In this document: piece by piece, positions 1 to 64,000 of the stretch
Layout: each line of letters begins with the position of its first letter
Position numbering within the stretch: position 1 is the stretch's first letter
Origin: Halodesulfovibrio sp.
GTDB lineage: Bacteria; Desulfobacterota; Desulfovibrionia; Desulfovibrionales; Desulfovibrionaceae
Reading direction: 5' to 3'
DNA: 64,000 nucleotides
Assembly (NCBI RefSeq): GCF_015482765.1
Contig: NZ_JADMLB010000003.1
Coordinates: 1-64,000, forward strand
Translations under genes and position numbers: made by a program
The notes under the pieces: model-generated
What the model was told of the DNA's origin: nothing
The model's input: the letters and a program-made list of their open reading frames with translations, nothing else
Database searches by the model: none

Positions 1-36
1 GTGGCTTAACTTGGTGTCCACATTTTCGTTGTAGGA

Positions 37-330
37 TCATAATAACTTTATTTCTTCATCATCCGCATCATCAACCATTTTATAAATCTTTCCTCGTAGC
101 TCCTTTCCCTCAGCCTCGTGATCATTATTAAACAACTCGCCAGTCGCTACCCCGAGCCCATCAGCTAGCTTGTTGATTAACGTTATGGTTATGTTAGCCT
201 CACCACGTTCAAGTTCACTAATATACTTAGCTCCTGAGTCAGCAGCTGTTGCAAGCTGTTCCTGAGTCATATTTTTTGCTTTACGTAACGTCCGTACTCT
301 TTTCCCGAACATTTTCAAATCACTAGACAT
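37..330 (-). CDS. small XRE-family helix-turn-helix regulator
   Basis: A 97-residue protein whose residues about 8-65 form a Cro/C1-type helix-turn-helix: RVRTLRKAKNMTQEQLA starts the domain and YISELERGEANIT carries the recognition helix region. The tail (about 66-97) is short, acidic and ends in DDADDEEIKLL, so there is no sensor domain. A DNA-binding repressor or activator is the family expectation; the target is not visible. It stands alone at the window edge, reading away from the accessory genes at 835-3806. Its ATG follows an AGGAGG-like sequence near 334-340. It may be the left regulator of that accessory stretch, but this is inference. Confidence 0.85.
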   Translation of the reverse strand: MSSDLKMFGKRVRTLRKAKNMTQEQLATAADSGAKYISELERGEANITITLINKLADGLGVATGELFNNDHEAEGKELRGKIYKMVDDADDEEIKLL

Positions 331-834
331 GAGATCCTCCTATAAGAACATCATCTCCTTTGAACGAGTACACCAAAACATCTCATAAAATGACTTTTAT
401 CATAAAAAACTTGCTATAGAGAGAATTTTGATTGGCTTTACCTTTCTATTTGAAGAATAATCACAAAAAAGTTTGCTATAAGATGAAAAAACTCTATCAC
501 GCCTTCTCCTATAAAACTCTGATGTATCAACTCCCTACCTAGAGACTGCAACAACCTGTATGAAGTACCCATATGGGGTGTTGCCATTAAAAAGTATTTC
601 CTTCCCTCTTGAAAGCGCTCCAAACAACCTACCCATCCCCCTATAAATGCTACAGTACGCCCGACAATAACATACCACCTATCCCTCGCACGACAGCTCA
701 AGAACATCGTCACATCCTGCGCACACCTGTTTCACGCCAGTTTAGATAAAAAATGATGCTATCCTGCTTTAAAAATATTTTTTTGTAACAAGATACGCAT
801 AACTAACCACCAGTTATGAGCAGGGGTATAAGCT
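331..834. other. gene-free AT-rich stretch between XRE gene and 835 gene
   Basis: About 500 bases without a convincing gene. A 91-codon reading frame on the minus strand (438-713) has no ribosome site or recognisable domain and was not accepted. The last part before 835 is very AT-rich and may hold the promoters of the two divergent genes, but no clear operator or -35/-10 pair was identified. Confidence 0.4.
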
Positions 835-1362
835 ATGGACAGTTCACATCACGCTATGACGACTGAGGAATTTATTAGAAAAGAAGTTTTCAAATCTTCT
901 GGTTCCTCTAAAAGAGACACCAGAACACGCCGAAATGATTTACAAACCGAATATTGGAAGGTTATTCCTAACGAAGGGGCATGCGAAAAATGCCAAGCGA
1001 TGGGAGAAGGTGTCCATTGGGAAAAACCAGAACGCCCTCATCCTAATTGCAAATGCCAAATCAAACCAGGATCAATAAGGGTTGGGATATTTGGAAAACT
1101 AGAGGGATGGCGAGATACTTCATCTGATACATTTACTGCAGGTCAAAGTATCAAGGTCATCATTATAAACAGAGGGCTAGGACTAGGTGGCGTTTGGGTT
1201 ACAGTGGACGGGACAGTAACAAGGTCAACAGGGCACATGCGATATGGTTCATCGAAAACTTTCCACTTCAGCAAATTTGGTGAAATCCCTCTCACGTGGC
1301 AAGTAGAATTAATGTCTGACGGTGCTGATGAATGTTTTTTTGAATACAAAATACGGAATTAA
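835..1362 (+). CDS. unknown protein with CxxC and HPNCKC motif
   Basis: A 175-residue protein not recognised as a whole. Residues about 50-75 carry CEKC followed some 20 residues later by HPNCKC, a spacing like the Cys/His motif seen in SPP1 gp7/Mu F-type phage head proteins and some toxin-associated domains; zinc binding is plausible. The C-terminal half is predicted beta-rich with many Gly and aromatic residues and no signal peptide or membrane segment. The ATG has an AGGGG sequence 8 bases upstream. Its stop lies 3 bases before the next gene, so the two are probably cotranscribed. A degraded copy of its last 25 codons or so lies at 1867-1951, showing it was part of the duplicated unit. Function unknown; phage origin is only a guess. 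Confidence 0.7.
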   Translation: MDSSHHAMTTEEFIRKEVFKSSGSSKRDTRTRRNDLQTEYWKVIPNEGACEKCQAMGEGVHWEKPERPHPNCKCQIKPGSIRVGIFGKLEGWRDTSSDTFTAGQSIKVIIINRGLGLGGVWVTVDGTVTRSTGHMRYGSSKTFHFSKFGEIPLTWQVELMSDGADECFFEYKIRN

Positions 1363-1365
1363 AAA

Positions 1366-1845
1366 ATGAATTTCTTTATCTCATTACTATTAATAATTTT
1401 ATCAAGTTCTTTAACATATGCACAAAGCATCATTCCTGTTTCATGTGATGAAATTGCTAGGATATCTATTTGCCAAGCAAGGACATCTGAACCACCTGTC
1501 CTCACAAACGAATATCCGTATGTATACCCAACGACCTTCTGGTTTAAACCCGAAGCTGCCCAAAAATATCATGAATTTACTGATCCAAACCAAATTGCAA
1601 CAATCTATCCTGATGGAAGAAGAGTTGAATATAGACCTTTTCTTTTATCAACTCCTTCAGGGATTGTTGCGAGTGATACGCCGTACAAAACATGTGTTAA
1701 CTCCAGACAAATACACATTATGTTTAAATCAAAAGAAAAAGCATTTGAAGCAGCACGGAAGGTATGTCCCCAAATAAAACCAAAAGCGTTTTTTGTGTAT
1801 GACTATCTTGAAGAAAAACATCGAAGAAATAGCAAAAACAGATAG
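1366..1845 (+). CDS. secreted unknown protein, copy 1 of tandem pair
   Basis: A 159-residue protein with a clear Sec signal peptide (residues 1-19, hydrophobic core LLLIILSSSLTYA then Q). The mature part has four Cys residues (in VSCDEI, SICQAR, KTCVNS and KVCPQI), which suggests two disulfides in an exported protein. The C-terminus is strongly basic (EEKHRRNSKNR). No known family recognised. It begins 3 bases after the 835-1362 gene. The gene at 1952-2431 encodes the same protein with only 7 substitutions. Export to the periplasm or medium is inferred from the signal peptide; the role is unknown. Confidence 0.75.
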   Translation: MNFFISLLLIILSSSLTYAQSIIPVSCDEIARISICQARTSEPPVLTNEYPYVYPTTFWFKPEAAQKYHEFTDPNQIATIYPDGRRVEYRPFLLSTPSGIVASDTPYKTCVNSRQIHIMFKSKEKAFEAARKVCPQIKPKAFFVYDYLEEKHRRNSKNR

Positions 1846-1866
1846 GTATTAGATAACGAAAGGGCA

Positions 1867-1951
1867 TGTGAACTTCCACTTCATTGGCAGGTTAAATTAC
1901 TGTCTGACAATACTAATAAATATTTACTTGAATACAAATCAGGAAGTAAAA
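1867..1951 (+). pseudogene. remnant of the 3' end of the 835-1362 gene
   Basis: In the frame starting at 1867 this stretch reads ELPLHWQVKLLSDNTNKYLL then EYK, matching EIPLTWQVELMSDGADECFF then EYK at the end of the 835-1362 protein. It sits directly before copy 2 of the secreted protein, exactly as the intact 3' end sits before copy 1. It has no start codon of its own. It marks the left edge of a tandem duplication whose unit took only the tail of the upstream gene. Confidence 0.75.
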
Positions 1952-2431
1952 ATGAATTTCTTTATCTCATTACTATTAGTAATTTTATCAAGTTCTTTAA
2001 CGTATGCACAAAGCATCATCCCCGTTTCATGTGATGAGATTGCTAGGATATCTATCTGCCAAGCAAGGACATCTGAACCACCTGTCCTCACAAATGAATA
2101 TCCGTACGTATACCCAACGACCTTCTGGTTTAAACCCGAAGCTGCTCCAAAATATCATGAATTTACTGATCCAAACAAAATTGCAACAATCTATCCTGAT
2201 GGAAGAAGAGTTGAATATAGACCTTTCCTTTTATCAACTCCTTCAGGGATTATTGCAAGTGATACGCCGTACAGAACATGTGTGGGTTCCAGACAAATAC
2301 ACATTATGTTCAAATCAAAAGAAAAAGCATTTGAAGCAGCACGGAAGGTATGCCCAAAGATAAAGCCAAAAGCTTTCTTTGTGTATGACTATCTTGAAGA
2401 AAAACATCGAAGAAATAGCAAAAACAGATAG
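1952..2431 (+). CDS. secreted unknown protein, copy 2 of tandem pair
   Basis: A 159-residue protein identical to the 1366-1845 product except for 7 substitutions (I10V, Q to P in EAAPKYHEF, Q to K, V to I, K to R, N to G, Q to K). Same signal peptide and four Cys. A longer frame opens at 1868, but those 28 extra codons are the remnant of the neighbouring gene read in another frame. ATG at 1952 has AGGAAG just upstream and starts the same signal peptide as copy 1, so 1952 is chosen. Both copies keep an intact frame, which suggests both are, or were until recently, under selection. A strong hairpin terminator follows at 2451. Confidence 0.75.
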   Translation: MNFFISLLLVILSSSLTYAQSIIPVSCDEIARISICQARTSEPPVLTNEYPYVYPTTFWFKPEAAPKYHEFTDPNKIATIYPDGRRVEYRPFLLSTPSGIIASDTPYRTCVGSRQIHIMFKSKEKAFEAARKVCPKIKPKAFFVYDYLEEKHRRNSKNR

Positions 2432-2450
2432 TTGCTAGAGAACGAAACAA

Positions 2451-2475
2451 GGGTGACACATCGTCACCCTTTTTT
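2451..2475 (+). terminator. hairpin terminator after secreted-protein copy 2
   Basis: GGGTGAC, a 5-base loop, GTCACCC, then six T. A classic intrinsic terminator closing the 835-2431 unit. Confidence 0.9.
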
Positions 2476-2579
2476 GTATCTATGCTCTGGCTTTCACCTG
2501 TTCAACAGCAACAGAATTGACTATACTTTGCCAACTTATTAATCCCATCTAATAAAATATTTATGCCTCAGAGAGAATC

Positions 2580-3242
2580 ATGAAGCAGGACAAGAAAAAA
2601 GCACTATTCATAGCCCGAAAGATGTTCGCAGAGCTTGTATTCGACGTTCAACGTCTTGAAGGAATGCCGTTCACCATGCCAGAGGTACAAACGTACCTTC
2701 AGGGTATTACAGTTGGTGGACATAAGATTTCCGATGAAGAAAAGCTAAAGCAGCAGATTCTCGGATGGGAGAAAGTCCTTGAGCTAGTTGAGGGTAATAC
2801 GTTTACCCTGACCAAAGAAACTGCATTTGCCATTCAGTCTATTATTGCGAAAGACGAAGCTTTGAAGATTGGTAAGTTTCGCTCTGGCGGTGTCGGTATT
2901 CAAGGGACAGACTATACACCACCCAAAGCAACTGAATTGGAAGAACTGTTTCCAAAAGTAATGGAAGAAATCGACGAGATTGAAGACCTTCGGGAACAAG
3001 CTTATCGAATCCATTTAGATTTTGCTCGTTGCCAGTTCTTCTATGATGGAAATAAACGGACAGGGCTTCTCATGGCTAATGGACATCTTATGAGTAATGG
3101 CTATCCACCATTATCCATTCCAGCTAAGAAACTAACTGAGTACAACGCAGGAATGATTAAATTCTATGATGGTGGGGATTACACGGAGATGATGACATTT
3201 TTAAAAGCATGTCATGAAACCATGTATCGGAAATTTGAATAG
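2580..3242 (+). CDS. Fic-fold protein with altered catalytic motif
   Basis: A 220-residue Fic/DOC-family protein. Residues about 95-115 (GKFRSGGVGIQGTDYTPP) are the usual segment before the Fic core, and the Fic loop is Q152-F-F-Y-D-G-N-K-R160, matching HxFx(D/E)GNKR except that the catalytic His is Gln. The N-terminal VQRLEG (23-28) sits where class II Fic proteins have the (S/T)xxxE(G/N) inhibitory helix; the Glu is kept and the Ser/Thr is lost. Active Fic enzymes transfer AMP or other phosphate-containing groups to protein hydroxyls; without the His this one may be inactive, use another chemistry, or have turned into a binding protein. It lies 27 bases before an isochorismatase-family gene. 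Fic membership is clear; activity is not. Confidence 0.85.
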   Translation: MKQDKKKALFIARKMFAELVFDVQRLEGMPFTMPEVQTYLQGITVGGHKISDEEKLKQQILGWEKVLELVEGNTFTLTKETAFAIQSIIAKDEALKIGKFRSGGVGIQGTDYTPPKATELEELFPKVMEEIDEIEDLREQAYRIHLDFARCQFFYDGNKRTGLLMANGHLMSNGYPPLSIPAKKLTEYNAGMIKFYDGGDYTEMMTFLKACHETMYRKFE

Positions 3243-3269
3243 GCTAATCTAGAGAGAAAGGACTCTGAA

Positions 3270-3806
3270 ATGAGCACCGCAGTATTAGTCATTGACGTTC
3301 AACATGCTTTATTTTCTCCGAAACCAAAACCATTTGAAGCAGAAAAAGTCATTAGCCGTATCAACTCAATAACATCTTGGGCACGAGCTAAAGACTATCC
3401 TGTAATCTTTATTCAGCATGAACAGGCTAATTCACCACTAGAGTTCAAAGCTACAGGGTGGCAGCTTCAAGGCAATTTAATGTCACAGCCTGATGATCTA
3501 TACGTTCGTAAAACCACACCTGATTCATTTCTCAATACAACACTCAACTCTGTATTAAGCGATTTTCAAATAAAGCACCTTATGGTTTGTGGGTATGCTA
3601 CTGAATTCTGTATTGATACTACAACACGTAGCGCAGCAGGTTTAGGCTATTCAGTAGATCTAATTGCTGATGCCCATACAACCCATGACAAAAAACATGC
3701 AAATGGTGAACAAATCCGTCAACATCATAATTGTACCTTACCAGCCATTTCTAGCTTTGGTGTAAAGATTGCTGCAAGGTCAACATCAGACATTGTGGAT
3801 TGCTAA
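3270..3806 (+). CDS. isochorismatase-family cysteine hydrolase
   Basis: A 178-residue single-domain alpha/beta hydrolase of the isochorismatase-like family. The expected triad is visible: Asp9 (LVIDVQ), Lys91 (VRKTTPDSF) and Cys114 (GYATEFCIDTTTRSA). Members hydrolyse amides or ureas (nicotinamidase, N-carbamoyl compounds) or vinyl ethers; the substrate cannot be read from sequence. No nicotinamidase metal motif was identified. AAAGGA precedes the ATG. It follows the Fic gene by 27 bases with no terminator between, so cotranscription is likely, and ends at a perfect palindromic terminator. Cytosolic. Confidence 0.9.
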   Translation: MSTAVLVIDVQHALFSPKPKPFEAEKVISRINSITSWARAKDYPVIFIQHEQANSPLEFKATGWQLQGNLMSQPDDLYVRKTTPDSFLNTTLNSVLSDFQIKHLMVCGYATEFCIDTTTRSAAGLGYSVDLIADAHTTHDKKHANGEQIRQHHNCTLPAISSFGVKIAARSTSDIVDC

Positions 3807-3826
3807 TTTCCCAATCAATAACAACT

Positions 3827-3856
3827 AAAAAGGGTGGCTCATGAGCCACCCTTTTT
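3827..3856. terminator. perfect palindromic terminator, bidirectional
   Basis: AAAAAGGGTGGCTCA joined to TGAGCCACCCTTTTT. The A-run and T-run allow use in both directions, but the minus-strand gene at 3964 would reach it from the other side about 110 bases past its stop. Confidence 0.9.
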
Positions 3857-3963
3857 CATTTTTCTTAAATGGTTACAGAACAAATATGCAATTACAGGCA
3901 TAGTATACATATGTATACAGCTAGCAAGTTATAGTTAGTCATTTCAACAACTTGCTTCACAGG

Positions 3964-5241
3964 CTATTTATTCACCATAATATCCAAGATCACTTTGTCA
4001 GTTTCTGACATGCCGGCACTACCGAGACGACCAAGGTTTTTGATGCATATTTCGATATCATCATCAACAATGCCGTCACTTCCCGGAACAGAAGTACCTT
4101 TCATCGCCAACAGCGCTGAACTGATAGCAGCTTCAACACTGGAAGCAACCTTCAGTGCGCAGGATGTTTTCGCACCATCGCAGATCATACCTGCGATGGT
4201 GCCGACCATATTTTTAATGGTACGTTCAACCTCTTCAAGACCACCGCCAAGAAGCATAATAATGCCGCAACCAGAGCCGGTTGCAGCGAGAATTGCACCA
4301 CATAAGGCGGAAAGTCGTCCGAGGTGATGCTTCAAGTGAATAGATGTCAGGTGACTTAAAATAAGAGCACGCGCCATTTCCTCTTCAGACTTATCCAATC
4401 TGCGAGCAAAAGCAGTCACAGGAATTGTTGCGGTAATCCCTTGGTTGCCACTTCCTGAGTTGCTCATTACAGGCTGCATAATACCGTCCATACGTGCATC
4501 GGAGGCCGCTGCAGCAAGACGAGTTGCAAATGAGGTAATATCATCAGAACGTAAGCCAAGCGCAATGTCTTCATCCATTGAACGCCCTACTTTCAATCCA
4601 AAATCATGCTCTAGACCTTCAGCGGCAATGGACTCATTCAGACGTGCCGCCTCAAGAATAAATGAAATATCGTTAAAATCTGTTTCCTTAGCAAATTCAT
4701 ATATTGCGGCTACGGATAATGGCCATGCATCATCAGAAGCGTCTTCTTCAATCAGCGGAGTACTTTCAATAACTTCGTTATCTTTAGTTACTTCTACAAT
4801 CGCTGTATGAGTACGAGCAATCGTGCAAGTCGCAGTATGGCCATCTGCTTCAACAATCGCTTTGGCAAACAATAATTCTTCTGTCTTGGCGAGTTCAACC
4901 TTTACATGACCGGCAGCCATGAACTGTTTAGCTTCTTCCACAATTTCCGGAGTGAGATCACGCAGCACTTCAAGCTGAAGCTCAGACTTACCACCCAATG
5001 CGCCAACAGCCGCAGCAATATCAAGCCCTGTCATGCCAGTACCCGGCACACCAACACCCATGCCATTTTTAAGCAGGTTGCCACTCACCTGAACAACAAG
5101 ACTCTGTGGCTTTGTGCCAAGAGCTTCAACTGCACGAGCAGCTGCCAATGCAGCGGTTACCGGCTCTGTACAACCAAGTGCCGGAACTACTTCACGATTC
5201 AGAATAGCGATAAATTCAACCCATTCTTTTTTCATAGTCAT
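3964..5241 (-). CDS. cyuA: L-cysteine desulfidase / L-serine dehydratase alpha family (UPF0597)
   Basis: A 425-residue member of the UPF0597 (YhaM/CyuA) family, related to the alpha chain of iron-sulfur L-serine dehydratase. The family N-terminal signature is present (REVVPALGCTEPVT, Cys24), as are the later conserved cysteines in GSGCGI and the pair in ICDGAKTSCALK that fit a [4Fe-4S] cluster. E. coli CyuA breaks L-cysteine to pyruvate, ammonia and sulfide; this is the best guess here, though some members are called serine dehydratases. Full family length. Start chosen at ATG 5241 because AGGTGAG lies 6 bases upstream. Monocistronic; cytosolic. Confidence 0.85.
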   Translation of the reverse strand: MTMKKEWVEFIAILNREVVPALGCTEPVTAALAAARAVEALGTKPQSLVVQVSGNLLKNGMGVGVPGTGMTGLDIAAAVGALGGKSELQLEVLRDLTPEIVEEAKQFMAAGHVKVELAKTEELLFAKAIVEADGHTATCTIARTHTAIVEVTKDNEVIESTPLIEEDASDDAWPLSVAAIYEFAKETDFNDISFILEAARLNESIAAEGLEHDFGLKVGRSMDEDIALGLRSDDITSFATRLAAAASDARMDGIMQPVMSNSGSGNQGITATIPVTAFARRLDKSEEEMARALILSHLTSIHLKHHLGRLSALCGAILAATGSGCGIIMLLGGGLEEVERTIKNMVGTIAGMICDGAKTSCALKVASSVEAAISSALLAMKGTSVPGSDGIVDDDIEICIKNLGRLGSAGMSETDKVILDIMVNK

Positions 5242-5665
5242 TGTGTCTCACCTAAATCTATTTATATGGAATACCATTCGTTCTGTACTGAAAGTAAAGG
5301 TCACTTTAAGCGTTTTATGTAACACCATGATAAGGTGTAGTAACTCCGTAGAAAGAAACTCGCATGGCCGTCAAGAAGCTTTCACAAGCTCTCAGTCTGG
5401 AAAAAGTAACCTGACCCTATCAACCAAGTATTGCGTGCAAACTCTCTTCTTATCTATCGATGCCCCATGCCTGACCTATCCTACCAAACTATGGATATCC
5501 CTCAAGCGACTCACAATGAACATCATTTGTATCAGAAAACTAACGCGAAAAAAAAGACTGCTGCACACATTTCGTTCATGACTGGTACAGCACTTGTGCT
5601 AATGGTACAATAGGGAAAACCATCAGATTCCGTATTTTCTTTGTTTTTACAAAATGGTGAAATTA
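5242..5665. other. gene-free region between divergent cyuA-like and CesT genes
   Basis: About 420 bases without a supported gene; the open frames here are short, lack ribosome sites and overlap one another. It should hold the promoters of both flanking genes. No recognised riboswitch was seen. Confidence 0.4.
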
Positions 5666-6118
5666 ATGAATAATTATCAAAAAATGCAACAGATACTCCA
5701 ACATTTCGGTAAACAGGTTGCACTAGACTCACTCAAGCTGAATGACGAAGGGAGTTGCAGGCTATTTTTTGACAATGAGGTCGAGATAAATCTGGAACTG
5801 GATGACGCAACAGACAGCCTTTTGCTTATCAGTCCTATAGTAAAGGCAAACGAAGCGCTTTATGCTGATATGCTGGAGCTCAATCTGTTCTGGGGGCAGC
5901 TGAAAGGCTGTAGATTTATTCTGCTAAAGAATGCTGGAGTACTCGCACTGATGAGAAGACTTTCAGTAAAAAGACTGGATCAACAACATTTTGAAAAGAC
6001 ACTGGAAACTTTTTTAGAAACTGTTTCTATCTGGAAAAAAGCTTTTGAAGACAGCCCTAAAAAAGAACAGCATGCAGCCTGTGGCTGGAACCCGCACAGT
6101 ATCAGTGGAAGTGCATAA
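5666..6118 (+). CDS. CesT-type (type III secretion) chaperone-like protein
   Basis: A 150-residue small acidic protein with the CesT/Tir chaperone pattern: an N-terminal helix (MQQILQHFGKQVAL), a beta segment with GSCRLFFDNEVEINLEL, a central hydrophobic strand (LLLISPI), a helix LYADMLELNLFWGQLKGCRF, another strand with ILLKNAGVLALMRR, and a C-terminal helix ending around WKKAF. Such proteins bind effectors as dimers in the cytosol before secretion. No secretion apparatus or effector gene is nearby. ATG 5666 is preferred over 5654 because GGTGA lies 5 bases before it. Shares a terminator with the convergent gene at 6156. The fold call is good; an actual secretion role is inference. Confidence 0.7.
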   Translation: MNNYQKMQQILQHFGKQVALDSLKLNDEGSCRLFFDNEVEINLELDDATDSLLLISPIVKANEALYADMLELNLFWGQLKGCRFILLKNAGVLALMRRLSVKRLDQQHFEKTLETFLETVSIWKKAFEDSPKKEQHAACGWNPHSISGSA

Positions 6119-6122
6119 AAAA

Positions 6123-6146
6123 CTCCGGCAGCATTTGCCACCGGAG
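6123..6146. terminator. hairpin between convergent genes 5666-6118 and 6156-6755
   Basis: CTCCGG, 12-base loop, CCGGAG, flanked by AAAAAA on the left, giving a U-run for the minus-strand transcript. Weak T-run to the right. Confidence 0.65.
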
Positions 6147-6155
6147 CATTACTTT

Positions 6156-6755
6156 CTATCGAGCCTTGATTTCACAGGCATCAAGTAGTTCAACATTCGG
6201 CTCATAGACCATTTCTGCATCTTTAAAGATCACGCCGCCGCACCCTGCGCGCTTTGTCCATGTCTTAATCCAGCGGTCATAGGCTTTTTGCGTCGAAAAT
6301 GACCGAGAATGGAAATACTGAACCGGACGCATGTACAACGTTACTTTATCCAACAACATAAAAGCATCAGCAAGCATGTTTATCTGAGTCCATAATGTAA
6401 ACGGACTTTCCGCTTCCGGCGCGTACATATCGTAAATTCGAAAATGCGGGTTCCCCTTCTGCACAGGAATGATCACGCCATCTGCATGAAAAGGTCCTTT
6501 CATTTTTTCACTTAACAATGATGTAAGCTTTTCAAACTCTTCCAAAAGATGCTCCATCCCAGAAAGAGCAACTCCTTCAGAATCAATAACTTCTTTTGTT
6601 ACACCATCTATAAAAACCCGTTTTCCAAGGTAACGGGCACAATGCATTGTGCCACCAAGGGAACCGTTATGCGCTTCTGTAAAAGCGTCTATGTCAGACC
6701 CGTACGTTGCACAACGAAACGGGCTCTTTGCCATTTTTGCAATTGAAAGATCCAT
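6156..6755 (-). CDS. unknown protein, faintly RNA/DNA-ligase-like C-terminus
   Basis: A 199-residue cytosolic protein, not recognised with confidence. HADGVIIPVQ, then FRIYDMY, then GCGGVIFKDAEMVYEP recall motifs III and IV of nucleotidyltransferase-superfamily ligases (a Phe-rich motif III and EGVVIK-like motif IV). The nucleotide-binding KxDG motif is not present, so activity as a ligase is unlikely or the resemblance is accidental. Start at ATG 6755 is preferred because GGAGAGAGT lies directly upstream; a longer frame from 6797 has no ribosome site. Alone on the minus strand and convergent with the CesT-like gene. Confidence 0.6.
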   Translation of the reverse strand: MDLSIAKMAKSPFRCATYGSDIDAFTEAHNGSLGGTMHCARYLGKRVFIDGVTKEVIDSEGVALSGMEHLLEEFEKLTSLLSEKMKGPFHADGVIIPVQKGNPHFRIYDMYAPEAESPFTLWTQINMLADAFMLLDKVTLYMRPVQYFHSRSFSTQKAYDRWIKTWTKRAGCGGVIFKDAEMVYEPNVELLDACEIKAR

Positions 6756-7095
6756 ACTCTCTCCAACATCAATATAATCTGAACAAAAAAAGTTCATAAT
6801 CGTTCAGGCTGATTTCTCACACTACACACATTCACGGCACTCTATCAACAGGCAGAATGGCACTGGTATAAGCCATTTTCCACCGTGAGTAACCGCTTTG
6901 TGAGTGTGTTACCTTTATTTTTAAACGCGTTACCAATTCGGTTGCCAAAAAAGATACTTTGGCAGTACAGTAAGCCGATTTGTTTTAATTGTATGCTCAA
7001 ACAGTTGCGCCATTTCAAGAAGCTGATGGTGGTGCACAATTGTGCAAGCTTCAAATGAGTACAACGGTTGCGCTGTTTGGCAATTGAGGAGTCTT
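6756..7095. other. gene-free region with two small inverted repeats
   Basis: 340 bases without a gene. Holds TGCCAAA...TTTGGCA (6943-6964) and the perfect 14-base palindrome TGCACAATTGTGCA (7033-7046), the latter 50 bases before the zinc-ribbon gene. Both look like protein-binding sites; no protein can be named. Confidence 0.45.
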
Positions 7096-7248
7096 ATGCT
7101 GACAACAACTCAAGCACCTGATGGTAAGCCGGTTTACCAGTGCGACAAATGCGGAAGAGACGTTGTGGCGCAGGATATTATTGTGACCTTTAGTGGTGAC
7201 TTCTGTCCTGACTGCTACGCCAAAGAGCAACAGGATAAATCTTCCTAA
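7096..7248 (+). CDS. 50-residue zinc-ribbon protein
   Basis: A tiny protein with two knuckles, CDKC (residues 14-17) and CPDC, about 18 residues apart, typical of a zinc ribbon. A longer frame opens at 7042 but ATG 7096 has GAGGAG 4 bases upstream and removes residues that look non-coding. Small single zinc ribbons of this kind often act as nucleic-acid or protein binders; nothing more specific can be said. It has its own strong terminator and a palindrome at 7033-7046 upstream, so it is a monocistronic, possibly regulated gene. Confidence 0.75.
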   Translation: MLTTTQAPDGKPVYQCDKCGRDVVAQDIIVTFSGDFCPDCYAKEQQDKSS

Positions 7249-7253
7249 TGATT

Positions 7254-7287
7254 GAGGCAGAAGGTATAACCCTTCTGCCTCTTTTTT
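7254..7287 (+). terminator. terminator of the zinc-ribbon gene
   Basis: GAGGCAGAAGG, loop TATAAC, CCTTCTGCCTC, then TTTTTT. Perfect 11-bp stem. Confidence 0.93.
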
Positions 7288-7359
7288 ATCTTTCCTAAAG
7301 AGTAGCGTAAGGCTACAACCTGCCTCAGACAAGTAATCAAACAACTATCCGGAGCAAAT

Positions 7360-8013
7360 ATGATGTCATCACACTCTCATGCCAACGTAGTTGACCTTAC
7401 CCACACAATTACCGAAGACATGCCAGTTTACCCCGGCACCGACGCTCCGATAATTGAACAAGGGACAACCGTTGCTAAAGAAGGCTTTGCCGAAAAAAAA
7501 TTAACATTCTTCTCCCATGTGGGAACTCACATGGATGCACCGGCTCATATTTTTGAAGATAAAAAAACATTGGATGCACTTCCTGTTTCCACATTCACCG
7601 GTTCTGCATGTATTATAGATGTTGCAGGAAAGAATGTTATTACGAAAGACTACCTTCAGCAGCATGACGACCGTATTTCTCACTGTGATTTTGTTATCTT
7701 TTCAAGCGGCCATGAAAAACACTGGGGAACTGAAACATACTTTTCTCCGTTTCCAACGCTGAACAAAGAAGCTGCCAATTGGCTCACAACAAAAAATCTC
7801 AAAGGGCTAGGCATCGACGCCATATCCTTTGACACCATGGACGTTACCACACTGTTCATCCATGAAATTTTGCTTGGCAGCGGTATGGTGCTTATCGAAA
7901 ACCTCAGAAACCTTGATCAGATCAAAGCACCCGTCTTTACCTTTGTGGCTCTCCCGCTCAAAATTAAGGAAAGTGACGGCTCCCCTATTCGAGCAATCGC
8001 GATTCTTCCATAA
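7360..8013 (+). CDS. cyclase / kynurenine formamidase-family metal hydrolase
   Basis: A 217-residue protein of the cyclase family (PF04199). The metal-binding motif HxGTHxDxPxH is complete (HVGTHMDAPAH, residues about 47-57) and the N-terminus VVDLTHTITEDMPVYPG is typical. Family members hydrolyse N-formylkynurenine or related cyclic/amide substrates with a metal-bound water. No other tryptophan-breakdown gene is nearby, so the KynB name is not justified. GGAG precedes the ATG. Monocistronic with a strong terminator shared with the convergent 8087 gene. Confidence 0.85.
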   Translation: MMSSHSHANVVDLTHTITEDMPVYPGTDAPIIEQGTTVAKEGFAEKKLTFFSHVGTHMDAPAHIFEDKKTLDALPVSTFTGSACIIDVAGKNVITKDYLQQHDDRISHCDFVIFSSGHEKHWGTETYFSPFPTLNKEAANWLTTKNLKGLGIDAISFDTMDVTTLFIHEILLGSGMVLIENLRNLDQIKAPVFTFVALPLKIKESDGSPIRAIAILP

Positions 8014-8023
8014 TGTTACTATA

Positions 8024-8053
8024 AAAAAGCCCTGCATAATTGCAGGGCTTTTT
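8024..8053. terminator. bidirectional terminator
   Basis: AAAAAGCCCTGCA, loop TAAT, TGCAGGGCTTTTT between convergent genes; works in both directions. Confidence 0.92.
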
Positions 8054-8086
8054 CATTCCTAATACTTCTTCATGACGCACGAAAAA

Positions 8087-8668
8087 TTAGCTTTTCTTTG
8101 AAGCCTGTTCCATGAGTTGGTCACGAATCCATGTAAGCCAAAAATTATACGCTTCCTGATGAAAATTTGCAGACAAAGGATTCATAAAACCATGCGCAAA
8201 CGGTGTAATATAACACTGTGCTAACGGATAATCCTGTAATTTTCGAGCCACGCTTTCCACGTCAAACGACTCCTCATTATCAGAGAAAATCAACTCAACC
8301 GGAACCTTAGGTGTAGAGTCTGTCATTGTTCTTATTGATGAACCATAAAAACAAAGCGCACCGTGGATATGTTCTGACAGTTCAGCACAGCACGCAGACC
8401 AAACAGCACCAGCTCCTGCACTAAAACCAACAAGATAAACAGGCTCCTGTGCCTGTTTCACAGCGTCAATAACTCGCTTAGCGTATGCATCATGCCCGCA
8501 CACAGCACTATATTTCTGATACGCCTCTTCTTCACTTGTGAAAGCAGGATCTGTCCCGTCATAAGGATCGACTACAGTCACTGATTCTGCTGTTTCTTCA
8601 TAAAAAGATACCATGGAATCTACATGCGGTGTCTTTCCCCATATTTCTGTTACAAAAATAATATGCAT
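8087..8668 (-). CDS. dienelactone hydrolase-like alpha/beta hydrolase
   Basis: A 193-residue alpha/beta hydrolase. The nucleophile elbow is GFSAGAG (residues about 81-87); LIFSDNEESF supplies the acidic position and FAHGFMNP the catalytic His, an arrangement seen in dienelactone hydrolases. Substrate unknown; an ester or lactone is the family expectation. AAGGGGG lies before the ATG. It is downstream of the XRE-cupin regulator on the same strand with a 59-base gap, so it may be cotranscribed with it and linked to the BenE transport locus. Cytosolic. Confidence 0.8.
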   Translation of the reverse strand: MHIIFVTEIWGKTPHVDSMVSFYEETAESVTVVDPYDGTDPAFTSEEEAYQKYSAVCGHDAYAKRVIDAVKQAQEPVYLVGFSAGAGAVWSACCAELSEHIHGALCFYGSSIRTMTDSTPKVPVELIFSDNEESFDVESVARKLQDYPLAQCYITPFAHGFMNPLSANFHQEAYNFWLTWIRDQLMEQASKKS

Positions 8669-8727
8669 TATTTTTGCCCCCTTATAATAAAGCTAATGCA
8701 ATATTCATTAGTGCTTTTTCGCCCCAC

Positions 8728-9291
8728 TTATTCGATGTGGGAATCGCAGTTATTGCATGGATAAATAATTATATTTTGAAACACGGCCTTTGCACCAACC
8801 CCCCTGTAGGCATGAGGTTGATCTGCAAAAAATCGTGTTTTTTCTCCCTGTTCGAGTGCATGCCATATGCCGTCAAAATAAAACTCGAGTGTTCCTTCCT
8901 GAACAATCACATGCTCAATAACACCAGGCTGGTGAGGAGAAGACTGCTGCTCATGATCACAACACAGGGTAATTTCGAACACTTCCATCCTTGTGTCAGA
9001 GGAATAAGGAAAAACTGTTTGAATCTGCATTAATGGATCGTGAGGAAACGTGACAGACGGTTCCTTTTTTTCTGCCTGCCCTGAAAAAAAGGAAGAAAAC
9101 GATGTTTCAAACCCGCTGGCAATTTTCCACAACGTCCCAATTGTAGGGCTGGACTCCCCACGTTCTATTTGTCCGAGCATTGCCTTAGAAACACCAGTTT
9201 TTTTCGCTGTTGCGTCAAGGCTCCAGCCTCGGCGTGCCCGTAACATCTTTAACCGTTGCGAAATTTGTAAGACAAATGCCTTAGAATTCAT
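8728..9291 (-). CDS. XRE-cupin transcriptional regulator
   Basis: A 187-residue regulator with an N-terminal Cro/C1 helix-turn-helix (about 8-65, ATAKKTGVSKAMLGQIERGE) and a C-terminal cupin (about 105-180, including QPGVIEHVIVQEG and GEKTRFFADQPHAYRG). The cupin presumably binds a small ligand. ATG 9291 is used because GGGAG lies 7 bases upstream; a TTG at 9294 is the alternative. Divergent from the BenE transporter, with two near-identical palindromes in the gap. It most likely controls that transporter and itself. The ligand may be the transported aromatic acid, but that is inference. Confidence 0.88.
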   Translation of the reverse strand: MNSKAFVLQISQRLKMLRARRGWSLDATAKKTGVSKAMLGQIERGESSPTIGTLWKIASGFETSFSSFFSGQAEKKEPSVTFPHDPLMQIQTVFPYSSDTRMEVFEITLCCDHEQQSSPHQPGVIEHVIVQEGTLEFYFDGIWHALEQGEKTRFFADQPHAYRGVGAKAVFQNIIIYPCNNCDSHIE

Positions 9292-9313
9292 CAAGTTCTC
9301 CCAAAAAAAGATT

Positions 9314-9329
9314 GTACGCTATAGCGCAC
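9314..9329. promoter_or_regulatory. operator palindrome 1 (regulator-BenE gap)
   Basis: GTACGCTATAGCGCAC: 7 of 8 positions pair across the centre. Repeated 37 bases further on. It lies just upstream of the regulator gene start. Confidence 0.7.
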
Positions 9330-9350
9330 AATAGTACAGAAAGTCATGTC

Positions 9351-9366
9351 GTACGTTATAACGCAC
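9351..9366. promoter_or_regulatory. operator palindrome 2 (regulator-BenE gap)
   Basis: GTACGTTATAACGCAC: same layout and same single mismatch as the copy at 9314, with compensating changes in the core (GCTATAGC to GTTATAAC). This covariation keeps the symmetry and supports a dimeric binding site. Confidence 0.7.
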
Positions 9367-9395
9367 AAAACATATCTCAAGCGGAAGGAAAACGC

Positions 9396-10553
9396 ATGCT
9401 AAATAAATTGTCAATCAGCCATATCTCATCAGGACTCGCGGCAATTCTTGTTGGATACACATGCTCTGTTGTACTTGTCATTGAAGCTGCTATGGGAGCT
9501 GGAGCTACCCCCGTCCAAGTGGGAAGCTGGCTTTTTGCCATTGGGATCGCTTCGGGATTAACCACAATTTTCTTTTCTATGCGATACAAAGTTCCTGTAC
9601 TGACAGCATGGTCTACCCCCGGAGCGGCGCTACTTGCAAGCAGCGTAACGGGGTTTTCCTTATCTGAAACGATCGGTGCTTGCATCATAACGGCACTCCT
9701 CATTATTCTGACCGGCGCTACAAAATCACTTTCCACCTTTATTCAAAAGATTCCAACAGCACTTACTACTGCAATGCTTGCCGGCATCCTCATTCCGTTT
9801 GGTATCAAAACATTTACACCGTGGGAAAGTACTCCCATTCTCTTTGGAAGTATGCTTGCAGCCTACTTGATCGGCAAACGATACTACCCTCGATACACAA
9901 TGCTTATGCTCATTCTTGTTGGTGGATTTGTAGCATATTTTCAAGGTACTCTGCCGCTGGGGGACAGCCCGCTTGCAGTAACAGCACCCGTCTTTATGTC
10001 CCCTACATTGACTATCCCCTCTATTGTAAGCCTCAGCATCCCCTTATTCCTTGTGACAATGGTTTCCCAAAATATTCCTGGCATTGTAATGATTCAAAGC
10101 CATAATTATTCTGTCCCGTTTCCCAAAATCCTTTTGGGGACAGGCTTCATGAACCTCATTACAGCTCCGTTCGGAGGTTTTACCTGCAACCTTGCTGCAA
10201 TATCAGCAGGAATATGCATGGGGGAAGAAGCTGATGCTGACCCGAAAAAACGCTATCTGGCATCAAGCAGTGCTGGTGTGTTCTACATTCTTGCCGGTCT
10301 GTTCAGCACAAGCCTTGTCGCTCTTTTTGTGGCAATGCCTAAAGAATTAACCCAAATGCTGGCAGGATTTGCCCTGCTGGGTATCATTCAACGCAGTCTA
10401 TTTCTGGCAATGGATGATGAAAAAGTACGGGAAGGTGCTTTAATCACCCTGCTTATTACGGCTTCGGGCATTACCTTTATGGGGATAAACGCACCTGTAT
10501 GGGGATTGCTGGCAGGGTACATTACCAATCGCTACTTCAACCCTTCAACATAA
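9396..10553 (+). CDS. benE: BenE-family benzoate/H+ symporter
   Basis: A 385-residue integral membrane protein with about 11-12 hydrophobic segments, matching the BenE family in length and in the opening (ISSGLAAILVGYTCSVVLVI) and the mid-protein segment PFGGFTCNLAAISAGICMGEEADADPKKR. BenE proteins import benzoate with protons; the exact substrate here is not known. A frame opening at 9312 would start inside an operator; ATG 9396 with GGAAGGA at 9383-9389 is the real start. Divergent from the XRE-cupin regulator. No benzoate catabolic genes are in the window. Confidence 0.85.
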   Translation: MLNKLSISHISSGLAAILVGYTCSVVLVIEAAMGAGATPVQVGSWLFAIGIASGLTTIFFSMRYKVPVLTAWSTPGAALLASSVTGFSLSETIGACIITALLIILTGATKSLSTFIQKIPTALTTAMLAGILIPFGIKTFTPWESTPILFGSMLAAYLIGKRYYPRYTMLMLILVGGFVAYFQGTLPLGDSPLAVTAPVFMSPTLTIPSIVSLSIPLFLVTMVSQNIPGIVMIQSHNYSVPFPKILLGTGFMNLITAPFGGFTCNLAAISAGICMGEEADADPKKRYLASSSAGVFYILAGLFSTSLVALFVAMPKELTQMLAGFALLGIIQRSLFLAMDDEKVREGALITLLITASGITFMGINAPVWGLLAGYITNRYFNPST

Positions 10554-10598
10554 CAAAACACTGTCCATCAGCTACGACGTCTCACGTAGCCTCATTAT

Positions 10599-10645
10599 GC
10601 TCCTGCACATACCGATAGTCCCATCTACGTGCAGGAGCTTTTTTT
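10599..10645 (+). terminator. terminator of benE
   Basis: GCTCCTGCAC, 20-base loop, GTGCAGGAGC, then seven T. Confidence 0.88.
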
Positions 10646-10652
10646 ACACAAA

Positions 10653-10694
10653 AAAACTCCGGAAAATGCAGTACGGGCATTCTCCGGAGTTTAG
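10653..10694 (-). terminator. terminator of the sia operon
   Basis: AAACTCCGGA...TCCGGAGTTT with an inner ATGC/GCAT pair; the A-run on its left becomes the U-run of the minus-strand transcript that ends siaA. Confidence 0.85.
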
Positions 10695-10702
10695 ATTGGT
10701 AA

Positions 10703-11884
10703 CTACATTTCAGCGCCAAAAACTAAAACGTCATCTCGTCGCTTTTCATGACCTTGATAATGAATGAAGTCTGAGAACAATTCATCCTGCTGTGCCTCCA
10801 TGCTTTCATGCTGTTTCTCAATAACTGCTTTAAACCGTTTTCGACCGAACGGCAGTCGGCGATCCCCACCGACTTGGTCAATAAGACCGTCAGTAAGCAT
10901 ATAGAAGCGATCCCCCTTCTCCAACGAAATAGGCTGGTTCGTAAAAGCAAAATCCTCTGGAGTTTTGTTCATGCCTACACCCTTTTTATCTCCCTTGTAC
11001 TCAACAAGAGTACCGTCTTTTTTACAAAGAATAAGATAATTTCGAGCGCCGGAGAAAACCATTTCTTTTCCGGAATTAGCAACATAAACAAACGAGCAGT
11101 CCATGCCATCATCAGGGCTTGCTTCTGCATCGTTTCCAGCAAGTGCAAGCTTAATCTGTTTATTCATTTCAGTTAAAATTCCAGCCGGATCACGCTCAAA
11201 TTTTGAAGAATCCAATCTGTCGAGCAAAGACTGTACAATAAGAGTCATAAACGCACCGGGAACACCATGTCCTGTGCAATCAATTATTGCGAGGAAAAAG
11301 CCATTCTCTGTTTTTTTAAACCAGTACGAATCTCCCCCTACACCGTCACGCTGCTTCCACAACAAAAAGGAATCCTTGAATACAGATGCCACTTCGTTTT
11401 TTTCCGGCAGAAAAGCTTTTTGGATCACTTCAGCATAATCAATAGAGCCTTGAATCTGCTTTTGCGCATCCTCAAGCATGGACATTGTTGTTTTCAACTC
11501 TTTTTGACGGCTACTGATCACGTGTCCCATCCAAAACATATTATGCCGCAACTTCTGCAACTCATCCTGACTTGCCGGTTCAGGCGGAACTTCATTAAAA
11601 GGATTAAGGTTCCCGTTCTGAATATCAAGACAAAGGCCATTGAGTTGTTTAATCGGGAACAAAACAACAAGATACGTTACAAGCTTTGAAAGCGGCAGCA
11701 GAGAAATAAGCCCTAGTATTGCCCACAGCCCAAGCTTATCCAGCAACTCTGTACGGGTGAGTGTTTCGCCGGAAATTAAAATTGTCAGCGGGGCTGCTAC
11801 AAGAAACAATGCGAGAAAGAAATTCATTTTCAATCCAACATTAAACCAACCCACACCATCCAGCACTCTCTTAGCAAACGACAT
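10703..11884 (-). CDS. siaA: SiaA-like membrane PP2C/SpoIIE phosphatase
   Basis: A 393-residue protein with two membrane segments (about 20-38 and 52-77), a short HAMP-like and coiled-coil linker (80-155), and a SpoIIE/PP2C phosphatase domain (about 165-393). Metal-binding Asp residues are in GVGGD185 and D202CTGHGVPG, with MLTDGLID near the end. In Pseudomonas SiaA dephosphorylates the switch protein SiaC and SiaB rephosphorylates it. Here siaB and siaC are in the same operon, so the same role is likely. Unlike a typical sensor there is almost no periplasmic domain, so the input may come through the membrane or from the neighbouring chemoreceptor-like protein. AGGAG precedes the ATG. Confidence 0.8.
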   Translation of the reverse strand: MSFAKRVLDGVGWFNVGLKMNFFLALFLVAAPLTILISGETLTRTELLDKLGLWAILGLISLLPLSKLVTYLVVLFPIKQLNGLCLDIQNGNLNPFNEVPPEPASQDELQKLRHNMFWMGHVISSRQKELKTTMSMLEDAQKQIQGSIDYAEVIQKAFLPEKNEVASVFKDSFLLWKQRDGVGGDSYWFKKTENGFFLAIIDCTGHGVPGAFMTLIVQSLLDRLDSSKFERDPAGILTEMNKQIKLALAGNDAEASPDDGMDCSFVYVANSGKEMVFSGARNYLILCKKDGTLVEYKGDKKGVGMNKTPEDFAFTNQPISLEKGDRFYMLTDGLIDQVGGDRRLPFGRKRFKAVIEKQHESMEAQQDELFSDFIHYQGHEKRRDDVLVFGAEM

Positions 11885-11968
11885 TACTATCTCCTTGCCT
11901 ACGTAGAGTTAGTCGAGACAACGCCCCCTTCCACATAAGCATTTATACATACGACAGGTAGAAATTTT

Positions 11969-13336
11969 CTACGCTGCGGCTTCAACAGGAATGTGCCCCT
12001 GCTGGTGAAACTCATCAATAACTGTACACAAATTTTGTGTATGACTGGTCACATATTCTACAACATCTGAGGCCTGTGTTGATATTTCAGCAGTATGCTG
12101 AGAAACATCACTAATGCCTTGAACCAGCTGTTCCATTCTGCGCGATGCTGCCACCTGCTGTTCAACTGCTGCAGCAATATTTTGATTTTGCGATGATGCA
12201 CTGCCAGCCAGCTCAACAATATCTTCCAACGATTTTCCAGATTGTTGTGACAAATCGTACACTTCTTCCAGTTTCTTACTTGTCTCATCAACGCACAAAG
12301 CATTTTCCTTGATCACATCACCTATTGAAAACATGATCTTACGCACATCTGCTGTCGCATTTACTGTCCTTTCAGCAAGCTTACGTACTTCATCAGCAAC
12401 AACAGCAAAGCCCCTTCCTGCTTCACCGGCTCTTGCCGCTTCAATTGCCGCATTCAATGCTAAAAGATTCGTTTGATCTGCAACATCTTCAATCAACTCG
12501 ATTACATCTGTAATTTTTGCAGCCTGCACACTCAGCTCATTCATATTCCCCTGAAGCTCTGAGTGAGATGCTTTCATATGCTCAACAGCTTTCAGGTTAC
12601 TATGCACGACATCTGCACTTTGTTCGGCAACACTGATGGTTCCCTTTGCGTTTTCTGCCGTCTTATGTGTGGTAATTGAAATCTCTTTTGCAACGATGGT
12701 AATTTCTTCCATCGCGGTTATTGCTGTTACAAGGTCATCTTTTTGCTCCACTGCACCTTTAGTAACATCCCCCATCAAAGCAAACAGGCGGTGTGAATTA
12801 TCTGTTAAGCCATTAGTTATCCCTTCCAGCTTATCCGCAGCTTGGGCAAACGCCTCTGCCCTTGAACTGCTTGCTTTTTCAGCGGCTTTTTCTGCCTTGC
12901 GCAATGCGCGTACTGTTGTTCTGGACTCTTTGAACGCTTCTTTTTTTATTGTTTCCATTTCGTCTCTATATTCACGCGCAATGGTAAACACTCGATTCAG
13001 AGAACCGGAAAATTCATGTAAAAACGTATTTGCGGAAACAGTATGTGTAAATTGAAGGTCGTCATCTGATGCATTCTGACACGAAGAAAGTAATCCTGCT
13101 AAAGGATTCCCCACTGAAAAACGAACCCACAGCCCAATTCCGAAAAGGACTATCACGCCAGCCAAAATGGTTATTCCGATAAAAGGATATAAAGAAAAGG
13201 TAGCTGCGCCTGCTCCAAAACTATACCCTGCTCCCCCGCCAAGACCCGCTGCAATAAGGCATACTATCCAAAAAAAGACTGTCGTCTTAACCTGTAATGC
13301 AGCAGCTCCCCCTCGCCAAAACAATAGGTTGTTCAC
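11969..13336 (-). CDS. chemoreceptor-like protein inside the sia operon
   Basis: A 455-residue methyl-accepting chemotaxis protein. Two closely spaced membrane segments (about 18-42 and 48-72) leave essentially no periplasmic sensor; a coiled coil follows (about 125-165), then the signalling hairpin with the conserved tip [19 protein letters not shown] and [16 protein letters not shown]. It would touch CheA/CheW through that tip. It starts with GTG, 15 bases after siaC, and is followed 84 bases later by siaA. In the known SiaABCD system the output gene here is a diguanylate cyclase; this protein takes its place. No C-terminal CheR-docking pentapeptide is visible. Family certain; coupling to Sia inferred. 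Confidence 0.9.
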
Positions 13337-13351
13337 AACGCTAAGTCCTTG

Positions 13352-13735
13352 CTAGCTGTAGCTGACTAAATTAAACGAAAGCGACTCCACTTCTTCCATA
13401 AAATCCTCACCGCACTCTAATGCTACTTCATTTTCTTCATGATATCGCCAATCTACAGCAATAGAAGCCCCTGAGCTTGCGGCTGTATCAAGCAATTCAA
13501 ACAGCTCCATAAAAACTTTTGAACTTGAACTGTTAAAATACAAAATATCCATTGAAAACTTGATCGCTTTTCCTTGGGCATCTGCAAGATACTGTTTAAG
13601 CCAAGAAAACACTGGTCCGTAAAAAGACAAGCTGTTTTCCGGATATGACTCACCCGCTATCTCATGCGTATGTGTTGCCGGATTTAAATTGATCCTTGGT
13701 GTAGATTTGGTTGCTTCAACTACAAATTGATCCAT
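13352..13735 (-). CDS. siaC: SiaC-type partner-switch protein (DUF1987)
   Basis: A 127-residue protein of the DUF1987/SiaC family: begins with a VEATKSTPRINL strand and contains ESYPENSLSFYGPVFSWL and the YFNSSSSKVFMELFELL segment. In Pseudomonas the corresponding YFNTSSS motif holds the Thr that is phosphorylated; by that alignment the acceptor here would be Ser69. SiaC binds its output enzyme only in the unphosphorylated state. It lies 10 bases after siaB and 15 before the chemoreceptor gene. Cytosolic. Confidence 0.85.
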   Translation of the reverse strand: MDQFVVEATKSTPRINLNPATHTHEIAGESYPENSLSFYGPVFSWLKQYLADAQGKAIKFSMDILYFNSSSSKVFMELFELLDTAASSGASIAVDWRYHEENEVALECGEDFMEEVESLSFNLVSYS

Positions 13736-13745
13736 TGTAAAACTC

Positions 13746-14291
13746 CTATGCTTTTACTTTCATGGAAAAAAATGAACACATCTCATCCAAAGGTTCGATA
13801 GAAAACGCCAGCGGAGCACGTGCCTTACGCGCCATTTCTATAAAACCGAGTCCTGCACCTTTTGAGTCAGCATCAGGCCCCTGCTTGCGCATTCTTTTGT
13901 AATACTGTTTTAACTCCTCAGGAGGCATTTGCTGAACCTGCTCAATTTTATGCGCTAACTTCTGCGTCTGTGATGCATGAATTCTGTTGCCACAGGATAT
14001 ATAGTATCCGCCCTCATCATCCTGCCCGACAATAATTTGCCCCCATGCGGTCTCTGCTCCGCGTTCATCACTCAAAACTCTATCTGCTGAATACCGTATA
14101 ATATTCTGCATTTGTTCGATCAAAATCGTGAACACACGCTGGATTGCCCCTAGGCCTACTTCTTCATGCCGTAACTTTGTTCTAATAGCGTCACCGACTC
14201 CCTCGACTACGCTTTGCGATACAGGCCCATTAAAATAGAACACGACTCCGCTATCTTCTAAGAAATGCTGCTTCTGACTTGAAAAATCCAC
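13746..14291 (-). CDS. siaB: SiaB-family protein kinase (DUF6272)
   Basis: A 181-residue protein of the SiaB/DUF6272 family, a compact GHKL-type kinase of the anti-sigma-factor kinase kind. The N-box-like helix is FTILIEQMQNIIRYS and the glycine-rich ATP lid is SKGAGLGFIEMARKA. It should phosphorylate SiaC. GTG 14291 is chosen as start because GGAGG lies 6 bases before it; a TTG at 14294 would be too close. First gene of the operon siaB-siaC-MCP-siaA. Confidence 0.82.
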   Translation of the reverse strand: MDFSSQKQHFLEDSGVVFYFNGPVSQSVVEGVGDAIRTKLRHEEVGLGAIQRVFTILIEQMQNIIRYSADRVLSDERGAETAWGQIIVGQDDEGGYYISCGNRIHASQTQKLAHKIEQVQQMPPEELKQYYKRMRKQGPDADSKGAGLGFIEMARKARAPLAFSIEPLDEMCSFFSMKVKA

Positions 14292-14447
14292 CAACTCCCT
14301 CCCGGGAAAACGATTTAAACATGATGTGTTGCCTCACCAACGTCAGCACCCCACTTAAGCACTCCTCTGTACCACTTTTCGCAGCACGAGTTTTTTGCAC
14401 TTATCTAACCAACCAAAACAACTGTTTGTTTTTCGATGTCTAGATAT

Positions 14448-14462
14448 TGAAATTGATTATCA
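14448..14462. promoter_or_regulatory. Fur-box-like site
   Basis: TGAAATTGATTATCA agrees with the 7-1-7 Fur pattern TGATAATNATTATCA at all but two positions. It lies about 155 bases ahead of siaB and 295 ahead of marR. Seen by eye only; AT-rich DNA yields such matches by chance. Confidence 0.35.
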
Positions 14463-14550
14463 CTGTCAACCAAACAGGCAACACCTACCATTTTTTATTT
14501 TGCAACCCAACACAAAAGAGTGGGAAAAATTTATATTTTCCGAATTATTA

Positions 14551-14575
14551 GGATAAAAATGTTATATTTTTATCC
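14551..14575. promoter_or_regulatory. 25-base inverted repeat GGATAAAAAT/ATTTTTATCC
   Basis: Perfect 10-base arms around GTTAT. No T-run follows, so it is not a terminator. Size and position suit a winged-helix dimer such as the MarR protein encoded at 14758, 180 bases downstream. Confidence 0.5.
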
Positions 14576-14757
14576 TCCGCTAACACCCCGAGTGGTCTTG
14601 CATATCATCTAGCAAATAAAGCTTTCGTTCTTTCTAGTTCCCAAAATAGCTCACAGGTCATCCAATTAGTTTCCACCCTTTACAGGGCATTTTGGAAGAA
14701 ACAATCCTTTATTTTCGGTGCATTGACAAAATAGTTTAACAGCTTTACCAATTAGAC

Positions 14758-15249
14758 ATGCAACATACATCTGATTCTATCCAAAATCTGACACAAAGGC
14801 TCATGCGAATCATCAATAAGCACAGCCGGATTGAAAAACTCCCAATTCACTTTGGAGAGCATTTTGACCTGACAGCAAAGGAAGTCCATTGCATACAAGC
14901 AGTAGGACTGAAGCGGGGGTGTAATATAAAACAACTCGGAGAAATACTGGGTGTTACGAAAAGTGCAGCATCCCAGATGATCGGAAAGTTGGAAAAGAAG
15001 GGAGTCTTAAAGAAAGGTAAAGCTCCGGACAGTTATAAAGAATTAGAGATCACTTTAACTGACTCCGGTTGGAAAGCTTTTGAGGCTCATAAAGAATTTC
15101 ACGAGAGGCATCTACTAACCCTGAAAGAAAAACTTGGAGACTTTTCTGATCCCCAGATTGCTATGGCTGGAGCCATTCTTTCAGTTGTAGAAAACGTTGT
15201 GGATGAGAGAATGGAAGAACTTTTTGGCGAACGCTCTGCAATTAAATAG
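14758..15249 (+). CDS. MarR-family transcriptional regulator
   Basis: A 163-residue winged-helix regulator. The DNA-binding part spans about 40-100: LTAKEVHCIQAVGLKRGC, then IKQLGEILGVTKSAASQMIGKLEKKGVL, followed by the wing DSYKELEITLTDSG. Flanking helices form the MarR dimer interface. MarR proteins usually repress an adjacent gene and let go on binding a small molecule or on oxidation. It lies 100 bases upstream of a flavodoxin-like gene on the same strand, the likeliest target along with itself. No clear ribosome site precedes the ATG. Confidence 0.85.
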   Translation: MQHTSDSIQNLTQRLMRIINKHSRIEKLPIHFGEHFDLTAKEVHCIQAVGLKRGCNIKQLGEILGVTKSAASQMIGKLEKKGVLKKGKAPDSYKELEITLTDSGWKAFEAHKEFHERHLLTLKEKLGDFSDPQIAMAGAILSVVENVVDERMEELFGERSAIK

Positions 15250-15349
15250 TTTAGCTTCTAAACTATTTTCGTACGATTCTCGCCGTCGATGCTAAAAAAG
15301 CTGTCCCATTCTTTCCGAATCTGCCCCTCAAACCAGATAAGGAGCACGT

Positions 15350-15904
15350 ATGATTACCGTCTTAAATTTGTATTCATCATTAAACGGGCAAACGCGTAAG
15401 GTTGCATTAGAGGTCGAGAAGGCTTGTCTCGAGGCGGGATGCTCTGTCACTACAGTTAACGCACGTGATCAGCATAACACGTTAGACCTACTCGAATATG
15501 ATATGACCTTTGCCGGTTCCGGTGTGTACACGTGGCTTCCAGATAAAAACATGCTCAGCTTCATCGACAGGCAACTTGCGGAAGCGCGAAAACATAACTT
15601 GATTCATCCAAACTCACCGAGAGTTTCAGGAAAACATGTCTGCGTTTATTGCACATACGGCGGCCCACACACTGGTGAAGCAGAAGCAATACCTGCGGTA
15701 AAATATATGGGGCAACTATTTGACCACTTGGGTATTACAATTGCTGACGAATGGTGCATCCCCGGAGCTTTTGTTCCTGAAAAAATGCACATATTTAATA
15801 CACAAGGGCGGTTAGGCAATATTGAAGGTCGTCCAAACAATGACGATCTCAAAAAAATCTACGAACAAACAATCAGACTGATTTCGTCACTTGATTTTTC
15901 TTAG
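15350..15904 (+). CDS. flavodoxin-fold protein
   Basis: A 184-residue flavodoxin-like protein. The FMN phosphate loop is YSSLNGQTRKVA (residues 8-19); MTFAGSGVYTWLPDKN and CVYCTYGGPHTGEAEA follow at the positions of the isoalloxazine loops. Likely an electron-transfer flavoprotein or FMN-dependent oxidoreductase in the cytosol; partner unknown. AAGGAG precedes the ATG. Linked to the MarR gene and closed by a terminator. Longer than classic flavodoxins (about 140-150), so it may be an oxidoreductase rather than a carrier. Confidence 0.75.
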   Translation: MITVLNLYSSLNGQTRKVALEVEKACLEAGCSVTTVNARDQHNTLDLLEYDMTFAGSGVYTWLPDKNMLSFIDRQLAEARKHNLIHPNSPRVSGKHVCVYCTYGGPHTGEAEAIPAVKYMGQLFDHLGITIADEWCIPGAFVPEKMHIFNTQGRLGNIEGRPNNDDLKKIYEQTIRLISSLDFS

Positions 15905-15950
15905 CCAGACTAAAAAGGCAGGCGAACAGTAGCTGTTAACAAGAAAAAAC

Positions 15951-15997
15951 AAAAAAAGCCGCTACAAAGAATATATTCTTCATAACGGCTTTTTTTG
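15951..15997. terminator. long terminator between flavodoxin and tRNA-Leu genes
   Basis: AAAAAAAGCCG on the left and CGGCTTTTTTT on the right, with an inner palindrome AAGAATATATTCTT. Usable by both convergent units. Confidence 0.9.
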
Positions 15998-16000
15998 TTC

Positions 16001-16087
16001 TGGTACCCGGGGCCGGACTTGAACCGGCACGTCCTTGCGGACGAGAGATTTTAAGTCTCTTGTGTCTACCAATTCCACCACCCGGGC
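16001..16087 (-). tRNA. tRNA-Leu (TAA anticodon)
   Basis: 87-base type II tRNA on the minus strand with a long variable arm (CGTCCGCAAGGACG). Acceptor GCCCGGG pairs with CCCGGGT, discriminator A, encoded CCA. The anticodon loop CTTAAAA gives anticodon TAA. The T arm GCCGGTTCAAGTCCGGC is canonical. Confidence 0.95.
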
Positions 16088-16105
16088 ACAGAAAAGGTGA
16101 AGACT

Positions 16106-16133
16106 TCTATACCGCTAAGCGGGATGTCGTCAA
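16106..16133 (-). promoter_or_regulatory. sigma-70 promoter of tRNA-Leu
   Basis: On the minus strand TTGACG (16128-16133), 16-base spacer, TATAGA (16106-16111), ending 18 bases before the tRNA. Confidence 0.7.
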
Positions 16134-16164
16134 CCAGAATATGCATTTTTTTTATTTTTTCTTT

Positions 16165-16530
16165 CTACACGCATGTTCCAGACGAAATATCGATGCCCGC
16201 CTCTTTCCAGCCACCATTTGCGAACTGGTACAATGAGGAGCTTTCTAAGTTTTTCTGAATAGCATACAGGCGCGCTATTGTTTGAACTGGAAAAAATGGC
16301 ACCACAGCGTCACAGATACCATGCAACAAGCTTTCGTCATAGTCACTTAGAACAAATTGGATGCGCAACCCGTCATCAAGAGCAAAAAAATCAAGATGCT
16401 CTGCACCCTGCGCATGCAATGCTTCTGTCAGCTGCTCTTTAAGTTCTTCCTCACACTCTATTAACTCTGCGTAACTTAATTCTGGATTGTATTGAACATA
16501 GCCTAAAACTTCGCAATCAAATGTTGCCAT
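16165..16530 (-). CDS. unknown 121-residue cytosolic protein
   Basis: Not recognised. A 121-residue acidic protein with no signal peptide, membrane segment or metal motif. The N-terminus FDCEVLGYVQYNPELSYAEL leads into a charged helix (ECEEELKEQLTEALHAQG), then alternating strands (LDFFALDDGLRIQFVLSDYDE) and another helix. The alpha/beta pattern suggests a small compact domain. The frame is clean and the ATG is preceded by AGGAGT. It stands alone between tRNA-Leu and the large chemoreceptor gene, on the same strand as both. Confidence 0.65.
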   Translation of the reverse strand: MATFDCEVLGYVQYNPELSYAELIECEEELKEQLTEALHAQGAEHLDFFALDDGLRIQFVLSDYDESLLHGICDAVVPFFPVQTIARLYAIQKNLESSSLYQFANGGWKEAGIDISSGTCV

Positions 16531-16650
16531 CTGTGACTCCTGCTTTGTGAAATACCAAAAACATACAAGCCATCACATGCACGTTATGTCAACCGTCAAC
16601 AATACCCGCAGCTATTTCGACCCTAAAAATAGTAGAGCAAACTACATTAC

Positions 16651-16685
16651 AAAAAATCCCTGCATTCAGATTGAATGCAGGGATT
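16651..16685 (-). terminator. terminator of the large chemoreceptor gene
   Basis: AATCCCTGCATTCA, loop, TGAATGCAGGGATT; the AAAAAA on the left is the U-run of the minus-strand transcript. Confidence 0.9.
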
Positions 16686-16702
16686 GTTACTTCTAACTAA
16701 TA

Positions 16703-19700
16703 TTATCTCATTTCACTGATAAGCGCATTAAGCCGCTCTGCAAGACTTGCAAGCTCTGTTACAGCACTTGCAGACTGCGTCATTGCCTGTGACGTTTCAA
16801 AAGAAATTTTATTAATCTCTTCTGTTGCACGAGAAACTTCTTCTGCGGCAGCAGATTGTTCCTCAGCTGCAGTCGCAATCACACGCACCTGATCGGCAGA
16901 GTCATTTGCATACGACAGAATACTTGAAAGAAGTTCTCCTGAGCGCTGAGCTTGAGCAGTACTCGTTTCCACAGCCTTAACCGTACGCTGAGCTTCTTCC
17001 ATATTCTGCTGTGTCACCTGTTGGATCGACGTAATTGCAGAACCAACCTGATCGGTAGCATTCATTGTATTTTCTGCAAGTTTGCGTACTTCATCCGCAA
17101 CGACAGCAAAACCACGTCCAGCGTCCCCAGCTCTTGCTGCTTCAATTGCAGCGTTTAATGCCAACAAGTTTGTCTGGTCTGCTATGTCGTTAATCACATT
17201 CATAACATCACCGATTGATGACACTTGTGTGGTCAATTCGTTCATGCTTTCTGTCAATTCATGAGAAATGGACTCAACAGCACTGATCGTATCCAGTACA
17301 TCCTGAACCGCAGCAGCACCGTCCTGTGCCGTTGCACGAGTCTGCTCTGAGTTTTCAGCAGCATGCGACGCATTTTGAGCAACTTCAAGAACTGTCGCGT
17401 TCATCTGTTCCATTGACGTTGCTGTCTCTGAAGCGCGCTCACGCTGAACATCAGCACCTTTACTGGATTGTTCGATCTGAGCAGAGAGTTCTTCAGCAGC
17501 AGAGGAAAGCTGACTGCTGATATCCACTGCGTTTTCAGCAAGATCACGCATTTTACGCTGTGCTTTGGTAATATCAGTCTGGTCTACAATGATCTTCAGT
17601 GCACCGACAACTTCATTTTCCACGCGAATCGGAATTGCAGAGAAACTTGCGTGCGAGCCTTCGCCATCAATGACCATATCAGCTTCAGAAACTTCACGCT
17701 CACCACTCTCAATTGTACGATCACAAACGCAACGTTCTGTTCGGCAATCGGTTGAGTGCATTGTATCAAAACACTTATTGCCAGCTACTTTTTCAGGATT
17801 GATATCTGCCCCAACATGGACACCATACTGGTTCATAAACAGAATATTAGAGTTGGTATCAACAGACATCAATACCACCGGCATAGCATCAAGAAACTCA
17901 ACAAAAAGGTCACACAGCGCGTTTGTATTGTGAATCAACTGATTGTAGCCGCCATTAAATTGAGATGCATCTGCACGCTCCCTCAAATTACCGCGACTTA
18001 CCGCTTCGCTGACAACTTCTACGGTTCCAGTAACGTCTTTTAACGTTGCCGGAATAGCACGTGAAGCAGCAGCAAGTTGCCCAATCTCATCTTCTTGATC
18101 AATATTCAAAGATGCTTCAAAGTTTCCTCGAGCAATCTGCTTTGAAAACTCTACAACACGGCCTAACGGTTTCGTAATACTTATCGCAATGAGGTATGCA
18201 AAAATGGCCACAAGCAAGCCAATACCTAAGGACATTATCCAAATGTCCTGCTTCAATGCCCCTACCGGAGTCGTGACTTCTGCCTGATCAATTTCAGCGA
18301 TAAGTGCCCATTTAGCAGAGCCGAACTCTACCGGAGTAAAAGCGGAAAGTACGGTAGCACCGTTATATCCGACAACCTCAAGAGTTCCACTTTTACCTGC
18401 CAATGCAAGCTTCGTAGCCTCGGTATCAACGCCATTTGTTTCTACAGATCCAGCAAAAGAGGCAGAAACATTTCGCGTTTGAGGATCTAAGAATGTTTTT
18501 GAGCGCATAAGATTGTCACTGCCAACAAGATAACACTGTCCTGTTTTCCCCATGCCTGCGCGCTGTTCCATTATGCTATTAATGGAATCCAGTGACATTT
18601 GGAGAGCGACAACAAATTCAATCTCACCATTATGCATAATCGGCTGAGCCAAAAATGCATACGGCAACCCCTTATTTGGCGCATATGGAGCAAAATCACT
18701 GATCACAGTCTGACCAGACTCCATCACATTTTTAAAAACTTCACCAAACTTTGTATTTGAAAATTCTCCAGTACGGATATTGGTATGATAGTCTGCTTCC
18801 TGCTGCACACTGTAAAACACATACCCATCTTTCTGAATCAGGAACAAGTCAGCAAAACCACTTTCTGCTGCAAAATCCTTAAACAAGCTTGAGCCGTCTT
18901 TTTCTTCATTGGCTAACACTTCTTCAAGATTAATCTTAACAACTACAGCCCAGTTTACTCCTGTAATATGCAATGGCTGAGCAAGCACCATACAAAGAGT
19001 TCCTACACTGTCGATAAAAAGTCCCTGTACCGGTTTGCCAGTTTCTTTTACCGTTTTAAGATAATCTGTTGAAATAAATGTTCCAACGCCAAACGCACCA
19101 TCCCCAAGAGTTACAAGGGTACTACGTAATGACGAACGTTTTCCATCAAGAGAAATAAAGTAGGTTTCACCTGTAGTGCCAAGACCTGTTCTATCGTGCG
19201 TAATAAGGTTCATAGCTGCTTCAGGAATCGCTACTGCGATGTATCCTGTGAACTGGCTTCTTGCGTCGATAAGACGTGTCAGAATAAATGACACAGGACG
19301 TTCACCTGCGGGAGTGTAAATTTCGTAATCTACAAATTTACTTCTGTGAGACTTGGCCTTCATTTCCGCAAAAGCTTTTCCAAGCCCTGATCTCTTCAAG
19401 CGACCTGTCGCCAGGTTCTCCCCAAGGTCACGGTTCTTCTTGGCCGTATAAACAATCTCTCCTTGAGGATTGATAAGCAGGACATCACTCCAGCCGTTCT
19501 TACTGCACAGGTTTCGCATACGCCAACCTGAAGAAGAATCGAGCCTTTGCCAAGATTCAGTGTTTTGAGCTCCAGCTTTGGAAAGTGCTGAAAATTCATA
19601 CGTGATTTTATTAAGGTCAGTGTCACGACCAAGCAACGTTACTTTTGAAGCCTGTTCAATAAAGTAAGATTCAATTTCTTTTTGCTTCTGCATTTGAATA

Positions 19701-19969
19701 ATATGCATTTTATCAAAAGCAGATTTTTTCAAATGACCGACTGTCCCTACAAGACCACGTAGTGAACTTTTCCAGTCTTCTTGAATTTTCAGTACATCAT
19801 GTTTTTTTGAATTTTTTACTGTTTCAAGCTGAGCATAAGCTTGTTGCATTAATGCATCAGACGCAGTGTTACTTGAAACTAGACCAATAACAATGAGCGG
19901 TAGAAGCCCAACAGCAAGGAAATATCCAATAAGTTTCGGCTTCATTGAAACATTAGATAACAAATTCAT
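16703..19969 (-). CDS. large chemoreceptor with duplicated Cache sensor and Cys-rich PAS
   Basis: A 1,088-residue methyl-accepting chemotaxis protein. Order: first membrane segment (about 13-32); a very long periplasmic part (to about 575) made of two related Cache-like modules, as shown by DRTGLGTTGETYFISLDG in the first and QRAGMGKTGQCYLVGSDN in the second; second membrane segment (about 578-600); HAMP; a PAS domain (about 690-810) with NKCFDTMHSTDCRTERCVCD; and the signalling domain with tip [19 protein letters not shown]. The Cys-rich PAS insert recurs in Desulfovibrio receptors and may hold a metal or redox group. No C-terminal CheR pentapeptide. GGGGG lies 5 bases before the ATG. Monocistronic. 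Confidence 0.92.
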   Translation of the reverse strand: MNLLSNVSMKPKLIGYFLAVGLLPLIVIGLVSSNTASDALMQQAYAQLETVKNSKKHDVLKIQEDWKSSLRGLVGTVGHLKKSAFDKMHIIQMQKQKEIESYFIEQASKVTLLGRDTDLNKITYEFSALSKAGAQNTESWQRLDSSSGWRMRNLCSKNGWSDVLLINPQGEIVYTAKKNRDLGENLATGRLKRSGLGKAFAEMKAKSHRSKFVDYEIYTPAGERPVSFILTRLIDARSQFTGYIAVAIPEAAMNLITHDRTGLGTTGETYFISLDGKRSSLRSTLVTLGDGAFGVGTFISTDYLKTVKETGKPVQGLFIDSVGTLCMVLAQPLHITGVNWAVVVKINLEEVLANEEKDGSSLFKDFAAESGFADLFLIQKDGYVFYSVQQEADYHTNIRTGEFSNTKFGEVFKNVMESGQTVISDFAPYAPNKGLPYAFLAQPIMHNGEIEFVVALQMSLDSINSIMEQRAGMGKTGQCYLVGSDNLMRSKTFLDPQTRNVSASFAGSVETNGVDTEATKLALAGKSGTLEVVGYNGATVLSAFTPVEFGSAKWALIAEIDQAEVTTPVGALKQDIWIMSLGIGLLVAIFAYLIAISITKPLGRVVEFSKQIARGNFEASLNIDQEDEIGQLAAASRAIPATLKDVTGTVEVVSEAVSRGNLRERADASQFNGGYNQLIHNTNALCDLFVEFLDAMPVVLMSVDTNSNILFMNQYGVHVGADINPEKVAGNKCFDTMHSTDCRTERCVCDRTIESGEREVSEADMVIDGEGSHASFSAIPIRVENEVVGALKIIVDQTDITKAQRKMRDLAENAVDISSQLSSAAEELSAQIEQSSKGADVQRERASETATSMEQMNATVLEVAQNASHAAENSEQTRATAQDGAAAVQDVLDTISAVESISHELTESMNELTTQVSSIGDVMNVINDIADQTNLLALNAAIEAARAGDAGRGFAVVADEVRKLAENTMNATDQVGSAITSIQQVTQQNMEEAQRTVKAVETSTAQAQRSGELLSSILSYANDSADQVRVIATAAEEQSAAAEEVSRATEEINKISFETSQAMTQSASAVTELASLAERLNALISEMR

Positions 19970-20272
19970 TGTACCCCCAAAGTTTGTATGAATGAATTAA
20001 TGTAAAGCGTATAAAAGTATCGGCGTATTAGCGTAAAAAATAAGTGTTTTACTTTTTATATGTCATTATTCACTTACATCATTTTAACTTTTTTTATCAA
20101 TGTGCGATTATGCACACATTGCCATATCACTACCTAAGCTCGATATTTAAAATTTATTCATTTAACACAACACATTACTATGACACTATAGAAAAGACAG
20201 CCCCCTTATGTGACAACACACTACCTTTTTCTTCACTAGCCCTGTGAATAGCCATCTGGTAAACAACCTTTC
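19970..20272. other. gene-free AT-rich region between divergent genes
   Basis: About 300 bases holding the promoters of the large chemoreceptor gene (minus) and the phosphodiesterase-superfamily gene (plus). A GCCGATAC sequence on the minus strand (20017-20024) resembles a sigma-28 -10 element, but no TAAA lies at the right distance. Confidence 0.4.
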
Positions 20273-21586
20273 ATGGCATCTGTAGAAAAAAACACATCCC
20301 CAAACGGTAAACTTGTTGTTCTTGGTTTAGACGGCCTCCCGCTATCCCTCGCAAAAAAGCTGGCAGCCTCAGGACGCTTTCCATCTCTTGCACGCCTCAC
20401 AGGACAAGCAACAGAACTTCAGGCTGAGTTACCGGAATTATCCCCTGTAAACTGGACCAGCTTTTACACAGCTGCTGGCCCCGGCGAGCATGGAGTATAC
20501 GGTTTTACCCGAATCCATAGCCGCGACTACACCATGGGGCTTTGTAACTTTGAACAGCCACAGCACCCGACTATATTTGATCGATTAGCCGAAAAGGGGC
20601 TACACTCCCGCAGTATTAATCTGCCCAACACGTATCCTGCACGGCGTATTAACGGAATGCTCATCTCCGGCTTTGTGGCCGAAGAACTTTCACAGGCCGT
20701 ATTTCCCAAATTTCTTCAGAATATGCTTGGTGCTGATTTTTTACTTGAAGCCGACACCACCAAAGGCGCGGCAGATCCTGCTTATCTGCTTGACCAACTT
20801 CGCAAAACGCTGGTCTCTCGCAGAAAAGCCTTTTCTTTGCTTTGGAAAGACGGCGCATGGGATCTCTTTATCTTTGTTCTTACAGAAACAGACAGACTCT
20901 TTCATTTTTTCTATGATGCCGTTGAGGAAAAAGAACATCCGTGGCACGAGGAATGCCTGCTGCTTCTTGAGGAATGGGATGGACTGATTGGAGAAGTTCT
21001 AGATGCGTTTGAGGCATTACCAGAGCCAAAGCGACTACTCTCGCTGGCAGACCATGGATTTACTCGACTCATCACAGAAGTAGATCTACACGCCTTGCTT
21101 CGCGAAATGGATTTATTCAGAACACTTCTGCCACCGGAAGCATGCAACGAACTTGATCCACAACAAATTTCCCCCGCAAGCAAAGCATTCGCGCTTGATC
21201 CGGGACGAATATATATCCACACTGCAAGCCGATTTGCCCGCGGAACAGTTGCAGATTCCGATGTTCCTGCGCTAGAACAACGTATTGTTGAACGGCTCAT
21301 GTCCGTTACCTATAATGGTCGCCATGTGTTCAAAAAAATACATAAGGGTAACGAGCTGTACACGGGAAAAATGGCACAGTTTGCACCAAACCTTGTCTGC
21401 GAACCAGTTGCTGGATTCGACCTAAAAGCGAAATTTAACAGACGGGAACCATTTGGATTTTTTGGGCGCACCGGCACACACACAGTTCAAGATACATTTT
21501 TCTACGACAGCCACGGCACTACCCCGCAGCGGGTACGAGATGTGGGAACAGAGATTTTACGCCACTTTCATCTTTCAGAAAGATAG
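20273..21586 (+). CDS. alkaline phosphatase-superfamily phosphodiesterase
   Basis: A 437-residue protein of the type I phosphodiesterase/nucleotide pyrophosphatase group. Metal ligands of the superfamily can be placed: Asp in VLGLDGLP (about residue 20), the nucleophile region SPVNWTSFYTA, Asp and His in TETDRLFHFF, Asp and His in SLADHGF, and His in GRTGTHTV. No signal peptide, so it acts in the cytosol or at the inner face of the membrane. Family members cut phosphodiester or phosphomonoester bonds in nucleotides, lipids or phosphonates; the substrate is not evident. Stands alone, divergent from the chemoreceptor. Confidence 0.82.
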   Translation: MASVEKNTSPNGKLVVLGLDGLPLSLAKKLAASGRFPSLARLTGQATELQAELPELSPVNWTSFYTAAGPGEHGVYGFTRIHSRDYTMGLCNFEQPQHPTIFDRLAEKGLHSRSINLPNTYPARRINGMLISGFVAEELSQAVFPKFLQNMLGADFLLEADTTKGAADPAYLLDQLRKTLVSRRKAFSLLWKDGAWDLFIFVLTETDRLFHFFYDAVEEKEHPWHEECLLLLEEWDGLIGEVLDAFEALPEPKRLLSLADHGFTRLITEVDLHALLREMDLFRTLLPPEACNELDPQQISPASKAFALDPGRIYIHTASRFARGTVADSDVPALEQRIVERLMSVTYNGRHVFKKIHKGNELYTGKMAQFAPNLVCEPVAGFDLKAKFNRREPFGFFGRTGTHTVQDTFFYDSHGTTPQRVRDVGTEILRHFHLSER

Positions 21587-21774
21587 CCTACGGGTGGCTT
21601 TTAGATAGCATGCTCTTTTAGTAATACATACGACCTTCAATCTTCAGCCCCAATCCAACCATACATAGTTTTTTGGGAAAATTCTGAAGAAAAACCCTTT
21701 TGCCCAAAGGGTTTCCTTTACCGTAAGAGGCGAGAACCGACCTCCGGCAGCAAAAGGCAAACCCGCATGAAATC

Positions 21775-23925
21775 ATGATCGACTACAAAAACGAATTGAA
21801 CCCTGCCCAATATGAAGCGGCAACGACTCTTGAAGGCCCTATGCTTGTTATTGCGGGTGCCGGTTCCGGTAAAACCCGTACACTGGTATACCGACTTGCA
21901 AACATGATTGAGCAAGGTGTATCGCCTCACGAAATTTTGCTGCTTACTTTTACCCGTAAGGCATCGCAAGAAATGCTCCAGCGTGCCACAGAACTGCTCG
22001 GACACTCTGTCGGCAACATCACCGGCGGCACATTCCACGCTTTTGCCTACTCTGTGTTGCGGCAGAATCCACCGGAAGAGTATGAAGGCTCTCTTTCTAT
22101 CATGGATTCTGCTGATGCTAACGGCGCGCTCAAGTACTGCAAAGACACTCTTGCAATCGGCAAAGGGGACAAGTCGTTTCCAAAAATTCAAACGGTCATG
22201 GGCATGCTTTCCAAAAGCCGTAACAAAGAAATGGATCTTCACGACATTCTTCGTCGCGAAGCATTCCACCTCGCAGCTTACCGTGACGATATAGCTAACA
22301 TAGGTTCTGAATACGAACAGTACAAAGCACAGCATGGTCTTCTCGATTACGATGACCTGCTCTTTAAGCTTGAACAGCTGCTGACCGTAAATAAGGAAGT
22401 TCGTGAGTACTACCAGCAGCGCTTCAAATACATCATGGTTGATGAATATCAGGATACAAACCTTGTTCAGGCTCGAATTGTCCGTCTTCTTGCCGGTGGG
22501 CACGGCAACGTTATGGCAGTCGGTGATGATGCTCAGTCTATCTATGCATTCCGCGGCGCAAACGTGCAGAACATTCTCGACTTCCCAAAACTTTTCCCGG
22601 GCTGCAAAATGGTTAAGCTGGAAGAAAACTATCGTTCCATCCAGCCAATTCTTGATTTGACGAACTCCATTCTTGCAGAAGCACCACAGGCGTTTCAAAA
22701 AAATCTGTTCTCAAACAAAAAAGACGGTCGTAAGCCTGAAGTACTTATCCCTCTTTCTGACCTGACACAGGCTAAAATGGTCGTGGATAAAATTGGCAAG
22801 CTGCGCAAGAAGTACAAAAATAAAGAAATTGCTGTCCTCTTCCGCGCTGGTTACCAATCCTATCATGTTGAGATGCAGCTGAATAAATTGGGACTGAAAT
22901 TCCGCAAGTACGGCGGCCTTAAGTACTCTGATGCTGCTCATGTAAAAGATGTTATGAGCTACGTGCGTCTGCTGATGAATCCGCTGGATCTTCCTGCTTT
23001 TAATCGCCTTACAGCCAACATCAAAGGTGTAGGTCCAAAAACCTCACTCCGTATCTATGAGGCTACACAAGCAGAAGATCCCTCAAAGCTGCAAAAAGCG
23101 CTTGTCCGCTACCCTGAGCTTCGAGAAGATCTTGACCTTATTGACTCATTACGCCGTCAACGCCTTGAACCTGTTGAGCTGCTCGAAGAAGTTCTCGCTC
23201 ATTATAAGCCGAAGCTTAAAACCATATACCCTGACGATTATCCACGCCGTGAACATGGTCTTGAGCAGCTTGTACAGATTGCGTCCGGCTATTCCGATAT
23301 AGACCTGTTCCTTTCTGACCTTTCTCTGGAAGATCCTACCCAGAAAAAGGATGAGGAAGATGAAGATCTCGTAACTCTTTCCACTATCCATTCTGCAAAA
23401 GGTCTGGAGTGGGATGCTGTACTCATAATCGATCTGGTTGAGGACCGCTTCCCGTCTCGTCATGCTGTGCAAAAAGCTGACGAGTTCGAAGAAGAACGCC
23501 GTCTCATGTATGTTGCGTGTACCCGTGCCAGAAAATACCTTGGACTCTTTGTACCTTCCTCTTTGTACGCACGCGGTACCGGAGGCAACGAACCGGCTAT
23601 CCCAAGTCCTTTTGTACGCGATATCCCCGGTTCCATGTACGAAGAATGGCGTGAAAACTACTCCGGTACTGTTACCCAAACCGCACGTCCGACGAGCACC
23701 CCGCCTCACAGAGCGCCTAAACAAAACGGAAAAGCTGCACCAAAACCAACAGCAAGCGCATCTTCAAGCACCTCTGTCGGTGGCGGAAAACTTGGGCATT
23801 GCACACATAAAATTTTCGGTCGCGGAAAAATCATTCAGCACCTGCCACCTGATAAATACCGTGTAAACTTCCCCGGCTTCGGACTTAAAGTCATCATGGA
23901 AGCCTACCTCGTTATGGAAGACTAA
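21775..23925 (+). CDS. UvrD/PcrA/Rep-family DNA helicase
   Basis: A 716-residue superfamily 1A helicase. Walker A is GAGSGKT (28-34); motif Ia LLTFTRKA; Walker B VDEYQDTN; motif III GDDAQSIYAFRGA; motif IV EENYRS; motif V LSTIHSAKGLEWD; motif VI RRLMYVACTRA. The C-terminus (about 672-716, GHCTHKIFGRGKIIQHLPP) resembles the tudor-like tail of PcrA/UvrD. It unwinds DNA 3' to 5' in repair or replication restart. A Ser/Pro/Lys-rich linker (about 640-670) joins the motor to the tail. Rep, UvrD and PcrA cannot be told apart from sequence alone here, so no symbol is given. Likely first of a plus-strand run with thiL. Confidence 0.92.
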   Translation: MIDYKNELNPAQYEAATTLEGPMLVIAGAGSGKTRTLVYRLANMIEQGVSPHEILLLTFTRKASQEMLQRATELLGHSVGNITGGTFHAFAYSVLRQNPPEEYEGSLSIMDSADANGALKYCKDTLAIGKGDKSFPKIQTVMGMLSKSRNKEMDLHDILRREAFHLAAYRDDIANIGSEYEQYKAQHGLLDYDDLLFKLEQLLTVNKEVREYYQQRFKYIMVDEYQDTNLVQARIVRLLAGGHGNVMAVGDDAQSIYAFRGANVQNILDFPKLFPGCKMVKLEENYRSIQPILDLTNSILAEAPQAFQKNLFSNKKDGRKPEVLIPLSDLTQAKMVVDKIGKLRKKYKNKEIAVLFRAGYQSYHVEMQLNKLGLKFRKYGGLKYSDAAHVKDVMSYVRLLMNPLDLPAFNRLTANIKGVGPKTSLRIYEATQAEDPSKLQKALVRYPELREDLDLIDSLRRQRLEPVELLEEVLAHYKPKLKTIYPDDYPRREHGLEQLVQIASGYSDIDLFLSDLSLEDPTQKKDEEDEDLVTLSTIHSAKGLEWDAVLIIDLVEDRFPSRHAVQKADEFEEERRLMYVACTRARKYLGLFVPSSLYARGTGGNEPAIPSPFVRDIPGSMYEEWRENYSGTVTQTARPTSTPPHRAPKQNGKAAPKPTASASSSTSVGGGKLGHCTHKIFGRGKIIQHLPPDKYRVNFPGFGLKVIMEAYLVMED

Positions 23926-24011
23926 TCCAAAATCCATGACGATTAACGGCAAACACGCTATATTCAGGGACTGCAACCTACTGTCGTCCCCAACTTTCAG
24001 GAGCTTTTTCC

Positions 24012-25019
24012 ATGACGCACAAAAAACTCTCTTCAGAAGTCGCATTTTTAGATTGTATTGATCGGCATTTTCCAAACAACCATGCCCACCTTATTGTAGG
24101 CAGAGGAGACGACTGCGCGGTTCTTTCATGCCCTGAGCGAATCTGCCTGTCTTCTGACTTATTTCTTGAAGACATCCATTTCCGTGAACAGTACTTTGCT
24201 CCGGCAGATATCGGATACAAAGCACTGGCAGTAAGCCTCAGCGATATCGCTGCCTCCGGTGCAACTCCACTCGGATTTTCTCTCGATCTCATGATCCCCG
24301 AAGGGCGCAATCAAATATATTGGGATGAATTTTTCGGTGGTATGGCCGGACTGGCAAAGCAGTTCAATGTGCCTCTGGCAGGCGGTGATCTTTCCAAATC
24401 TCCAATTCTTGGCACTTCTGTCACAATATGGGGAGCACCAACCCGCACAGCAGGCGGCACACCTGTCTTTTTAAGCCGCACAGGCTGTTCTGAAGGAGAT
24501 ATTATCTTTTTAGTAGGAACGCTGGGACTTGCCCGAACAGGACTCAGTACGCTGGAAAGCATCGGACGCAATGCAGTTGACGAATACCCTGCTGCAACCA
24601 AAGCACATTTACGCCCTGTGCCACAGATTGAAGCCGGACAAATTCTTTCTGCTTACAGCGGCGTGACCTTAATGGACTTATCCGACGGTCTCGCACGCGA
24701 CATTCCACGCCTGCTGGGAGAAAAAACAGCAGCCTCAGCCGACAAACCATCTACCAAAGGTGCCAGCATCACTATCACCACCGATATGTTGCATACAGAA
24801 CAACTTTCATACGCACTGGAAAAAGATCTCGATCCTATTTTCGAAGCATTTAAAGGTGGCGAAGATTATGCGTTACTGGGAACATGTCCTGCTTCCATAT
24901 TTGCAGAACTGGGTGTAAAACTTCCACAAATACAAAAACTTGGCATAGTAACCGGAAACGGAAATATTGTTCTTAACGGACAGACCGTTACCGAGCACGG
25001 TTTCGACCATTTCGCTTAA
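24012..25019 (+). CDS. thiL: thiamine-monophosphate kinase
   Basis: A 335-residue ATP-dependent kinase making thiamine diphosphate from thiamine monophosphate, the last step of cofactor synthesis. The N-terminal metal site GRGDDCAV, the SSDLFLEDIHF segment and KALAVSLSDIAASGATPLGF are characteristic, as are DLSDGLARD and FEAFKGGEDYALLG in the C-terminal half. Full family length. GGAG sits about 9 bases before the ATG. It follows the helicase gene by 86 bases on the same strand. Confidence 0.93.
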   Translation: MTHKKLSSEVAFLDCIDRHFPNNHAHLIVGRGDDCAVLSCPERICLSSDLFLEDIHFREQYFAPADIGYKALAVSLSDIAASGATPLGFSLDLMIPEGRNQIYWDEFFGGMAGLAKQFNVPLAGGDLSKSPILGTSVTIWGAPTRTAGGTPVFLSRTGCSEGDIIFLVGTLGLARTGLSTLESIGRNAVDEYPAATKAHLRPVPQIEAGQILSAYSGVTLMDLSDGLARDIPRLLGEKTAASADKPSTKGASITITTDMLHTEQLSYALEKDLDPIFEAFKGGEDYALLGTCPASIFAELGVKLPQIQKLGIVTGNGNIVLNGQTVTEHGFDHFA

Positions 25020-25127
25020 GACAATCCGAGCTTCTTGCACAACGGTATAGTTGCTGTACTAGACTCAATCTTTGGAACTCTCCTCGCTCACACTATGCAT
25101 AATTCTTTTGGTGAATAGGAAAATACT

Positions 25128-26111
25128 ATGACAGCTGAAGTTCACTTTATCGGCAACGTCCGTACCCAGTTTAACGACCTTGATGCATGCCCCAAACAAG
25201 GGAATGAAGGCGGGAAAGAAGCATGGGTTGAGTTGAAACCGGAATACGCTGAAGGACTGTCTGAAATATATGTAGGACAGAGCCTCGACCTGCTCACATG
25301 GTTTCATAAAGCAGACAGGGAGACCATGACGGTTCATCCTAGAGGTGACCGTTCACGTCCTAAACGCGGGGTATTTGCTACTCGCTCACCAGCCCGTCCT
25401 AACCCAATCGGTGTTCACACTGTAACCGTACTGGAAATTTCCGGTAATAAATTACGGGTTGAGCCACTTGAAGCGTTAGACAAAACACCTCTTATCGACA
25501 TCAAAAAGACACCGACGCCAAGTACCATGATTACTCCTCATGGCATTCGTCGTGAAGATATTGAAGTCATCACCTCTGTATGCAGCAGAGCATGGAGCAG
25601 AAGACTCTTTTCCGGCTTCAACGGCAATGCTTCCATCAGACTTGGTGATGCATGCCTCATGACAGCCACAGGGTCAGCGAAAGGGTGTCTTGAACCAAAA
25701 GATTTTGTTCTGGTTGATATTGCCAGCGGTGATATTCTTGCGGGCAGCAAACCTTCTTCTGAAGGCGAAATGCATCTCGAAATCTATCGCAACCAGCCAA
25801 AAGCTCGTGCCATTCTTCATACACACCCGCCTAAAATTCTGGCGCTGGGAGTGCTTGTTGAACCAGCTAAAATGCTGAAGCTTCCAATTTTTGAAACTGA
25901 GCTTATCGGCTCTCGCATGACAACTGCACCGGCATTTGAACCGGGGACTGTTGAACTGGCTAAGGCAACAGGACAAGCCGCAATCACTCACGATGCTGTG
26001 TACATGGAAAAACACGGTCTCGTCTGTTGGGCAGATACATTAAGCCATGCTCTCTCCCTAAGTGAAGAACTGGAACATTTGGCATCTATCCACGTAGATG
26101 TTGCTCGATAG
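25128..26111 (+). CDS. TrmO (tRNA t6A37 methyltransferase)-class II aldolase fusion
   Basis: A 327-residue two-domain protein in one uninterrupted frame. Residues about 1-130 are TrmO/TsaA-like (IGNVRTQF, DLLTWFHKAD, RGVFATRSPARPNPIGVHTV, TPLIDIK), which N6-methylates t6A at tRNA position 37 using S-adenosylmethionine. Residues about 145-327 are a class II aldolase/adducin domain with GFNGNAS, TATGSAKG, SSEGEMHLEIYR, a metal-binding HTHP and EKHGLVCW. Such aldolases cleave sugar phosphates such as fuculose-1-phosphate. The two activities have no evident biochemical link. The join (about 130-145) shows no leftover start codon with a ribosome site. Each domain is recognised clearly; what the fusion does is unknown. 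Confidence 0.85.
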   Translation: MTAEVHFIGNVRTQFNDLDACPKQGNEGGKEAWVELKPEYAEGLSEIYVGQSLDLLTWFHKADRETMTVHPRGDRSRPKRGVFATRSPARPNPIGVHTVTVLEISGNKLRVEPLEALDKTPLIDIKKTPTPSTMITPHGIRREDIEVITSVCSRAWSRRLFSGFNGNASIRLGDACLMTATGSAKGCLEPKDFVLVDIASGDILAGSKPSSEGEMHLEIYRNQPKARAILHTHPPKILALGVLVEPAKMLKLPIFETELIGSRMTTAPAFEPGTVELAKATGQAAITHDAVYMEKHGLVCWADTLSHALSLSEELEHLASIHVDVAR

Positions 26112-26378
26112 TACTCGTACAATATCCAAAAGCACCCCCTTTTCGAGTTTTGGAGGATCAGGAAACAGCTCCAATAGCCAAAATTCAGGGAAAATTTTCT
26201 GAAGCCACCAGAATCATTACAAAGCAATAGAGAGCACAAAAAGTAAAAAAGCGCCGTATTCCCTATGTTTTGTACCCTCAAGGTGTTGCCACCGGTTAAA
26301 TTATTAGTTAGGCATACAATTTACAAATTTGGAAATCCTTCCCGAAACATTATAACAAAGACTACCAAAGGGACTTAA

Positions 26379-26762
26379 ATGACAGACTTTACCCCTGACT
26401 TTGCGAAAACAGGTGGTCTTGTTCCCGCTATCGCTCAAGATGCAGCGACCGGCGAAGTGCTCATGATGGCCTATATGAATGAAGAAGCTTGGAACAGGAC
26501 TCTTGAAACGGGCGAAGCCCATTACTTTAGCCGCAGCCGTAACGCGCTTTGGCATAAAGGCAAAACGTCAGGACATACCCAGCATATCAAGGCCGTGCGC
26601 CTTGACTGCGACAGCGATACTATTCTGCTGATCGTAGAGCAAAAAGGCGGCGCGGCCTGCCATAAAGGGTATAAAAGCTGTTTTTATCGCGAACGTAACA
26701 ATGAAGGCGACATCTCAATCTGCTCGCCGTTAGTTTTCGACCCTAAGGAGGTCTACTCATAA
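26379..26762 (+). CDS. hisI: phosphoribosyl-AMP cyclohydrolase
   Basis: A 127-residue enzyme for the third step of histidine synthesis, opening the adenine ring of phosphoribosyl-AMP. Conserved parts: [40 protein letters not shown], the metal-binding DCDSD, and [13 protein letters not shown]. It lacks the HisE domain found fused in enterobacteria. The stop codon overlaps the ATG of hisG by one base (TAATG), so the two are translationally coupled. Confidence 0.95.
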
Positions 26763-27646
26763 TGTCTTCTACCAATCCTATTATCAAACTCGGTCTGCCT
26801 AAAGGCTCTCTTGAAAAACCAACCCTCAGCCTCTTCGAGCGTTCCGGTTGGAAAATTCACCAGCACCACAGAAACTACTTTCCGGAAATCAATGATCCGG
26901 AAATTACCGCGCGTCTTTGCCGCGTTCAGGAAATCCCTTCGTACATTGAAGACGGAATCCTTGACGTAGGTCTTACTGGTAAAGACTGGCTGCTGGAAAC
27001 AGGTGCTGATGTTAAAGTTGTTTCAGACCTTGTATACTCTAAGGTTTCCAACCGCCCTGCCCGCTGGGTGCTTGCTGTAGCTGGCGACTCTCCGTACAAA
27101 CGTCCGGAAGATCTCGCAGGCAAACGCATTGCAACCGAACTGCTCGGCGTTACGAAAAAATATTTTGAAGATGCTAACATCGACGTAGATGTTCAGTACT
27201 CATGGGGTGCAACAGAAGCAAAAGTAGTTGAAGGACTCGCTGATGCTATTGTTGAAGTAACCGAAACAGGTACTACCATCCGTGCACACGGCCTGCGTAT
27301 TATCGCAGAAGTACTTGTTACCAACACCCAGCTTGTAACCAGTGAAGCAGCATGGGCTGATCCTGAAAAACGCCGCAAAATCGAACAGATTGATCTGCTG
27401 CTTCAGGGTGCTCTGCGTGCAGAATCACTTGTCGGCCTCAAAATGAACGTACCAAGTGACAAGCTTCCTGAAATTCTGAATGAAATTCCATCACTGAACT
27501 CCCCGACCATTGCAGAGCTTAAAGATACTGCATGGCACTCTGTTGAAATCGTGGTGGATCAAGGTCTTGTTCGTGACCTTATCCCGCGCCTGAAAGCAGA
27601 AGGTGCGGAAGGCATTATCGAATACGCACTGAACAAAGTTATCTAG
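26762..27646 (+). CDS. hisG: ATP phosphoribosyltransferase, long form
   Basis: A 294-residue long-form HisG that starts histidine synthesis by joining ATP and PRPP. KLGLPKGSLEKPTLSLFERSGW opens the catalytic lobe; DVGLTGKDWLLE and DAIVEVTETGTTIRAHGL are typical. The C-terminal part (about 220-294) is the ACT/PII-like regulatory domain through which histidine inhibits long forms. It overlaps hisI by one base, and AAGGAGG lies inside the end of hisI. Other his genes are elsewhere. Confidence 0.95.
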   Translation: MSSTNPIIKLGLPKGSLEKPTLSLFERSGWKIHQHHRNYFPEINDPEITARLCRVQEIPSYIEDGILDVGLTGKDWLLETGADVKVVSDLVYSKVSNRPARWVLAVAGDSPYKRPEDLAGKRIATELLGVTKKYFEDANIDVDVQYSWGATEAKVVEGLADAIVEVTETGTTIRAHGLRIIAEVLVTNTQLVTSEAAWADPEKRRKIEQIDLLLQGALRAESLVGLKMNVPSDKLPEILNEIPSLNSPTIAELKDTAWHSVEIVVDQGLVRDLIPRLKAEGAEGIIEYALNKVI

Positions 27647-27753
27647 CCTGTTCATCGAACATGATACGTCCGCAACAGTTGCGGCATGTGTGCGCTAAAT
27701 CCGACACTGCGTTAAAACACACATGAAAAAGCGTATCGACGAGATATGACATA

Positions 27754-27789
27754 AAAAGGGTGAGTTGATTACAATCAACTCACCCTTTT
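27754..27789. terminator. bidirectional terminator between hisG and fliW
   Basis: AAAAGGGTGAGTTGATT, short loop, AATCAACTCACCCTTTT: a 17-bp stem ending both the his unit and the flagellar operon. Confidence 0.93.
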
Positions 27790-27821
27790 CTTTTCACTCA
27801 AGATCGGTCGCAACGGCGAAA

Positions 27822-28271
27822 CTATTTGCCTTCTATATTCAAATAAAGTTGCGTCGGTACATTTTTGTCCGTCAATGGAGTTTGCACACCACGACGACTC
27901 TTTCTGTTCACCAGAATCGGGCCGGAAAGGTTCAACGCAGTGTTTTCCGGTCTTCCATGAGGTATGGTCACTGTTACCAACACGGCGACATCAGCCGGAT
28001 CATCAACCTGCAAGGTTTCTTCATCCACTGAGTTAATGACAACAGGATAGTCATCAATAAAGCTGTATGGGTCTGCCACAAGGAAGCCCAGGTTAGGGGC
28101 GTCCATACTTTGCAGAACAAGAAATGGTGACGCATCCCGAAGCTGTAACAACGTAAAGCTGTGATGATCTTCAAAACCCAACAGTCCACGGGGAAACTCA
28201 ATGACTTTGTCCATAGAGATACTCTGTGTACCAATTCGGGTTTCGATTACTATTTCTTTTTGCTTTTCCAT
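27822..28271 (-). CDS. fliW: flagellar assembly factor FliW
   Basis: A 149-residue FliW. Begins with the typical [26 protein letters not shown] and carries the family segment [12 protein letters not shown]. FliW binds CsrA and blocks it until flagellin appears, then swaps to flagellin, so flagellin translation follows export. The gene begins 22 bases inside csrA, which ties their translation. Last gene of the flgF-fliW operon, before a strong terminator. Confidence 0.95.
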
Positions 28272-28486
28272 AATTCTGTAGCCATTAAAAAGTCTGTGTC
28301 GAGCGTTTCACTTGCCTGACGGTTCTGTTCTTTAATTCGCAAATAAACTTCTTCGCGGTATACCGGCATTCCATCCGGTATATCCAATCCAATTTTTACC
28401 TGCTTTCCTTGTACACTGAGGACTGTGACCTTTATGTTGTCCCCTATGCACAAGCTCTCCCCCGCGCGTCGGGTCAGTATAAGCAT
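28250..28486 (-). CDS. csrA: carbon storage / flagellin translation regulator CsrA
   Basis: A 78-residue Csr[17 protein letters not shown] at the N-terminus and [20 protein letters not shown] are the RNA-binding strands; the C-terminal tail is longer than in E. coli CsrA (61 residues), as in FliW-regulated CsrA proteins where the extension contacts FliW. A GTG at 28495 would add three residues; ATG 28486 gives the universal MLILTRR start. Binds GGA motifs in mRNA leaders, chiefly flagellin mRNA in this context. Confidence 0.95.
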
Positions 28487-28581
28487 AGGCGTCACTACTC
28501 TTGCTGAGGTTTATGACAAAAACCTGCTGTCGCAGGAACAACTGCGACAAACGGCATCCGCCATTTCACAGTGTTTTCAAC

Positions 28582-30672
28582 TTAGTTAGGCATCCCCGCA
28601 ATTACCTGCATCATATCTTCCGCAGAAGTAATAAGCTTTGCTGCCGCCTTGTAGGAATGCTGGAATCTCGTCATTTCGGAAATATCAGCATCCAAATTAC
28701 TGCCGTGTATTGTGGCATTCTGACGAGAAAGGTCAAGTAGCAGGGCTTCATTAAATTGCGTTTTGTATAATGCCTTCGTTGCATCATCTTTTGCCTGAGC
28801 ACTCAACGTAGAATAGTACTCACGGGCACTCACTGTTTTTGTTGCTTCTCCAGGTGTGCTGAACGAGAATGAAGCCTCTTTCAACGCACCAATGGATCGT
28901 GCAGTATCATTACTTTCTACTGCAACAGAACCTGCGTTGTTTACAACACCTGCGTTAATTGCAGCTGCATCTTCACGAACTCGCTCATGCACTTCCATAT
29001 TCTTTGCAGATGTTCCTGCAAAAAAAGTATTCATCCCTAAAGCGGCAAACAAGTGAGAGCTGTCTTCACCAAAAGAAAGCGTATGATTCTCTGCAGCAGT
29101 AATGTGCAACGTATTGTTTTCAACAGTCGCAGATCCAAACTGTCCCAGAGAACTGTTAATAGCATCACGCACGTTGTTCAAAGAATGAACAGTCGGATCA
29201 AAATCACGGACATACGGCGCGACACCAGAAAAATCTATTATTCCGTAAGCGGTTGTCGGTGCAGGCTTACCTGTTTCCGCGTTTGTAGCAAACAACGTCA
29301 TCTTACCGGCAGATACGCTTGTAGCGGTTGCAAGCCCGGAACTGTTGCCTGCTAACGGCACATCAGCATTTACTACACTGTTTGTAGCGCTGATTTCGGA
29401 ATGAACTGCGGTTGAAGCACCTTGTGCATGCACCGCATTCACTGCTGTAATAATGGTAGACGCAAGGTCATCCAGCTTCTCGGCATAATTACCAAGCTTA
29501 TTGTCACGCAGCTGCATCAATCCGGCAATCTGCCCACCGGTAATGCGTAGCTCGTTATCGCTTCCGTCAAAAAAGGTCTGCGGTGTTAAGTTAACACGCC
29601 CCTGAGGGGTAAATCCGGTTACATGCTGTTTAGGGATTATCGCAAACGTGTCCCCTGCTGCCAGCAAGCCGGAGTTAGCATTAAAAGTCACTGCCAGCTT
29701 CTGTACAGATGGAGCTGTACCATTTGAGGCTACGGCAAATTGTAAATCATTACCTTCAGCATCCGACAACCATGAACGCTTGCCATCAAGCGATGCTCTG
29801 AAGCGAACATCTCCCGTTCCGACAGCTCCCCCTTGAGTGATCTCAAGAACAACTTCGCGGGAAGATCTGCCTTCAAAACTGACAGTACCATCAAAACTTG
29901 ATGCCGGAGTCAGGCGGGAAGTGATGGAGGGTTCGCTCAACTGTAACGTATATGCAGATGTTGCATCCACCAACGTGAATCCGGAACGAGTGGAAACCTG
30001 CATCTGCTCACGGGTATTAATACTGGTCTCAATGTCCAGTTTTTCTGAAATAGCATGGACAATCGCGTTCCGCTCTTGAATAAGATCACTGCGTGCACCA
30101 ACACTTTCTGGAGATGCCAAACGCGCATTTACATCCACGAGAGCCTGCAATTTATCGTTAAGCTCTACGAGAGATTCCTGAACGCCTTCAGCCAGAGCCT
30201 GAGATGTTGAATCCAGCATTTCCCGCTGGCCTCGTAACATCTGAACCAACGAATCCGCGCCATCCAGTACACTTTGTCTGGATTCTTCATCCTGCGGCTT
30301 CATGCTCAGTATTTTCCAGTTATCAAAAAAATGGCTGATCGTATCTTGTGACCCCAGAACTTCTTCTGTGGCGAACATGGAATCAATATTCAGTAACATC
30401 TCATGTTGGCTGTCCCAGCGCGCAAAGTCGGATGTTCGAGCCACCTTCTGCTGCTCAACCTGCTCAACAAAACGGGATACCACCTCGTTACCAGTCGTAC
30501 TGATATTCATAAGACCCGGCAGATAATAGATACCGGTGCTTTGACCAGACTGGTCGGCAGGCACAATATTTCCAGTATTACGAACCGGAATATTGCTATC
30601 AGTAAGCTTTATATCCTTAGGAGGAGTGTAGACGGTATTTCCGCCTAAATTAAGTAACGAGGTTATAGCCAT
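28582..30672 (-). CDS. flgK: flagellar hook-associated protein 1
   Basis: A 696-residue FlgK, the first hook-filament junction protein, exported through the flagellar channel. The N-terminus differs from rod proteins by lacking a strict MSSLL start but has the DFARWDSQHEMLLNIDSMF helix region, and the C-terminal coiled-coil helix FQHSYKAAAKLITSAEDMMQVI ends the protein as in FlgK/FlgE. The variable middle (about 230-560) is long. It starts directly after the flgN stop. FlgL, its usual neighbour, is not found between it and csrA. Confidence 0.9.
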   Translation of the reverse strand: MAITSLLNLGGNTVYTPPKDIKLTDSNIPVRNTGNIVPADQSGQSTGIYYLPGLMNISTTGNEVVSRFVEQVEQQKVARTSDFARWDSQHEMLLNIDSMFATEEVLGSQDTISHFFDNWKILSMKPQDEESRQSVLDGADSLVQMLRGQREMLDSTSQALAEGVQESLVELNDKLQALVDVNARLASPESVGARSDLIQERNAIVHAISEKLDIETSINTREQMQVSTRSGFTLVDATSAYTLQLSEPSITSRLTPASSFDGTVSFEGRSSREVVLEITQGGAVGTGDVRFRASLDGKRSWLSDAEGNDLQFAVASNGTAPSVQKLAVTFNANSGLLAAGDTFAIIPKQHVTGFTPQGRVNLTPQTFFDGSDNELRITGGQIAGLMQLRDNKLGNYAEKLDDLASTIITAVNAVHAQGASTAVHSEISATNSVVNADVPLAGNSSGLATATSVSAGKMTLFATNAETGKPAPTTAYGIIDFSGVAPYVRDFDPTVHSLNNVRDAINSSLGQFGSATVENNTLHITAAENHTLSFGEDSSHLFAALGMNTFFAGTSAKNMEVHERVREDAAAINAGVVNNAGSVAVESNDTARSIGALKEASFSFSTPGEATKTVSAREYYSTLSAQAKDDATKALYKTQFNEALLLDLSRQNATIHGSNLDADISEMTRFQHSYKAAAKLITSAEDMMQVIAGMPN

Positions 30673-31137
30673 TTACAGTCTCCCGTGTATCAGTACGGCC
30701 TCCGGACGACTTTGCGTGTATGCTCCGGTTCTTCCGTAGGTAGCGTTGTTGCGTGGTTGAATTTGACTTTGCAGGTGGTTAAGCAGTGCCTGACTCTGGT
30801 CATGCAGAGCCATTGCCAGTTCAGCATTCATTGATGCCTGTCGGGAACAGCGCTTTTCCAACACATCTATGCGCTGAAGCAGAGCATTCAGTTCTACCTG
30901 CTCTTCTTCCGCAAGAATCTGGATAACATCAGCCAGACGTTGCCCCCCCAAAGATTCTTTCAACGTAGTACGCTCATTTGCAATCTGACGCATGAGTTCA
31001 TGGATCGAAAACTCAAGAGCGGTAATAGATTCCGGTTTGCGCTCGCGTAACTCGGCAAACTCTTCCGCAAGTAATGTCTCAAGCACCTCAAGTGCTTTTT
31101 CCTGACGATGTAAATTCTGGTAGGTTTCGGTGTACAT
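30673..31137 (-). CDS. flgN: FlgN-family flagellar export chaperone
   Basis: A 154-residue, almost wholly helical protein with heptad patterns (YQNLHRQEKALEVLETLLAE and later LLQRIDVLEKRC), typical of FlgN, the cytosolic chaperone for FlgK and FlgL. The family is weakly conserved, so the call leans on position: it lies between flgJ and flgK, with its stop touching the flgK start. Ends in a Gln/Arg-rich tail. Confidence 0.8.
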   Translation of the reverse strand: MYTETYQNLHRQEKALEVLETLLAEEFAELRERKPESITALEFSIHELMRQIANERTTLKESLGGQRLADVIQILAEEEQVELNALLQRIDVLEKRCSRQASMNAELAMALHDQSQALLNHLQSQIQPRNNATYGRTGAYTQSRPEAVLIHGRL

Positions 31138-31147
31138 GGTATCTCCT

Positions 31148-32362
31148 TTACGTTACCCGTCCGATGGGAAGCCCCGCCATCAGGCGAGATCTGATCTGTT
31201 GAGGGTTCCATGCAAGTTCGCCCTGTCGCACTTCAAAGTGCAAATGAGGCCCTGTGGAACGTCCTGTACTACCTACTTCAGCAATTTTCCTGCCAGCCGT
31301 GATCGTTTCTCCGACTTTTACATCCAATTTGCTGTTGTGACCGTAATAACTGCGCCATCCATTAGGGTGTTCCAGAACTACCAGTTTGCCGTATCCTTTT
31401 TTTTCACCGGAAAAGATGACCTTGCCATCCCACGCTGCCGCAACGGAATCACCGGTCTTTCCGGCAATATCCACTCCGCTGTGCCACGCTTTCTTTCCAG
31501 TAAAAGGATCCTTTCTCCAACCGAAGTTAGAAGAGATAGGCCCGGGAAGCGGCCAGTTTATCGTCGCCATATCAGGACTAGGCTCAAGCGGCCCGCCCAT
31601 ACCGATAATTTGTGATGCTCCATTTGAAGCATCTACTCGCACCGGTGTTACCAAATCCTCTTCCACCGCCTGCGGCACGCTCTTCACAGGCTCTGCCATT
31701 GCCTGTAATGCCGGATCATCTTCCGGAGGATCAGCAACCACACGATCAGGATTTGCTATAAATTCCATTTCTAACTGACGCCCCAGCTCTTCCACATTTT
31801 CTTTCACATCCTTATCAGTCATCACCTGTAAGTTTGTGTTGATCACACGGGTTGCTGTTGTATCAGTTTCCATTTCCTGTTCTTCCATAGGAGAATAAAG
31901 ATCATCTGGAGGAACAGTACTTACTTCTTTTGCCTGTGCCGCATGAGCCTTAACTCTCGCAAACACATCTGAAGAAGAAAGATCACGGAGAGCAACTGTG
32001 CCCCCCTTACTGTTTGTATCGCGGCTTGCATCGCCCAGCTTATCTGAAAGCTGTCTGTACAACATATCTGCCAGACCGATACCTCCTGACTGGGACATCT
32101 TGGTAGACAGCTCCTGATCAAGCATACTCTGCCACATCTTTTCCTCACGGCTTTTAAACATACCGCTTTTAGGAACAGTGTTACGCATCTGCTGCCACAT
32201 TTTCTGAATGAATATTGATTCAAACCCTTCAACAGCTTCACGCAGCTTTGCATTATCAGCCACACCGCCCTTTTTCAGGGCGGTGAGCTGTTTTGATTTT
32301 GCTTTAAGCTGCTGTGCGCCGATAGAAGCATTCAGCATTTCAGAATCTACAGGAGCTACCAT
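31148..32362 (-). CDS. flgJ: FlgJ-type rod protein fused to M23 endopeptidase
   Basis: A 404-residue protein. Residues about 30-110 are the FlgJ rod-cap domain (LREAVEGFESIFIQKMWQQM, MWQSMLDQELSTKMSQSGGI). A Pro/Val-rich linker follows. Residues about 270-395 are an M23/LytM peptidase with the zinc ligands in WHSGVDIAG and PHLHFEV. E. coli FlgJ has a glucosaminidase instead; here wall passage of the rod would be by cutting peptide cross-links. ATG 32362, with GGAGG inside the end of flgI, is preferred to the frame opening at 32395, which overlaps flgI. No signal peptide; exported by the flagellar apparatus. Confidence 0.88.
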   Translation of the reverse strand: MVAPVDSEMLNASIGAQQLKAKSKQLTALKKGGVADNAKLREAVEGFESIFIQKMWQQMRNTVPKSGMFKSREEKMWQSMLDQELSTKMSQSGGIGLADMLYRQLSDKLGDASRDTNSKGGTVALRDLSSSDVFARVKAHAAQAKEVSTVPPDDLYSPMEEQEMETDTTATRVINTNLQVMTDKDVKENVEELGRQLEMEFIANPDRVVADPPEDDPALQAMAEPVKSVPQAVEEDLVTPVRVDASNGASQIIGMGGPLEPSPDMATINWPLPGPISSNFGWRKDPFTGKKAWHSGVDIAGKTGDSVAAAWDGKVIFSGEKKGYGKLVVLEHPNGWRSYYGHNSKLDVKVGETITAGRKIAEVGSTGRSTGPHLHFEVRQGELAWNPQQIRSRLMAGLPIGRVT

Positions 32363-32363
32363 G

Positions 32364-33473
32364 TTAGATGACCTCCAGTTCCGCATGCAGCGCACCGGCT
32401 GCTTTCAGAGCATTGAGGATTGAGATGAGATCACGCGGTGTCGCGCCAATTGCATTCAAACCGTCTGTAAGTTCCTGAAGTGTTGCGCCTTCCATAAGGA
32501 CAAGACGCTTGTTCTCTTCTTTTACTTTTACGTTTGTCTGCGGTGTAGTGACTGTTTTACCTTCGGAGAACGGATTAGGCTGTGAAACCTTCTCGTCTTC
32601 CTGAACAACAACCTGCAAGGAACCATGAGCGATAGCTACTGGTGAAATCCGTACATTCGCGCCGACAACAACGGTACCTGTATTTTCATCTACAACAACG
32701 CGTGCTTTTTGATCCGGTGTTACTTCAATGTTCTCAATGGCTGCCATCAGCGGTACAATATTGTTTCTGTACTGCGGGGGAACATCCAATGTGATTGTGG
32801 AAATATCTCTAGCAAACGCAAAGTTGCCGCCAATTGCTCTATTCAGGCTTTGTACCACCTGATTTGTTGTCGAAAAATCACCGTTATGCATGTTCAGGGT
32901 CAAACTTTCCTGACTGTTAAACTCAAACGGAACAGAACGTTCAACGTTCATACCGTTAGGGATACGTCCAACAGTGGTAATGTTTTTCTGCACCTTGGCG
33001 GCCTTACCTTCAGCAGAAAATCCACCAATGGCGACAGGGCCCTGTGCAAGGCCATAGACCTGCCCATCAATACCTTTCAACGGTGTCATAAGAAGAACAC
33101 CGCCCAAAAGACTTTTAGCATCACCAAGACTGGAAACGGTAACGTCTATACGGGAACCCGGCTTTGCAGAAACAGGCAACTTGGCGGTTACCATAACTGC
33201 TGCGATGTTTTTAGACTTAATGTCATTAGGGCTTACGCTGACACCCATTTTTTCCAGCATGTTAACAACTGCACGTGTGGTAAACGTAGAAGATGTACTA
33301 TCCCCTGTGCCGCTGAGACCTGAAATAAGACCGTACCCGACAAGTTGGTTATCACGTACGCCGCCAAAATCGGCGATATCTTTAATGCGCACTGCTCCGG
33401 CAGTTTGCGGAAGCGCTGCTGCCGCAAAAAATGCAAAAACTAACAGTACTGCGATGTGTTGAATGCGTTTCAT
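32364..33473 (-). CDS. flgI: flagellar P-ring protein FlgI
   Basis: A 369-residue P-ring subunit with a Sec signal peptide (about 1-26, [19 protein letters not shown]). The start of the mature protein [26 protein letters not shown] is highly characteristic, as are [27 protein letters not shown] and [24 protein letters not shown] at the end. Assembles around the rod in the periplasm with help from FlgA, encoded two genes upstream. Overlap-free but tightly packed with flgJ. Confidence 0.95.
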
Positions 33474-33488
33474 ACTTTTCTACCTATC

Positions 33489-34178
33489 CTAGAACGGCCA
33501 CACGGTATCCATAAGGCGTGTAATCCAACCTGGCTTCTGCTTGTCTGCAATAACACCTTCACCGAAGTATTTAATACGGGCATTCGCAACCTGACTGGAA
33601 AGAATGCTGTTGTTATCTGCAATATCTCTGGCGCGGATTAAGCCGGTGAGCATCAAGTATTGCGTTTCACTGTTAACCTGTGTCTCGCGAACACCTTCAA
33701 TCTGAAGCAGACCTCCGGGGCTTACTCGGAGTACGCGGCATGCAACGGTTGCAGTAAACTTGTTCTCACGGTTTGTTTCACCCTCACCGTTAAATTTGGT
33801 TTTGGCACTCGCCTTCACCATCGGATTCGATATCGAACCGAGCAATGGAAGTGACGACTTGCCAAGAAACGCATCAACACCAAGGTCAATAGAAGAATCT
33901 TTGTCGCTTGTTGTATCTGCCTTATTCTGGGCGCTTGCATTTTCAACAATGTTCACCATTACGATATCACCAACGCGACGAGCACGGTTATCTGCAAACA
34001 GAAAATCTGCATTGGTCGGCTGGAAAAGTGACCCCGGATTAGCTCTGGCCATCTCTGGAGTGAGCATTTGCGGCGGCTCAGCAACCGGCATGGATGGAAC
34101 CGGCTTTTCTTTGGCAGCCTGACACCCCGTCAACATGAGTGCTGCCAGAATGATGACAGTGTAAAAACGAACATTCAT
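33489..34178 (-). CDS. flgH: flagellar L-ring lipoprotein FlgH
   Basis: A 229-residue outer-membrane L-ring protein. ATG 34178 gives a lipoprotein signal peptide with lipobox LTGC (Cys about residue 19) and has GAGG 6 bases upstream; the longer frame from 34223 would bury it and is not used. Family marks: GSLFQPTNADFLFADNRARRVGDIVMVNIVE and LQIEGVRETQVNSETQYLMLTGLIR. Forms the outer bushing with FlgI. Confidence 0.95.
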   Translation of the reverse strand: MNVRFYTVIILAALMLTGCQAAKEKPVPSMPVAEPPQMLTPEMARANPGSLFQPTNADFLFADNRARRVGDIVMVNIVENASAQNKADTTSDKDSSIDLGVDAFLGKSSLPLLGSISNPMVKASAKTKFNGEGETNRENKFTATVACRVLRVSPGGLLQIEGVRETQVNSETQYLMLTGLIRARDIADNNSILSSQVANARIKYFGEGVIADKQKPGWITRLMDTVWPF

Positions 34179-34228
34179 GGAATACCTCGTACTCAAAAAA
34201 CTGTGTTTATCCGCTATCCTCAAGGGTT

Positions 34229-35236
34229 TTAGCGATTTCTTTCAATAACTACCGTGCTGTCATCCAGCACTGTTGCGTAAACTTGTCTTTTACTTTGCAA
34301 ATTGCGAACCGGAATGATGTCTCCGATGCGTCCGTCCTCCATTGCTTTTGCAACAACAGTCAGACGAATTGCTGACCCCTTGAAAATCAGATCAACGCGA
34401 GAGCCTTTTGAGATAACAGGAACAGTTTCCAAGTCACCCTCAAAAATAGGTGTTCCAGCCCCGAGAGTTCTCATAACACGGTAAGGACCGCCTCTGCCGT
34501 CCCACGGTTCACCTCTCAAGTACGCTAGGTTTTTACGCTCATGCGTGATTTTGTCCGGTGTAAGCAGATCATTTCTATTGATCGGAGTTCCGGCGCAAGG
34601 AATAGTCACCCATAAATCCAAAAAGGCGCCACCTGTTACACGACGAACAATCTGACCGTTGGGGTCTATTTCTCTAAATCGGATACCGATTCTTCCTGCC
34701 TGTACGGTGCGGAGTGGTTCGATATCGAGCCGGTTTTTTGAATCACGAAGAAAAATAAAATTCGGAATTGTCATATCGCGCAGAACGGCCTCGCCATCCA
34801 ATTGCTGTGTCGCATTACTGACGGTACGCGTGACCATTTGTGAAAGCGTGTTTTTCTGCACCACCTTGCCTCCACGCTGAATAGCGATAGAACTAGGTAG
34901 AATCGCCTTACTTGCCAACCCGCCACCAAGGTACTGCTGCAAAGCATTTCGCAACTTAGGACGAGTAATAGCCATCGGACGTCCGTATTTACGTGGTGCA
35001 GGCCAAAGTTTTATCTTGGAAAAATTCTCCCAAGATTTGTCCGCTATGTCTCCTGACGGCTTGGCAATATCCCCAAGCAAAACAATATCATCATGGACAA
35101 CAGCAGCCGGAAGCACTGTAAAATGCCACCGCGCTTCTGAAGCGGAAGCACTTGTAGCAACTGCGAGCAAACACACGACTGACATGCAGAGTGCCGCCCG
35201 CTTCATAAACATGACAAATAAAGAACGCATACGCAT
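34229..35236 (-). CDS. flgA: flagellar P-ring assembly chaperone FlgA
   Basis: A 335-residue periplasmic FlgA with a signal peptide (core AALCMSVVCLLAVATSASA, residues about 13-32). The C-terminal SAF-like part has LLTPDKITHERKNLAYLRG, GTPIFEGDLETVPVISKGSRVDLIFKG and AIRLTVVAKAMEDG, the usual FlgA pattern. The long N-terminal half is typical of Desulfovibrio-type FlgA. It helps FlgI assemble the P ring. Start at ATG 35236; an internal ATG at 35206 would also give a good signal peptide but lacks a ribosome site. Confidence 0.9.
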   Translation of the reverse strand: MRMRSLFVMFMKRAALCMSVVCLLAVATSASASEARWHFTVLPAAVVHDDIVLLGDIAKPSGDIADKSWENFSKIKLWPAPRKYGRPMAITRPKLRNALQQYLGGGLASKAILPSSIAIQRGGKVVQKNTLSQMVTRTVSNATQQLDGEAVLRDMTIPNFIFLRDSKNRLDIEPLRTVQAGRIGIRFREIDPNGQIVRRVTGGAFLDLWVTIPCAGTPINRNDLLTPDKITHERKNLAYLRGEPWDGRGGPYRVMRTLGAGTPIFEGDLETVPVISKGSRVDLIFKGSAIRLTVVAKAMEDGRIGDIIPVRNLQSKRQVYATVLDDSTVVIERNR

Positions 35237-35253
35237 ATTCCGAAGGTTATACG

Positions 35254-36036
35254 TTAGCTTTTGAGCTGTGCTGCTAACTGCAACATAGAGTCAGAAGTCT
35301 GAATTGCTTTTGAGTTCATTTCGTAGGCGCGCTGACCAACAATCATGTTTACCATTTCGTCTACGATCTCAACGTTGGACATTTCAAGAAAGCCCTGTGC
35401 AAGAGTGCCTGTTCCATCTTCGCCCGGAACACCTTCAACCGCTTCGCCGGAAGCTTCTGTCTGTGAATAGATGTTTCGACCAAGAGGATCGAGACCGGCT
35501 GGGTTGATAAAGGTATAGAGAGGAACATCCGCACCTGCTAACTCATTACCCTGAGCATCGATTGCTGCTAAACGACCGTTTGCAGAAAGAGTTACACTCT
35601 TTGCATCAGCAGGCACGATAAATTCCGGCTGAAGCTTATATCCGTTGGAAGTTACGATTGTGCCGTCTTTATCTAATTTAAAAGCACCGGCGCGGGTGTA
35701 ACGAAGCTCACCGTTCACTTCCACCTGAAAGAAACCGTCACCTTCGATTGCAAAGTCCAATTGGTTTGTTGTGTTCTGGAAATCACCCTGAGTAAAAAAC
35801 TTATGGGCACTTGCAGGGCGAACACCCATACCAACCTGAACTGGAGTCGGCACCTGTCCACCATCAGCTGTCGGGGAACCAGCAATCTTCATGGACTGGT
35901 ACATAAGATCTTCAAACTCTGCGCGGCTTTTTTTAAAGCCGATGGTATTCACGTTCGCAAGGTTGTTGGAAATGGTATCAATATTCAACTGCTGGGCATA
36001 CATGCCGGAAGCAGAAGTCCAAAGGGAACGCATCAT
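35254..36036 (-). CDS. flgG: flagellar distal rod protein FlgG
   Basis: A 260-residue distal rod subunit. Begins MMRSLWTSASGMYAQQLNIDTISNN, the standard FlgG start, and ends with VEIVDEMVNMIVGQRAYEMNSKAI and SDSMLQLAAQL. Central motif YTRAGAFKLDKDGTIVTSNG. Exported without a cleaved signal by the flagellar type III apparatus. The second gene of the operon, 20 bases after flgF. Confidence 0.97.
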   Translation of the reverse strand: MMRSLWTSASGMYAQQLNIDTISNNLANVNTIGFKKSRAEFEDLMYQSMKIAGSPTADGGQVPTPVQVGMGVRPASAHKFFTQGDFQNTTNQLDFAIEGDGFFQVEVNGELRYTRAGAFKLDKDGTIVTSNGYKLQPEFIVPADAKSVTLSANGRLAAIDAQGNELAGADVPLYTFINPAGLDPLGRNIYSQTEASGEAVEGVPGEDGTGTLAQGFLEMSNVEIVDEMVNMIVGQRAYEMNSKAIQTSDSMLQLAAQLKS

Positions 36037-36056
36037 AACTACTATCCTCCGTAGGA

Positions 36057-36839
36057 CTACGCGCTGGATTTACCCAGACGTTGTGTTGAGTTTTTGTCCA
36101 GCTCACTGCTGGTTTTCATAATTTTTGTATATGCTTCGAACTGACGGTGTGCTTCAATCATGTTCACCATTTCTGAAACAACCTCGACGTTCGCAGACTC
36201 TAAAGCACCCTGTTGCAGCTCCGCCTGTGCAGCAGGCTGTTCAACAATGTCAGATCCGTCACGAACCCTGAACATATTCTGTCCAAGCTTCTCCAACCCG
36301 CGTAAATCTTCAAAGGTAACAAGCTGAAGCTGACCGACCTGAACATTGTTTGCGTACAGTTCGCCGCGCTTGCCTACAATCACGTTTGCATTTCTAGGGA
36401 GTGTGATCGGTCCACCGTCACCAAGAACAGGATAGCCTCTGTCTGTTACTAAGGTTCCGTCAGCGCTTTGACGGAACTTTCCATTACGGGTCAAATAATC
36501 ACCGTCAGGAGTTTGGATTTTAAAGAAGCCTTCTCCGTGAATTGCCACGTCCAGCGGGCCTCCGGTCAACTTTACAGCGCCCGGAGTAAAGTCTGTTTGG
36601 GCAAGAGCAATACGCGGTCTCGCCATCAATTTAGGGTCTGGAAACAGCTTTTCTGAACGAACATTTGCTACAGGTTCCATGATTTGATCATGGGCAAACT
36701 TGACGAAGGTATCCTTGAAAGCAAGGGTGTCACGCTTGTAGCCTGTTGTATTTATGTTAGCCAAATTGTTACTGATGTTATTAAGGCGGTGTTCATTTGT
36801 AAGAGCACCGAACAAGGCGCTATACACACTGCTTTGCAT
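36057..36839 (-). CDS. flgF: flagellar proximal rod protein FlgF
   Basis: A 260-residue rod protein of the FlgF/FlgG family. The start SSVYSALFGALTNEHRLNNISNNLANINTTG is more FlgF-like than FlgG, and it precedes flgG. Contains YLTRNGKFRQSADGTLVTDRG and ends with EVVSEMVNMIEAHRQFEAYTKIM. First gene of the long flagellar operon; a sigma-54 promoter lies 41 bases upstream of its ATG. Confidence 0.92.
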   Translation of the reverse strand: MQSSVYSALFGALTNEHRLNNISNNLANINTTGYKRDTLAFKDTFVKFAHDQIMEPVANVRSEKLFPDPKLMARPRIALAQTDFTPGAVKLTGGPLDVAIHGEGFFKIQTPDGDYLTRNGKFRQSADGTLVTDRGYPVLGDGGPITLPRNANVIVGKRGELYANNVQVGQLQLVTFEDLRGLEKLGQNMFRVRDGSDIVEQPAAQAELQQGALESANVEVVSEMVNMIEAHRQFEAYTKIMKTSSELDKNSTQRLGKSSA

Positions 36840-36879
36840 GACTCATCCTCCCATGTGGAATTTCTGTCAGGTCAACTTT

Positions 36880-36895
36880 TGCAAAACATGCGCCA
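36880..36895 (-). promoter_or_regulatory. sigma-54 promoter of the flgF operon
   Basis: On the minus strand TGGCGCATGTTTTGCA: the invariant GG and GC are 12 positions apart and both half-sites fit TGGCAC-N5-TTGCA with one change. Transcription would start about 12 bases on, leaving a leader of about 30 bases before flgF. Fits RpoN control of class II flagellar genes. Confidence 0.82.
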
Positions 36896-36942
36896 AAAAA
36901 TAACCAGCCTAACGAAGCAACAGTAAGAAAAACAAAGAAAAA

Positions 36943-36991
36943 GAGGAGAAGAGCCGGTTTCCGTATTATCCGGAAATCGGCTCTTCTCCTC
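36943..36991 (-). terminator. long terminator of the 37037 flavoprotein gene
   Basis: Arms GAGGAGAAGAGCCGGTTTCC and its near-perfect complement around TATTAT, about 20 bp. On the minus strand the stem is followed by CTTTTTCTTTG. It separates the flavoprotein gene from the flgF promoter. Confidence 0.88.
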
Positions 36992-37036
36992 TCATATTCA
37001 ACACTAGCACGCCTTGGACGTGACTTTTTTTATGTC

Positions 37037-37624
37037 CTACTTTTGTAAAGAAGAAACAAGCGCGGAAGCAGCTTTTTCTATTTTTGCGACCTCTTCTTCA
37101 TTCTTTTTTACCTTTCCTGCGTCAAAAATCCCTAACACAGGAAGTTCAGCTACGATTTCAAACCCTAATGCTTCAAGTGGCATGCGCATCGCATCAAGAG
37201 TAAAACCCATATCTGTTTTATCCACCTGTTCAGCAATGGCACCGATAACAGCCTTTCTTCCCTGTCCTGCAAGTCTGCTGGACCAGCCTCGCGGTCTGTC
37301 ATTCGTAAAATCATAAAAACAGTACAGTCTATCAATAAAGCTCTTCATCCATGCTGTAACGTTGTAGTTATGAACAGGAGAAATTAAAACAAGTCCTTTT
37401 GACTCCAAAATCTTTGGGTACAGCATCGTCATTCCATCATGGAATTTGGTACAAATTTTATCTTTTCTACACCGCTCACAGCCTACACACGGTTCATACC
37501 TGTAGTCTCGTAAATGAGCACCGGAAAACGGGACGCCTTGCTGTTCGCAAACAGAAGAAAATATTTTAAGCATTGCATCTGAGTTCCCACCCCTGCGTGG
37601 ACTTCCCTCTACTCCTAAAATCAT
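37037..37624 (-). CDS. iron-sulfur flavoprotein-like NAD(P)H/FMN oxidoreductase
   Basis: A 195-residue flavodoxin-fold protein of the NADPH-dependent FMN reductase group. The phosphate loop is GSPRRGGNSDAM (8-19). Residues about 47-60 hold CVGCERCRKDKIC, the compact cysteine motif of iron-sulfur flavoproteins. SPVHNYNVTAWMKSFIDR is the typical FMN-edge helix. Likely a cytosolic redox protein that shuttles electrons to an unknown acceptor; common in anaerobes. Monocistronic with its own terminator. Confidence 0.85.
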   Translation of the reverse strand: MILGVEGSPRRGGNSDAMLKIFSSVCEQQGVPFSGAHLRDYRYEPCVGCERCRKDKICTKFHDGMTMLYPKILESKGLVLISPVHNYNVTAWMKSFIDRLYCFYDFTNDRPRGWSSRLAGQGRKAVIGAIAEQVDKTDMGFTLDAMRMPLEALGFEIVAELPVLGIFDAGKVKKNEEEVAKIEKAASALVSSLQK

Positions 37625-37871
37625 AATAACTCCCTTGGTTACGCGTCCAAAACATATAACAGTGACATGTCAATTAAAGACATATCACTATTACTTCCAG
37701 TTCATCACTTCCACTCATGCCACGGTATACACAGTTTACAAAGTAGAAGTTGGCCACCAAAAGCGGCACATACCGGAATAACGCTGTTGTCGGGCTAAGA
37801 AAAATCCAGTGTATTACTAGACTGGTGTTTCCATACGGCATCTGGTATTCGAGGCATCTTGCGAGATAATT

Positions 37872-39836
37872 ATGAGCATTACATTAGACAATATATCGAA
37901 ATTCTTCGGCGGCGATGAGATTATTCCACAATTTTCTTTGGATATTGCGGATGGCACTCGCCTATGCGTTTGCGGCCCTAACGGGTGCGGTAAATCTACA
38001 CTCCTTAAAATGGTTGCAGGTCTTGTGTCCGTTGATTCCGGACGCGTGCTTCTCCCAAAAGGATGTCGACTTGGCTTTGTACAGCAGGAACTTGATGAGT
38101 CCCTCCTCGGACTTCCCCTGCTTAGCTGGGTTCTGGAAGTACTTCCTGACTGGAACGATTTCTGGGAAGAATGGGAAGCAGCAAGTCAATCTCAAGACGA
38201 AGCTGCGTTGAAACGTCTAGGCGTTCGTCAGGCTGAACTGGAACAGATTTACGGTCATAATCCTGAGCACCGCGCTAAAACAGTACTAACCGGTCTCGGG
38301 TTCAGTGAAGACAAATGGCTCAAGCCGATGAAAGAACTTTCCGGCGGTTGGCGTGAACGAGCCAAGCTTGCTCGTGTTCTTACCGCAGGTGCTGATGTTC
38401 TTCTGCTTGATGAACCAACAAACCACCTTGACCTCGATGCGGTAGAATGGTTGGAAAACTTCCTGCTGGATTATCAGGGTGTACTCATTTTCGTCGCGCA
38501 CGACAGAATTTTCATGGATAAAGTGGGCAGCCACGTTCTCTATCTTGGCGGCAACAAACCGACATTCCGAAAAGGAAATTTTACACAATTCCTCGTCGTT
38601 CAGGATGAAATTGAAGCCCAAAAAGAACGTGAAGCTGCAAAATTGCAGGAAGACATTGCCCGCAATATGGACTTTGTCCGCCGCTTTAAAGCCAAGGCTA
38701 CTAAAGCCCGTCAGGCTGGTTCCAAACAAAAAATGGCGCAACGCCTGCAAAAAGAACTTGATGGCATCAAGTTTGAGTCAAAACGCAAGCAACTTGCTTT
38801 TGCATGGCCTGAACCGGCTCCTGCGGAAAAGCTTATCCTCAGTGTTTCAGACCTTCGCTTCACCTATCCAGACGGTGTCACATTGTGGTCCGATATAGAA
38901 TTTCAGCTGTATCGCGGACAAAAGATTGCCCTTGTCGGTCCGAACGGCTGCGGTAAATCCACTCTGCTCAAACTTATTGCTGGTCGTTTGGAAAAGAACA
39001 ACGGTTCCATCATGATGGCCTCCAAGGCTAAAATGGGCTATTTTTCACAGCACCAGCTGGATACACTGAATGCTCAAAATACAGTACTCAGTGAAATCCG
39101 TCGCCTTTCCGATCCAAAAACAACCGAAGAAGAACTTATGTCTGTTCTTGGTCTGTTTATGCTCGGACAAAGCTATTTTGAACGCGTTGTCAGCGAATTA
39201 TCCGGTGGTGAAAAAAGCCGCCTGATGATGGCTATTCTTTTCCTTTCATGCTGCAACTTCCTTGTACTTGACGAACCGACAAACCATCTCGACCTTGAAT
39301 CCCGTGAGGCACTCATTGAAGCGTTAGCATCTTTTGAAGGCACCATTCTCATGGTCGCGCATGATCGCTACCTCTTAAAAGAAGTTGCTGATCAATTATG
39401 GAGCCTTTCACCGGACGGACTTACCGTTCATGAACGCGGCTTTGATGAATACGACAAGTACCGCAAAGAACAGAACGCCCTTGCTAACGGAAAAACCAAA
39501 GAAACCTCATCCGGTGGCGGATTAAGCCGTGAAGAGCAAAAACGTCTGAAACGCGAACAAGCAGAACTTCGGAATCGCATATACAAAGAGCTCAAGCCGA
39601 AGCAAAAAGCATACGAGGAAATGGAAGAAAACCTCATGCTCATGCTTGAAGAACAAGGCGAACTTGAAACCAAGATGGCTGATCCCGAATTCTTTGCCAA
39701 CTCCTCTGACATGCAGGAAGCCTTGAAACGCTTTGGACAACTGCAAAATGACAGCGAAGCGCTTATGGAAAAAATGGGCGAGCTGGAAACAGAGATTAAT
39801 GAGTTGGAACAACAACGCGAAGCGCTGGCAGGCTAG
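37872..39836 (+). CDS. ABC-F family ATPase
   Basis: A 654-residue soluble protein with two ABC domains: Walker A GPNGCGKST (35-43) and a second GPNGCGKST (about 358-366); signatures LSGGWRERAKLARVL and LSGGEKSRLMMAIL; Walker B LLLDEPTNHLDLDA and LVLDEPTNHLDLES. No membrane segments. ABC-F proteins act on the ribosome. The linker between the domains (about 240-310) is basic, and a C-terminal coiled coil (about 555-654, rich in Glu, Lys, Leu) recalls Uup, which also binds DNA. Which subgroup it belongs to is not certain. Two bases after its stop starts a Nudix gene. Confidence 0.93.
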   Translation: MSITLDNISKFFGGDEIIPQFSLDIADGTRLCVCGPNGCGKSTLLKMVAGLVSVDSGRVLLPKGCRLGFVQQELDESLLGLPLLSWVLEVLPDWNDFWEEWEAASQSQDEAALKRLGVRQAELEQIYGHNPEHRAKTVLTGLGFSEDKWLKPMKELSGGWRERAKLARVLTAGADVLLLDEPTNHLDLDAVEWLENFLLDYQGVLIFVAHDRIFMDKVGSHVLYLGGNKPTFRKGNFTQFLVVQDEIEAQKEREAAKLQEDIARNMDFVRRFKAKATKARQAGSKQKMAQRLQKELDGIKFESKRKQLAFAWPEPAPAEKLILSVSDLRFTYPDGVTLWSDIEFQLYRGQKIALVGPNGCGKSTLLKLIAGRLEKNNGSIMMASKAKMGYFSQHQLDTLNAQNTVLSEIRRLSDPKTTEEELMSVLGLFMLGQSYFERVVSELSGGEKSRLMMAILFLSCCNFLVLDEPTNHLDLESREALIEALASFEGTILMVAHDRYLLKEVADQLWSLSPDGLTVHERGFDEYDKYRKEQNALANGKTKETSSGGGLSREEQKRLKREQAELRNRIYKELKPKQKAYEEMEENLMLMLEEQGELETKMADPEFFANSSDMQEALKRFGQLQNDSEALMEKMGELETEINELEQQREALAG

Positions 39837-39838
39837 CC

Positions 39839-40231
39839 ATGAAAAAAGCAATTACAGTTGTTGCCGGTATTGTATGGGACGGTGAGCGCTATCTCGCCGC
39901 CCGACGTCCAGACAATGCTCCGTTTGGCGGTTTCTGGGAGTTTCCCGGCGGAAAAATCGAGCCGGAAGAAACACCTGAAGCCGCTCTCGTGCGTGAATTT
40001 CAGGAAGAACTGGATATTACGCCGACCCGATGGGAATACTGGCAGACTGTAACACATGAATACGAGGAGCTAATTGTCACGCTTCTTTTCTTCCACATAA
40101 CCGAATTTGAAGGTACACTTATTCCTCAGGAAGGACATACTGTACAATGGGTTATGCCACATGAAGCCTGCAATCTTGATTTCCTGAAAGCAGACATCCC
40201 CATTGTGCAGGCGTTAACGACGCTATCCTAG
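39839..40231 (+). CDS. mutT: MutT-like Nudix hydrolase
   Basis: A 130-residue Nudix protein. The Nudix box is GGKIEPEETPEAALVREF then QEEL (37-59), with REFQEE carrying the metal ligands. FGGFWEFPGGK is the MutT-type lead-in to the box, and the length fits 8-oxo-dGTP pyrophosphatase. It cleans the nucleotide pool. Begins 2 bases after the ABC-F gene, so they are cotranscribed. Confidence 0.85.
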   Translation: MKKAITVVAGIVWDGERYLAARRPDNAPFGGFWEFPGGKIEPEETPEAALVREFQEELDITPTRWEYWQTVTHEYEELIVTLLFFHITEFEGTLIPQEGHTVQWVMPHEACNLDFLKADIPIVQALTTLS

Positions 40232-40275
40232 CGCGAATAGGTCAGGCATGGTACTCGCGCTCGAGGAGTTACCGT

Positions 40276-40719
40276 ATGCATCTGACTCTGCTCTTTCTCG
40301 CACTCTTTATGGGGATCTTTATGCCTCTGCAAATGGGGCTTAATTCCATGATCAATCAGCAATGGAGTCAAAGCGCCCCCATTGCCTCACTCATTTCCTT
40401 CTTTGTAGGCACGATTTCCCTGACTATCTTTGTCGTCGTCACCCGTATTCCTATTCCACCGCTTTCAACCTCTACCGTCCCTTGGTATGCATGGTTCGGC
40501 GGCATTCTCGGTGCAGTCGGCGTTACTGCTCTGACATTTCTCGCCCCGCGCATAGGTGCTCTTGCCATGCTCTCTCTGCTGATTTGCGGACAATTCATCA
40601 GCTCTATGGTTTTTGATCACTTCGGCATCCTCGGCTACCCACTGCGTCCGGTTACTCTTATGCGTGTGGCAGGAGTAGTGCTGCTTATCGCCGGCGCATA
40701 CCTTGTAAATCGCTATTAA
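40276..40719 (+). CDS. YdcZ/DUF606-family small membrane transporter
   Basis: A 147-residue protein with five hydrophobic segments, matching half-size DMT-superfamily proteins of the DUF606/YdcZ group: begins LLFLALFMGIFMPLQMGLNSMI, with LISFFVGTISLTIF, WYAWFGGILGAVGVTALTFLAPRIGA and a C-terminal VAGVVLLIAGAYLV. These work as dimers or pairs. Substrate unknown. GGAG precedes the ATG by about 9 bases. Follows mutT by 44 bases on the same strand. Confidence 0.85.
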   Translation: MHLTLLFLALFMGIFMPLQMGLNSMINQQWSQSAPIASLISFFVGTISLTIFVVVTRIPIPPLSTSTVPWYAWFGGILGAVGVTALTFLAPRIGALAMLSLLICGQFISSMVFDHFGILGYPLRPVTLMRVAGVVLLIAGAYLVNRY

Positions 40720-40840
40720 AACCATCACTCTATATTACTGATTGAATTACTCCCATTGTTGTCCTATTGTCTCGCCGTGAAAGTATATTGATAAGGAACA
40801 CCTAGCCCTTTCCATAAGGGATGCTATTCAGGAGATATGC

Positions 40841-41254
40841 ATGGCGACATTCGAGTGGAACGCTTCTATGAATACCGGCATTGCTGTAATTGATGAACAG
40901 CATGCGGAACTTACACAGATCATCAACACACTGTACTATGCATACATGAACGGAGAAGAAAACACCGTTCTCAGTCCGCTTATTCATAAAATTAATGACT
41001 ACGCGCACATGCACTTTGCGACAGAAGCTGATTTGATGAATGCGTACAAGGATGACATTCCAGACTTTGAAACGCACATGGAACAACACAGAGAGTTTTT
41101 TTCCAATGCTATTGGATTCCTACTGGATTATCTGAATGATAAAGCAGACATTACTCCTGAACTCTTAGACTACCTTACTGACTGGTGGTTTAATCATATC
41201 AATGGAATAGATCGGAAGATGGCTGAGTTTTTATTAAATAAAGGCGCTGCATAA
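40841..41254 (+). CDS. bacteriohemerythrin
   Basis: A 137-residue single-domain hemerythrin. All ligands of the di-iron oxygen-binding site can be placed: His21, His58, Glu62, His79, His83, His119 and Asp124. FEWNASMNTGIAVIDEQHAEL is the family start. Binds oxygen in the cytosol, for storage, sensing or delivery to oxygen-scavenging enzymes; common in sulfate reducers that meet oxygen. GGAG lies before the ATG. Monocistronic, just ahead of asd. Confidence 0.95.
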   Translation: MATFEWNASMNTGIAVIDEQHAELTQIINTLYYAYMNGEENTVLSPLIHKINDYAHMHFATEADLMNAYKDDIPDFETHMEQHREFFSNAIGFLLDYLNDKADITPELLDYLTDWWFNHINGIDRKMAEFLLNKGAA

Positions 41255-41325
41255 TCAGAAATGGCGGTTTCTGAGTACAATGCGCCGTGTATGACCAAAT
41301 TTCTATGTGCTCAAGGAGAGTTGAA

Positions 41326-42372
41326 ATGAGTAAAGATCGTTTAGTGGTAGCCGTTGCCGGTGCCACAGGTGCTGTAGGGCGGGAAATGCTTTCCGTTTTG
41401 GAAGGCCGTGATTTTCCAGCTACCGAGGTTATTGCCCTCGCATCCGCACGATCCGCAGGCACCACTGTTCCGTTTGCGGGTGGTGAACTTACAGTCAAAG
41501 AACTGACTGAAGACTCTTTTGATGGCGTTGATATTGCGCTCTTTTCCGCCGGTGGTTCCACGTCTGAAAAATTTGCTCCTATCGCTGCAAAAGCTGGCTG
41601 CGTTGTTGTAGACAACTCCAGTGCATGGCGTATGGATGACCGCTGCCCGCTTGTTGTTCCGGAAGTAAACCCCGAAGCACTTGATGCGCACAACGGCATT
41701 ATTGCGAACCCGAACTGCTCCACTATCCAGATGATGGTGGCACTCAAGCCGCTGCATGACAATGCTCAGATTAAACGTATTGTTGTTTCTACCTATCAGG
41801 CAGTATCCGGTTCCGGTCAAAAAGCAATTACCGAGCTCGAAACACAGATTCGTCAACTTTTCAACATGCAGACACCGGAAGCTGAAGTGTACCCGTACCA
41901 GATTGCGTTTAACGCACTTCCGCAGATCGATGTTTTCATGGACAATGACTACACCAAAGAAGAAATGAAGATGGTTAACGAAACCGTTAAGATCTTCAAC
42001 GATCCTTCCGTCAAGGTAACTGCAACCTGTGTACGTATTCCTGTATTCTATGGTCACAGTGAATCTGTGAACATTGAAACTACACAGAAAGTTACTCCGG
42101 CTGAAGCCCGTGCAATTCTCACACAGGCTCCTGGTGTTACTGTGCTTGATAACCCTGGTGAAAAAATCTACCCGATGGCTATTGATGCTGCCGGTCAGGA
42201 TGACACCTACGTGGGTCGTATCCGCGAAGATGAAACCATTGAAAATGGTCTGAACATGTGGATCGTATCCGACAACATCCGTAAAGGTGCTGCACTCAAC
42301 ACAGTACAGATCGCTGAAGAACTGATTAAACGCGACCTTCTTGGTGTGAAAGACACAACCGTATTCGACTAG
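41326..42372 (+). CDS. asd: aspartate-semialdehyde dehydrogenase
   Basis: A 348-residue enzyme reducing aspartyl phosphate to aspartate semialdehyde for lysine, threonine, methionine and diaminopimelate synthesis. NADP-binding AGATGAVGREML; catalytic Cys131 in IIANPNCSTIQMM; PVFYGHSESVNIE near the substrate His. A frame opening at 41287 adds 13 residues without homology; ATG 41326 with AAGGAG upstream is used. Followed 12 bases later by an aminotransferase gene. Confidence 0.96.
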   Translation: MSKDRLVVAVAGATGAVGREMLSVLEGRDFPATEVIALASARSAGTTVPFAGGELTVKELTEDSFDGVDIALFSAGGSTSEKFAPIAAKAGCVVVDNSSAWRMDDRCPLVVPEVNPEALDAHNGIIANPNCSTIQMMVALKPLHDNAQIKRIVVSTYQAVSGSGQKAITELETQIRQLFNMQTPEAEVYPYQIAFNALPQIDVFMDNDYTKEEMKMVNETVKIFNDPSVKVTATCVRIPVFYGHSESVNIETTQKVTPAEARAILTQAPGVTVLDNPGEKIYPMAIDAAGQDDTYVGRIREDETIENGLNMWIVSDNIRKGAALNTVQIAEELIKRDLLGVKDTTVFD

Positions 42373-42384
42373 GAGAAAGCAACC

Positions 42385-43326
42385 GTGGCGACAGTATGTG
42401 ATACAGAAGAATACATTTCCAAGATTCTGAACAGCCGCCGCGCCGGTGAGCGCGATGTGCTGGCCTTTTACGAACACCGTATCGGCTGTATTGGTAAGAA
42501 CCCGAGATTGATGCTTCTACCTATGGACGACCATCTTGCCCACAGGGGGGACGGCGTCTTTGAGAACATCAAATGGGTTAACGGTAAACTGTATCAGCTT
42601 GATGCGCACATTGAACGTATGAAGCAGTCCGTCAAAGGACTACACCTGTCGCCGCCATGCACTTGGGAAAAGCTTGCAGAGCTGGCTGTTGATGTTGCAA
42701 GAGCTGCCGAAACACCTAACGGACTGCTGCGTATCCTTATTGGCCGCGGCCCCGGCGGTTTCAGCATTGACCCTAAAGAATGCCCTGTAAGCAGCCTGTA
42801 CATTGTTGCGTACCAGCTCAAACAAAAGCCGGAAGAATGGTTTGAAAAAGGGGCAACAGCGTTCCGCTCTTCTATTCCGGCCAAGCCATCTCACATGGCA
42901 CGTGTTAAGAGTGCAAACTACATTCCTAACGTGCTTATGAAGCGCGAAGCGGATGAACGCGGCTATGACTTCCCGTTCAGCTTTGATGCAGATGACTTCA
43001 TCGCTGAAGGTGCAACAGAAAACATTGCCCTTGTAACCCAACAGGGCACACTTCTTGTTCCTGAATTCTCCAATGCGCTTGTGGGCACAACCATTATGCG
43101 TGCTGTTGAACTCATGAAAGACGACATCAAAATTGAATTCGGTCCAGTGCGTGAAGATGACCTTTACAAAGCAAAGGAAGTCCTCATCTTCGGTACATCA
43201 TCAGACTGTGTTTCAATTGTCCGTTTTGAAGGACAGCCGATCGGCGATGTTCGTCCGGGCCCTGTATCCAAAGAGATCAGAAGACGCCTACAAGAGGACC
43301 TTGAAGCAAACGGACTGCCACTGTAG
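42385..43326 (+). CDS. class IV aminotransferase
   Basis: A 313-residue PLP enzyme of fold type IV (branched-chain aminotransferase, D-amino acid transaminase or aminodeoxychorismate lyase group). HRGDGVFENIKWVNGKLYQLDAHIERM is the family start; the PLP lysine is Lys175 in ARVKSANYIPN; EGATENIALV follows. Begins with GTG, 12 bases after asd. The pairing with asd hints at amino acid synthesis, but the substrate cannot be fixed. An N-terminal extension of about 40 residues precedes the conserved core. Confidence 0.88.
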   Translation: MATVCDTEEYISKILNSRRAGERDVLAFYEHRIGCIGKNPRLMLLPMDDHLAHRGDGVFENIKWVNGKLYQLDAHIERMKQSVKGLHLSPPCTWEKLAELAVDVARAAETPNGLLRILIGRGPGGFSIDPKECPVSSLYIVAYQLKQKPEEWFEKGATAFRSSIPAKPSHMARVKSANYIPNVLMKREADERGYDFPFSFDADDFIAEGATENIALVTQQGTLLVPEFSNALVGTTIMRAVELMKDDIKIEFGPVREDDLYKAKEVLIFGTSSDCVSIVRFEGQPIGDVRPGPVSKEIRRRLQEDLEANGLPL

Positions 43327-43413
43327 CCAAACTTTTTTGGCAACCTTCCGATAAGTATTTTGTATCAATAATTTACTATCGGCTCTGGCTCTGCTTGCAT
43401 GGAAAAACAATTG

Positions 43414-43450
43414 AGCCGGTGCTGTTGATTATTAACGGCACCGGCTTTTT
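43414..43450 (+). terminator. terminator of the asd-aminotransferase operon
   Basis: AGCCGGTGC, 15-base loop, GCACCGGCT, then TTTT. Confidence 0.85.
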
Positions 43451-43655
43451 CTCAAATTGGACGTTTTCTCCTGCACAATGCGGCTGGTTACGACACATAT
43501 CGTCACCCCTTGTCCACACACGCCTCAGACAAAGCCGTACGGAGAACAATCTCTGACCCACGGCACATTATTCTGTGCCTGTTATAAAATATTTCACCCC
43601 CACAGTGTGAACTTACGGGGGACTCAAGTTCACACTTGGATTCAGGATACTATGT

Positions 43656-44726
43656 ATGCACATTTTGTTGCTTGATCTCGGAAAGGAAATGCGCGGCGGA
43701 CAATGGCAGGTTTTTTACCTTGCCCGTGCACTGGCGCGCTCACAGGAGTTTACGGTTACACTGGCAGCACCTGCCAACACGCCTCTACTCTCACATGCTT
43801 CCGGCGAAGAGGGGATTACTCTTCTGCCTCTTTCCAGCACCTGCGACTGGGACGCTCGCAACATCTATAAACTTCGTCGTGCCGTAAAAAAATTTGATGC
43901 ACAGGTCATTCATACTAACTGTGCAAAGAGTGCCTCGCTTGGCGGTATTTTGAAAAAAATGTGTGGCAACGCATTCCGCCTTGTGCATACACGCCGCGTC
44001 TCCTATCCCCTCAAAAAGGGATGGAGTGCTAAAAAATACCTACTGGCAGACGCCGTTGTTGGAGTAAGTCAGGAAATATCTGACATCATGCTTGAATCAG
44101 CGCCGCTTCTTGACCCGAATAAAGTTTCCACCATCCATTCCGGTATTGATGCTTCTCGTTACCAAGCCAAAAAAAATCGAAACGATGACAGGTTCATTAT
44201 CGGCATGATCGGCGCTCTCACAGAGCAGAAAGGGCATGTCGTTCTTGTAAAAGCTCTTGGTGAACTTGCAAAGTACAACGATCTTCCAATATGGGAAGCC
44301 CGCCTTGTGGGTGATGGCCCTCTCTTCGGTGAAATTAAGGATCTTGCAGAAGAACTTGAAATCAGCAGCCATCTCGCCATGCTCGGTCGTCAGGATTCAC
44401 GTGAGCAGCTACCTTTTTTTGATTTGCTTGCAGTTCCATCCGTTAATGGCGAAGGCTCATCAGGAGTCATAAAAGAGGGCTGGGTTGGACAACTTCCCGT
44501 TGTCACATCTGACCTTCCTTCTAACCTTGAGCTTGTCGAAGATCAGAAAAACGGCCTAACCTTCCCCAACCACGACCATGAACAACTTGCAAAACTCCTT
44601 CATATGCTCATGCTTGATGAAGGCTTACGTACCCGTCTGGTAGAGGGTGGAAACAAGCGTGTTCAGAAGTTTACTGACATGAAAATGGCAACAGCCTACA
44701 TGGAGCTGTACAAAAAAAGCAGGTAA
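43656..44726 (+). CDS. GT4-family glycosyltransferase
   Basis: A 356-residue glycosyltransferase of GT-B fold. The N-terminal lobe starts ILLLDLGKEMRGGQWQ; GSFW-like donor-lobe features include VSTIHSGIDASRYQ, IIGMIGALTEQKGHVVLVKAL, AMLGRQDS and PSVNGEGSSGVIKEGW, where the Glu pair of the EX7E motif lies. Adds a sugar from an activated donor to lipid, polysaccharide or protein; acceptor unknown. Cytosolic face of the membrane. Followed 3 bases later by a small membrane protein gene. Confidence 0.88.
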   Translation: MHILLLDLGKEMRGGQWQVFYLARALARSQEFTVTLAAPANTPLLSHASGEEGITLLPLSSTCDWDARNIYKLRRAVKKFDAQVIHTNCAKSASLGGILKKMCGNAFRLVHTRRVSYPLKKGWSAKKYLLADAVVGVSQEISDIMLESAPLLDPNKVSTIHSGIDASRYQAKKNRNDDRFIIGMIGALTEQKGHVVLVKALGELAKYNDLPIWEARLVGDGPLFGEIKDLAEELEISSHLAMLGRQDSREQLPFFDLLAVPSVNGEGSSGVIKEGWVGQLPVVTSDLPSNLELVEDQKNGLTFPNHDHEQLAKLLHMLMLDEGLRTRLVEGGNKRVQKFTDMKMATAYMELYKKSR

Positions 44727-44729
44727 CCC

Positions 44730-45176
44730 TTGTCTATCACAAAAGTCCTCTTATACGTTTGCGGTCTTCTAATTCTGGCGCTTCCGTATCTTGCCTATAT
44801 ATTAGGCGGGAGCATTGGCAGCTACGCTGCTGTGCTGCTTTTTCTTCTGGCAATAATGTGGGGACTTTTTTCAATGCGTAAACCTGAACAACCCAAAGTG
44901 ACGCTCAGTAAACCCATTTCCGGTACTGAGTCACTTCCTGCACAATCGCAACAACTGGCAAACGACATCATGACCACTTATATCGGATCTATGTACGATA
45001 AGGCTCGATTCATGCCAAATTTTGATTCTGATGCAGAGATGGAAAGCATGCTTTCTCATGTTCGGTATGTTCTCACCCAACACGATCTGACAGTAAGTGA
45101 TAAGGCACTGTCAGAATTACGTGTCCGGTTTATGCAAGCAATTGAACAAGGATTAGCTGATAAAAAAAAGGCATAA
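44730..45176 (+). CDS. unknown small membrane protein behind the glycosyltransferase
   Basis: A 148-residue protein, not recognised. Two N-terminal membrane segments (about 5-21 and 27-47, VLLYVCGLLILALPYLAYIL and SYAAVLLFLLAIMWGLF) lead to a cytosolic, mostly helical domain. The start appears to be TTG with AGGTAA just upstream, which overlaps the end of the glycosyltransferase gene region; translational coupling is likely. It may help anchor or assist the glycosyltransferase, but that rests only on position. Confidence 0.65.
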   Translation: MSITKVLLYVCGLLILALPYLAYILGGSIGSYAAVLLFLLAIMWGLFSMRKPEQPKVTLSKPISGTESLPAQSQQLANDIMTTYIGSMYDKARFMPNFDSDAEMESMLSHVRYVLTQHDLTVSDKALSELRVRFMQAIEQGLADKKKA

Positions 45177-45236
45177 AAAAAACGCCGCATATTTTTTTAC
45201 AAATATACCGCGTACTTTTTCAGTAAGAAAAGGGCG

Positions 45237-45293
45237 CTCAGAGTAAGGCACATTCGTGCAGTCAGCAACTGTACGGATTTGCCTTACTCTGAG
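45237..45293. other. 14-bp stem with 29-base loop
   Basis: CTCAGAGTAAGGCA pairs perfectly with TGCCTTACTCTGAG. No T-run follows, so it may fold in RNA but is not a plain terminator. First of three hairpins in a row after the 44730 gene. Confidence 0.6.
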
Positions 45294-45296
45294 AAG

Positions 45297-45325
45297 AAGG
45301 GGGAGCCGGCCAGGTTCCCCCTTTT
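45297..45325 (+). terminator. hairpin, probable terminator of the 43656-45176 unit
   Basis: AAGGGGGA, 11-base loop, TCCCCCTT, followed by TT. Short T-run, so strength is uncertain. Confidence 0.6.
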
Positions 45326-45332
45326 CCATTCC

Positions 45333-45363
45333 GTCCCCCATTGCAAAGCAACACAAGGGGGAC
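45333..45363. other. third hairpin GTCCCCC/GGGGGAC
   Basis: Seven-bp G/C stem around a 17-base loop, directly after the terminator-like hairpin. No T-run. Confidence 0.5.
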
Positions 45364-45665
45364 AGGAACACTAAGGTATATGGTTTATGCCCTTAATGTT
45401 CCGGAAAAATTTTACCTTGTCCCTCTATTACTCCACAGTATCTTTCCAAACATCACCAGTGATAACACACTGATTTATAAGTATACTGCATCGAATCCGG
45501 ACATTGAACAAGGTGACTCGAAACATCGCCGCAAGGCATACCACTCACAAAGAGATGTGCCAAGAGTTAGTATAGGAGTATCGCTGATAAATGAATAAGC
45601 TGATACATACTGATAAGGCTAAAGCGTTATCGCTCAACTCTTCACGGGAAACGGTTGATTATAAT

Positions 45666-45696
45666 TTTTTGATGTAAACAGTGTTTACATCAAAAA
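45666..45696. promoter_or_regulatory. 31-base perfect palindrome
   Basis: TTTTTGATGTAAACA, central G, TGTTTACATCAAAAA. The runs are T on the left and A on the right, the opposite of an intrinsic terminator in either direction, so a protein-binding site is more likely. No gene starts close by: the nearest ends are 490 bases to the left and 127 to the right. Confidence 0.6.
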
Positions 45697-45822
45697 GCAA
45701 CGCTACGTTTCAACAACGCATGCTGGCAAAGTAAAATTTAGATGAGCAAGAAGGTACAAAAGATCTCTGGAAAGGGATTATCAAAAAACGCCCGCCACCT
45801 TAACGGCAACGGGCGCTTGTTC

Positions 45823-47079
45823 TTAATCTTCGTTGACGCGTTGAATCCGCGCTCCGACAGGGATAAGCTTTTCTTCAATATGCTCGTATCCTCTATCCAG
45901 ATGATAGATACGCTGCACATGTGTCTCTCCCTCTGCAGCCAGACCGGCAAGCACCAATGATGCACTTGCACGAAGGTCGGATGCCATAACAGGAGCACCA
46001 CGGAGAACTGAACCGCCTTTAATGCGTGCTGTACGTCCTACAGGGCGAATATCTGCCCCCATACGAGCTAACTCAGGCGCATGCATAAAACGGTTCTCAA
46101 AAATGGTTTCCTCAACCATAGATGTACCGTCCACATAGCACATCAGCGCCATAAACTGTGCCTGCATATCTGTCGGGAATCCCGGATACGGCTGTGTGGT
46201 AATCTCTACAGGAGATAGCGGCCCAACGTATTTTACACGGGTTCCGTTTTCTTCTTTTGTTACCTCAACACCCATTTCTTTAATCTTGCTAATAACTGCA
46301 TCCAAAGCGTCATTCGGGCAGTTTTCAAGCAACAGGTCACCTTTGGTAATTGCAGCCGCAATCATAAATGTTCCGGCTTCAATGCGGTCCGGCATCACAG
46401 CATACTCGCACCCCTTAAGACGCTCGACGCCTTGAATGCGAATAACACTGGAACCGTGACCTTCAATCTTTGCACCACATGTAATCAGGAAATTGGCAAG
46501 ATCCACAATTTCCGGTTCACGCGCCGCGTTTTCTAAAATGGTTTCACCTTCTGCAAGGGTAGCAGCCATAAGCAGGTTTTCTGTTCCGCCTACAGTTACT
46601 TTTTCAAAAACAATATGCGCACCCTGCAAGCGTCCTTCACATCTCCCCATGATGTAACCGGAATCCACTTCAAAAGTTGCGCCCATTTTTTCAAGTGCAG
46701 AGAGATGCAGGTCAACAGGTCGTGCACCAATTGCGCAACCACCCGGATATGCAACTTTAGCTTCGCCAAGGCGGGCAAGCAGAGGGCCGAGACATAACAC
46801 AGAAGCACGCATGGTTTTTACAAGATCATACGGTGCCTCCGGTTTAGGGTCACACCCTTCTGTTTCTACAACCCCGTCAGCAAACCGACCCGGACACCCA
46901 AGAATGTCCAGTAGACTGATAATTGTGCGGATATCCCGCAGATTAGGCACGTTGGTAAAACGAGCTGGCTCACCAAGAAGAATAGAGCCCATTAAAATCG
47001 GTAATGCAGCATTTTTTGCGCCGCTGACACGGATTGTTCCGTTTAACGGAACGCCACCTTGAATAACTAATTTTTCCAT
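45823..47079 (-). CDS. murA: UDP-N-acetylglucosamine 1-carboxyvinyltransferase
   Basis: A 418-residue MurA, first committed enzyme of peptidoglycan synthesis. Lys22 and the catalytic Cys115 ([13 protein letters not shown]) are in place, the latter being the fosfomycin target, so this MurA has the sensitive type of active site. [22 protein letters not shown] is the family start. ATG 47079 with AGGGAGA upstream is used; a frame from 47136 adds 19 unrelated residues. Cytosolic; stands alone. Confidence 0.97.
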
Positions 47080-47619
47080 ATGTCTCCCTTGAATGGGTCT
47101 TGAATATCGTAGAATAGTCTGTTCAAATTCGATCAAGTGTCACAATACAGTCAGTGTACGGCACTTAGAGGCAACGAGAAATGAGAAGCAACAATAGGCT
47201 GCTACGCTTCATTATTAATACTGAACAAGGCGTAACAACACCTCGCAGCAGCAATTGAGACAATGCAGAGTAAGAAGTGTCATAAAAAAGTACCGGCAAC
47301 AGGCGATGTATGCCTCTCACCATGTATTTTCATAACAACGTTGAATATTAGTCAAAAGGTGCAGAGAGTTGCACTGTAAATTATCATTATATATTCAACA
47401 AGCTACGCAGTTGTCAGCAATTCAATGCAATATGCCGGTTGACCGGTTCTGTGCTCAAGATTAGAATTACGAACGACACTCTAGGTTATACAGCGAATAT
47501 CAGTCCCTCTCATGTAAAGTCGTATAAGCCGAGTTACCCTAGGAAGCAATAAATTTAAAAAAAATGAAATTTATGCTTGACCGGAAAGCTCGAAGTCTAT
47601 AGTACACATTCCTGCTTGT
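47080..47619. other. gene-free region between murA and tRNA-His
   Basis: About 540 AT-rich bases without a supported gene on either strand. It contains the murA promoter region and, at its right end, the tRNA-His promoter. No repeat or RNA family was recognised. Confidence 0.45.
47577..47603 (+). promoter_or_regulatory. probable sigma-70 promoter of tRNA-His
   Basis: TTGACC (47577-47582), 15-base spacer, TATAGT (47598-47603), 16 bases before the tRNA. The spacer is short by one or two. Confidence 0.5.
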
Positions 47620-47696
47620 GGCGGATGTAGCTCAGTTGGTAGAGCACACGGTTGTGGCCCGTGTTGTCGAGAGTTCAATCCTCTTCATTCGCCCCA
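47620..47696 (+). tRNA. tRNA-His (GTG anticodon)
   Basis: 77 bases including the extra 5' G (G-1) that marks tRNA-His, acceptor GCGGATG paired with CATTCGC, discriminator C and encoded CCA. D loop GCTCAGTTGGTAGAGC; anticodon GTG in GTTGTGGCC; T arm GAGAGTTCAATCCTC. Confidence 0.95.
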
Positions 47697-47709
47697 TCCA
47701 AGTAAGAAC

Positions 47710-47737
47710 GCCCCGTACTTTGTACGGGGCTTTTTTT
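47710..47737 (+). terminator. terminator of tRNA-His
   Basis: GCCCCGTAC, TTT, GTACGGGGC, then seven T. Confidence 0.93.
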
Positions 47738-47763
47738 GTACGCTCTTCCCAACCGGCACAAAA

Positions 47764-50535
47764 TTACAAAACAAGAAGCTGCTTAATTGAAGTGCAGGCT
47801 ACCCGCACAGCTTTTTCTAACGAATTAATTAGTTCAACATCCACACTGTGCGCCTTCGAATCTCTCTCCAGCTGCTCAGCACAGGAAAAGATATCTTTGG
47901 CGGAAATATTACCACTAGCTCCTGCAAGAGTATGTGCTTTTGCCGCAAGTTCATCCCAGTTTTGCACTTCAAAAAGCTCCCGTATCTCCTCTGCTACATC
48001 AGAATACGTTTCATAAAATGTCTTTACTACCAGCAGGTAAATACGGCTCTTCCCGCTCAATCGTTCTATCCCTTCTGATATTGCTAATCCGGGAAGTTCA
48101 AAAGGTAACGGATCTATGCCTTTGTTAGAACGCATCAATCTTTCCTGTCCGTTTGCACTCAACGTATTTCCCTCTTTAGTGTTCTCATCCGCTACATTCT
48201 TAACAGGATAAAATTTTTGCAAAATGGCTACCAGTTCATCCAGCTCAACAGGTTTGGTCAAATACCCGTCCATTCCAGCTTCCAACGCTTTATCCCTATC
48301 CTCTTGCAAGGTATGAGCTGTCATAGCAATAACCGGAAGTGATTTTAATTCAAGCTCTTCGCGCAATCGAACGGTTGTCGCAAACCCGTCCATTCCCGGA
48401 AGTTGAATATCCATCAAAACAAGATCGTATGTATGGATGGAAAGAAGCTCAATTGCAGCATTCCCGTCCTTTGCAATGGTGACGCCTACACCGAGGTACT
48501 CTAAAATTTCACGCATTACTTGCTGGTTAATAGGGTTATCCTCCACCACGAGGACATCTAATCCCTTTAAGCATCCAGCTTCTAATGCTAACTCAGAATC
48601 TACATGCCTTGAAGGATCAACCGCTCGCAGAATGTGAACCTTCAACTGTGCGAGTGTAACCGGACGTCGCAAGAATCCAGAAACGGTAAAGAAGCACTCT
48701 CGCTCCGGCAGTGTTTCGTCTCCCAACCGCGCAGCCAGAAGGACTTTCAACTCTGGATGATCACAAAGATAGTTTACCAGAGTACCATTCATATCAAGAA
48801 GTTCTTTACTCCCTAATACTACAGCATCAAAATCACTTTTACCGTTTTGCTGCTCTAACTGAAGCAACATTTGTCGCTCTGTTCCCAAAACCACGGCAAG
48901 CATATCTAATTCAGCGAAAAGATTCCTCCACATTGCGCGTGCCGCAATGGATGGCTCCAACACTAATACACGCCAACCGGAGTAAACAGGAACAGTCTGA
49001 CGCTCTTTCTCTTCAGCCACAGCAAACGGCAAGACGGCAGTAAAAGTACTTCCCTTGCCCACTGTGCTATCCACAGAAATAGAACCTTTCATCAAATCCA
49101 CAAGCTCAGCAACAATAGAAAGCCCCAACCCAGTCCCACCATAATGTCTGGAGGTGGAGCCATCCGCCTGTACAAAAGTATCAAAGAGCGTTTTTTGCGC
49201 TTCTTTTGATATTCCGATTCCTTTATCCGTAACAGCAAAAATAAGCTGAACAACCTCGTCATGCTCTCTTGCATGAGGAATCTGAATAGGCTTTGCCGCC
49301 GTAGATTCGACTCCCACATGAAGCTCTATGCCGCCACGCTCTGCAAACTTGAAAGCATTCCCAACTAAATTCAAAAGAATCTGTTTAAGACGGAAAGAAT
49401 CCCCCCTCATAACCGACGGAACCCCTTCATCGACAACAATGACTAAGTCCATTTCCTTCACAGCGACTTTTTCTGTAAAGATGATAGCTAACTCATCAAG
49501 CACGTCACGCAAGATAAAATTGGTCTCTTCAATTTCAAGTTTTTTTGCTTCAAGCTTAGAAAGATCAAGAACACCATTTATCAAATGCAGCAAACTTTGA
49601 GATGAAGCTGCAATGATCTCGGCATACTCGCGCTGTTTTGTGGTTAAGCCGGTTGTTTGCAACATGTTGGTCATACCGAGTATGGCATTCATCGGAGTCC
49701 GTAACTCATGGCTTACGCTGGCTATAAATTCACTCTTAGCGCTGTTGGCTTTTTCCGCAGCTTTTGTTGCCTGTTCAAGCTCCAATGTCCGCTCAAGTAC
49801 TTCCATCTCCAGATTACGGCTCTCTGAATGCAAAAACATATCGTGAGCTTCAATATGATCCAGCATACTATTGAAGGAATCAGTTAGCTCCGCAAGCTCT
49901 CCAGAGCCGGTACGTTTCGCCCGTAAAGCATACGTCTGTTCCTCACGAACCCTTCGTGCGGTCTCAGAAAGCTCCCTCAATGGCAACAGCAGTGTCCGTA
50001 CAATCAATAAAATAACCATGAGGACCACAATTGAACTGGCCACGATATTGGCAAAAACTGAAGGAAGGAACAGACTAAGAAAATGGTGATGAGCAGGATC
50101 AAATGTGACAATTGCTACCAGCTTACCGACAAGGATACTGTCTTTTATTATCGGAAATTCAATTCGGTATTCAGATGAAGAAAGAAGAGGAACCTGCGTA
50201 GCTTCATGTCCGTTATAAGCTCCGCAAAGTAATTCACCTTCCTTATTGTATACAAAAAGCCCTGTAGTACTTTTGTAAGACAAGTCATCATGAATGAAGA
50301 TCTTTATCTGACTAAGGTGGTCTTCCTGAACAGGAGTAGCAAGATGGGTAGCAAGAACTTGAGCATGTTCCGTATGGTTATCTATAAAATTATCTATACG
50401 CTGATCAATGGCATACAAGTAATAGCCAATATTGAAGAGAATCAAAAATATTGCGGTTAACAAAATGCTGACTGCAATAAAATTTTTTGTGTAGCTATCA
50501 GGAAAAAGCTGCAATTTTACTATCCGCTTCAACAT
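47764..50535 (-). CDS. hybrid histidine kinase with two receivers and Hpt
   Basis: A membrane sensor kinase of about 923 residues from ATG 50535 (AGGCGG upstream); a GTG at 50610 would add 25. Order: membrane segment (about 12-36), periplasmic domain (to about 165), second membrane segment, HAMP, HisKA with the phospho-His in SVSHELRTPM, HATPase with GGTGLGLSIV, a first receiver-like domain whose acceptor position reads DAVVLGS without the usual Asp, a second, complete receiver (DDIQLPG-type LVLMDIQLPGMDGF, with VVEDNPINQQVM), and a C-terminal Hpt with AAKAHTLAGASGN. It resembles BarA/TorS-type phosphorelays. The output regulator is not adjacent. Monocistronic, beside murJ. Confidence 0.92.
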   Translation of the reverse strand: MLKRIVKLQLFPDSYTKNFIAVSILLTAIFLILFNIGYYLYAIDQRIDNFIDNHTEHAQVLATHLATPVQEDHLSQIKIFIHDDLSYKSTTGLFVYNKEGELLCGAYNGHEATQVPLLSSSEYRIEFPIIKDSILVGKLVAIVTFDPAHHHFLSLFLPSVFANIVASSIVVLMVILLIVRTLLLPLRELSETARRVREEQTYALRAKRTGSGELAELTDSFNSMLDHIEAHDMFLHSESRNLEMEVLERTLELEQATKAAEKANSAKSEFIASVSHELRTPMNAILGMTNMLQTTGLTTKQREYAEIIAASSQSLLHLINGVLDLSKLEAKKLEIEETNFILRDVLDELAIIFTEKVAVKEMDLVIVVDEGVPSVMRGDSFRLKQILLNLVGNAFKFAERGGIELHVGVESTAAKPIQIPHAREHDEVVQLIFAVTDKGIGISKEAQKTLFDTFVQADGSTSRHYGGTGLGLSIVAELVDLMKGSISVDSTVGKGSTFTAVLPFAVAEEKERQTVPVYSGWRVLVLEPSIAARAMWRNLFAELDMLAVVLGTERQMLLQLEQQNGKSDFDAVVLGSKELLDMNGTLVNYLCDHPELKVLLAARLGDETLPERECFFTVSGFLRRPVTLAQLKVHILRAVDPSRHVDSELALEAGCLKGLDVLVVEDNPINQQVMREILEYLGVGVTIAKDGNAAIELLSIHTYDLVLMDIQLPGMDGFATTVRLREELELKSLPVIAMTAHTLQEDRDKALEAGMDGYLTKPVELDELVAILQKFYPVKNVADENTKEGNTLSANGQERLMRSNKGIDPLPFELPGLAISEGIERLSGKSRIYLLVVKTFYETYSDVAEEIRELFEVQNWDELAAKAHTLAGASGNISAKDIFSCAEQLERDSKAHSVDVELINSLEKAVRVACTSIKQLLVL

Positions 50536-50645
50536 TGCAATACCGCCTAGTAAAAATACATCAAAACGTACAGAAGATGGGAGCTTGCGCTCTTTTTCCA
50601 AATAACGCACCCTTACTTTCTAAGCAATCAATAAATAAATTATTC

Positions 50646-52181
50646 CTAGTGGTTGCACCTTGAACCACAAGCAAGCTTCAAAAGAAGACGTGCATCAGGG
50701 CTGCCGCAGACATAAAGTCCTCCCACATACCCCATTGCCAGCACAGGAATAAAAAGAATGCTGATAAGGCCATATGGCAATAGCCACCAACATATTACTC
50801 CAACAATGATACTCAGTAGTGCATATACACCATTCCAGCTGTTCAACGGTATAAAGCAGAGCGCATCCTTATGCATCAAGTAGTAAAGTATCATAAAATT
50901 CACCCAGCCGCCTACTGAGACCGCAAGAGCAAGGCCTGCCCCAGACCATAACTGCATAAATAAGCCCCCCAGCACTGCGGTAACAACTAAGTTTCCACCT
51001 CCGGCAAGTAAGGGGACACGGCTCTTTTGTCTGGCATAAAAACCGCTCAGCAGTGGACGCGTGCAAGCAAAAGCCGGCAGCCCTATAGAAAACGCCTGAA
51101 GCATTGCTGAAGCAGAAGCAGCATCTGAAGCAGTAAACGCTCCCCTCTCGAAGAAAATCTGTAACACTGGGTACGCCAAAGCAAACAATCCCGCTGCAGC
51201 AGGGAGAGATAAAAAGGCAGTAAACTGCACGGCAGAAGAAAGCACTTCGCCATATTTTTGTTTATCGTTAGATGCGGCGAGCGAAGACAATGCCGGAAGT
51301 ACAGCTATGCCGATGGCAACGCCAATAAGCCCCAAAGGAAATTGTACAAGTCTATCCGCAAAATAAAGTTTAGCAATGGTACCATTCGGTAAAAAAGACG
51401 CGAGCATGGTCACAAGAAGTACGCTCAGTTGAAAAACAGCACCACTCAACACCGTCGGTACAATCTTCTTCCCAAGCTTAGCAGCGCTGGGGTTAAAAAG
51501 TCCCCACACTCCCTTCCACAACGACTCCCCCCTTAAAGCAACAAGTTGCATGGCAACCTGAAGCCCACCACCGACAACTAAAGCGACGCAAAGCGTCTCA
51601 GCCACAGGAAACGCAAAAAGCCACGCAATCCCGGCGCTACAAACAAGAGTGCAGTTCAACACAAGTGGGGCTAACGCTGGAGCAACAAAACGCTGACGGC
51701 TATGGAGCACCCCAGAGAACAGGGCAAGGCACCCTACACAAAATAGGTACGGCAACGTCACTCTCAGCAAAGCCTCAGCATGAACAAAAACATCAGGAGA
51801 AAGAGTAAGTCCGGGAGCAAGCACTCCGGTCAGGAAACGGCTTCCCAATTCTGCCAACATCAGCAGAAACAGGCTTATGCCGACAGTCCAAAGAAAACAT
51901 GTCCGGAAAAATGAAGCAGCGCTGCTATCCCCTTCTGTTTCACGCAATGACGTAATATGAGCTGTTACGGCTGAGGAAAGAGAGCCGTCCGCAAAAAGTT
52001 TCCGAAGAAGGTTTGGTATACGAAAAGCAACAATAAGAGCATCTGCAACCGGCCCTGCCCCAAGAAGAGAAGCAATAATTACATCACGCAGCAGTCCGAC
52101 AATACGTGATATAAAATTACCAACAGACACAACCGCCGCTGATGAAAAAACTGATGAAAAAGAAGTAGATTGAGATTTCAT
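50646..52181 (-). CDS. murJ: lipid II flippase MurJ
   Basis: A 511-residue MviN/MurJ protein with about 14 membrane segments. SVGNFISRIVGLLRDVIIASLLGAGPVADALIVAFRIPNLLRKLFADGSLSSAV is the family start region; RIPNLLRKLFADGS and FADRLVQFPLGLIGVAIG are diagnostic. It turns lipid II to the outer face of the membrane for peptidoglycan synthesis. Inner membrane. Adjacent to the hybrid kinase gene on the same strand; no sign of common regulation. Confidence 0.95.
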   Translation of the reverse strand: MKSQSTSFSSVFSSAAVVSVGNFISRIVGLLRDVIIASLLGAGPVADALIVAFRIPNLLRKLFADGSLSSAVTAHITSLRETEGDSSAASFFRTCFLWTVGISLFLLMLAELGSRFLTGVLAPGLTLSPDVFVHAEALLRVTLPYLFCVGCLALFSGVLHSRQRFVAPALAPLVLNCTLVCSAGIAWLFAFPVAETLCVALVVGGGLQVAMQLVALRGESLWKGVWGLFNPSAAKLGKKIVPTVLSGAVFQLSVLLVTMLASFLPNGTIAKLYFADRLVQFPLGLIGVAIGIAVLPALSSLAASNDKQKYGEVLSSAVQFTAFLSLPAAAGLFALAYPVLQIFFERGAFTASDAASASAMLQAFSIGLPAFACTRPLLSGFYARQKSRVPLLAGGGNLVVTAVLGGLFMQLWSGAGLALAVSVGGWVNFMILYYLMHKDALCFIPLNSWNGVYALLSIIVGVICWWLLPYGLISILFIPVLAMGYVGGLYVCGSPDARLLLKLACGSRCNH

Positions 52182-52315
52182 ATAACCCTATGTCGTTACG
52201 AACAAACTAAACAAGATGATATTGTATGGCTGAAGCAGAGGTTCAAATTGTGCGTTCAACATGAATCCTGTAACGTGCAGCTATTACTTTTTTTGATTAA
52301 CACTAACGGAACCCT

Positions 52316-53188
52316 ATGCCTACTCACCCCAGCTACCTACACTTACGCTATTTATCACCATTACTCATTCCTTTTTCCCTGTTTTTTGTCGGAGGAATAG
52401 TGCTAGCTATCCTTCAATCTCTGGGAATCGGGCTTCCCTTCCCCTATGAAGGAGGCTTGCTCGACAGTTATGAAGCATTGCTGACTCCATATATGCTGCG
52501 TTCTTTTCTTCTGTCTATAAAAGTAGGAGCCATTGCAGCACTCTTTTCTGTCGTCATTGGAACTGTACTGGCTGTAGGGCTTTGGAGAATGCCTTCATTC
52601 CTGCAACAGGCAGGTGTTATATATAAAATCCCTCTTATCCTTCCACACTTGGCTGTCGGATTCATCGTTTTCTTTTTCTGGGCAAAATCAGGATTGGTAT
52701 CCTCAGCAATGTTCCACGCAGGAATAACAACCACCCCACAAGACTTTCCATCCATACTTTTTGGCGGAGACGGCTGGGGAATGATCATCGCGTATGTATA
52801 TAAACAAATTCCTTTTGCCCTGCTTATGATCTACGCATCTCTTAAACGACTGGACATGCGCTTACTGGAAACAGCATATATGCTAGGTGCCGGAAAATTC
52901 AGAGCATTTAAAACAGTGACATACCCACATATAAGCGGATCTATTCACTCCACATTTTGCATTCTTTTTCTTGTCGGATTCGGAGCATTTGAAATCCCTT
53001 TTCTTCTCGGCGGCTCACAGCCTGCAATGCTCAGTATTGAAGCCTATAATCTATACTTCAGAAAAGAACTTTACCATCGCCCGCAAGCAATGGCGATCCT
53101 CATCACAATCTTCATCTTTTCCATTGCATTTCTCACTGTCTACCTTCGCTCAATAACCGGAACACGTCAGGAGAGAGCCAATGGGTAA
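52316..53188 (+). CDS. ABC transporter permease (first of a pair)
   Basis: A 290-residue permease with six membrane segments and the binding-protein-dependent signature loop (EAA-like) in the region ETAYMLGAGKFRAFKTVTYPHI, where the conserved EAA...G...F pattern lies. Related to the PotB/CysT/thiamine-type permeases; the substrate is not evident. It overlaps the next permease gene by 8 bases. Neither the ATPase nor a solute-binding protein is encoded in the neighbourhood. Confidence 0.88.
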   Translation: MPTHPSYLHLRYLSPLLIPFSLFFVGGIVLAILQSLGIGLPFPYEGGLLDSYEALLTPYMLRSFLLSIKVGAIAALFSVVIGTVLAVGLWRMPSFLQQAGVIYKIPLILPHLAVGFIVFFFWAKSGLVSSAMFHAGITTTPQDFPSILFGGDGWGMIIAYVYKQIPFALLMIYASLKRLDMRLLETAYMLGAGKFRAFKTVTYPHISGSIHSTFCILFLVGFGAFEIPFLLGGSQPAMLSIEAYNLYFRKELYHRPQAMAILITIFIFSIAFLTVYLRSITGTRQERANG

Positions 53189-53981
53189 AGCCCGACTTCG
53201 TCACTATGCGCTCTTTCTTTTCTTCGTACTTTTCTTTGCAGGGCCAACAGCCGTACTTGTCGTTTCACTCTTTGCCCCCGGCTGGACATGGCCGAATATC
53301 GTACCAGCAACATACTCTACGAAAGCTCTGCAATCCATCGCACAGCATAGCAGTTCCATACTGCTCCACCTGAGTGTTTCTGTTCTTTACTCACTCACAA
53401 CAACATTCTGCACGTTACTCTTATGCCTGCTTCCTGCATATCATTTTGCGCGCGTTGACTTTAAGGGGAAAAATGCACTGCAAGGCATACTGCTCACACC
53501 TGCACTTGTTCCTGCCATGACGTTTTCCATGGGTATTCATCATGTCTTCATTAAGTTTTCACTTGCAGACTCATTTGCCGGAGTCGTCCTTATTCTGACA
53601 ATCTTCAGCTATCCGTATATGCTTCGTGCCCTTATTTCAGGCTTTGAAGCATACAGCGAAGAATATGAACTCTGTGCTAAAAATTTAGGTGCTTCTCTTT
53701 GGATGCGCTTACGGCACGTCGTCTTCCCGCTTCTGCTGCCAAGCATTATCGCCGGAGGCTCTGTTGTCTTCCTCGTTGCGTTTTCAGACTATTACCTTGT
53801 TTTTCTGATAGGTGGCGGTGTTGTTCCATCATTTACCGGCTACCTATTCCCGTTTATCACAGGAGCTGACAGAGCAATGGCAAGTGCGCTCACACTCATT
53901 TTCCTCATTGTTCCGGTCACACTATTTGTTCTGGTAGAACTTTCTGTACGTAAATTTTATCAAAGAACAGGCCTGTACTAA
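53181..53981 (+). CDS. ABC transporter permease (second of a pair)
   Basis: A 266-residue permease with six membrane segments and the EAA-type loop ELCAKNLGASLWMRLRHVVFPLLLP. Translated from ATG 53181 with AGGAGAGAGCC upstream, overlapping the first permease gene by 8 bases, so the two make a heterodimeric channel. The substrate is unknown. After its stop at 53981 no ATPase gene follows; the next gene encodes an unrelated transporter. Confidence 0.88.
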   Translation: MGKARLRHYALFLFFVLFFAGPTAVLVVSLFAPGWTWPNIVPATYSTKALQSIAQHSSSILLHLSVSVLYSLTTTFCTLLLCLLPAYHFARVDFKGKNALQGILLTPALVPAMTFSMGIHHVFIKFSLADSFAGVVLILTIFSYPYMLRALISGFEAYSEEYELCAKNLGASLWMRLRHVVFPLLLPSIIAGGSVVFLVAFSDYYLVFLIGGGVVPSFTGYLFPFITGADRAMASALTLIFLIVPVTLFVLVELSVRKFYQRTGLY

Positions 53982-54441
53982 CGTTCCTGCATCACATCAC
54001 AGGCTATTATATACGCGACTGAATCCAACCTCTACGCTAGAACATTGTCACAACGCTCAGATATAATTCGCTCTGGCATAGTACCCATAATGATGTTGCT
54101 TCTGACTCATTCTAAAGCATATCCAAATCACTATAAAAAAGCTTAAAATATAAAGAAAAAACATCTGCAGCAAACGACTTTTGATGAAGAAGAAAAATCC
54201 GTCACTATCTGATTTACAACATCCCAGAAAGTGACTACTCACAAAGAGATCAGACTGTAGTAGCGGTTTGCAGAACCACTACTACTTTCGTTTTTTCAGA
54301 GGCTGTGTCAGGCGGACAATAGTGAGGCTGTTCCGCAAGGATCACCGCTCTCCTGTCCCCCCATTTCTCGACTGCGATCAGCTGAGACTTTACGATGCCA
54401 GCTGTTCCTTTCAGATTCTATTTTTTCAGGATTTCAAGACA
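53982..54441. other. gene-free region upstream of the EamA transporter
   Basis: About 460 bases without a supported gene (a 61-codon frame at 54057-54242 on the minus strand was not accepted). Contains a hairpin at 54257-54285 and a G/C-richer stretch to about 54420 that may be a structured leader. No known riboswitch class was recognised. Confidence 0.45.
54257..54285 (+). terminator. hairpin ahead of the EamA transporter
   Basis: GTAGTAGCGGTT, loop TGCAG, AACCACTACTAC with one mismatch, followed by TTTCGTTTTTT. Could end the permease unit or act as an attenuator for the next gene. Confidence 0.6.
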
Positions 54442-55347
54442 ATGTTTACTAAAGACTACCTTCTTCCTACCTTGTCACTTTTCGGTGCAATGGTTCTATG
54501 GGCGAGCTCTTTTATCGCCATGAAGATTGCTGTAACAGGCTTTTCGCCTATTGCTGTTGTGTTTGGACGTATGCTCATCGCGTCCTTGCTCTTTCTCACT
54601 CTCTGGAAGAATTTTCGTGGTCTTAAAATACGACGAGAGGACTGGAAACAACTCATATTCATGGCGCTGTGTGAACCGTGTCTCTATTTTGTATTTGAAG
54701 CCTATGCGCTCAAATATACATCTGCGACACAAGCAGGCATGATTGTTGCGACATTACCGGTGTTCGTTGCGATTGCGGCTTTCTTTATTTTAAAAGAAAA
54801 ACTCGCACTCAGAGTATGGATCGGATTTTTTCTTGCGGCAGGCGGCGTAGTCCTGCTCTCATGGGGAGCAACTGCAACAGAAAACGCACCCGACCCCCTT
54901 TTAGGAAATACCCTTGAAACACTCGCTATGGTTTCAGCCACAGGCTATATGATTACAGCAAAAAGCCTCTCAAACCGATATTCACCGCTTTTCATCACAG
55001 CGTTGCAGGCATGGGTTGGCGCTATCTTCTTTTTGCCGCTTATCGCGTTTACTCCAGGAGCAATTCCAACAGAATTTCCTTACGAGGCATCAATCGCAGT
55101 TGTTTATCTGGCAAGCGTTGTAACCATGGTAGCATACGGCTTGTACAACTATGGGCTAAGTAAAGTCCCAGCAGGTCAAGCTTCCGGTTTTACAAACCTG
55201 ATTCCCGTTTTTACTATGCTGATGGGCTTTCTCTTTCTTGGAGACCGCCTTTCAACCATGCAGTTTATCGCCTCAGGCCTTGTTCTTGGTGGAGTAATCC
55301 TTACACAGATTACCCCTTCCAAGAAAAAAGTCGTAGCAACCGCTTAA
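54442..55347 (+). CDS. EamA-type DMT-superfamily transporter
   Basis: A 301-residue protein with ten membrane segments in two EamA repeats: LSLFGAMVLWASSFIAMKIAV opens the first, and the second ends with GFTNLIPVFTMLMGFLFLGDRL. Such proteins export amino acids or other metabolites; the substrate is unknown. ATG 54442 with AGGA upstream is used; a frame from 54268 would add 58 residues, mostly basic and without homology. Its stop codon overlaps the stop of the convergent lipase gene by 4 bases. Confidence 0.88.
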   Translation: MFTKDYLLPTLSLFGAMVLWASSFIAMKIAVTGFSPIAVVFGRMLIASLLFLTLWKNFRGLKIRREDWKQLIFMALCEPCLYFVFEAYALKYTSATQAGMIVATLPVFVAIAAFFILKEKLALRVWIGFFLAAGGVVLLSWGATATENAPDPLLGNTLETLAMVSATGYMITAKSLSNRYSPLFITALQAWVGAIFFLPLIAFTPGAIPTEFPYEASIAVVYLASVVTMVAYGLYNYGLSKVPAGQASGFTNLIPVFTMLMGFLFLGDRLSTMQFIASGLVLGGVILTQITPSKKKVVATA

Positions 55348-56387
55348 CGTCGTCTCATGGCATTAGCGAAAAGCTTTTCACAATATCCGGCAATAAAATG
55401 ATCTGTTGCAGCGGCCTTGCCGCCTGATTTTACGATTTGTGAAATCACAACAGATGCCCGCCAGATATAGTTAGGACTGCAAACAACGCGTAAGTCCTTA
55501 TACTCTATACCGCAATCATCACAGGTTTTTTCCGGAGCATTCATAAAAACAAGGTTTCCTTGATGGGTGTATCCGGAAAAATACCTGCGTAACCATTCTG
55601 AAATTTTCTTTGTGTAATTAATGGGAATCAGTCTAATCCCTCCAAGAACGAGGTTAAACCCCATCCCAAACGGTACACGCGCTACACAATCAGCGGCATT
55701 AACTACTCTATATATTGGCGTTTTGATGCCGATATAAAAGTCATCATCTGCTGCACGCGGTGCCCCGAATGTATAGGTCGCTCCAGTACTTTCTGCTCCC
55801 AGCTCTTTCGTCGCAATCATAGCAAGAGCGCCCCCGAGAGAATGCCCTGTAATATACAACGGCAAACCTTTATGCTTTGCTACCGCTTCATTTATCTGTT
55901 TACGAACCTTGTCATACGCTTCTAAAAACCCCATATGAACACGCCCGCCATCAGGATGTGGCACTAACGGAGCTTTGGCATCTGTACATGCATCTTTGAA
56001 CGATTCCGTCCCTCTAAAGACAAGCACAAGAAACGGTGTCTGCCCCTTATGCTTCAGTTTAACAAGCATCGCCTCTGTATCATCCTCAGCGAATGTCTCA
56101 ACCAATTCAAAATCAACACTTTCAAGTGCCTTTGGAATCGTATCGTAATCCTTTCCTCTCAATCGAATTTGCTTTTTAACAAACCCCTCTAAAAGATCTT
56201 CATACTCTCCCTGAGCAATCGCCTCACGTAAGTCGTCTACCAACTCTTGAGGCGTTGCAGCTCCCGGAAGCGGCTCATAGACCAAGCGGGAAAGTTCAGC
56301 CATAAGCCATGCTGTTCTGTCAGAATATGCAGCGCGAGTTACTGGAAGATCTGAAATGAGATCTTTTGAATTAAAAAAGTCAGCCAT
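55344..56387 (-). CDS. class 3 lipase-family protein
   Basis: A 347-residue alpha/beta hydrolase of the lipase class 3 (fungal lipase-like) family. The nucleophile elbow is GHSLGGALA; FRGTESFKDACTD precedes it as in the family; the catalytic Asp is likely in VNAADCVARVPFG. No signal peptide, so it probably acts in the cytosol or is exported by another route. The C-terminal part has CDDCGIEYKDL, a Cys pair of unknown purpose. Convergent with the EamA gene, overlapping it by 4 bases. Confidence 0.85.
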   Translation of the reverse strand: MADFFNSKDLISDLPVTRAAYSDRTAWLMAELSRLVYEPLPGAATPQELVDDLREAIAQGEYEDLLEGFVKKQIRLRGKDYDTIPKALESVDFELVETFAEDDTEAMLVKLKHKGQTPFLVLVFRGTESFKDACTDAKAPLVPHPDGGRVHMGFLEAYDKVRKQINEAVAKHKGLPLYITGHSLGGALAMIATKELGAESTGATYTFGAPRAADDDFYIGIKTPIYRVVNAADCVARVPFGMGFNLVLGGIRLIPINYTKKISEWLRRYFSGYTHQGNLVFMNAPEKTCDDCGIEYKDLRVVCSPNYIWRASVVISQIVKSGGKAAATDHFIAGYCEKLFANAMRRR

Positions 56388-56524
56388 ACGTCCTCCCTTG
56401 CAAACAATGTTTTTACAGAAAAACCTATAGACTACCGGATATTACAAGTATATCGAATGTGTAAAGAACGTTTTATATTTCAACTGTTATTGCTATTCTT
56501 CACTTCACATTCCAAAGGACTCAC

Positions 56525-57898
56525 ATGCGATTTCTTTTATCCCTTCTTTTCATAGCACTATGCTCACTCCCTGCGTTTGCTGTAGAAAATAACAATTTAT
56601 GCTCAGCATCCAGTATGCTCGACGCACAAAAAAAATCTCTTGAATTGTTTCAAGATAAACAATTCGGTGCAGCAAATGTGTACCTTGAACGCACATATAC
56701 TGAATGCCCTAAACTTTCTGAGGCATTCTACTATAAGGGGGACAACAGAACTTCCGAGCAAAAAAGAGAAGACGATATCCACATACAATTTATGCATGAC
56801 CTTATGCGGACACGCCTATATGCCGAAAAATATGAAGGCTGTTTAGAGATTGGGGAAATGCTTTTTGACAGAAGTACCAAACGCGTTCCTCGTAAAACAT
56901 TAGATGCAATGAAATCGATACTTGCGACTTGCCGTCAACGTGCTTCAAGAAATTGTTCAGATAACGCCATTAAAAAAGGACTCTTTTGGGAAGTCGATCC
57001 AGAAACTCTCTACCTGTTCACGCAAAGCATCGTAGATGCTTTTGAAAAAAGAGATATGGCTGCATTCCGCTCGCACATCAAAGGTGACCTTGGAAACGGC
57101 CCGCGCAACAGATATTTGGACGGTAAAAAACTCTCAGATATTTTTGATGAAGATTTTAGAGATACTGTGCTTGAATATGGTGCGACCTGCTATGTTCATA
57201 GCTGGCGGGGGATAGCGATGAGTAACAGTTCTATTTGGATTCAATGGTCATCCCCGAAAACCTTTACTATCAGCGGAGTATGGGAATCTTTTCCAGAAAA
57301 ATTCTATCGTGATGACATGCCTACAGGGTGGACAGTTAATGGCAAGCTTTTAACGCCTGACAGATTCAGCAGACCCGACATGGCCAACGAAAACTACTCC
57401 AGCCTAGCTAAAAAACTATCCCTTAAAGACAGTGAGGCTATCGCCACCACTCCGGGGAAATTTTTAACGGCAATGAAAGGACAAACCGTCATCGCAGGTG
57501 AATACGAAAACCTCTCTCTCCTGCGTAGGGCTACAGCAAACCCCGAACATAAAGAAAAGCGGCGCAGCAACGGGGTTATACATTTTGAATCAAACGCTGA
57601 AGAGTATCCTATTCGCTCCAGTTACCAAATACTTGCAGATATCCCTACTGAGTTCTGCCAATCTCTAGCCCTGAATTTTTCTGGTAAATGCATTCAATCC
57701 TATCTGGTTGAAACAGGAGATGAGACAGGCGGTTCAATGGGAACAATTGTAAACATAGGCATTTATGGCTTGTTCGAAATGCCGGATAAAAGCAAAGTCA
57801 TTGCTCCTCTCATTCATTTCACGACAGATACAGCAGCGCGGAACTATCTCGAAGATAACAACCTTGCTCCAGATTTATCGAAAAAAGCGAATAACTAG
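56525..57898 (+). CDS. unknown exported 457-residue protein
   Basis: Not recognised. Signal peptide at residues 1-19 (LLSLLFIALCSLPAFA). Residues about 30-140 are helical with a repeat-like feel (AQKKSLELFQDKQFGAANVYLE, then LYAEKYEGCLEIGEMLFD), reminiscent of TPR helices. The remainder is mixed alpha/beta with scattered Cys. Probably periplasmic. Has its own terminator, shared with the convergent deaD gene. GGAC precedes the ATG weakly. Confidence 0.7.
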   Translation: MRFLLSLLFIALCSLPAFAVENNNLCSASSMLDAQKKSLELFQDKQFGAANVYLERTYTECPKLSEAFYYKGDNRTSEQKREDDIHIQFMHDLMRTRLYAEKYEGCLEIGEMLFDRSTKRVPRKTLDAMKSILATCRQRASRNCSDNAIKKGLFWEVDPETLYLFTQSIVDAFEKRDMAAFRSHIKGDLGNGPRNRYLDGKKLSDIFDEDFRDTVLEYGATCYVHSWRGIAMSNSSIWIQWSSPKTFTISGVWESFPEKFYRDDMPTGWTVNGKLLTPDRFSRPDMANENYSSLAKKLSLKDSEAIATTPGKFLTAMKGQTVIAGEYENLSLLRRATANPEHKEKRRSNGVIHFESNAEEYPIRSSYQILADIPTEFCQSLALNFSGKCIQSYLVETGDETGGSMGTIVNIGIYGLFEMPDKSKVIAPLIHFTTDTAARNYLEDNNLAPDLSKKANN

Positions 57899-57944
57899 CC
57901 ACACTCAAAACCTCTAACGCCAGAAGAACGGTGAATCGCATAAA

Positions 57945-57970
57945 AAAAGGCTGCCATAAGGCAGCCTTTT
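57945..57970. terminator. bidirectional terminator
   Basis: AAAAGGCTGCC, ATAA, GGCAGCCTTTT, between the convergent 56525 gene and deaD. Confidence 0.92.
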
Positions 57971-57992
57971 CATTTCTATAACAAAAAGTCGC

Positions 57993-59591
57993 TTAACGAC
58001 GGGAAGCAGGTTCAACAAACAATTTATTGCCGCGAATCTGGTTGCCGTTCATAACGTTAAGAACTTCCTGAGCGTAATCTTCAGGTACTTCAACAAATGA
58101 GAAGCGATCGTAGATATCGATTGCACCAATCATTTTACCTGGAAGACCGGATTCACCTGCAATAGCACCTACGATGTCACGTGCGCCGATACGGCTTTTG
58201 CGACCAACGTTGATAAACAGACGAACCATGCCTGCCTGAGCACCTGTATCACCGAAGGATTTCTTCTGTTCAGGCATTGCATCACCGAGTTCACGGTGCA
58301 TGAGAATTTTGAGCAGAGCAGCAGCCATTTCAGCTGTTGTAAGGTCACCGTCAAACTCGTTCTGAATAAAGTCGTCAACGATTGTAAGGTAACGATCAAG
58401 TTCATGCTTGTGAATGTTGTCGCGGATTTCATCAAGCAGCTTACTTGATTTAGCATTTTCAACATCTGCAATGGTCGGAACCTGATGCTGAACAATACGA
58501 GCTTTGGTGAAGCGTTTGATATCACGAAGCTTCCAGAATTCTTTACCGGAAACAAAGGTAAACGCACGACCCATACGACCAGCACGACCTGTACGGCCGA
58601 TACGGTGAACGTAGTATTCTACATCGTTTGGAATATCGTAGTTAACTACTGCTTCAACGTCATCAACGTCGATACCGCGAGCAGCTACGTCAGTAGCAAC
58701 GAGCACTTCGATATTACCTTTACGGAAACGATTCATAACACGGTCACGCTGAGTCTGGTTCAAGTTACCGTGCAGGCCGTCCGCCTGATATCCGCGTCCC
58801 TGAAGGTTGGCTGTGAGCTCATCAACACCGCGTTTAGTAGAACAGAACACGATGGTGAGTTTTGGGTTGTACACATCAAGTACGCGACAAAGAGCATCCA
58901 TTTTCTGGAATGGACGAACTTCGTAGTAAATCTGTTCAATGTTAGGAACAGTCAATACTTTCTGAGTTACTTTAAGAAACTCAGGAGTCTTGAGGAAGCG
59001 TTTTGCAAGCTGCAAAATTTCGTCACGCATGGTAGCGGAGAAGAATACAGTCTGGCTTTCTTCAGGAACCTGTTCAAGGATGAACTCAATGTCATCACGG
59101 AAGCCCATATCGAGCATTTCATCCGCTTCATCAAGAACAGCCATGTTGATGTCCTGAAGGGAGATAGTACCACGTTTCATGTGGTCCATGATACGGCCCG
59201 GAGTACCTACGATAACCTGAACACCGCGACGAAGCGCTTTGATCTGGCGTTCGATAGGCTGACCACCGTAAATAGGCAGTACAAACAAACCGCGCTTACG
59301 TTTTGCAAGCTGGCTCATTTCTGTAGCAACCTGAATTGCAAGTTCACGGGTTGGGCAAAGAATGATTGCCTGTGGAGATTTATGACGCACGTCTACTTTT
59401 TCCAAAACTGGAATACCAAACGCTGCGGTTTTACCCGTACCTGTCTGAGCCTGACCAATTACATCCTTACCTTCAAGAAGATGAGGAATAGCCATTGCCT
59501 GAATTGGAGATGCTTCTTCAAATCCCATGTCTTCAATGGACTTCAATAACTCCGCAGACAATGGGAGTTCAGAAAAAATACATCTTTCCAT
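57993..59591 (-). CDS. deaD: DEAD-box RNA helicase, DeaD/CsdA-like
   Basis: A 532-residue RNA helicase. Motifs: Q motif, Walker A AQTGTGKT, Ia PTRELA, DEAD (VLDEADEMLDMGF), SAT, and VI HRIGRTGRAGR. The C-terminus (about 450-530) is a DbpA-type RNA-binding domain (RLFINVGRKSRIGARDIVGAI, FSFVEVPEDYA). Members rearrange ribosomal and messenger RNA, often at low temperature. Somewhat shorter than E. coli DeaD (about 630), lacking its basic tail. Confidence 0.93.
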   Translation of the reverse strand: MERCIFSELPLSAELLKSIEDMGFEEASPIQAMAIPHLLEGKDVIGQAQTGTGKTAAFGIPVLEKVDVRHKSPQAIILCPTRELAIQVATEMSQLAKRKRGLFVLPIYGGQPIERQIKALRRGVQVIVGTPGRIMDHMKRGTISLQDINMAVLDEADEMLDMGFRDDIEFILEQVPEESQTVFFSATMRDEILQLAKRFLKTPEFLKVTQKVLTVPNIEQIYYEVRPFQKMDALCRVLDVYNPKLTIVFCSTKRGVDELTANLQGRGYQADGLHGNLNQTQRDRVMNRFRKGNIEVLVATDVAARGIDVDDVEAVVNYDIPNDVEYYVHRIGRTGRAGRMGRAFTFVSGKEFWKLRDIKRFTKARIVQHQVPTIADVENAKSSKLLDEIRDNIHKHELDRYLTIVDDFIQNEFDGDLTTAEMAAALLKILMHRELGDAMPEQKKSFGDTGAQAGMVRLFINVGRKSRIGARDIVGAIAGESGLPGKMIGAIDIYDRFSFVEVPEDYAQEVLNVMNGNQIRGNKLFVEPASRR

Positions 59592-59609
59592 AATAAAATT
59601 CCTTATGCA

Positions 59610-59912
59610 CTAACTGGCATCTTGTGACTGCGCTGCAGAAGAAGCGAGCTCTCTGACGCACCTATTCAGAGTTTCTACTTTCTTACCGGAGGGCTGTCTT
59701 TTTATGTTACATTCTATCTTAGAAGCAGTGCTCCGATCGGGAACAAAGGCGCTGGCAATCAGGGACACGGGCCGTCTGGAGCGAGTATATTTTGCTCCTT
59801 TTCCCGAGTTATGTTCACCAAGGCGTCTGTCCATATCGGTCGTTATGCCGCAATAAAGCGAGCCATCTGCACATTGCACAAGATAGACTACCCAACTCTT
59901 AGTTATCGACAT
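59610..59912 (-). CDS. GIY-YIG nuclease-family protein (UPF0213/YhbQ-like)
   Basis: A 100-residue single-domain GIY-YIG protein. VVYLVQCADGSLYCGITTDMDRRLGEHN carries the family strand and YxG...R pattern; GKGAKYTRSRRPV follows. Related small proteins such as YhbQ act on DNA, but their role is unclear. Start at ATG 59912 gives the usual length; the frame extends to 59993 and would overlap the neighbouring hydrolase gene. No strong ribosome site. Confidence 0.82.
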   Translation of the reverse strand: MSITKSWVVYLVQCADGSLYCGITTDMDRRLGEHNSGKGAKYTRSRRPVSLIASAFVPDRSTASKIECNIKRQPSGKKVETLNRCVRELASSAAQSQDAS

Positions 59913-59958
59913 CGTTTTGTCTTGCACGATACCAGTCCATGCAGTCGTCTGACAGCTG

Positions 59959-60678
59959 CTAGCATTTGCAGGCTTCAGCGGTTGTGTTTTCAAGCTTCAA
60001 AGTATCGCCCGGTTTCAGATCGTACAGGCGGCAATCCGGAGCATAGTTCTGCAACTGGTAAGCAAAATCTTTTGTGTTCTGTTCAAGGACGGGGAAGGTG
60101 CCCCAATGCATCGGTATAACACTTTTGCACTTAAGCAGGCTACATGCTAACGCTGCCTGTTTAGCGTCCATTGTAAACACGCCGCCTATTGGCAGCAGGG
60201 CGAGATCGATGTCATACAATCGCCCCCATAATTCCATTCCTGAGAAAATTCCTGTGTCACCGGCATGATATACGGTGTATCCGTCATCCAGTCGGAAAAT
60301 ATATCCAACAGGAGCACCGGATTCTGTGGAATGGTAGGCTTGTGTCATGGTCACACTCACACCTTCCACCACAATTGTTCCACCGATATTAAAACCGATG
60401 CCATTAATAACCTGTTCCTGCGGCACTCCCGCTTCAACAAGCTTTTCAGCTGTACCGACGATTGCACCAAGCTTTGCACCGGTGGATTTGCAAATTTCTA
60501 CTGTTGACCCCGTATGATCACCATGATCGTGCGTAACAAACACAGCATCCGGCTTTGATGCCTTCTGCCATGTGCTGGCGGCAGAGGGATTTCCTTCAAA
60601 AAACGGGTCAATCAATATTGTGGCTGAAGAAGTTTTCAGTTGAAAATTAGCGTGTCCATTCCATTGCAATTCTTGCAT
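59959..60678 (-). CDS. UlaG/UPF0173-like metal-dependent hydrolase
   Basis: A 239-residue metallo-beta-lactamase-fold hydrolase. The metal site THDHGDH is complete; later ligands are in [16 protein letters not shown] and MHWGTF. Matches the UPF0173 metal-dependent hydrolase group, close to UlaG (ascorbate-6-phosphate lactonase). Substrate unknown. It ends with four Cys-containing residues (EACKC). Lies upstream of the GIY-YIG gene on the same strand. Confidence 0.88.
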
Positions 60679-60705
60679 GTGCTGCCTCCGGCTACTATTG
60701 AACGG

Positions 60706-61269
60706 TTAGATACCGTTCCATCGTTTAACCAATGAATGTTCAATATCTAAATGATCAAGCATTCTGCCTACGAGATGAGTGCAAATATCTTCTATTGTCT
60801 CGGGTTTTGAATAAAAACCCGGAGTAGGCGGCATAATAAGCGCACCAGCTTCATCAGCGGCGAGCATATTTTGTAAGTGAATACGATTCAGCGGTGTCTC
60901 GCGAGGAACAAGAATTAGTTTGCGTCGTTCCTTTAATGTTACGTCTGCGGCTCTATGTATAAGGTTAGAGCCTATACCGTTAGCAATTGCACCAAGAGAA
61001 GCCATGGAACACGGACAAACAATCATGCCGTCATGTAACCATGAGCCACTAGCCGGCGCTGCTCCGAATTCATGTTGCGTGTATACAGAATGAGCGTAGG
61101 AGGTAAGGTGAGCGAGTTCCAGCCCTGACTCAAGCTCAAGGACTGTCTTGGCTGCATCAGATACAATAAGATGTACTTCAGCCTGAGAAGTGGCGGCGAG
61201 TTCTTTGAGCAGCGTAACAGACAGCGGCATTCCGCTGGCACCTGTCACTGCTACAACGATCTTTTTCAT
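60706..61269 (-). CDS. ubiX: UbiX-family flavin prenyltransferase
   Basis: A 187-residue protein making prenylated FMN, the cofactor of UbiD-type decarboxylases. VAVTGASGMPLSVTLLKELAA is the FMN loop; CSMASLGAIANGIGSNLIHRAADVTLKERRKLILVPRETPLN is the family core. A GTG at 61278 would add three residues; ATG 61269 is preferred. A UbiD partner is not in the window. On the same strand 27 bases before the hydrolase gene, so possibly an operon. Confidence 0.93.
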   Translation of the reverse strand: MKKIVVAVTGASGMPLSVTLLKELAATSQAEVHLIVSDAAKTVLELESGLELAHLTSYAHSVYTQHEFGAAPASGSWLHDGMIVCPCSMASLGAIANGIGSNLIHRAADVTLKERRKLILVPRETPLNRIHLQNMLAADEAGALIMPPTPGFYSKPETIEDICTHLVGRMLDHLDIEHSLVKRWNGI

Positions 61270-61516
61270 GACTCTCACTTACTATCGGAACATTGCTGAT
61301 CCGGTGTAACATTAAAAAAACGCAAGTAAGGCAATTTTTCCACAAAGACGATTCGCTTTGTTGATTGTCTTGCAAGCGGCTTTAACAAACTAATTATGAC
61401 AGTGCTAGAGAAATAAGCTCCAAAGGAATTTTTTTCTCCTTTTTGCACATTATTGTCAAATTAAGCCTCTTGTTTTCCGTTTTGTTGCACCAAGTTCAAG
61501 TAAATCCTACCTTGAA

Positions 61517-61560
61517 CATCAAGAAATAACAAATATGTCATTTCAAGAAATTTCTTGATG
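61517..61560. repeat. inverted and direct TCAAGAAA repeats
   Basis: CATCAAGAAAT and ATTTCTTGATG form 11-base arms 22 bases apart. Within the right part TCAAGAAATTTCTTGA (61543-61558) is itself a perfect 16-base palindrome. So there are two direct copies of TCAAGAAA 24 bases apart plus one inverted copy. Suggests a protein-binding array. Confidence 0.65.
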
Positions 61561-61700
61561 CAATTCGAGACATCTCGAGACACTATAAAGCATCCCTGCC
61601 GGATTTGTTTTCATCTGGCCGCCTCATATTTCGCGAGCTATTTCATTTTTTCAGTGTACATCATTTTCCTCTATCAAGGCACGGCAACACGTTATATAAC

Positions 61701-61729
61701 TTGACATCAAAGACGCGCACGTCTACTTA
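61701..61729 (+). promoter_or_regulatory. sigma-70 promoter of tRNA-Arg
   Basis: TTGACA (61701-61706), 17-base spacer, TACTTA (61724-61729), 9 bases before the tRNA. Confidence 0.75.
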
Positions 61730-61738
61730 ATCGCCCAT

Positions 61739-61815
<77 letters not shown>

Positions 61816-61837
61816 TTTTGTGTCTCAACACAAAAAG

Positions 61838-61874
61838 AAAATCCCCCTTGATGAGTTCAAGGGGGATTTTTTTT
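61838..61874 (+). terminator. terminator of tRNA-Arg
   Basis: AAATCCCCCTTGA, short loop, TCAAGGGGGATTT, continuing into eight T. Confidence 0.92.
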
Positions 61875-61888
61875 GTACCTATGAAAAA

Positions 61889-61916
61889 TCCCTCGCCAAC
61901 ATTTGCTGACGAGGGA
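61889..61916 (-). terminator. terminator of the 61960 gene
   Basis: TCCCTCG...CGAGGGA with 14-base interior and A-run on its left, giving GGGATTTTTC on the minus strand. Confidence 0.8.
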
Positions 61917-61959
61917 AAATCTAGGACGTGTAGATAACGCTACACACTTTTCTTGGAAC

Positions 61960-62529
61960 CTATTTATTTTCTGCAAGAGTGTATAATGCAGCAGCGCTTG
62001 GTGCAGCTGGGAGAGTGCCGCCATTTGCAGGGGTGAACACAAGCACACGTGCAATGCTTGAAGGGCTGACAATCTGGTCATACATTTTCACAGTGTAATT
62101 GGAGGCTACAGATACCCCTTGTTCATTGAGGAAGCCAAGGTACTGTGAAAACTCACGGGTAGTATCCGCTGCTGACACAGTAAATGCGTTTTCACGCCAA
62201 TCTTTTCCCCATTTTGCAACCTTGCTACCGCCAAGAGGGCGAAGGTAATTATTCGCTGCAGGAGTAGCAATACGCTGTACGAAAAGAACAGTCTCACCAC
62301 TAGTGAACACTTTCGAGGAAACTGTTCCACGTGGAACTCTGCCGCTTACCTCAGTATTCAACGGTACTGTTACAGAAGTACTGCCCACCGCGTTAAAATC
62401 AGAAGAAATAGTAAGAGCGTACGCACCATGACCAATAGTTTTTGATGCTCCTGTTTCAGCCTGAGCTGCTACAGCAAAGAGGGATACACAGAGGAAAGCC
62501 AAAGCAAAACGTTTAACGATTGTATTCAT
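61960..62529 (-). CDS. unknown exported 189-residue protein
   Basis: Not recognised. Signal peptide at residues 1-24 (FALAFLCVSLFAVAAQA, cut before ETG). The mature part is beta-rich (Thr, Ser, Val and Gly in alternating patterns such as GSTSVTVPLNTEVSGRVPRG), without Cys, and ends with a short helix. Probably periplasmic or surface-exposed. AGG precedes the ATG. Monocistronic with its own terminator. Confidence 0.7.
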   Translation of the reverse strand: MNTIVKRFALAFLCVSLFAVAAQAETGASKTIGHGAYALTISSDFNAVGSTSVTVPLNTEVSGRVPRGTVSSKVFTSGETVLFVQRIATPAANNYLRPLGGSKVAKWGKDWRENAFTVSAADTTREFSQYLGFLNEQGVSVASNYTVKMYDQIVSPSSIARVLVFTPANGGTLPAAPSAAALYTLAENK

Positions 62530-62888
62530 AAGAACCTCACTTATTTTTTGTTTGTGAAGCTCTTTATAGCGCTGTTAATTCCCCATTAACATTCGCTAAT
62601 TGATTGAAAAACGTTTCAAAATTTCATTGGAGGAATTCAAGAATTCCTTACGCAAAATGACACTCTATTATCTACACCCTTTGGAGTACATCGCGGTGCT
62701 CATTTTTAGTCCCACCTCATCATAATTATTCCTAAAATTTGCTGAGCAAAATCCAGAAACTCTAAATTTCAATGAAATCACCTGAAAAAACACAACCTCT
62801 ATAAACAATTCATCTGTTTTTTCTTGAGCCTATCTACGCTTATCTATTGAAAAAACACTTCGTATTTTCCTGTAGTGTTATCGACCGC
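62530..62888. other. gene-free AT-rich region
   Basis: About 360 bases without a gene between the 61960 gene and the membrane protein gene, which reads toward it. It holds the promoter region of the 61960 gene and a palindrome AGGAATTC-AA-GAATTCCT at 62631-62648. No clear terminator follows the membrane protein gene. Confidence 0.45.
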
Positions 62889-63647
62889 CTATGAAGTGTT
62901 TCGACTCAAACACTCTCTTTGAAAAAACTCTTTTGCCCTCCAGCAACCTTTGACAACAAAATATGAAATCATCACGGTTAATGGGAACAACAGAAAAAAA
63001 TTAAATTTCATATATAGAACAAAATAGTCCCGACCAATGACTTCATGAGTTATAAAAATAGAACAAAAAAAGTCAAAGGCAGGGCCAGCTATAAGTGAAA
63101 GCTCAAAATAAATAAAAAAAGCAGTAGCAAACAAAAATTGTAATAAAAAACTCAACGAAATTGAAAAGTTGAAATACATAAAGGAAACAATCGCTAACTC
63201 CAACACCACGGGTAAAAACAGCCATTCCCTCCATGAATATGAAAGAGAAAGAAAATCCCTGCAATTACCTTCAAAGTAGGCCTTTATGAAAAACCTATCG
63301 ATATATCCTTGAGTAATATACAGCCCACGGAAAATAAGTAAAAAAATCAGGCACCCCACAAACGACAATACTTTTTTAATTTTTTCTCTTTTCTCTCCAG
63401 TCCCTCTATATAAAAAAAACAAACTTAGAACAGTCCCTGCACTAACACTACAAAAGGCCGCTAGGATGAATTGTTGTAGACGTGCGACTCCGGCCTCTTC
63501 ACCACGTAGCGAGCTATCCCAAAATAAAGAGCATATCTGTGCCAAAGGGTAACTCATAATAACAGCTAAGAAAGCTATAGCCCCGCAACAAACTGTAACG
63601 TGATACCCGGCCTTTCTTAAGTGTATTTTCTTAAGATAATGGCTCAC
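62889..63647 (-). CDS. unknown polytopic membrane protein
   Basis: Not recognised. A 252-residue protein with about six hydrophobic segments (about 18-38, 60-80, 92-112, 143-160, 165-190 and 215-238), joined by short charged loops, rich in Phe. Base composition is very AT-rich compared with the housekeeping genes. It starts with GTG overlapping the stop of the upstream gene by 4 bases (GTGA), so the two are made together. No family or catalytic motif seen. Confidence 0.65.
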   Translation of the reverse strand: MSHYLKKIHLRKAGYHVTVCCGAIAFLAVIMSYPLAQICSLFWDSSLRGEEAGVARLQQFILAAFCSVSAGTVLSLFFLYRGTGEKREKIKKVLSFVGCLIFLLIFRGLYITQGYIDRFFIKAYFEGNCRDFLSLSYSWREWLFLPVVLELAIVSFMYFNFSISLSFLLQFLFATAFFIYFELSLIAGPAFDFFCSIFITHEVIGRDYFVLYMKFNFFLLFPLTVMISYFVVKGCWRAKEFFQRECLSRNTS

Positions 63648-64000
63648 AGCTCACCACATTCTGCGACTCGCTCTTCAGGCGGAGAAATCAATTCCTTAGG
63701 TACAGCTAACCGTGATGCAACGACGCTTAACAATCCATCATAGTCCAATTCAAGACCATAACATCCTTGCACAATATAGTCAGGGCGCAAACTATACCAT
63801 AACGAATAGAGTTGGATTGCATCTCGAGTTGGAATAAAGTCAACATCCCAACTCCACCCCTCTTCAAGATACTCACTTCCTGTCCGCAAACGCACAACCG
63901 CAATACTTTTTGAATGCTGTAGATAGTACTTATTTGGATACACTCTCACGGTAGTGCAATTTGCTCCATCCCGCAGAAACAATTCCCAAGCCGCGGCAAT
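63644..64000 (-). CDS. unknown protein, 5' end beyond the window
   Basis: At least 118 residues; the frame stays open to the last base of the window (reading IAAAWELFLRDGANCTTVRV at its visible start), so the real start lies outside. A TTG inside would give a 112-residue product, but the upstream codons look coding. Contains SIAVVRLRTGSEYLEEGWSWDVDFIP and a C-terminal acidic tail. No family recognised. Coupled to the membrane protein gene by a 4-base overlap. Confidence 0.6.
   Translation of the reverse strand: MAAAWELFLRDGANCTTVRVYPNKYYLQHSKSIAVVRLRTGSEYLEEGWSWDVDFIPTRDAIQLYSLWYSLRPDYIVQGCYGLELDYDGLLSVVASRLAVPKELISPPEERVAECGEL

Follow-up and report, generated by a model that had tools for sequence, protein, structure and literature searches.

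The window, a stretch of 64,000 nucleotides from Halodesulfovibrio sp., encodes a minus-strand operon that, based on open reading frames and Pfam profiles, consists of siaB, siaC, a gene for a 455-aa chemoreceptor (MCP), and siaA. SiaB (13746..14294) is the Ser/Thr kinase-like protein of the partner switch and belongs to DUF6272 (PF19788, 137.9 bits; PDB 6kko_A, E = 1e-22); the start that was originally placed at 14291 is a GTG one codon inside the ORF beginning at 14294. The switch protein SiaC, here denoted SiaC1 (13352..13735), is a member of DUF1987 (PF09345, 146.1 bits; sequence of PDB 6kko/6kkp/7e6g, E = 1.2e-19). Alignment to the PDB chain places its Ser69 (codon 13529..13531), within Y-F-N-S-S, opposite Thr68, which is phosphorylated in Pseudomonas SiaC. 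The MCP gene (11969..13336; PF00015, 136.3 bits) is followed by siaA (10703..11884), which encodes a membrane PP2C/SpoIIE phosphatase (PF07228, 74.3 bits). The gaps between the genes are 10, 15, and 84 nt, the same values as in the original prediction of a tightly spaced operon. An intrinsic-terminator-like hairpin (16 pairs, T tail) lies on the same strand 3' of siaA (10654..10692), a pattern that occurs at 6 sites in the scanned stretch compared with 3.8 expected; a promoter scan was uninformative (6 sites, 8.4 expected). The locus combines a membrane PP2C SiaA, a DUF6272 kinase SiaB, and a DUF1987 protein with a phosphorylatable residue, the sequence hallmarks of a SiaABC partner switch. 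A search within 6 kb of siaC1 yielded no GGDEF ORF, the 24 kb scanned contained no ORF with the SiaC-docking stalk discussed below, and a complete SiaABCD operon, with a stalk-bearing GGDEF in the same operon, is not present here.

The MCP consists of two transmembrane helices, a HAMP-like helix break, a long signalling coil, and an intact signalling tip, as judged by Pfam, an AF2 model, and alignment A5. The AF2 model, which has a low pTM (0.37) and was used for helix order only, contains a helix at residues 10-39, about 9 intervening residues, and a helix at 49-90. In both the MCP and SiaA, the two hydrophobic stretches lie close together and leave no room for a periplasmic domain; for the MCP, this bears out the prediction of two membrane segments with almost no periplasmic part. 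No Pfam match to HAMP was obtained up to E = 10, and the region 91-102 is modeled as helix-break-helix (pLDDT ~60). The tip is invariant in all 10 rows of A5 except for one L/M position, as expected of a methyl-accepting signalling domain. Just below the membrane, the MCPs encoded next to siaC share a coil element (12818..12955 in the window, minus strand) with the pattern [KR][KR][EQ]AFxExxxxxxALRxA.

The refutation proposed for the original prediction, namely, lack of conservation of the MCP in related siaABC operons, did not materialize. With gene order assigned from domain coordinates, an MCP adjoins SiaC in 10 of the 54 SiaC stretches in the family, across three genera. These SiaC-adjacent MCPs form one lineage in the tree (support 91/99), in which the 37 comparison rows are MCPs from earlier searches and neighbourhoods rather than a random draw and for which the program flagged long branches as well as odd composition of rows in the SiaC-adjacent group. 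The ten best matches in the A2 search are its own training rows, so that this search is circular for them. In a leave-genus-out search, a profile built from two genera placed the third genus's three SiaC-adjacent MCPs at ranks 1, 2, and 3. We therefore consider a functional tie between the MCP and the Sia module likely. That the MCP is a bystander, merely co-transcribed, is quite unlikely in view of this ranking and of a single lineage found directly after siaC in three genera, although MCPs are abundant in the genus (305 MCPsignal matches in 10 genomes), such that chance neighbours are possible, and 5 of its 8 SiaC-positive genomes lack this MCP.

Pseudomonas SiaA has a large periplasmic domain. 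The window SiaA lacks a large sensor domain, its hydropathy profile showing just the two adjacent hydrophobic stretches, as the original prediction had it. The MCP could then serve as the input, picking up signals at the membrane or through the array and steering the sensor-less SiaA (or SiaB), which would set the state of SiaC, and the position of siaA after the MCP gene in the window fits such a role. However, two 392-aa SiaAs (L053 and L067) have the same two-stretch layout at loci where siaC has no adjacent MCP, and this SiaA architecture is accordingly not tied to the MCP. Furthermore, siaA does not adjoin the MCP gene in the two remaining genera, where that gene comes after siaC, and Pseudomonas SiaA is reported to respond to membrane perturbation (PMC12834913). 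An input role for the MCP thus appears unlikely. As a general rule, compensation by an MCP for a sensor-less SiaA was rejected because the equally sensor-less L053 and L067 SiaAs have no MCP next to them.

The distribution of GGDEF genes does not support the notion that the chemoreceptor replaces the diguanylate cyclase. Of the 10 SiaC-MCP stretches, 7 have a GGDEF gene upstream of siaA and in the same orientation, namely all seven from the two other genera, where the MCP and the GGDEF coexist. It is absent from the remaining three (the window, G057, and G108), and each of these three genomes encodes a stalk-bearing GGDEF elsewhere. The prediction was only half right: a lineage-specific MCP is indeed conserved beside SiaC, but replacement of the cyclase is not supported. 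The genomes of the genus that contain the MCP are exactly those three in which siaABC lacks a GGDEF in cis, a pattern that would also fit replacement within the window operon.

The statement that no GGDEF gene is present does not hold for the system as a whole. In the genome that includes the window, a second siaC (siaC2, C56:137791-138150) shares 4 nt with a PAS-GGDEF gene, and an HD-GYP gene comes next. The stalk of this GGDEF (C56:139083-139202) is recognized by stalk profile A1 with E = 1.9e-19; at the level of the circuit, a stalk-bearing GGDEF is accordingly available in the genome. Contig C56 yielded no SpoIIE match, and the only siaB match in the entire genome is the one in the MCP operon. 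Likewise, a single siaB was detected in each of the 8 SiaC-positive genomes of the genus, whereas the 2 SiaC-negative genomes yielded none. For SiaC1 and SiaC2 alike, no SiaB was thus found here other than that of the MCP operon. In genome G142, PAS-GGDEF, siaB, siaC, HD-GYP, and siaA belong to one cluster, and its SiaA and SiaB are 57% and 60% identical, respectively, to those in the window.

Among 177,635 PDB sequences, the best match to profile A1 is SiaD of 7e6g (chain positions 64-98, E = 1.4e-6), where positions 42-56 form a weak second repeat. These two segments contain S82/Q86 and S50/Q54, respectively, the SiaD residues that contact SiaC in the SiaC-SiaD crystal as described in PMC8457831 (7e6g chain positions equal the residue numbers of that paper plus 1). 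Each of the 8 SiaC-positive genomes of the genus has one strong stalk match (E <= 1.1e-17) compared with 0 of the 2 SiaC-negative genomes (best E = 0.03). Across 199 family genomes at E <= 1e-6, the stalk was detected in 41 of the 47 with SiaC, a count that is partly circular because A1 was trained on family stalks, and in 0 of the 152 without SiaC, which is unaffected. The six SiaC-positive genomes below the cut-off are G005, G071, G075, G077, G083, and G134. A1 misses some stalks: five HD-GYPs encoded after siaC score at E = 52 to 520 and contain SDKRQ in the N-terminal coil.

The docking stalk is portable. Genes located directly after siaC encode it on GGDEFs, histidine-kinase-like proteins, class III cyclases, HD-GYPs, and one PP2C.

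SiaC1 and SiaC2 form separate clades in the tree, so that SiaC1 might have moved to another client. Both have Ser at the Thr68 position and retain the SiaD-contact residues Y31, Y65, N67, and S69, and N68, S69, and S70 (SiaC1 numbering) are invariant in alignment A4. Compared with the Pseudomonas protein, both differ at the contact positions Q10 (K), D29 (E), I71 (S), L107 (C), and R103 (V or L), and E110 is D in all SiaC1s. Such a move could have re-aimed SiaC1 at the MCP as an output replacing the cyclase, with SiaC1 phosphorylation tuning the array and SiaC2 alone serving the GGDEF. In the genus, the MCP accompanies the SiaC1 clade in 3 of 3 cases and the SiaC2 clade in 0 of 3, and the shared coil element, the invariant tip, and one SDxxQ that the window MCP has in its C-terminal helix speak for this scenario. 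Against it, G108, which encodes a single SiaC, in the MCP operon (contig C3), still has one strong stalk GGDEF match, on contig C12, where an HD-GYP-like ORF comes next and no siaC intervenes. The coexistence of MCP and upstream GGDEF in the other genera argues in the same direction.

The stalk profile recognizes no stalk in the MCPs. The window MCP obtains -0.4 bits (E = 200) with it, the best of 20 MCP ORFs reaches 2.3 bits (E = 29), and profile-profile comparison revealed no similarity between the stalk and the MCP coil element. The [SG]DxxQ motif, which in an N-terminal coil marks a predicted SiaC client, is absent ahead of the signalling tip in all 10 SiaC-adjacent MCPs, including that of the window. 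It occurs in two of them (the window MCP and one ortholog, L035, each with SDxxQ), in both cases at residue 409, past the tip within the C-terminal helix, and is missing in the other 8. Elsewhere, the motif is present in 1 of 10 other MCP ORFs, 41 of 43 GGDEF ORFs, and 195 of 4407 ORFs overall; a looser stalk pattern matched 5 of the 20 MCP ORFs. Re-aiming of SiaC1 therefore appears quite unlikely. A cryptic SiaC stalk in the MCP was considered separately and rejected given the E-value of 200, the motif at residue 409 only, and the empty profile-profile comparison.

The window operon probably represents the upstream half of a SiaABCD circuit that is split, the stalk-bearing GGDEF being supplied in trans and the MCP acting as an accessory rather than as a replacement output. 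In this reading, SiaB would phosphorylate both SiaC1 and SiaC2, and SiaA would dephosphorylate them. Unphosphorylated SiaC is predicted to dock on the N-terminal stalk of the PAS-GGDEF encoded beside siaC2, turning on c-di-GMP synthesis, whereas the adjacent HD-GYP would degrade c-di-GMP. The MCP would be a conserved accessory receptor of the module, most likely linking the switch with the chemosensory array by way of the coil element, in whichever direction the signal may run, such that the c-di-GMP level and motility could be set together. Contact of the MCP with SiaA, SiaB, or SiaC is conceivable, albeit somewhat doubtful.

More generally, an operon without an output enzyme can still be part of a complete circuit, and the docking stalk provides a sequence test for the protein on which a given SiaC acts. 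By this test, SiaC is predicted to regulate not just diguanylate cyclases but, in several phyla, histidine kinases and nucleotide cyclases as well. The question of whether a Ser/Thr partner switch communicates with chemoreceptors could be addressed in the single MCP lineage. Speculatively, and with low likelihood, SiaC might be a general clutch for coiled-coil signalling proteins, with the portable stalk serving diguanylate cyclases, histidine kinases, class III cyclases, HD-GYPs, and a PP2C, the separate element AFxE...ALRxA serving chemoreceptor arrays in one MCP lineage, and one phosphorylation setting both c-di-GMP and chemotaxis.

In the full-text literature searched, which covers only a minority of subscription papers, DUF1987 is named in PMC8457831 alone, and there is no mention of a SiaC family or SiaC homologs, SiaC-like, SiaC domain, SiaB-like, or DUF6272. 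SiaC, SiaA, chemoreceptor, and chemotaxis appear together in PMC9239204 alone. That paper proposes, from gene neighbourhood only and as an unverified link, that a STAS-type switch acts on a chemoreceptor in Campylobacterota, as might be the case here; unlike the system in the window, the one described there involves a bifunctional PP2C-kinase with a REC domain. As in Pseudomonas aeruginosa SiaABCD, the PP2C SiaA, the kinase SiaB, the DUF1987 SiaC, and the stalk-bearing GGDEF are all encoded in the genome analyzed here. The differences from P. aeruginosa are that the GGDEF contains a PAS domain and is encoded at another locus, together with a further SiaC and an HD-GYP; that Ser replaces Thr68 in SiaC; that the operon includes an MCP; and that SiaA lacks a periplasmic domain. 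The SiaC-MCP operons of the two other family genera (g14 and g25) share with the window the same MCP lineage after siaC and differ from it in that a GGDEF gene is located upstream of siaA in the same gene run.

The minus-strand order siaB (13746-14294), siaC (13352-13735), MCP (11969-13336), and siaA (10703-11884), in which successive genes are separated by 10, 15, and 84 nt, was borne out as originally predicted: all four genes are supported by Pfam, and siaB and siaC also match solved Pseudomonas proteins. A terminator-like hairpin lies 3' of siaA. SiaC carries a serine at the position of the phosphorylated Thr68 of Pseudomonas SiaC, as do 54 of the 55 rows of the Desulfovibrionaceae (hereafter, the family) set. 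The MCP consists of two transmembrane helices with a short loop between them, a helix-break-helix at the HAMP position (no Pfam HAMP match there), and a conserved signaling tip. A separate gene (16703-19969), on the same strand as siaB and about 2.4 kb upstream of it, encodes a 1,088-aa MCP with HAMP and PAS_4 domains. Elsewhere in the window, adjoining ORFs (1366-1845 and 1868-2431) encode near-identical proteins, by eye an apparent recent tandem duplication, and a minus-strand gene run (28582-36839) resembles flagellar hook, ring, and rod genes, as judged by eye from the translations.

In the SiaC-SiaD crystal structure (PMC8457831), SiaC residues N67, T68, and S69 contact two repeats of the SiaD stalk (S50/Q54; S82, D83, and Q86). 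GGDEF proteins adjoining siaC in the family contain a segment matching this stalk, typically RLVxMGDRMQ, and 33 such segments were used to build a stalk profile. Its best match among 177,635 PDB sequences was SiaD of 7e6g, where it aligned to chain positions 64-98 and, weakly, to 42-56; these are the two SiaC-contact repeats, the chain positions being one ahead of the published numbering. Among 199 family genomes, the profile matched (E ≤ 1e-6) in 41 of the 47 with SiaC above the Pfam cut-off and in none of the other 152, 2 of which have a SiaC match below that cut-off; the zero is the telling part, most training rows coming from the 41 positive genomes. Five of the remaining six (G005, G071, G075, G077, G083, and G134) show weaker stalk matches (E = 1.4e-7 to 0.002) when ORFs are scanned individually, three of them in class III cyclases; the G077 sequence is cut by a contig end. 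A stalk ORF (E ≤ 0.01) is present in 48 of the 54 fetched SiaC stretches, and none was found at this threshold in the window, L035, and L037, which hold MCP operons without GGDEF, or in L060, L065, and L078, where siaC lies near a contig end. Class III adenylate/guanylate cyclases with a docking stalk occur downstream of siaC in four family loci (L042, L061, L070, and L084).

The original prediction that the MCP replaces the diguanylate cyclase is not supported: elsewhere in the same genome, on contig C56, a second siaC (siaC2) shares 4 nt with the 3' end of a PAS-GGDEF gene, and a small HD-GYP gene comes next. The only siaB found in this genome is inside the MCP operon, and none of its five SpoIIE matches is on C56, so that the enzyme and a switch protein are encoded at the C56 locus and the kinase and phosphatase in the window. 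In the genus, eight of the 10 genomes encode SiaC, each with one strong stalk match; the two lacking SiaC (G079 and G120) have none. The consecutive gene order is GGDEF-siaA-siaB-siaC in four genomes (G021, G096, G132, and G151) and PAS-GGDEF-siaB-siaC-HD-GYP-siaA in G142. The window's genome, G057, and G108 share siaB-siaC-MCP-siaA without GGDEF in the run. The first two carry PAS-GGDEF and HD-GYP at another locus with siaC2 between them; G108 has, on another contig, two ORFs without an intervening siaC, one (371 aa) resembling that PAS-GGDEF and the other (228 aa) HD-GYP-like. By contig positions, the two loci are about 30 kb or more (window's genome), 40 kb (G057), and 100 kb (G108) apart. 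G108 encodes a single SiaC, so if its stalk-GGDEF has any SiaC as a regulator, this must be the one from the MCP operon. SiaC copies from the MCP operons group together in the SiaC tree (support 97/84), and siaC2 and the G142 SiaC form a second clade (100/98). Most likely, SiaA, SiaB, and SiaC of the window operon act in trans on the PAS-GGDEF protein.

Judged from sequence, the SiaC-docking stalk is portable among protein classes. In the 80 loci nearest to the window SiaC, the best of 481 confirmed relatives and from several phyla, 56 of 3,364 ORFs matched the stalk profile (E ≤ 0.01), 48 of them directly downstream of siaC. The Pfam domains of these 48 (E ≤ 1e-5; one protein may count twice) were GGDEF (20), HATPase_c (19), Guanylate_cyc (7), HD_5 (2), and SpoIIE (1), with no MCPsignal match in the same scan; CheX matched in three. 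The motif aspartate is the sole invariant column across the 48. The stalk-bearing HATPase_c proteins right after siaC in L151, L166, L182, L189, L194, L204, L205, L212, and L216 are mostly histidine-kinase-like, and an Achromatium genome encodes a stalk-bearing SpoIIE phosphatase immediately downstream of siaC (L207:855-1847). The profile found no stalk protein directly downstream of siaC in 32 of the 80 loci. Two of these sequences (L152 and L201) end soon after siaC, and HD-GYP proteins following siaC in L169, L206, L220, L224, and L226 escape the profile (E = 52 to 520) yet contain SDKRQ in an N-terminal coil, a predicted divergent stalk type; 48 is thus a lower bound. The 228-aa HD-GYP adjoining siaC2 in the window's genome has no stalk match (E = 150), so adjacency to siaC does not require a stalk. 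The authors of PMC8457831 suggest that modulation of adjacent proteins is a general property of DUF1987 proteins. No earlier report of the shared stalk was found in the full-text literature searched, whose reach excluded most subscription papers.

The stalk profile found no match in 20 MCP ORFs (best 2.3 bits, E = 29), and [SG]DxxQ is absent N-terminal to the tip in all 10 SiaC-adjacent MCPs, occurring behind it (residue 409) in two. These 10, encoded on the same strand directly 3' of siaC, come from 54 family stretches and three genera: that of the window (3), g14 (2), and g25 (5). The count leaves out L082 and L083, with MCPs 2.7 kb downstream, and L074 (g25), which ends 578 nt past siaC. 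A GGDEF gene precedes siaA on the same strand in seven of the 10 but not in the three of the window's genus, which counts against the MCP as a replacement for the cyclase. A coil element, AFxExxxxxxALRxA, is common to the SiaC-adjacent MCPs of these genera. A profile built from g14 and g25 alone ranked the three SiaC-adjacent MCPs of the window's genus first to third (E = 4.4e-9, 3.9e-8, and 1.0e-7) in its ten genomes, which have 305 MCPsignal matches, the next best being at 2.1e-5. In an MCP tree of 57 rows, a branch (support 91/99; 90% of bootstrap trees) separates all others from the 20 SiaC-adjacent rows, which represent the 10 proteins as copies or fragments; the 37 comparison rows are MCPs already collected in other searches and neighborhoods and not a random draw, and the program warned of long branches and of odd composition in SiaC-adjacent rows. 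Five of the 80 wider loci have an MCP within 1.4 kb after siaC, four apparently from genomes already counted; the fifth, from a Campylobacteraceae MAG (L190:5046-9501), has siaA, siaC, a short PAS-like ORF, and an MCP bearing a zinc-binding domain in a row, with no stalk protein found there. The MCP is most likely an added, conserved partner of the window's Sia operon and may signal in either direction. In Pseudomonas aeruginosa, siaABCD adjoins the chemosensory gene cluster che2, and this arrangement would likewise hint that the Sia switch and a chemosensory system are linked.
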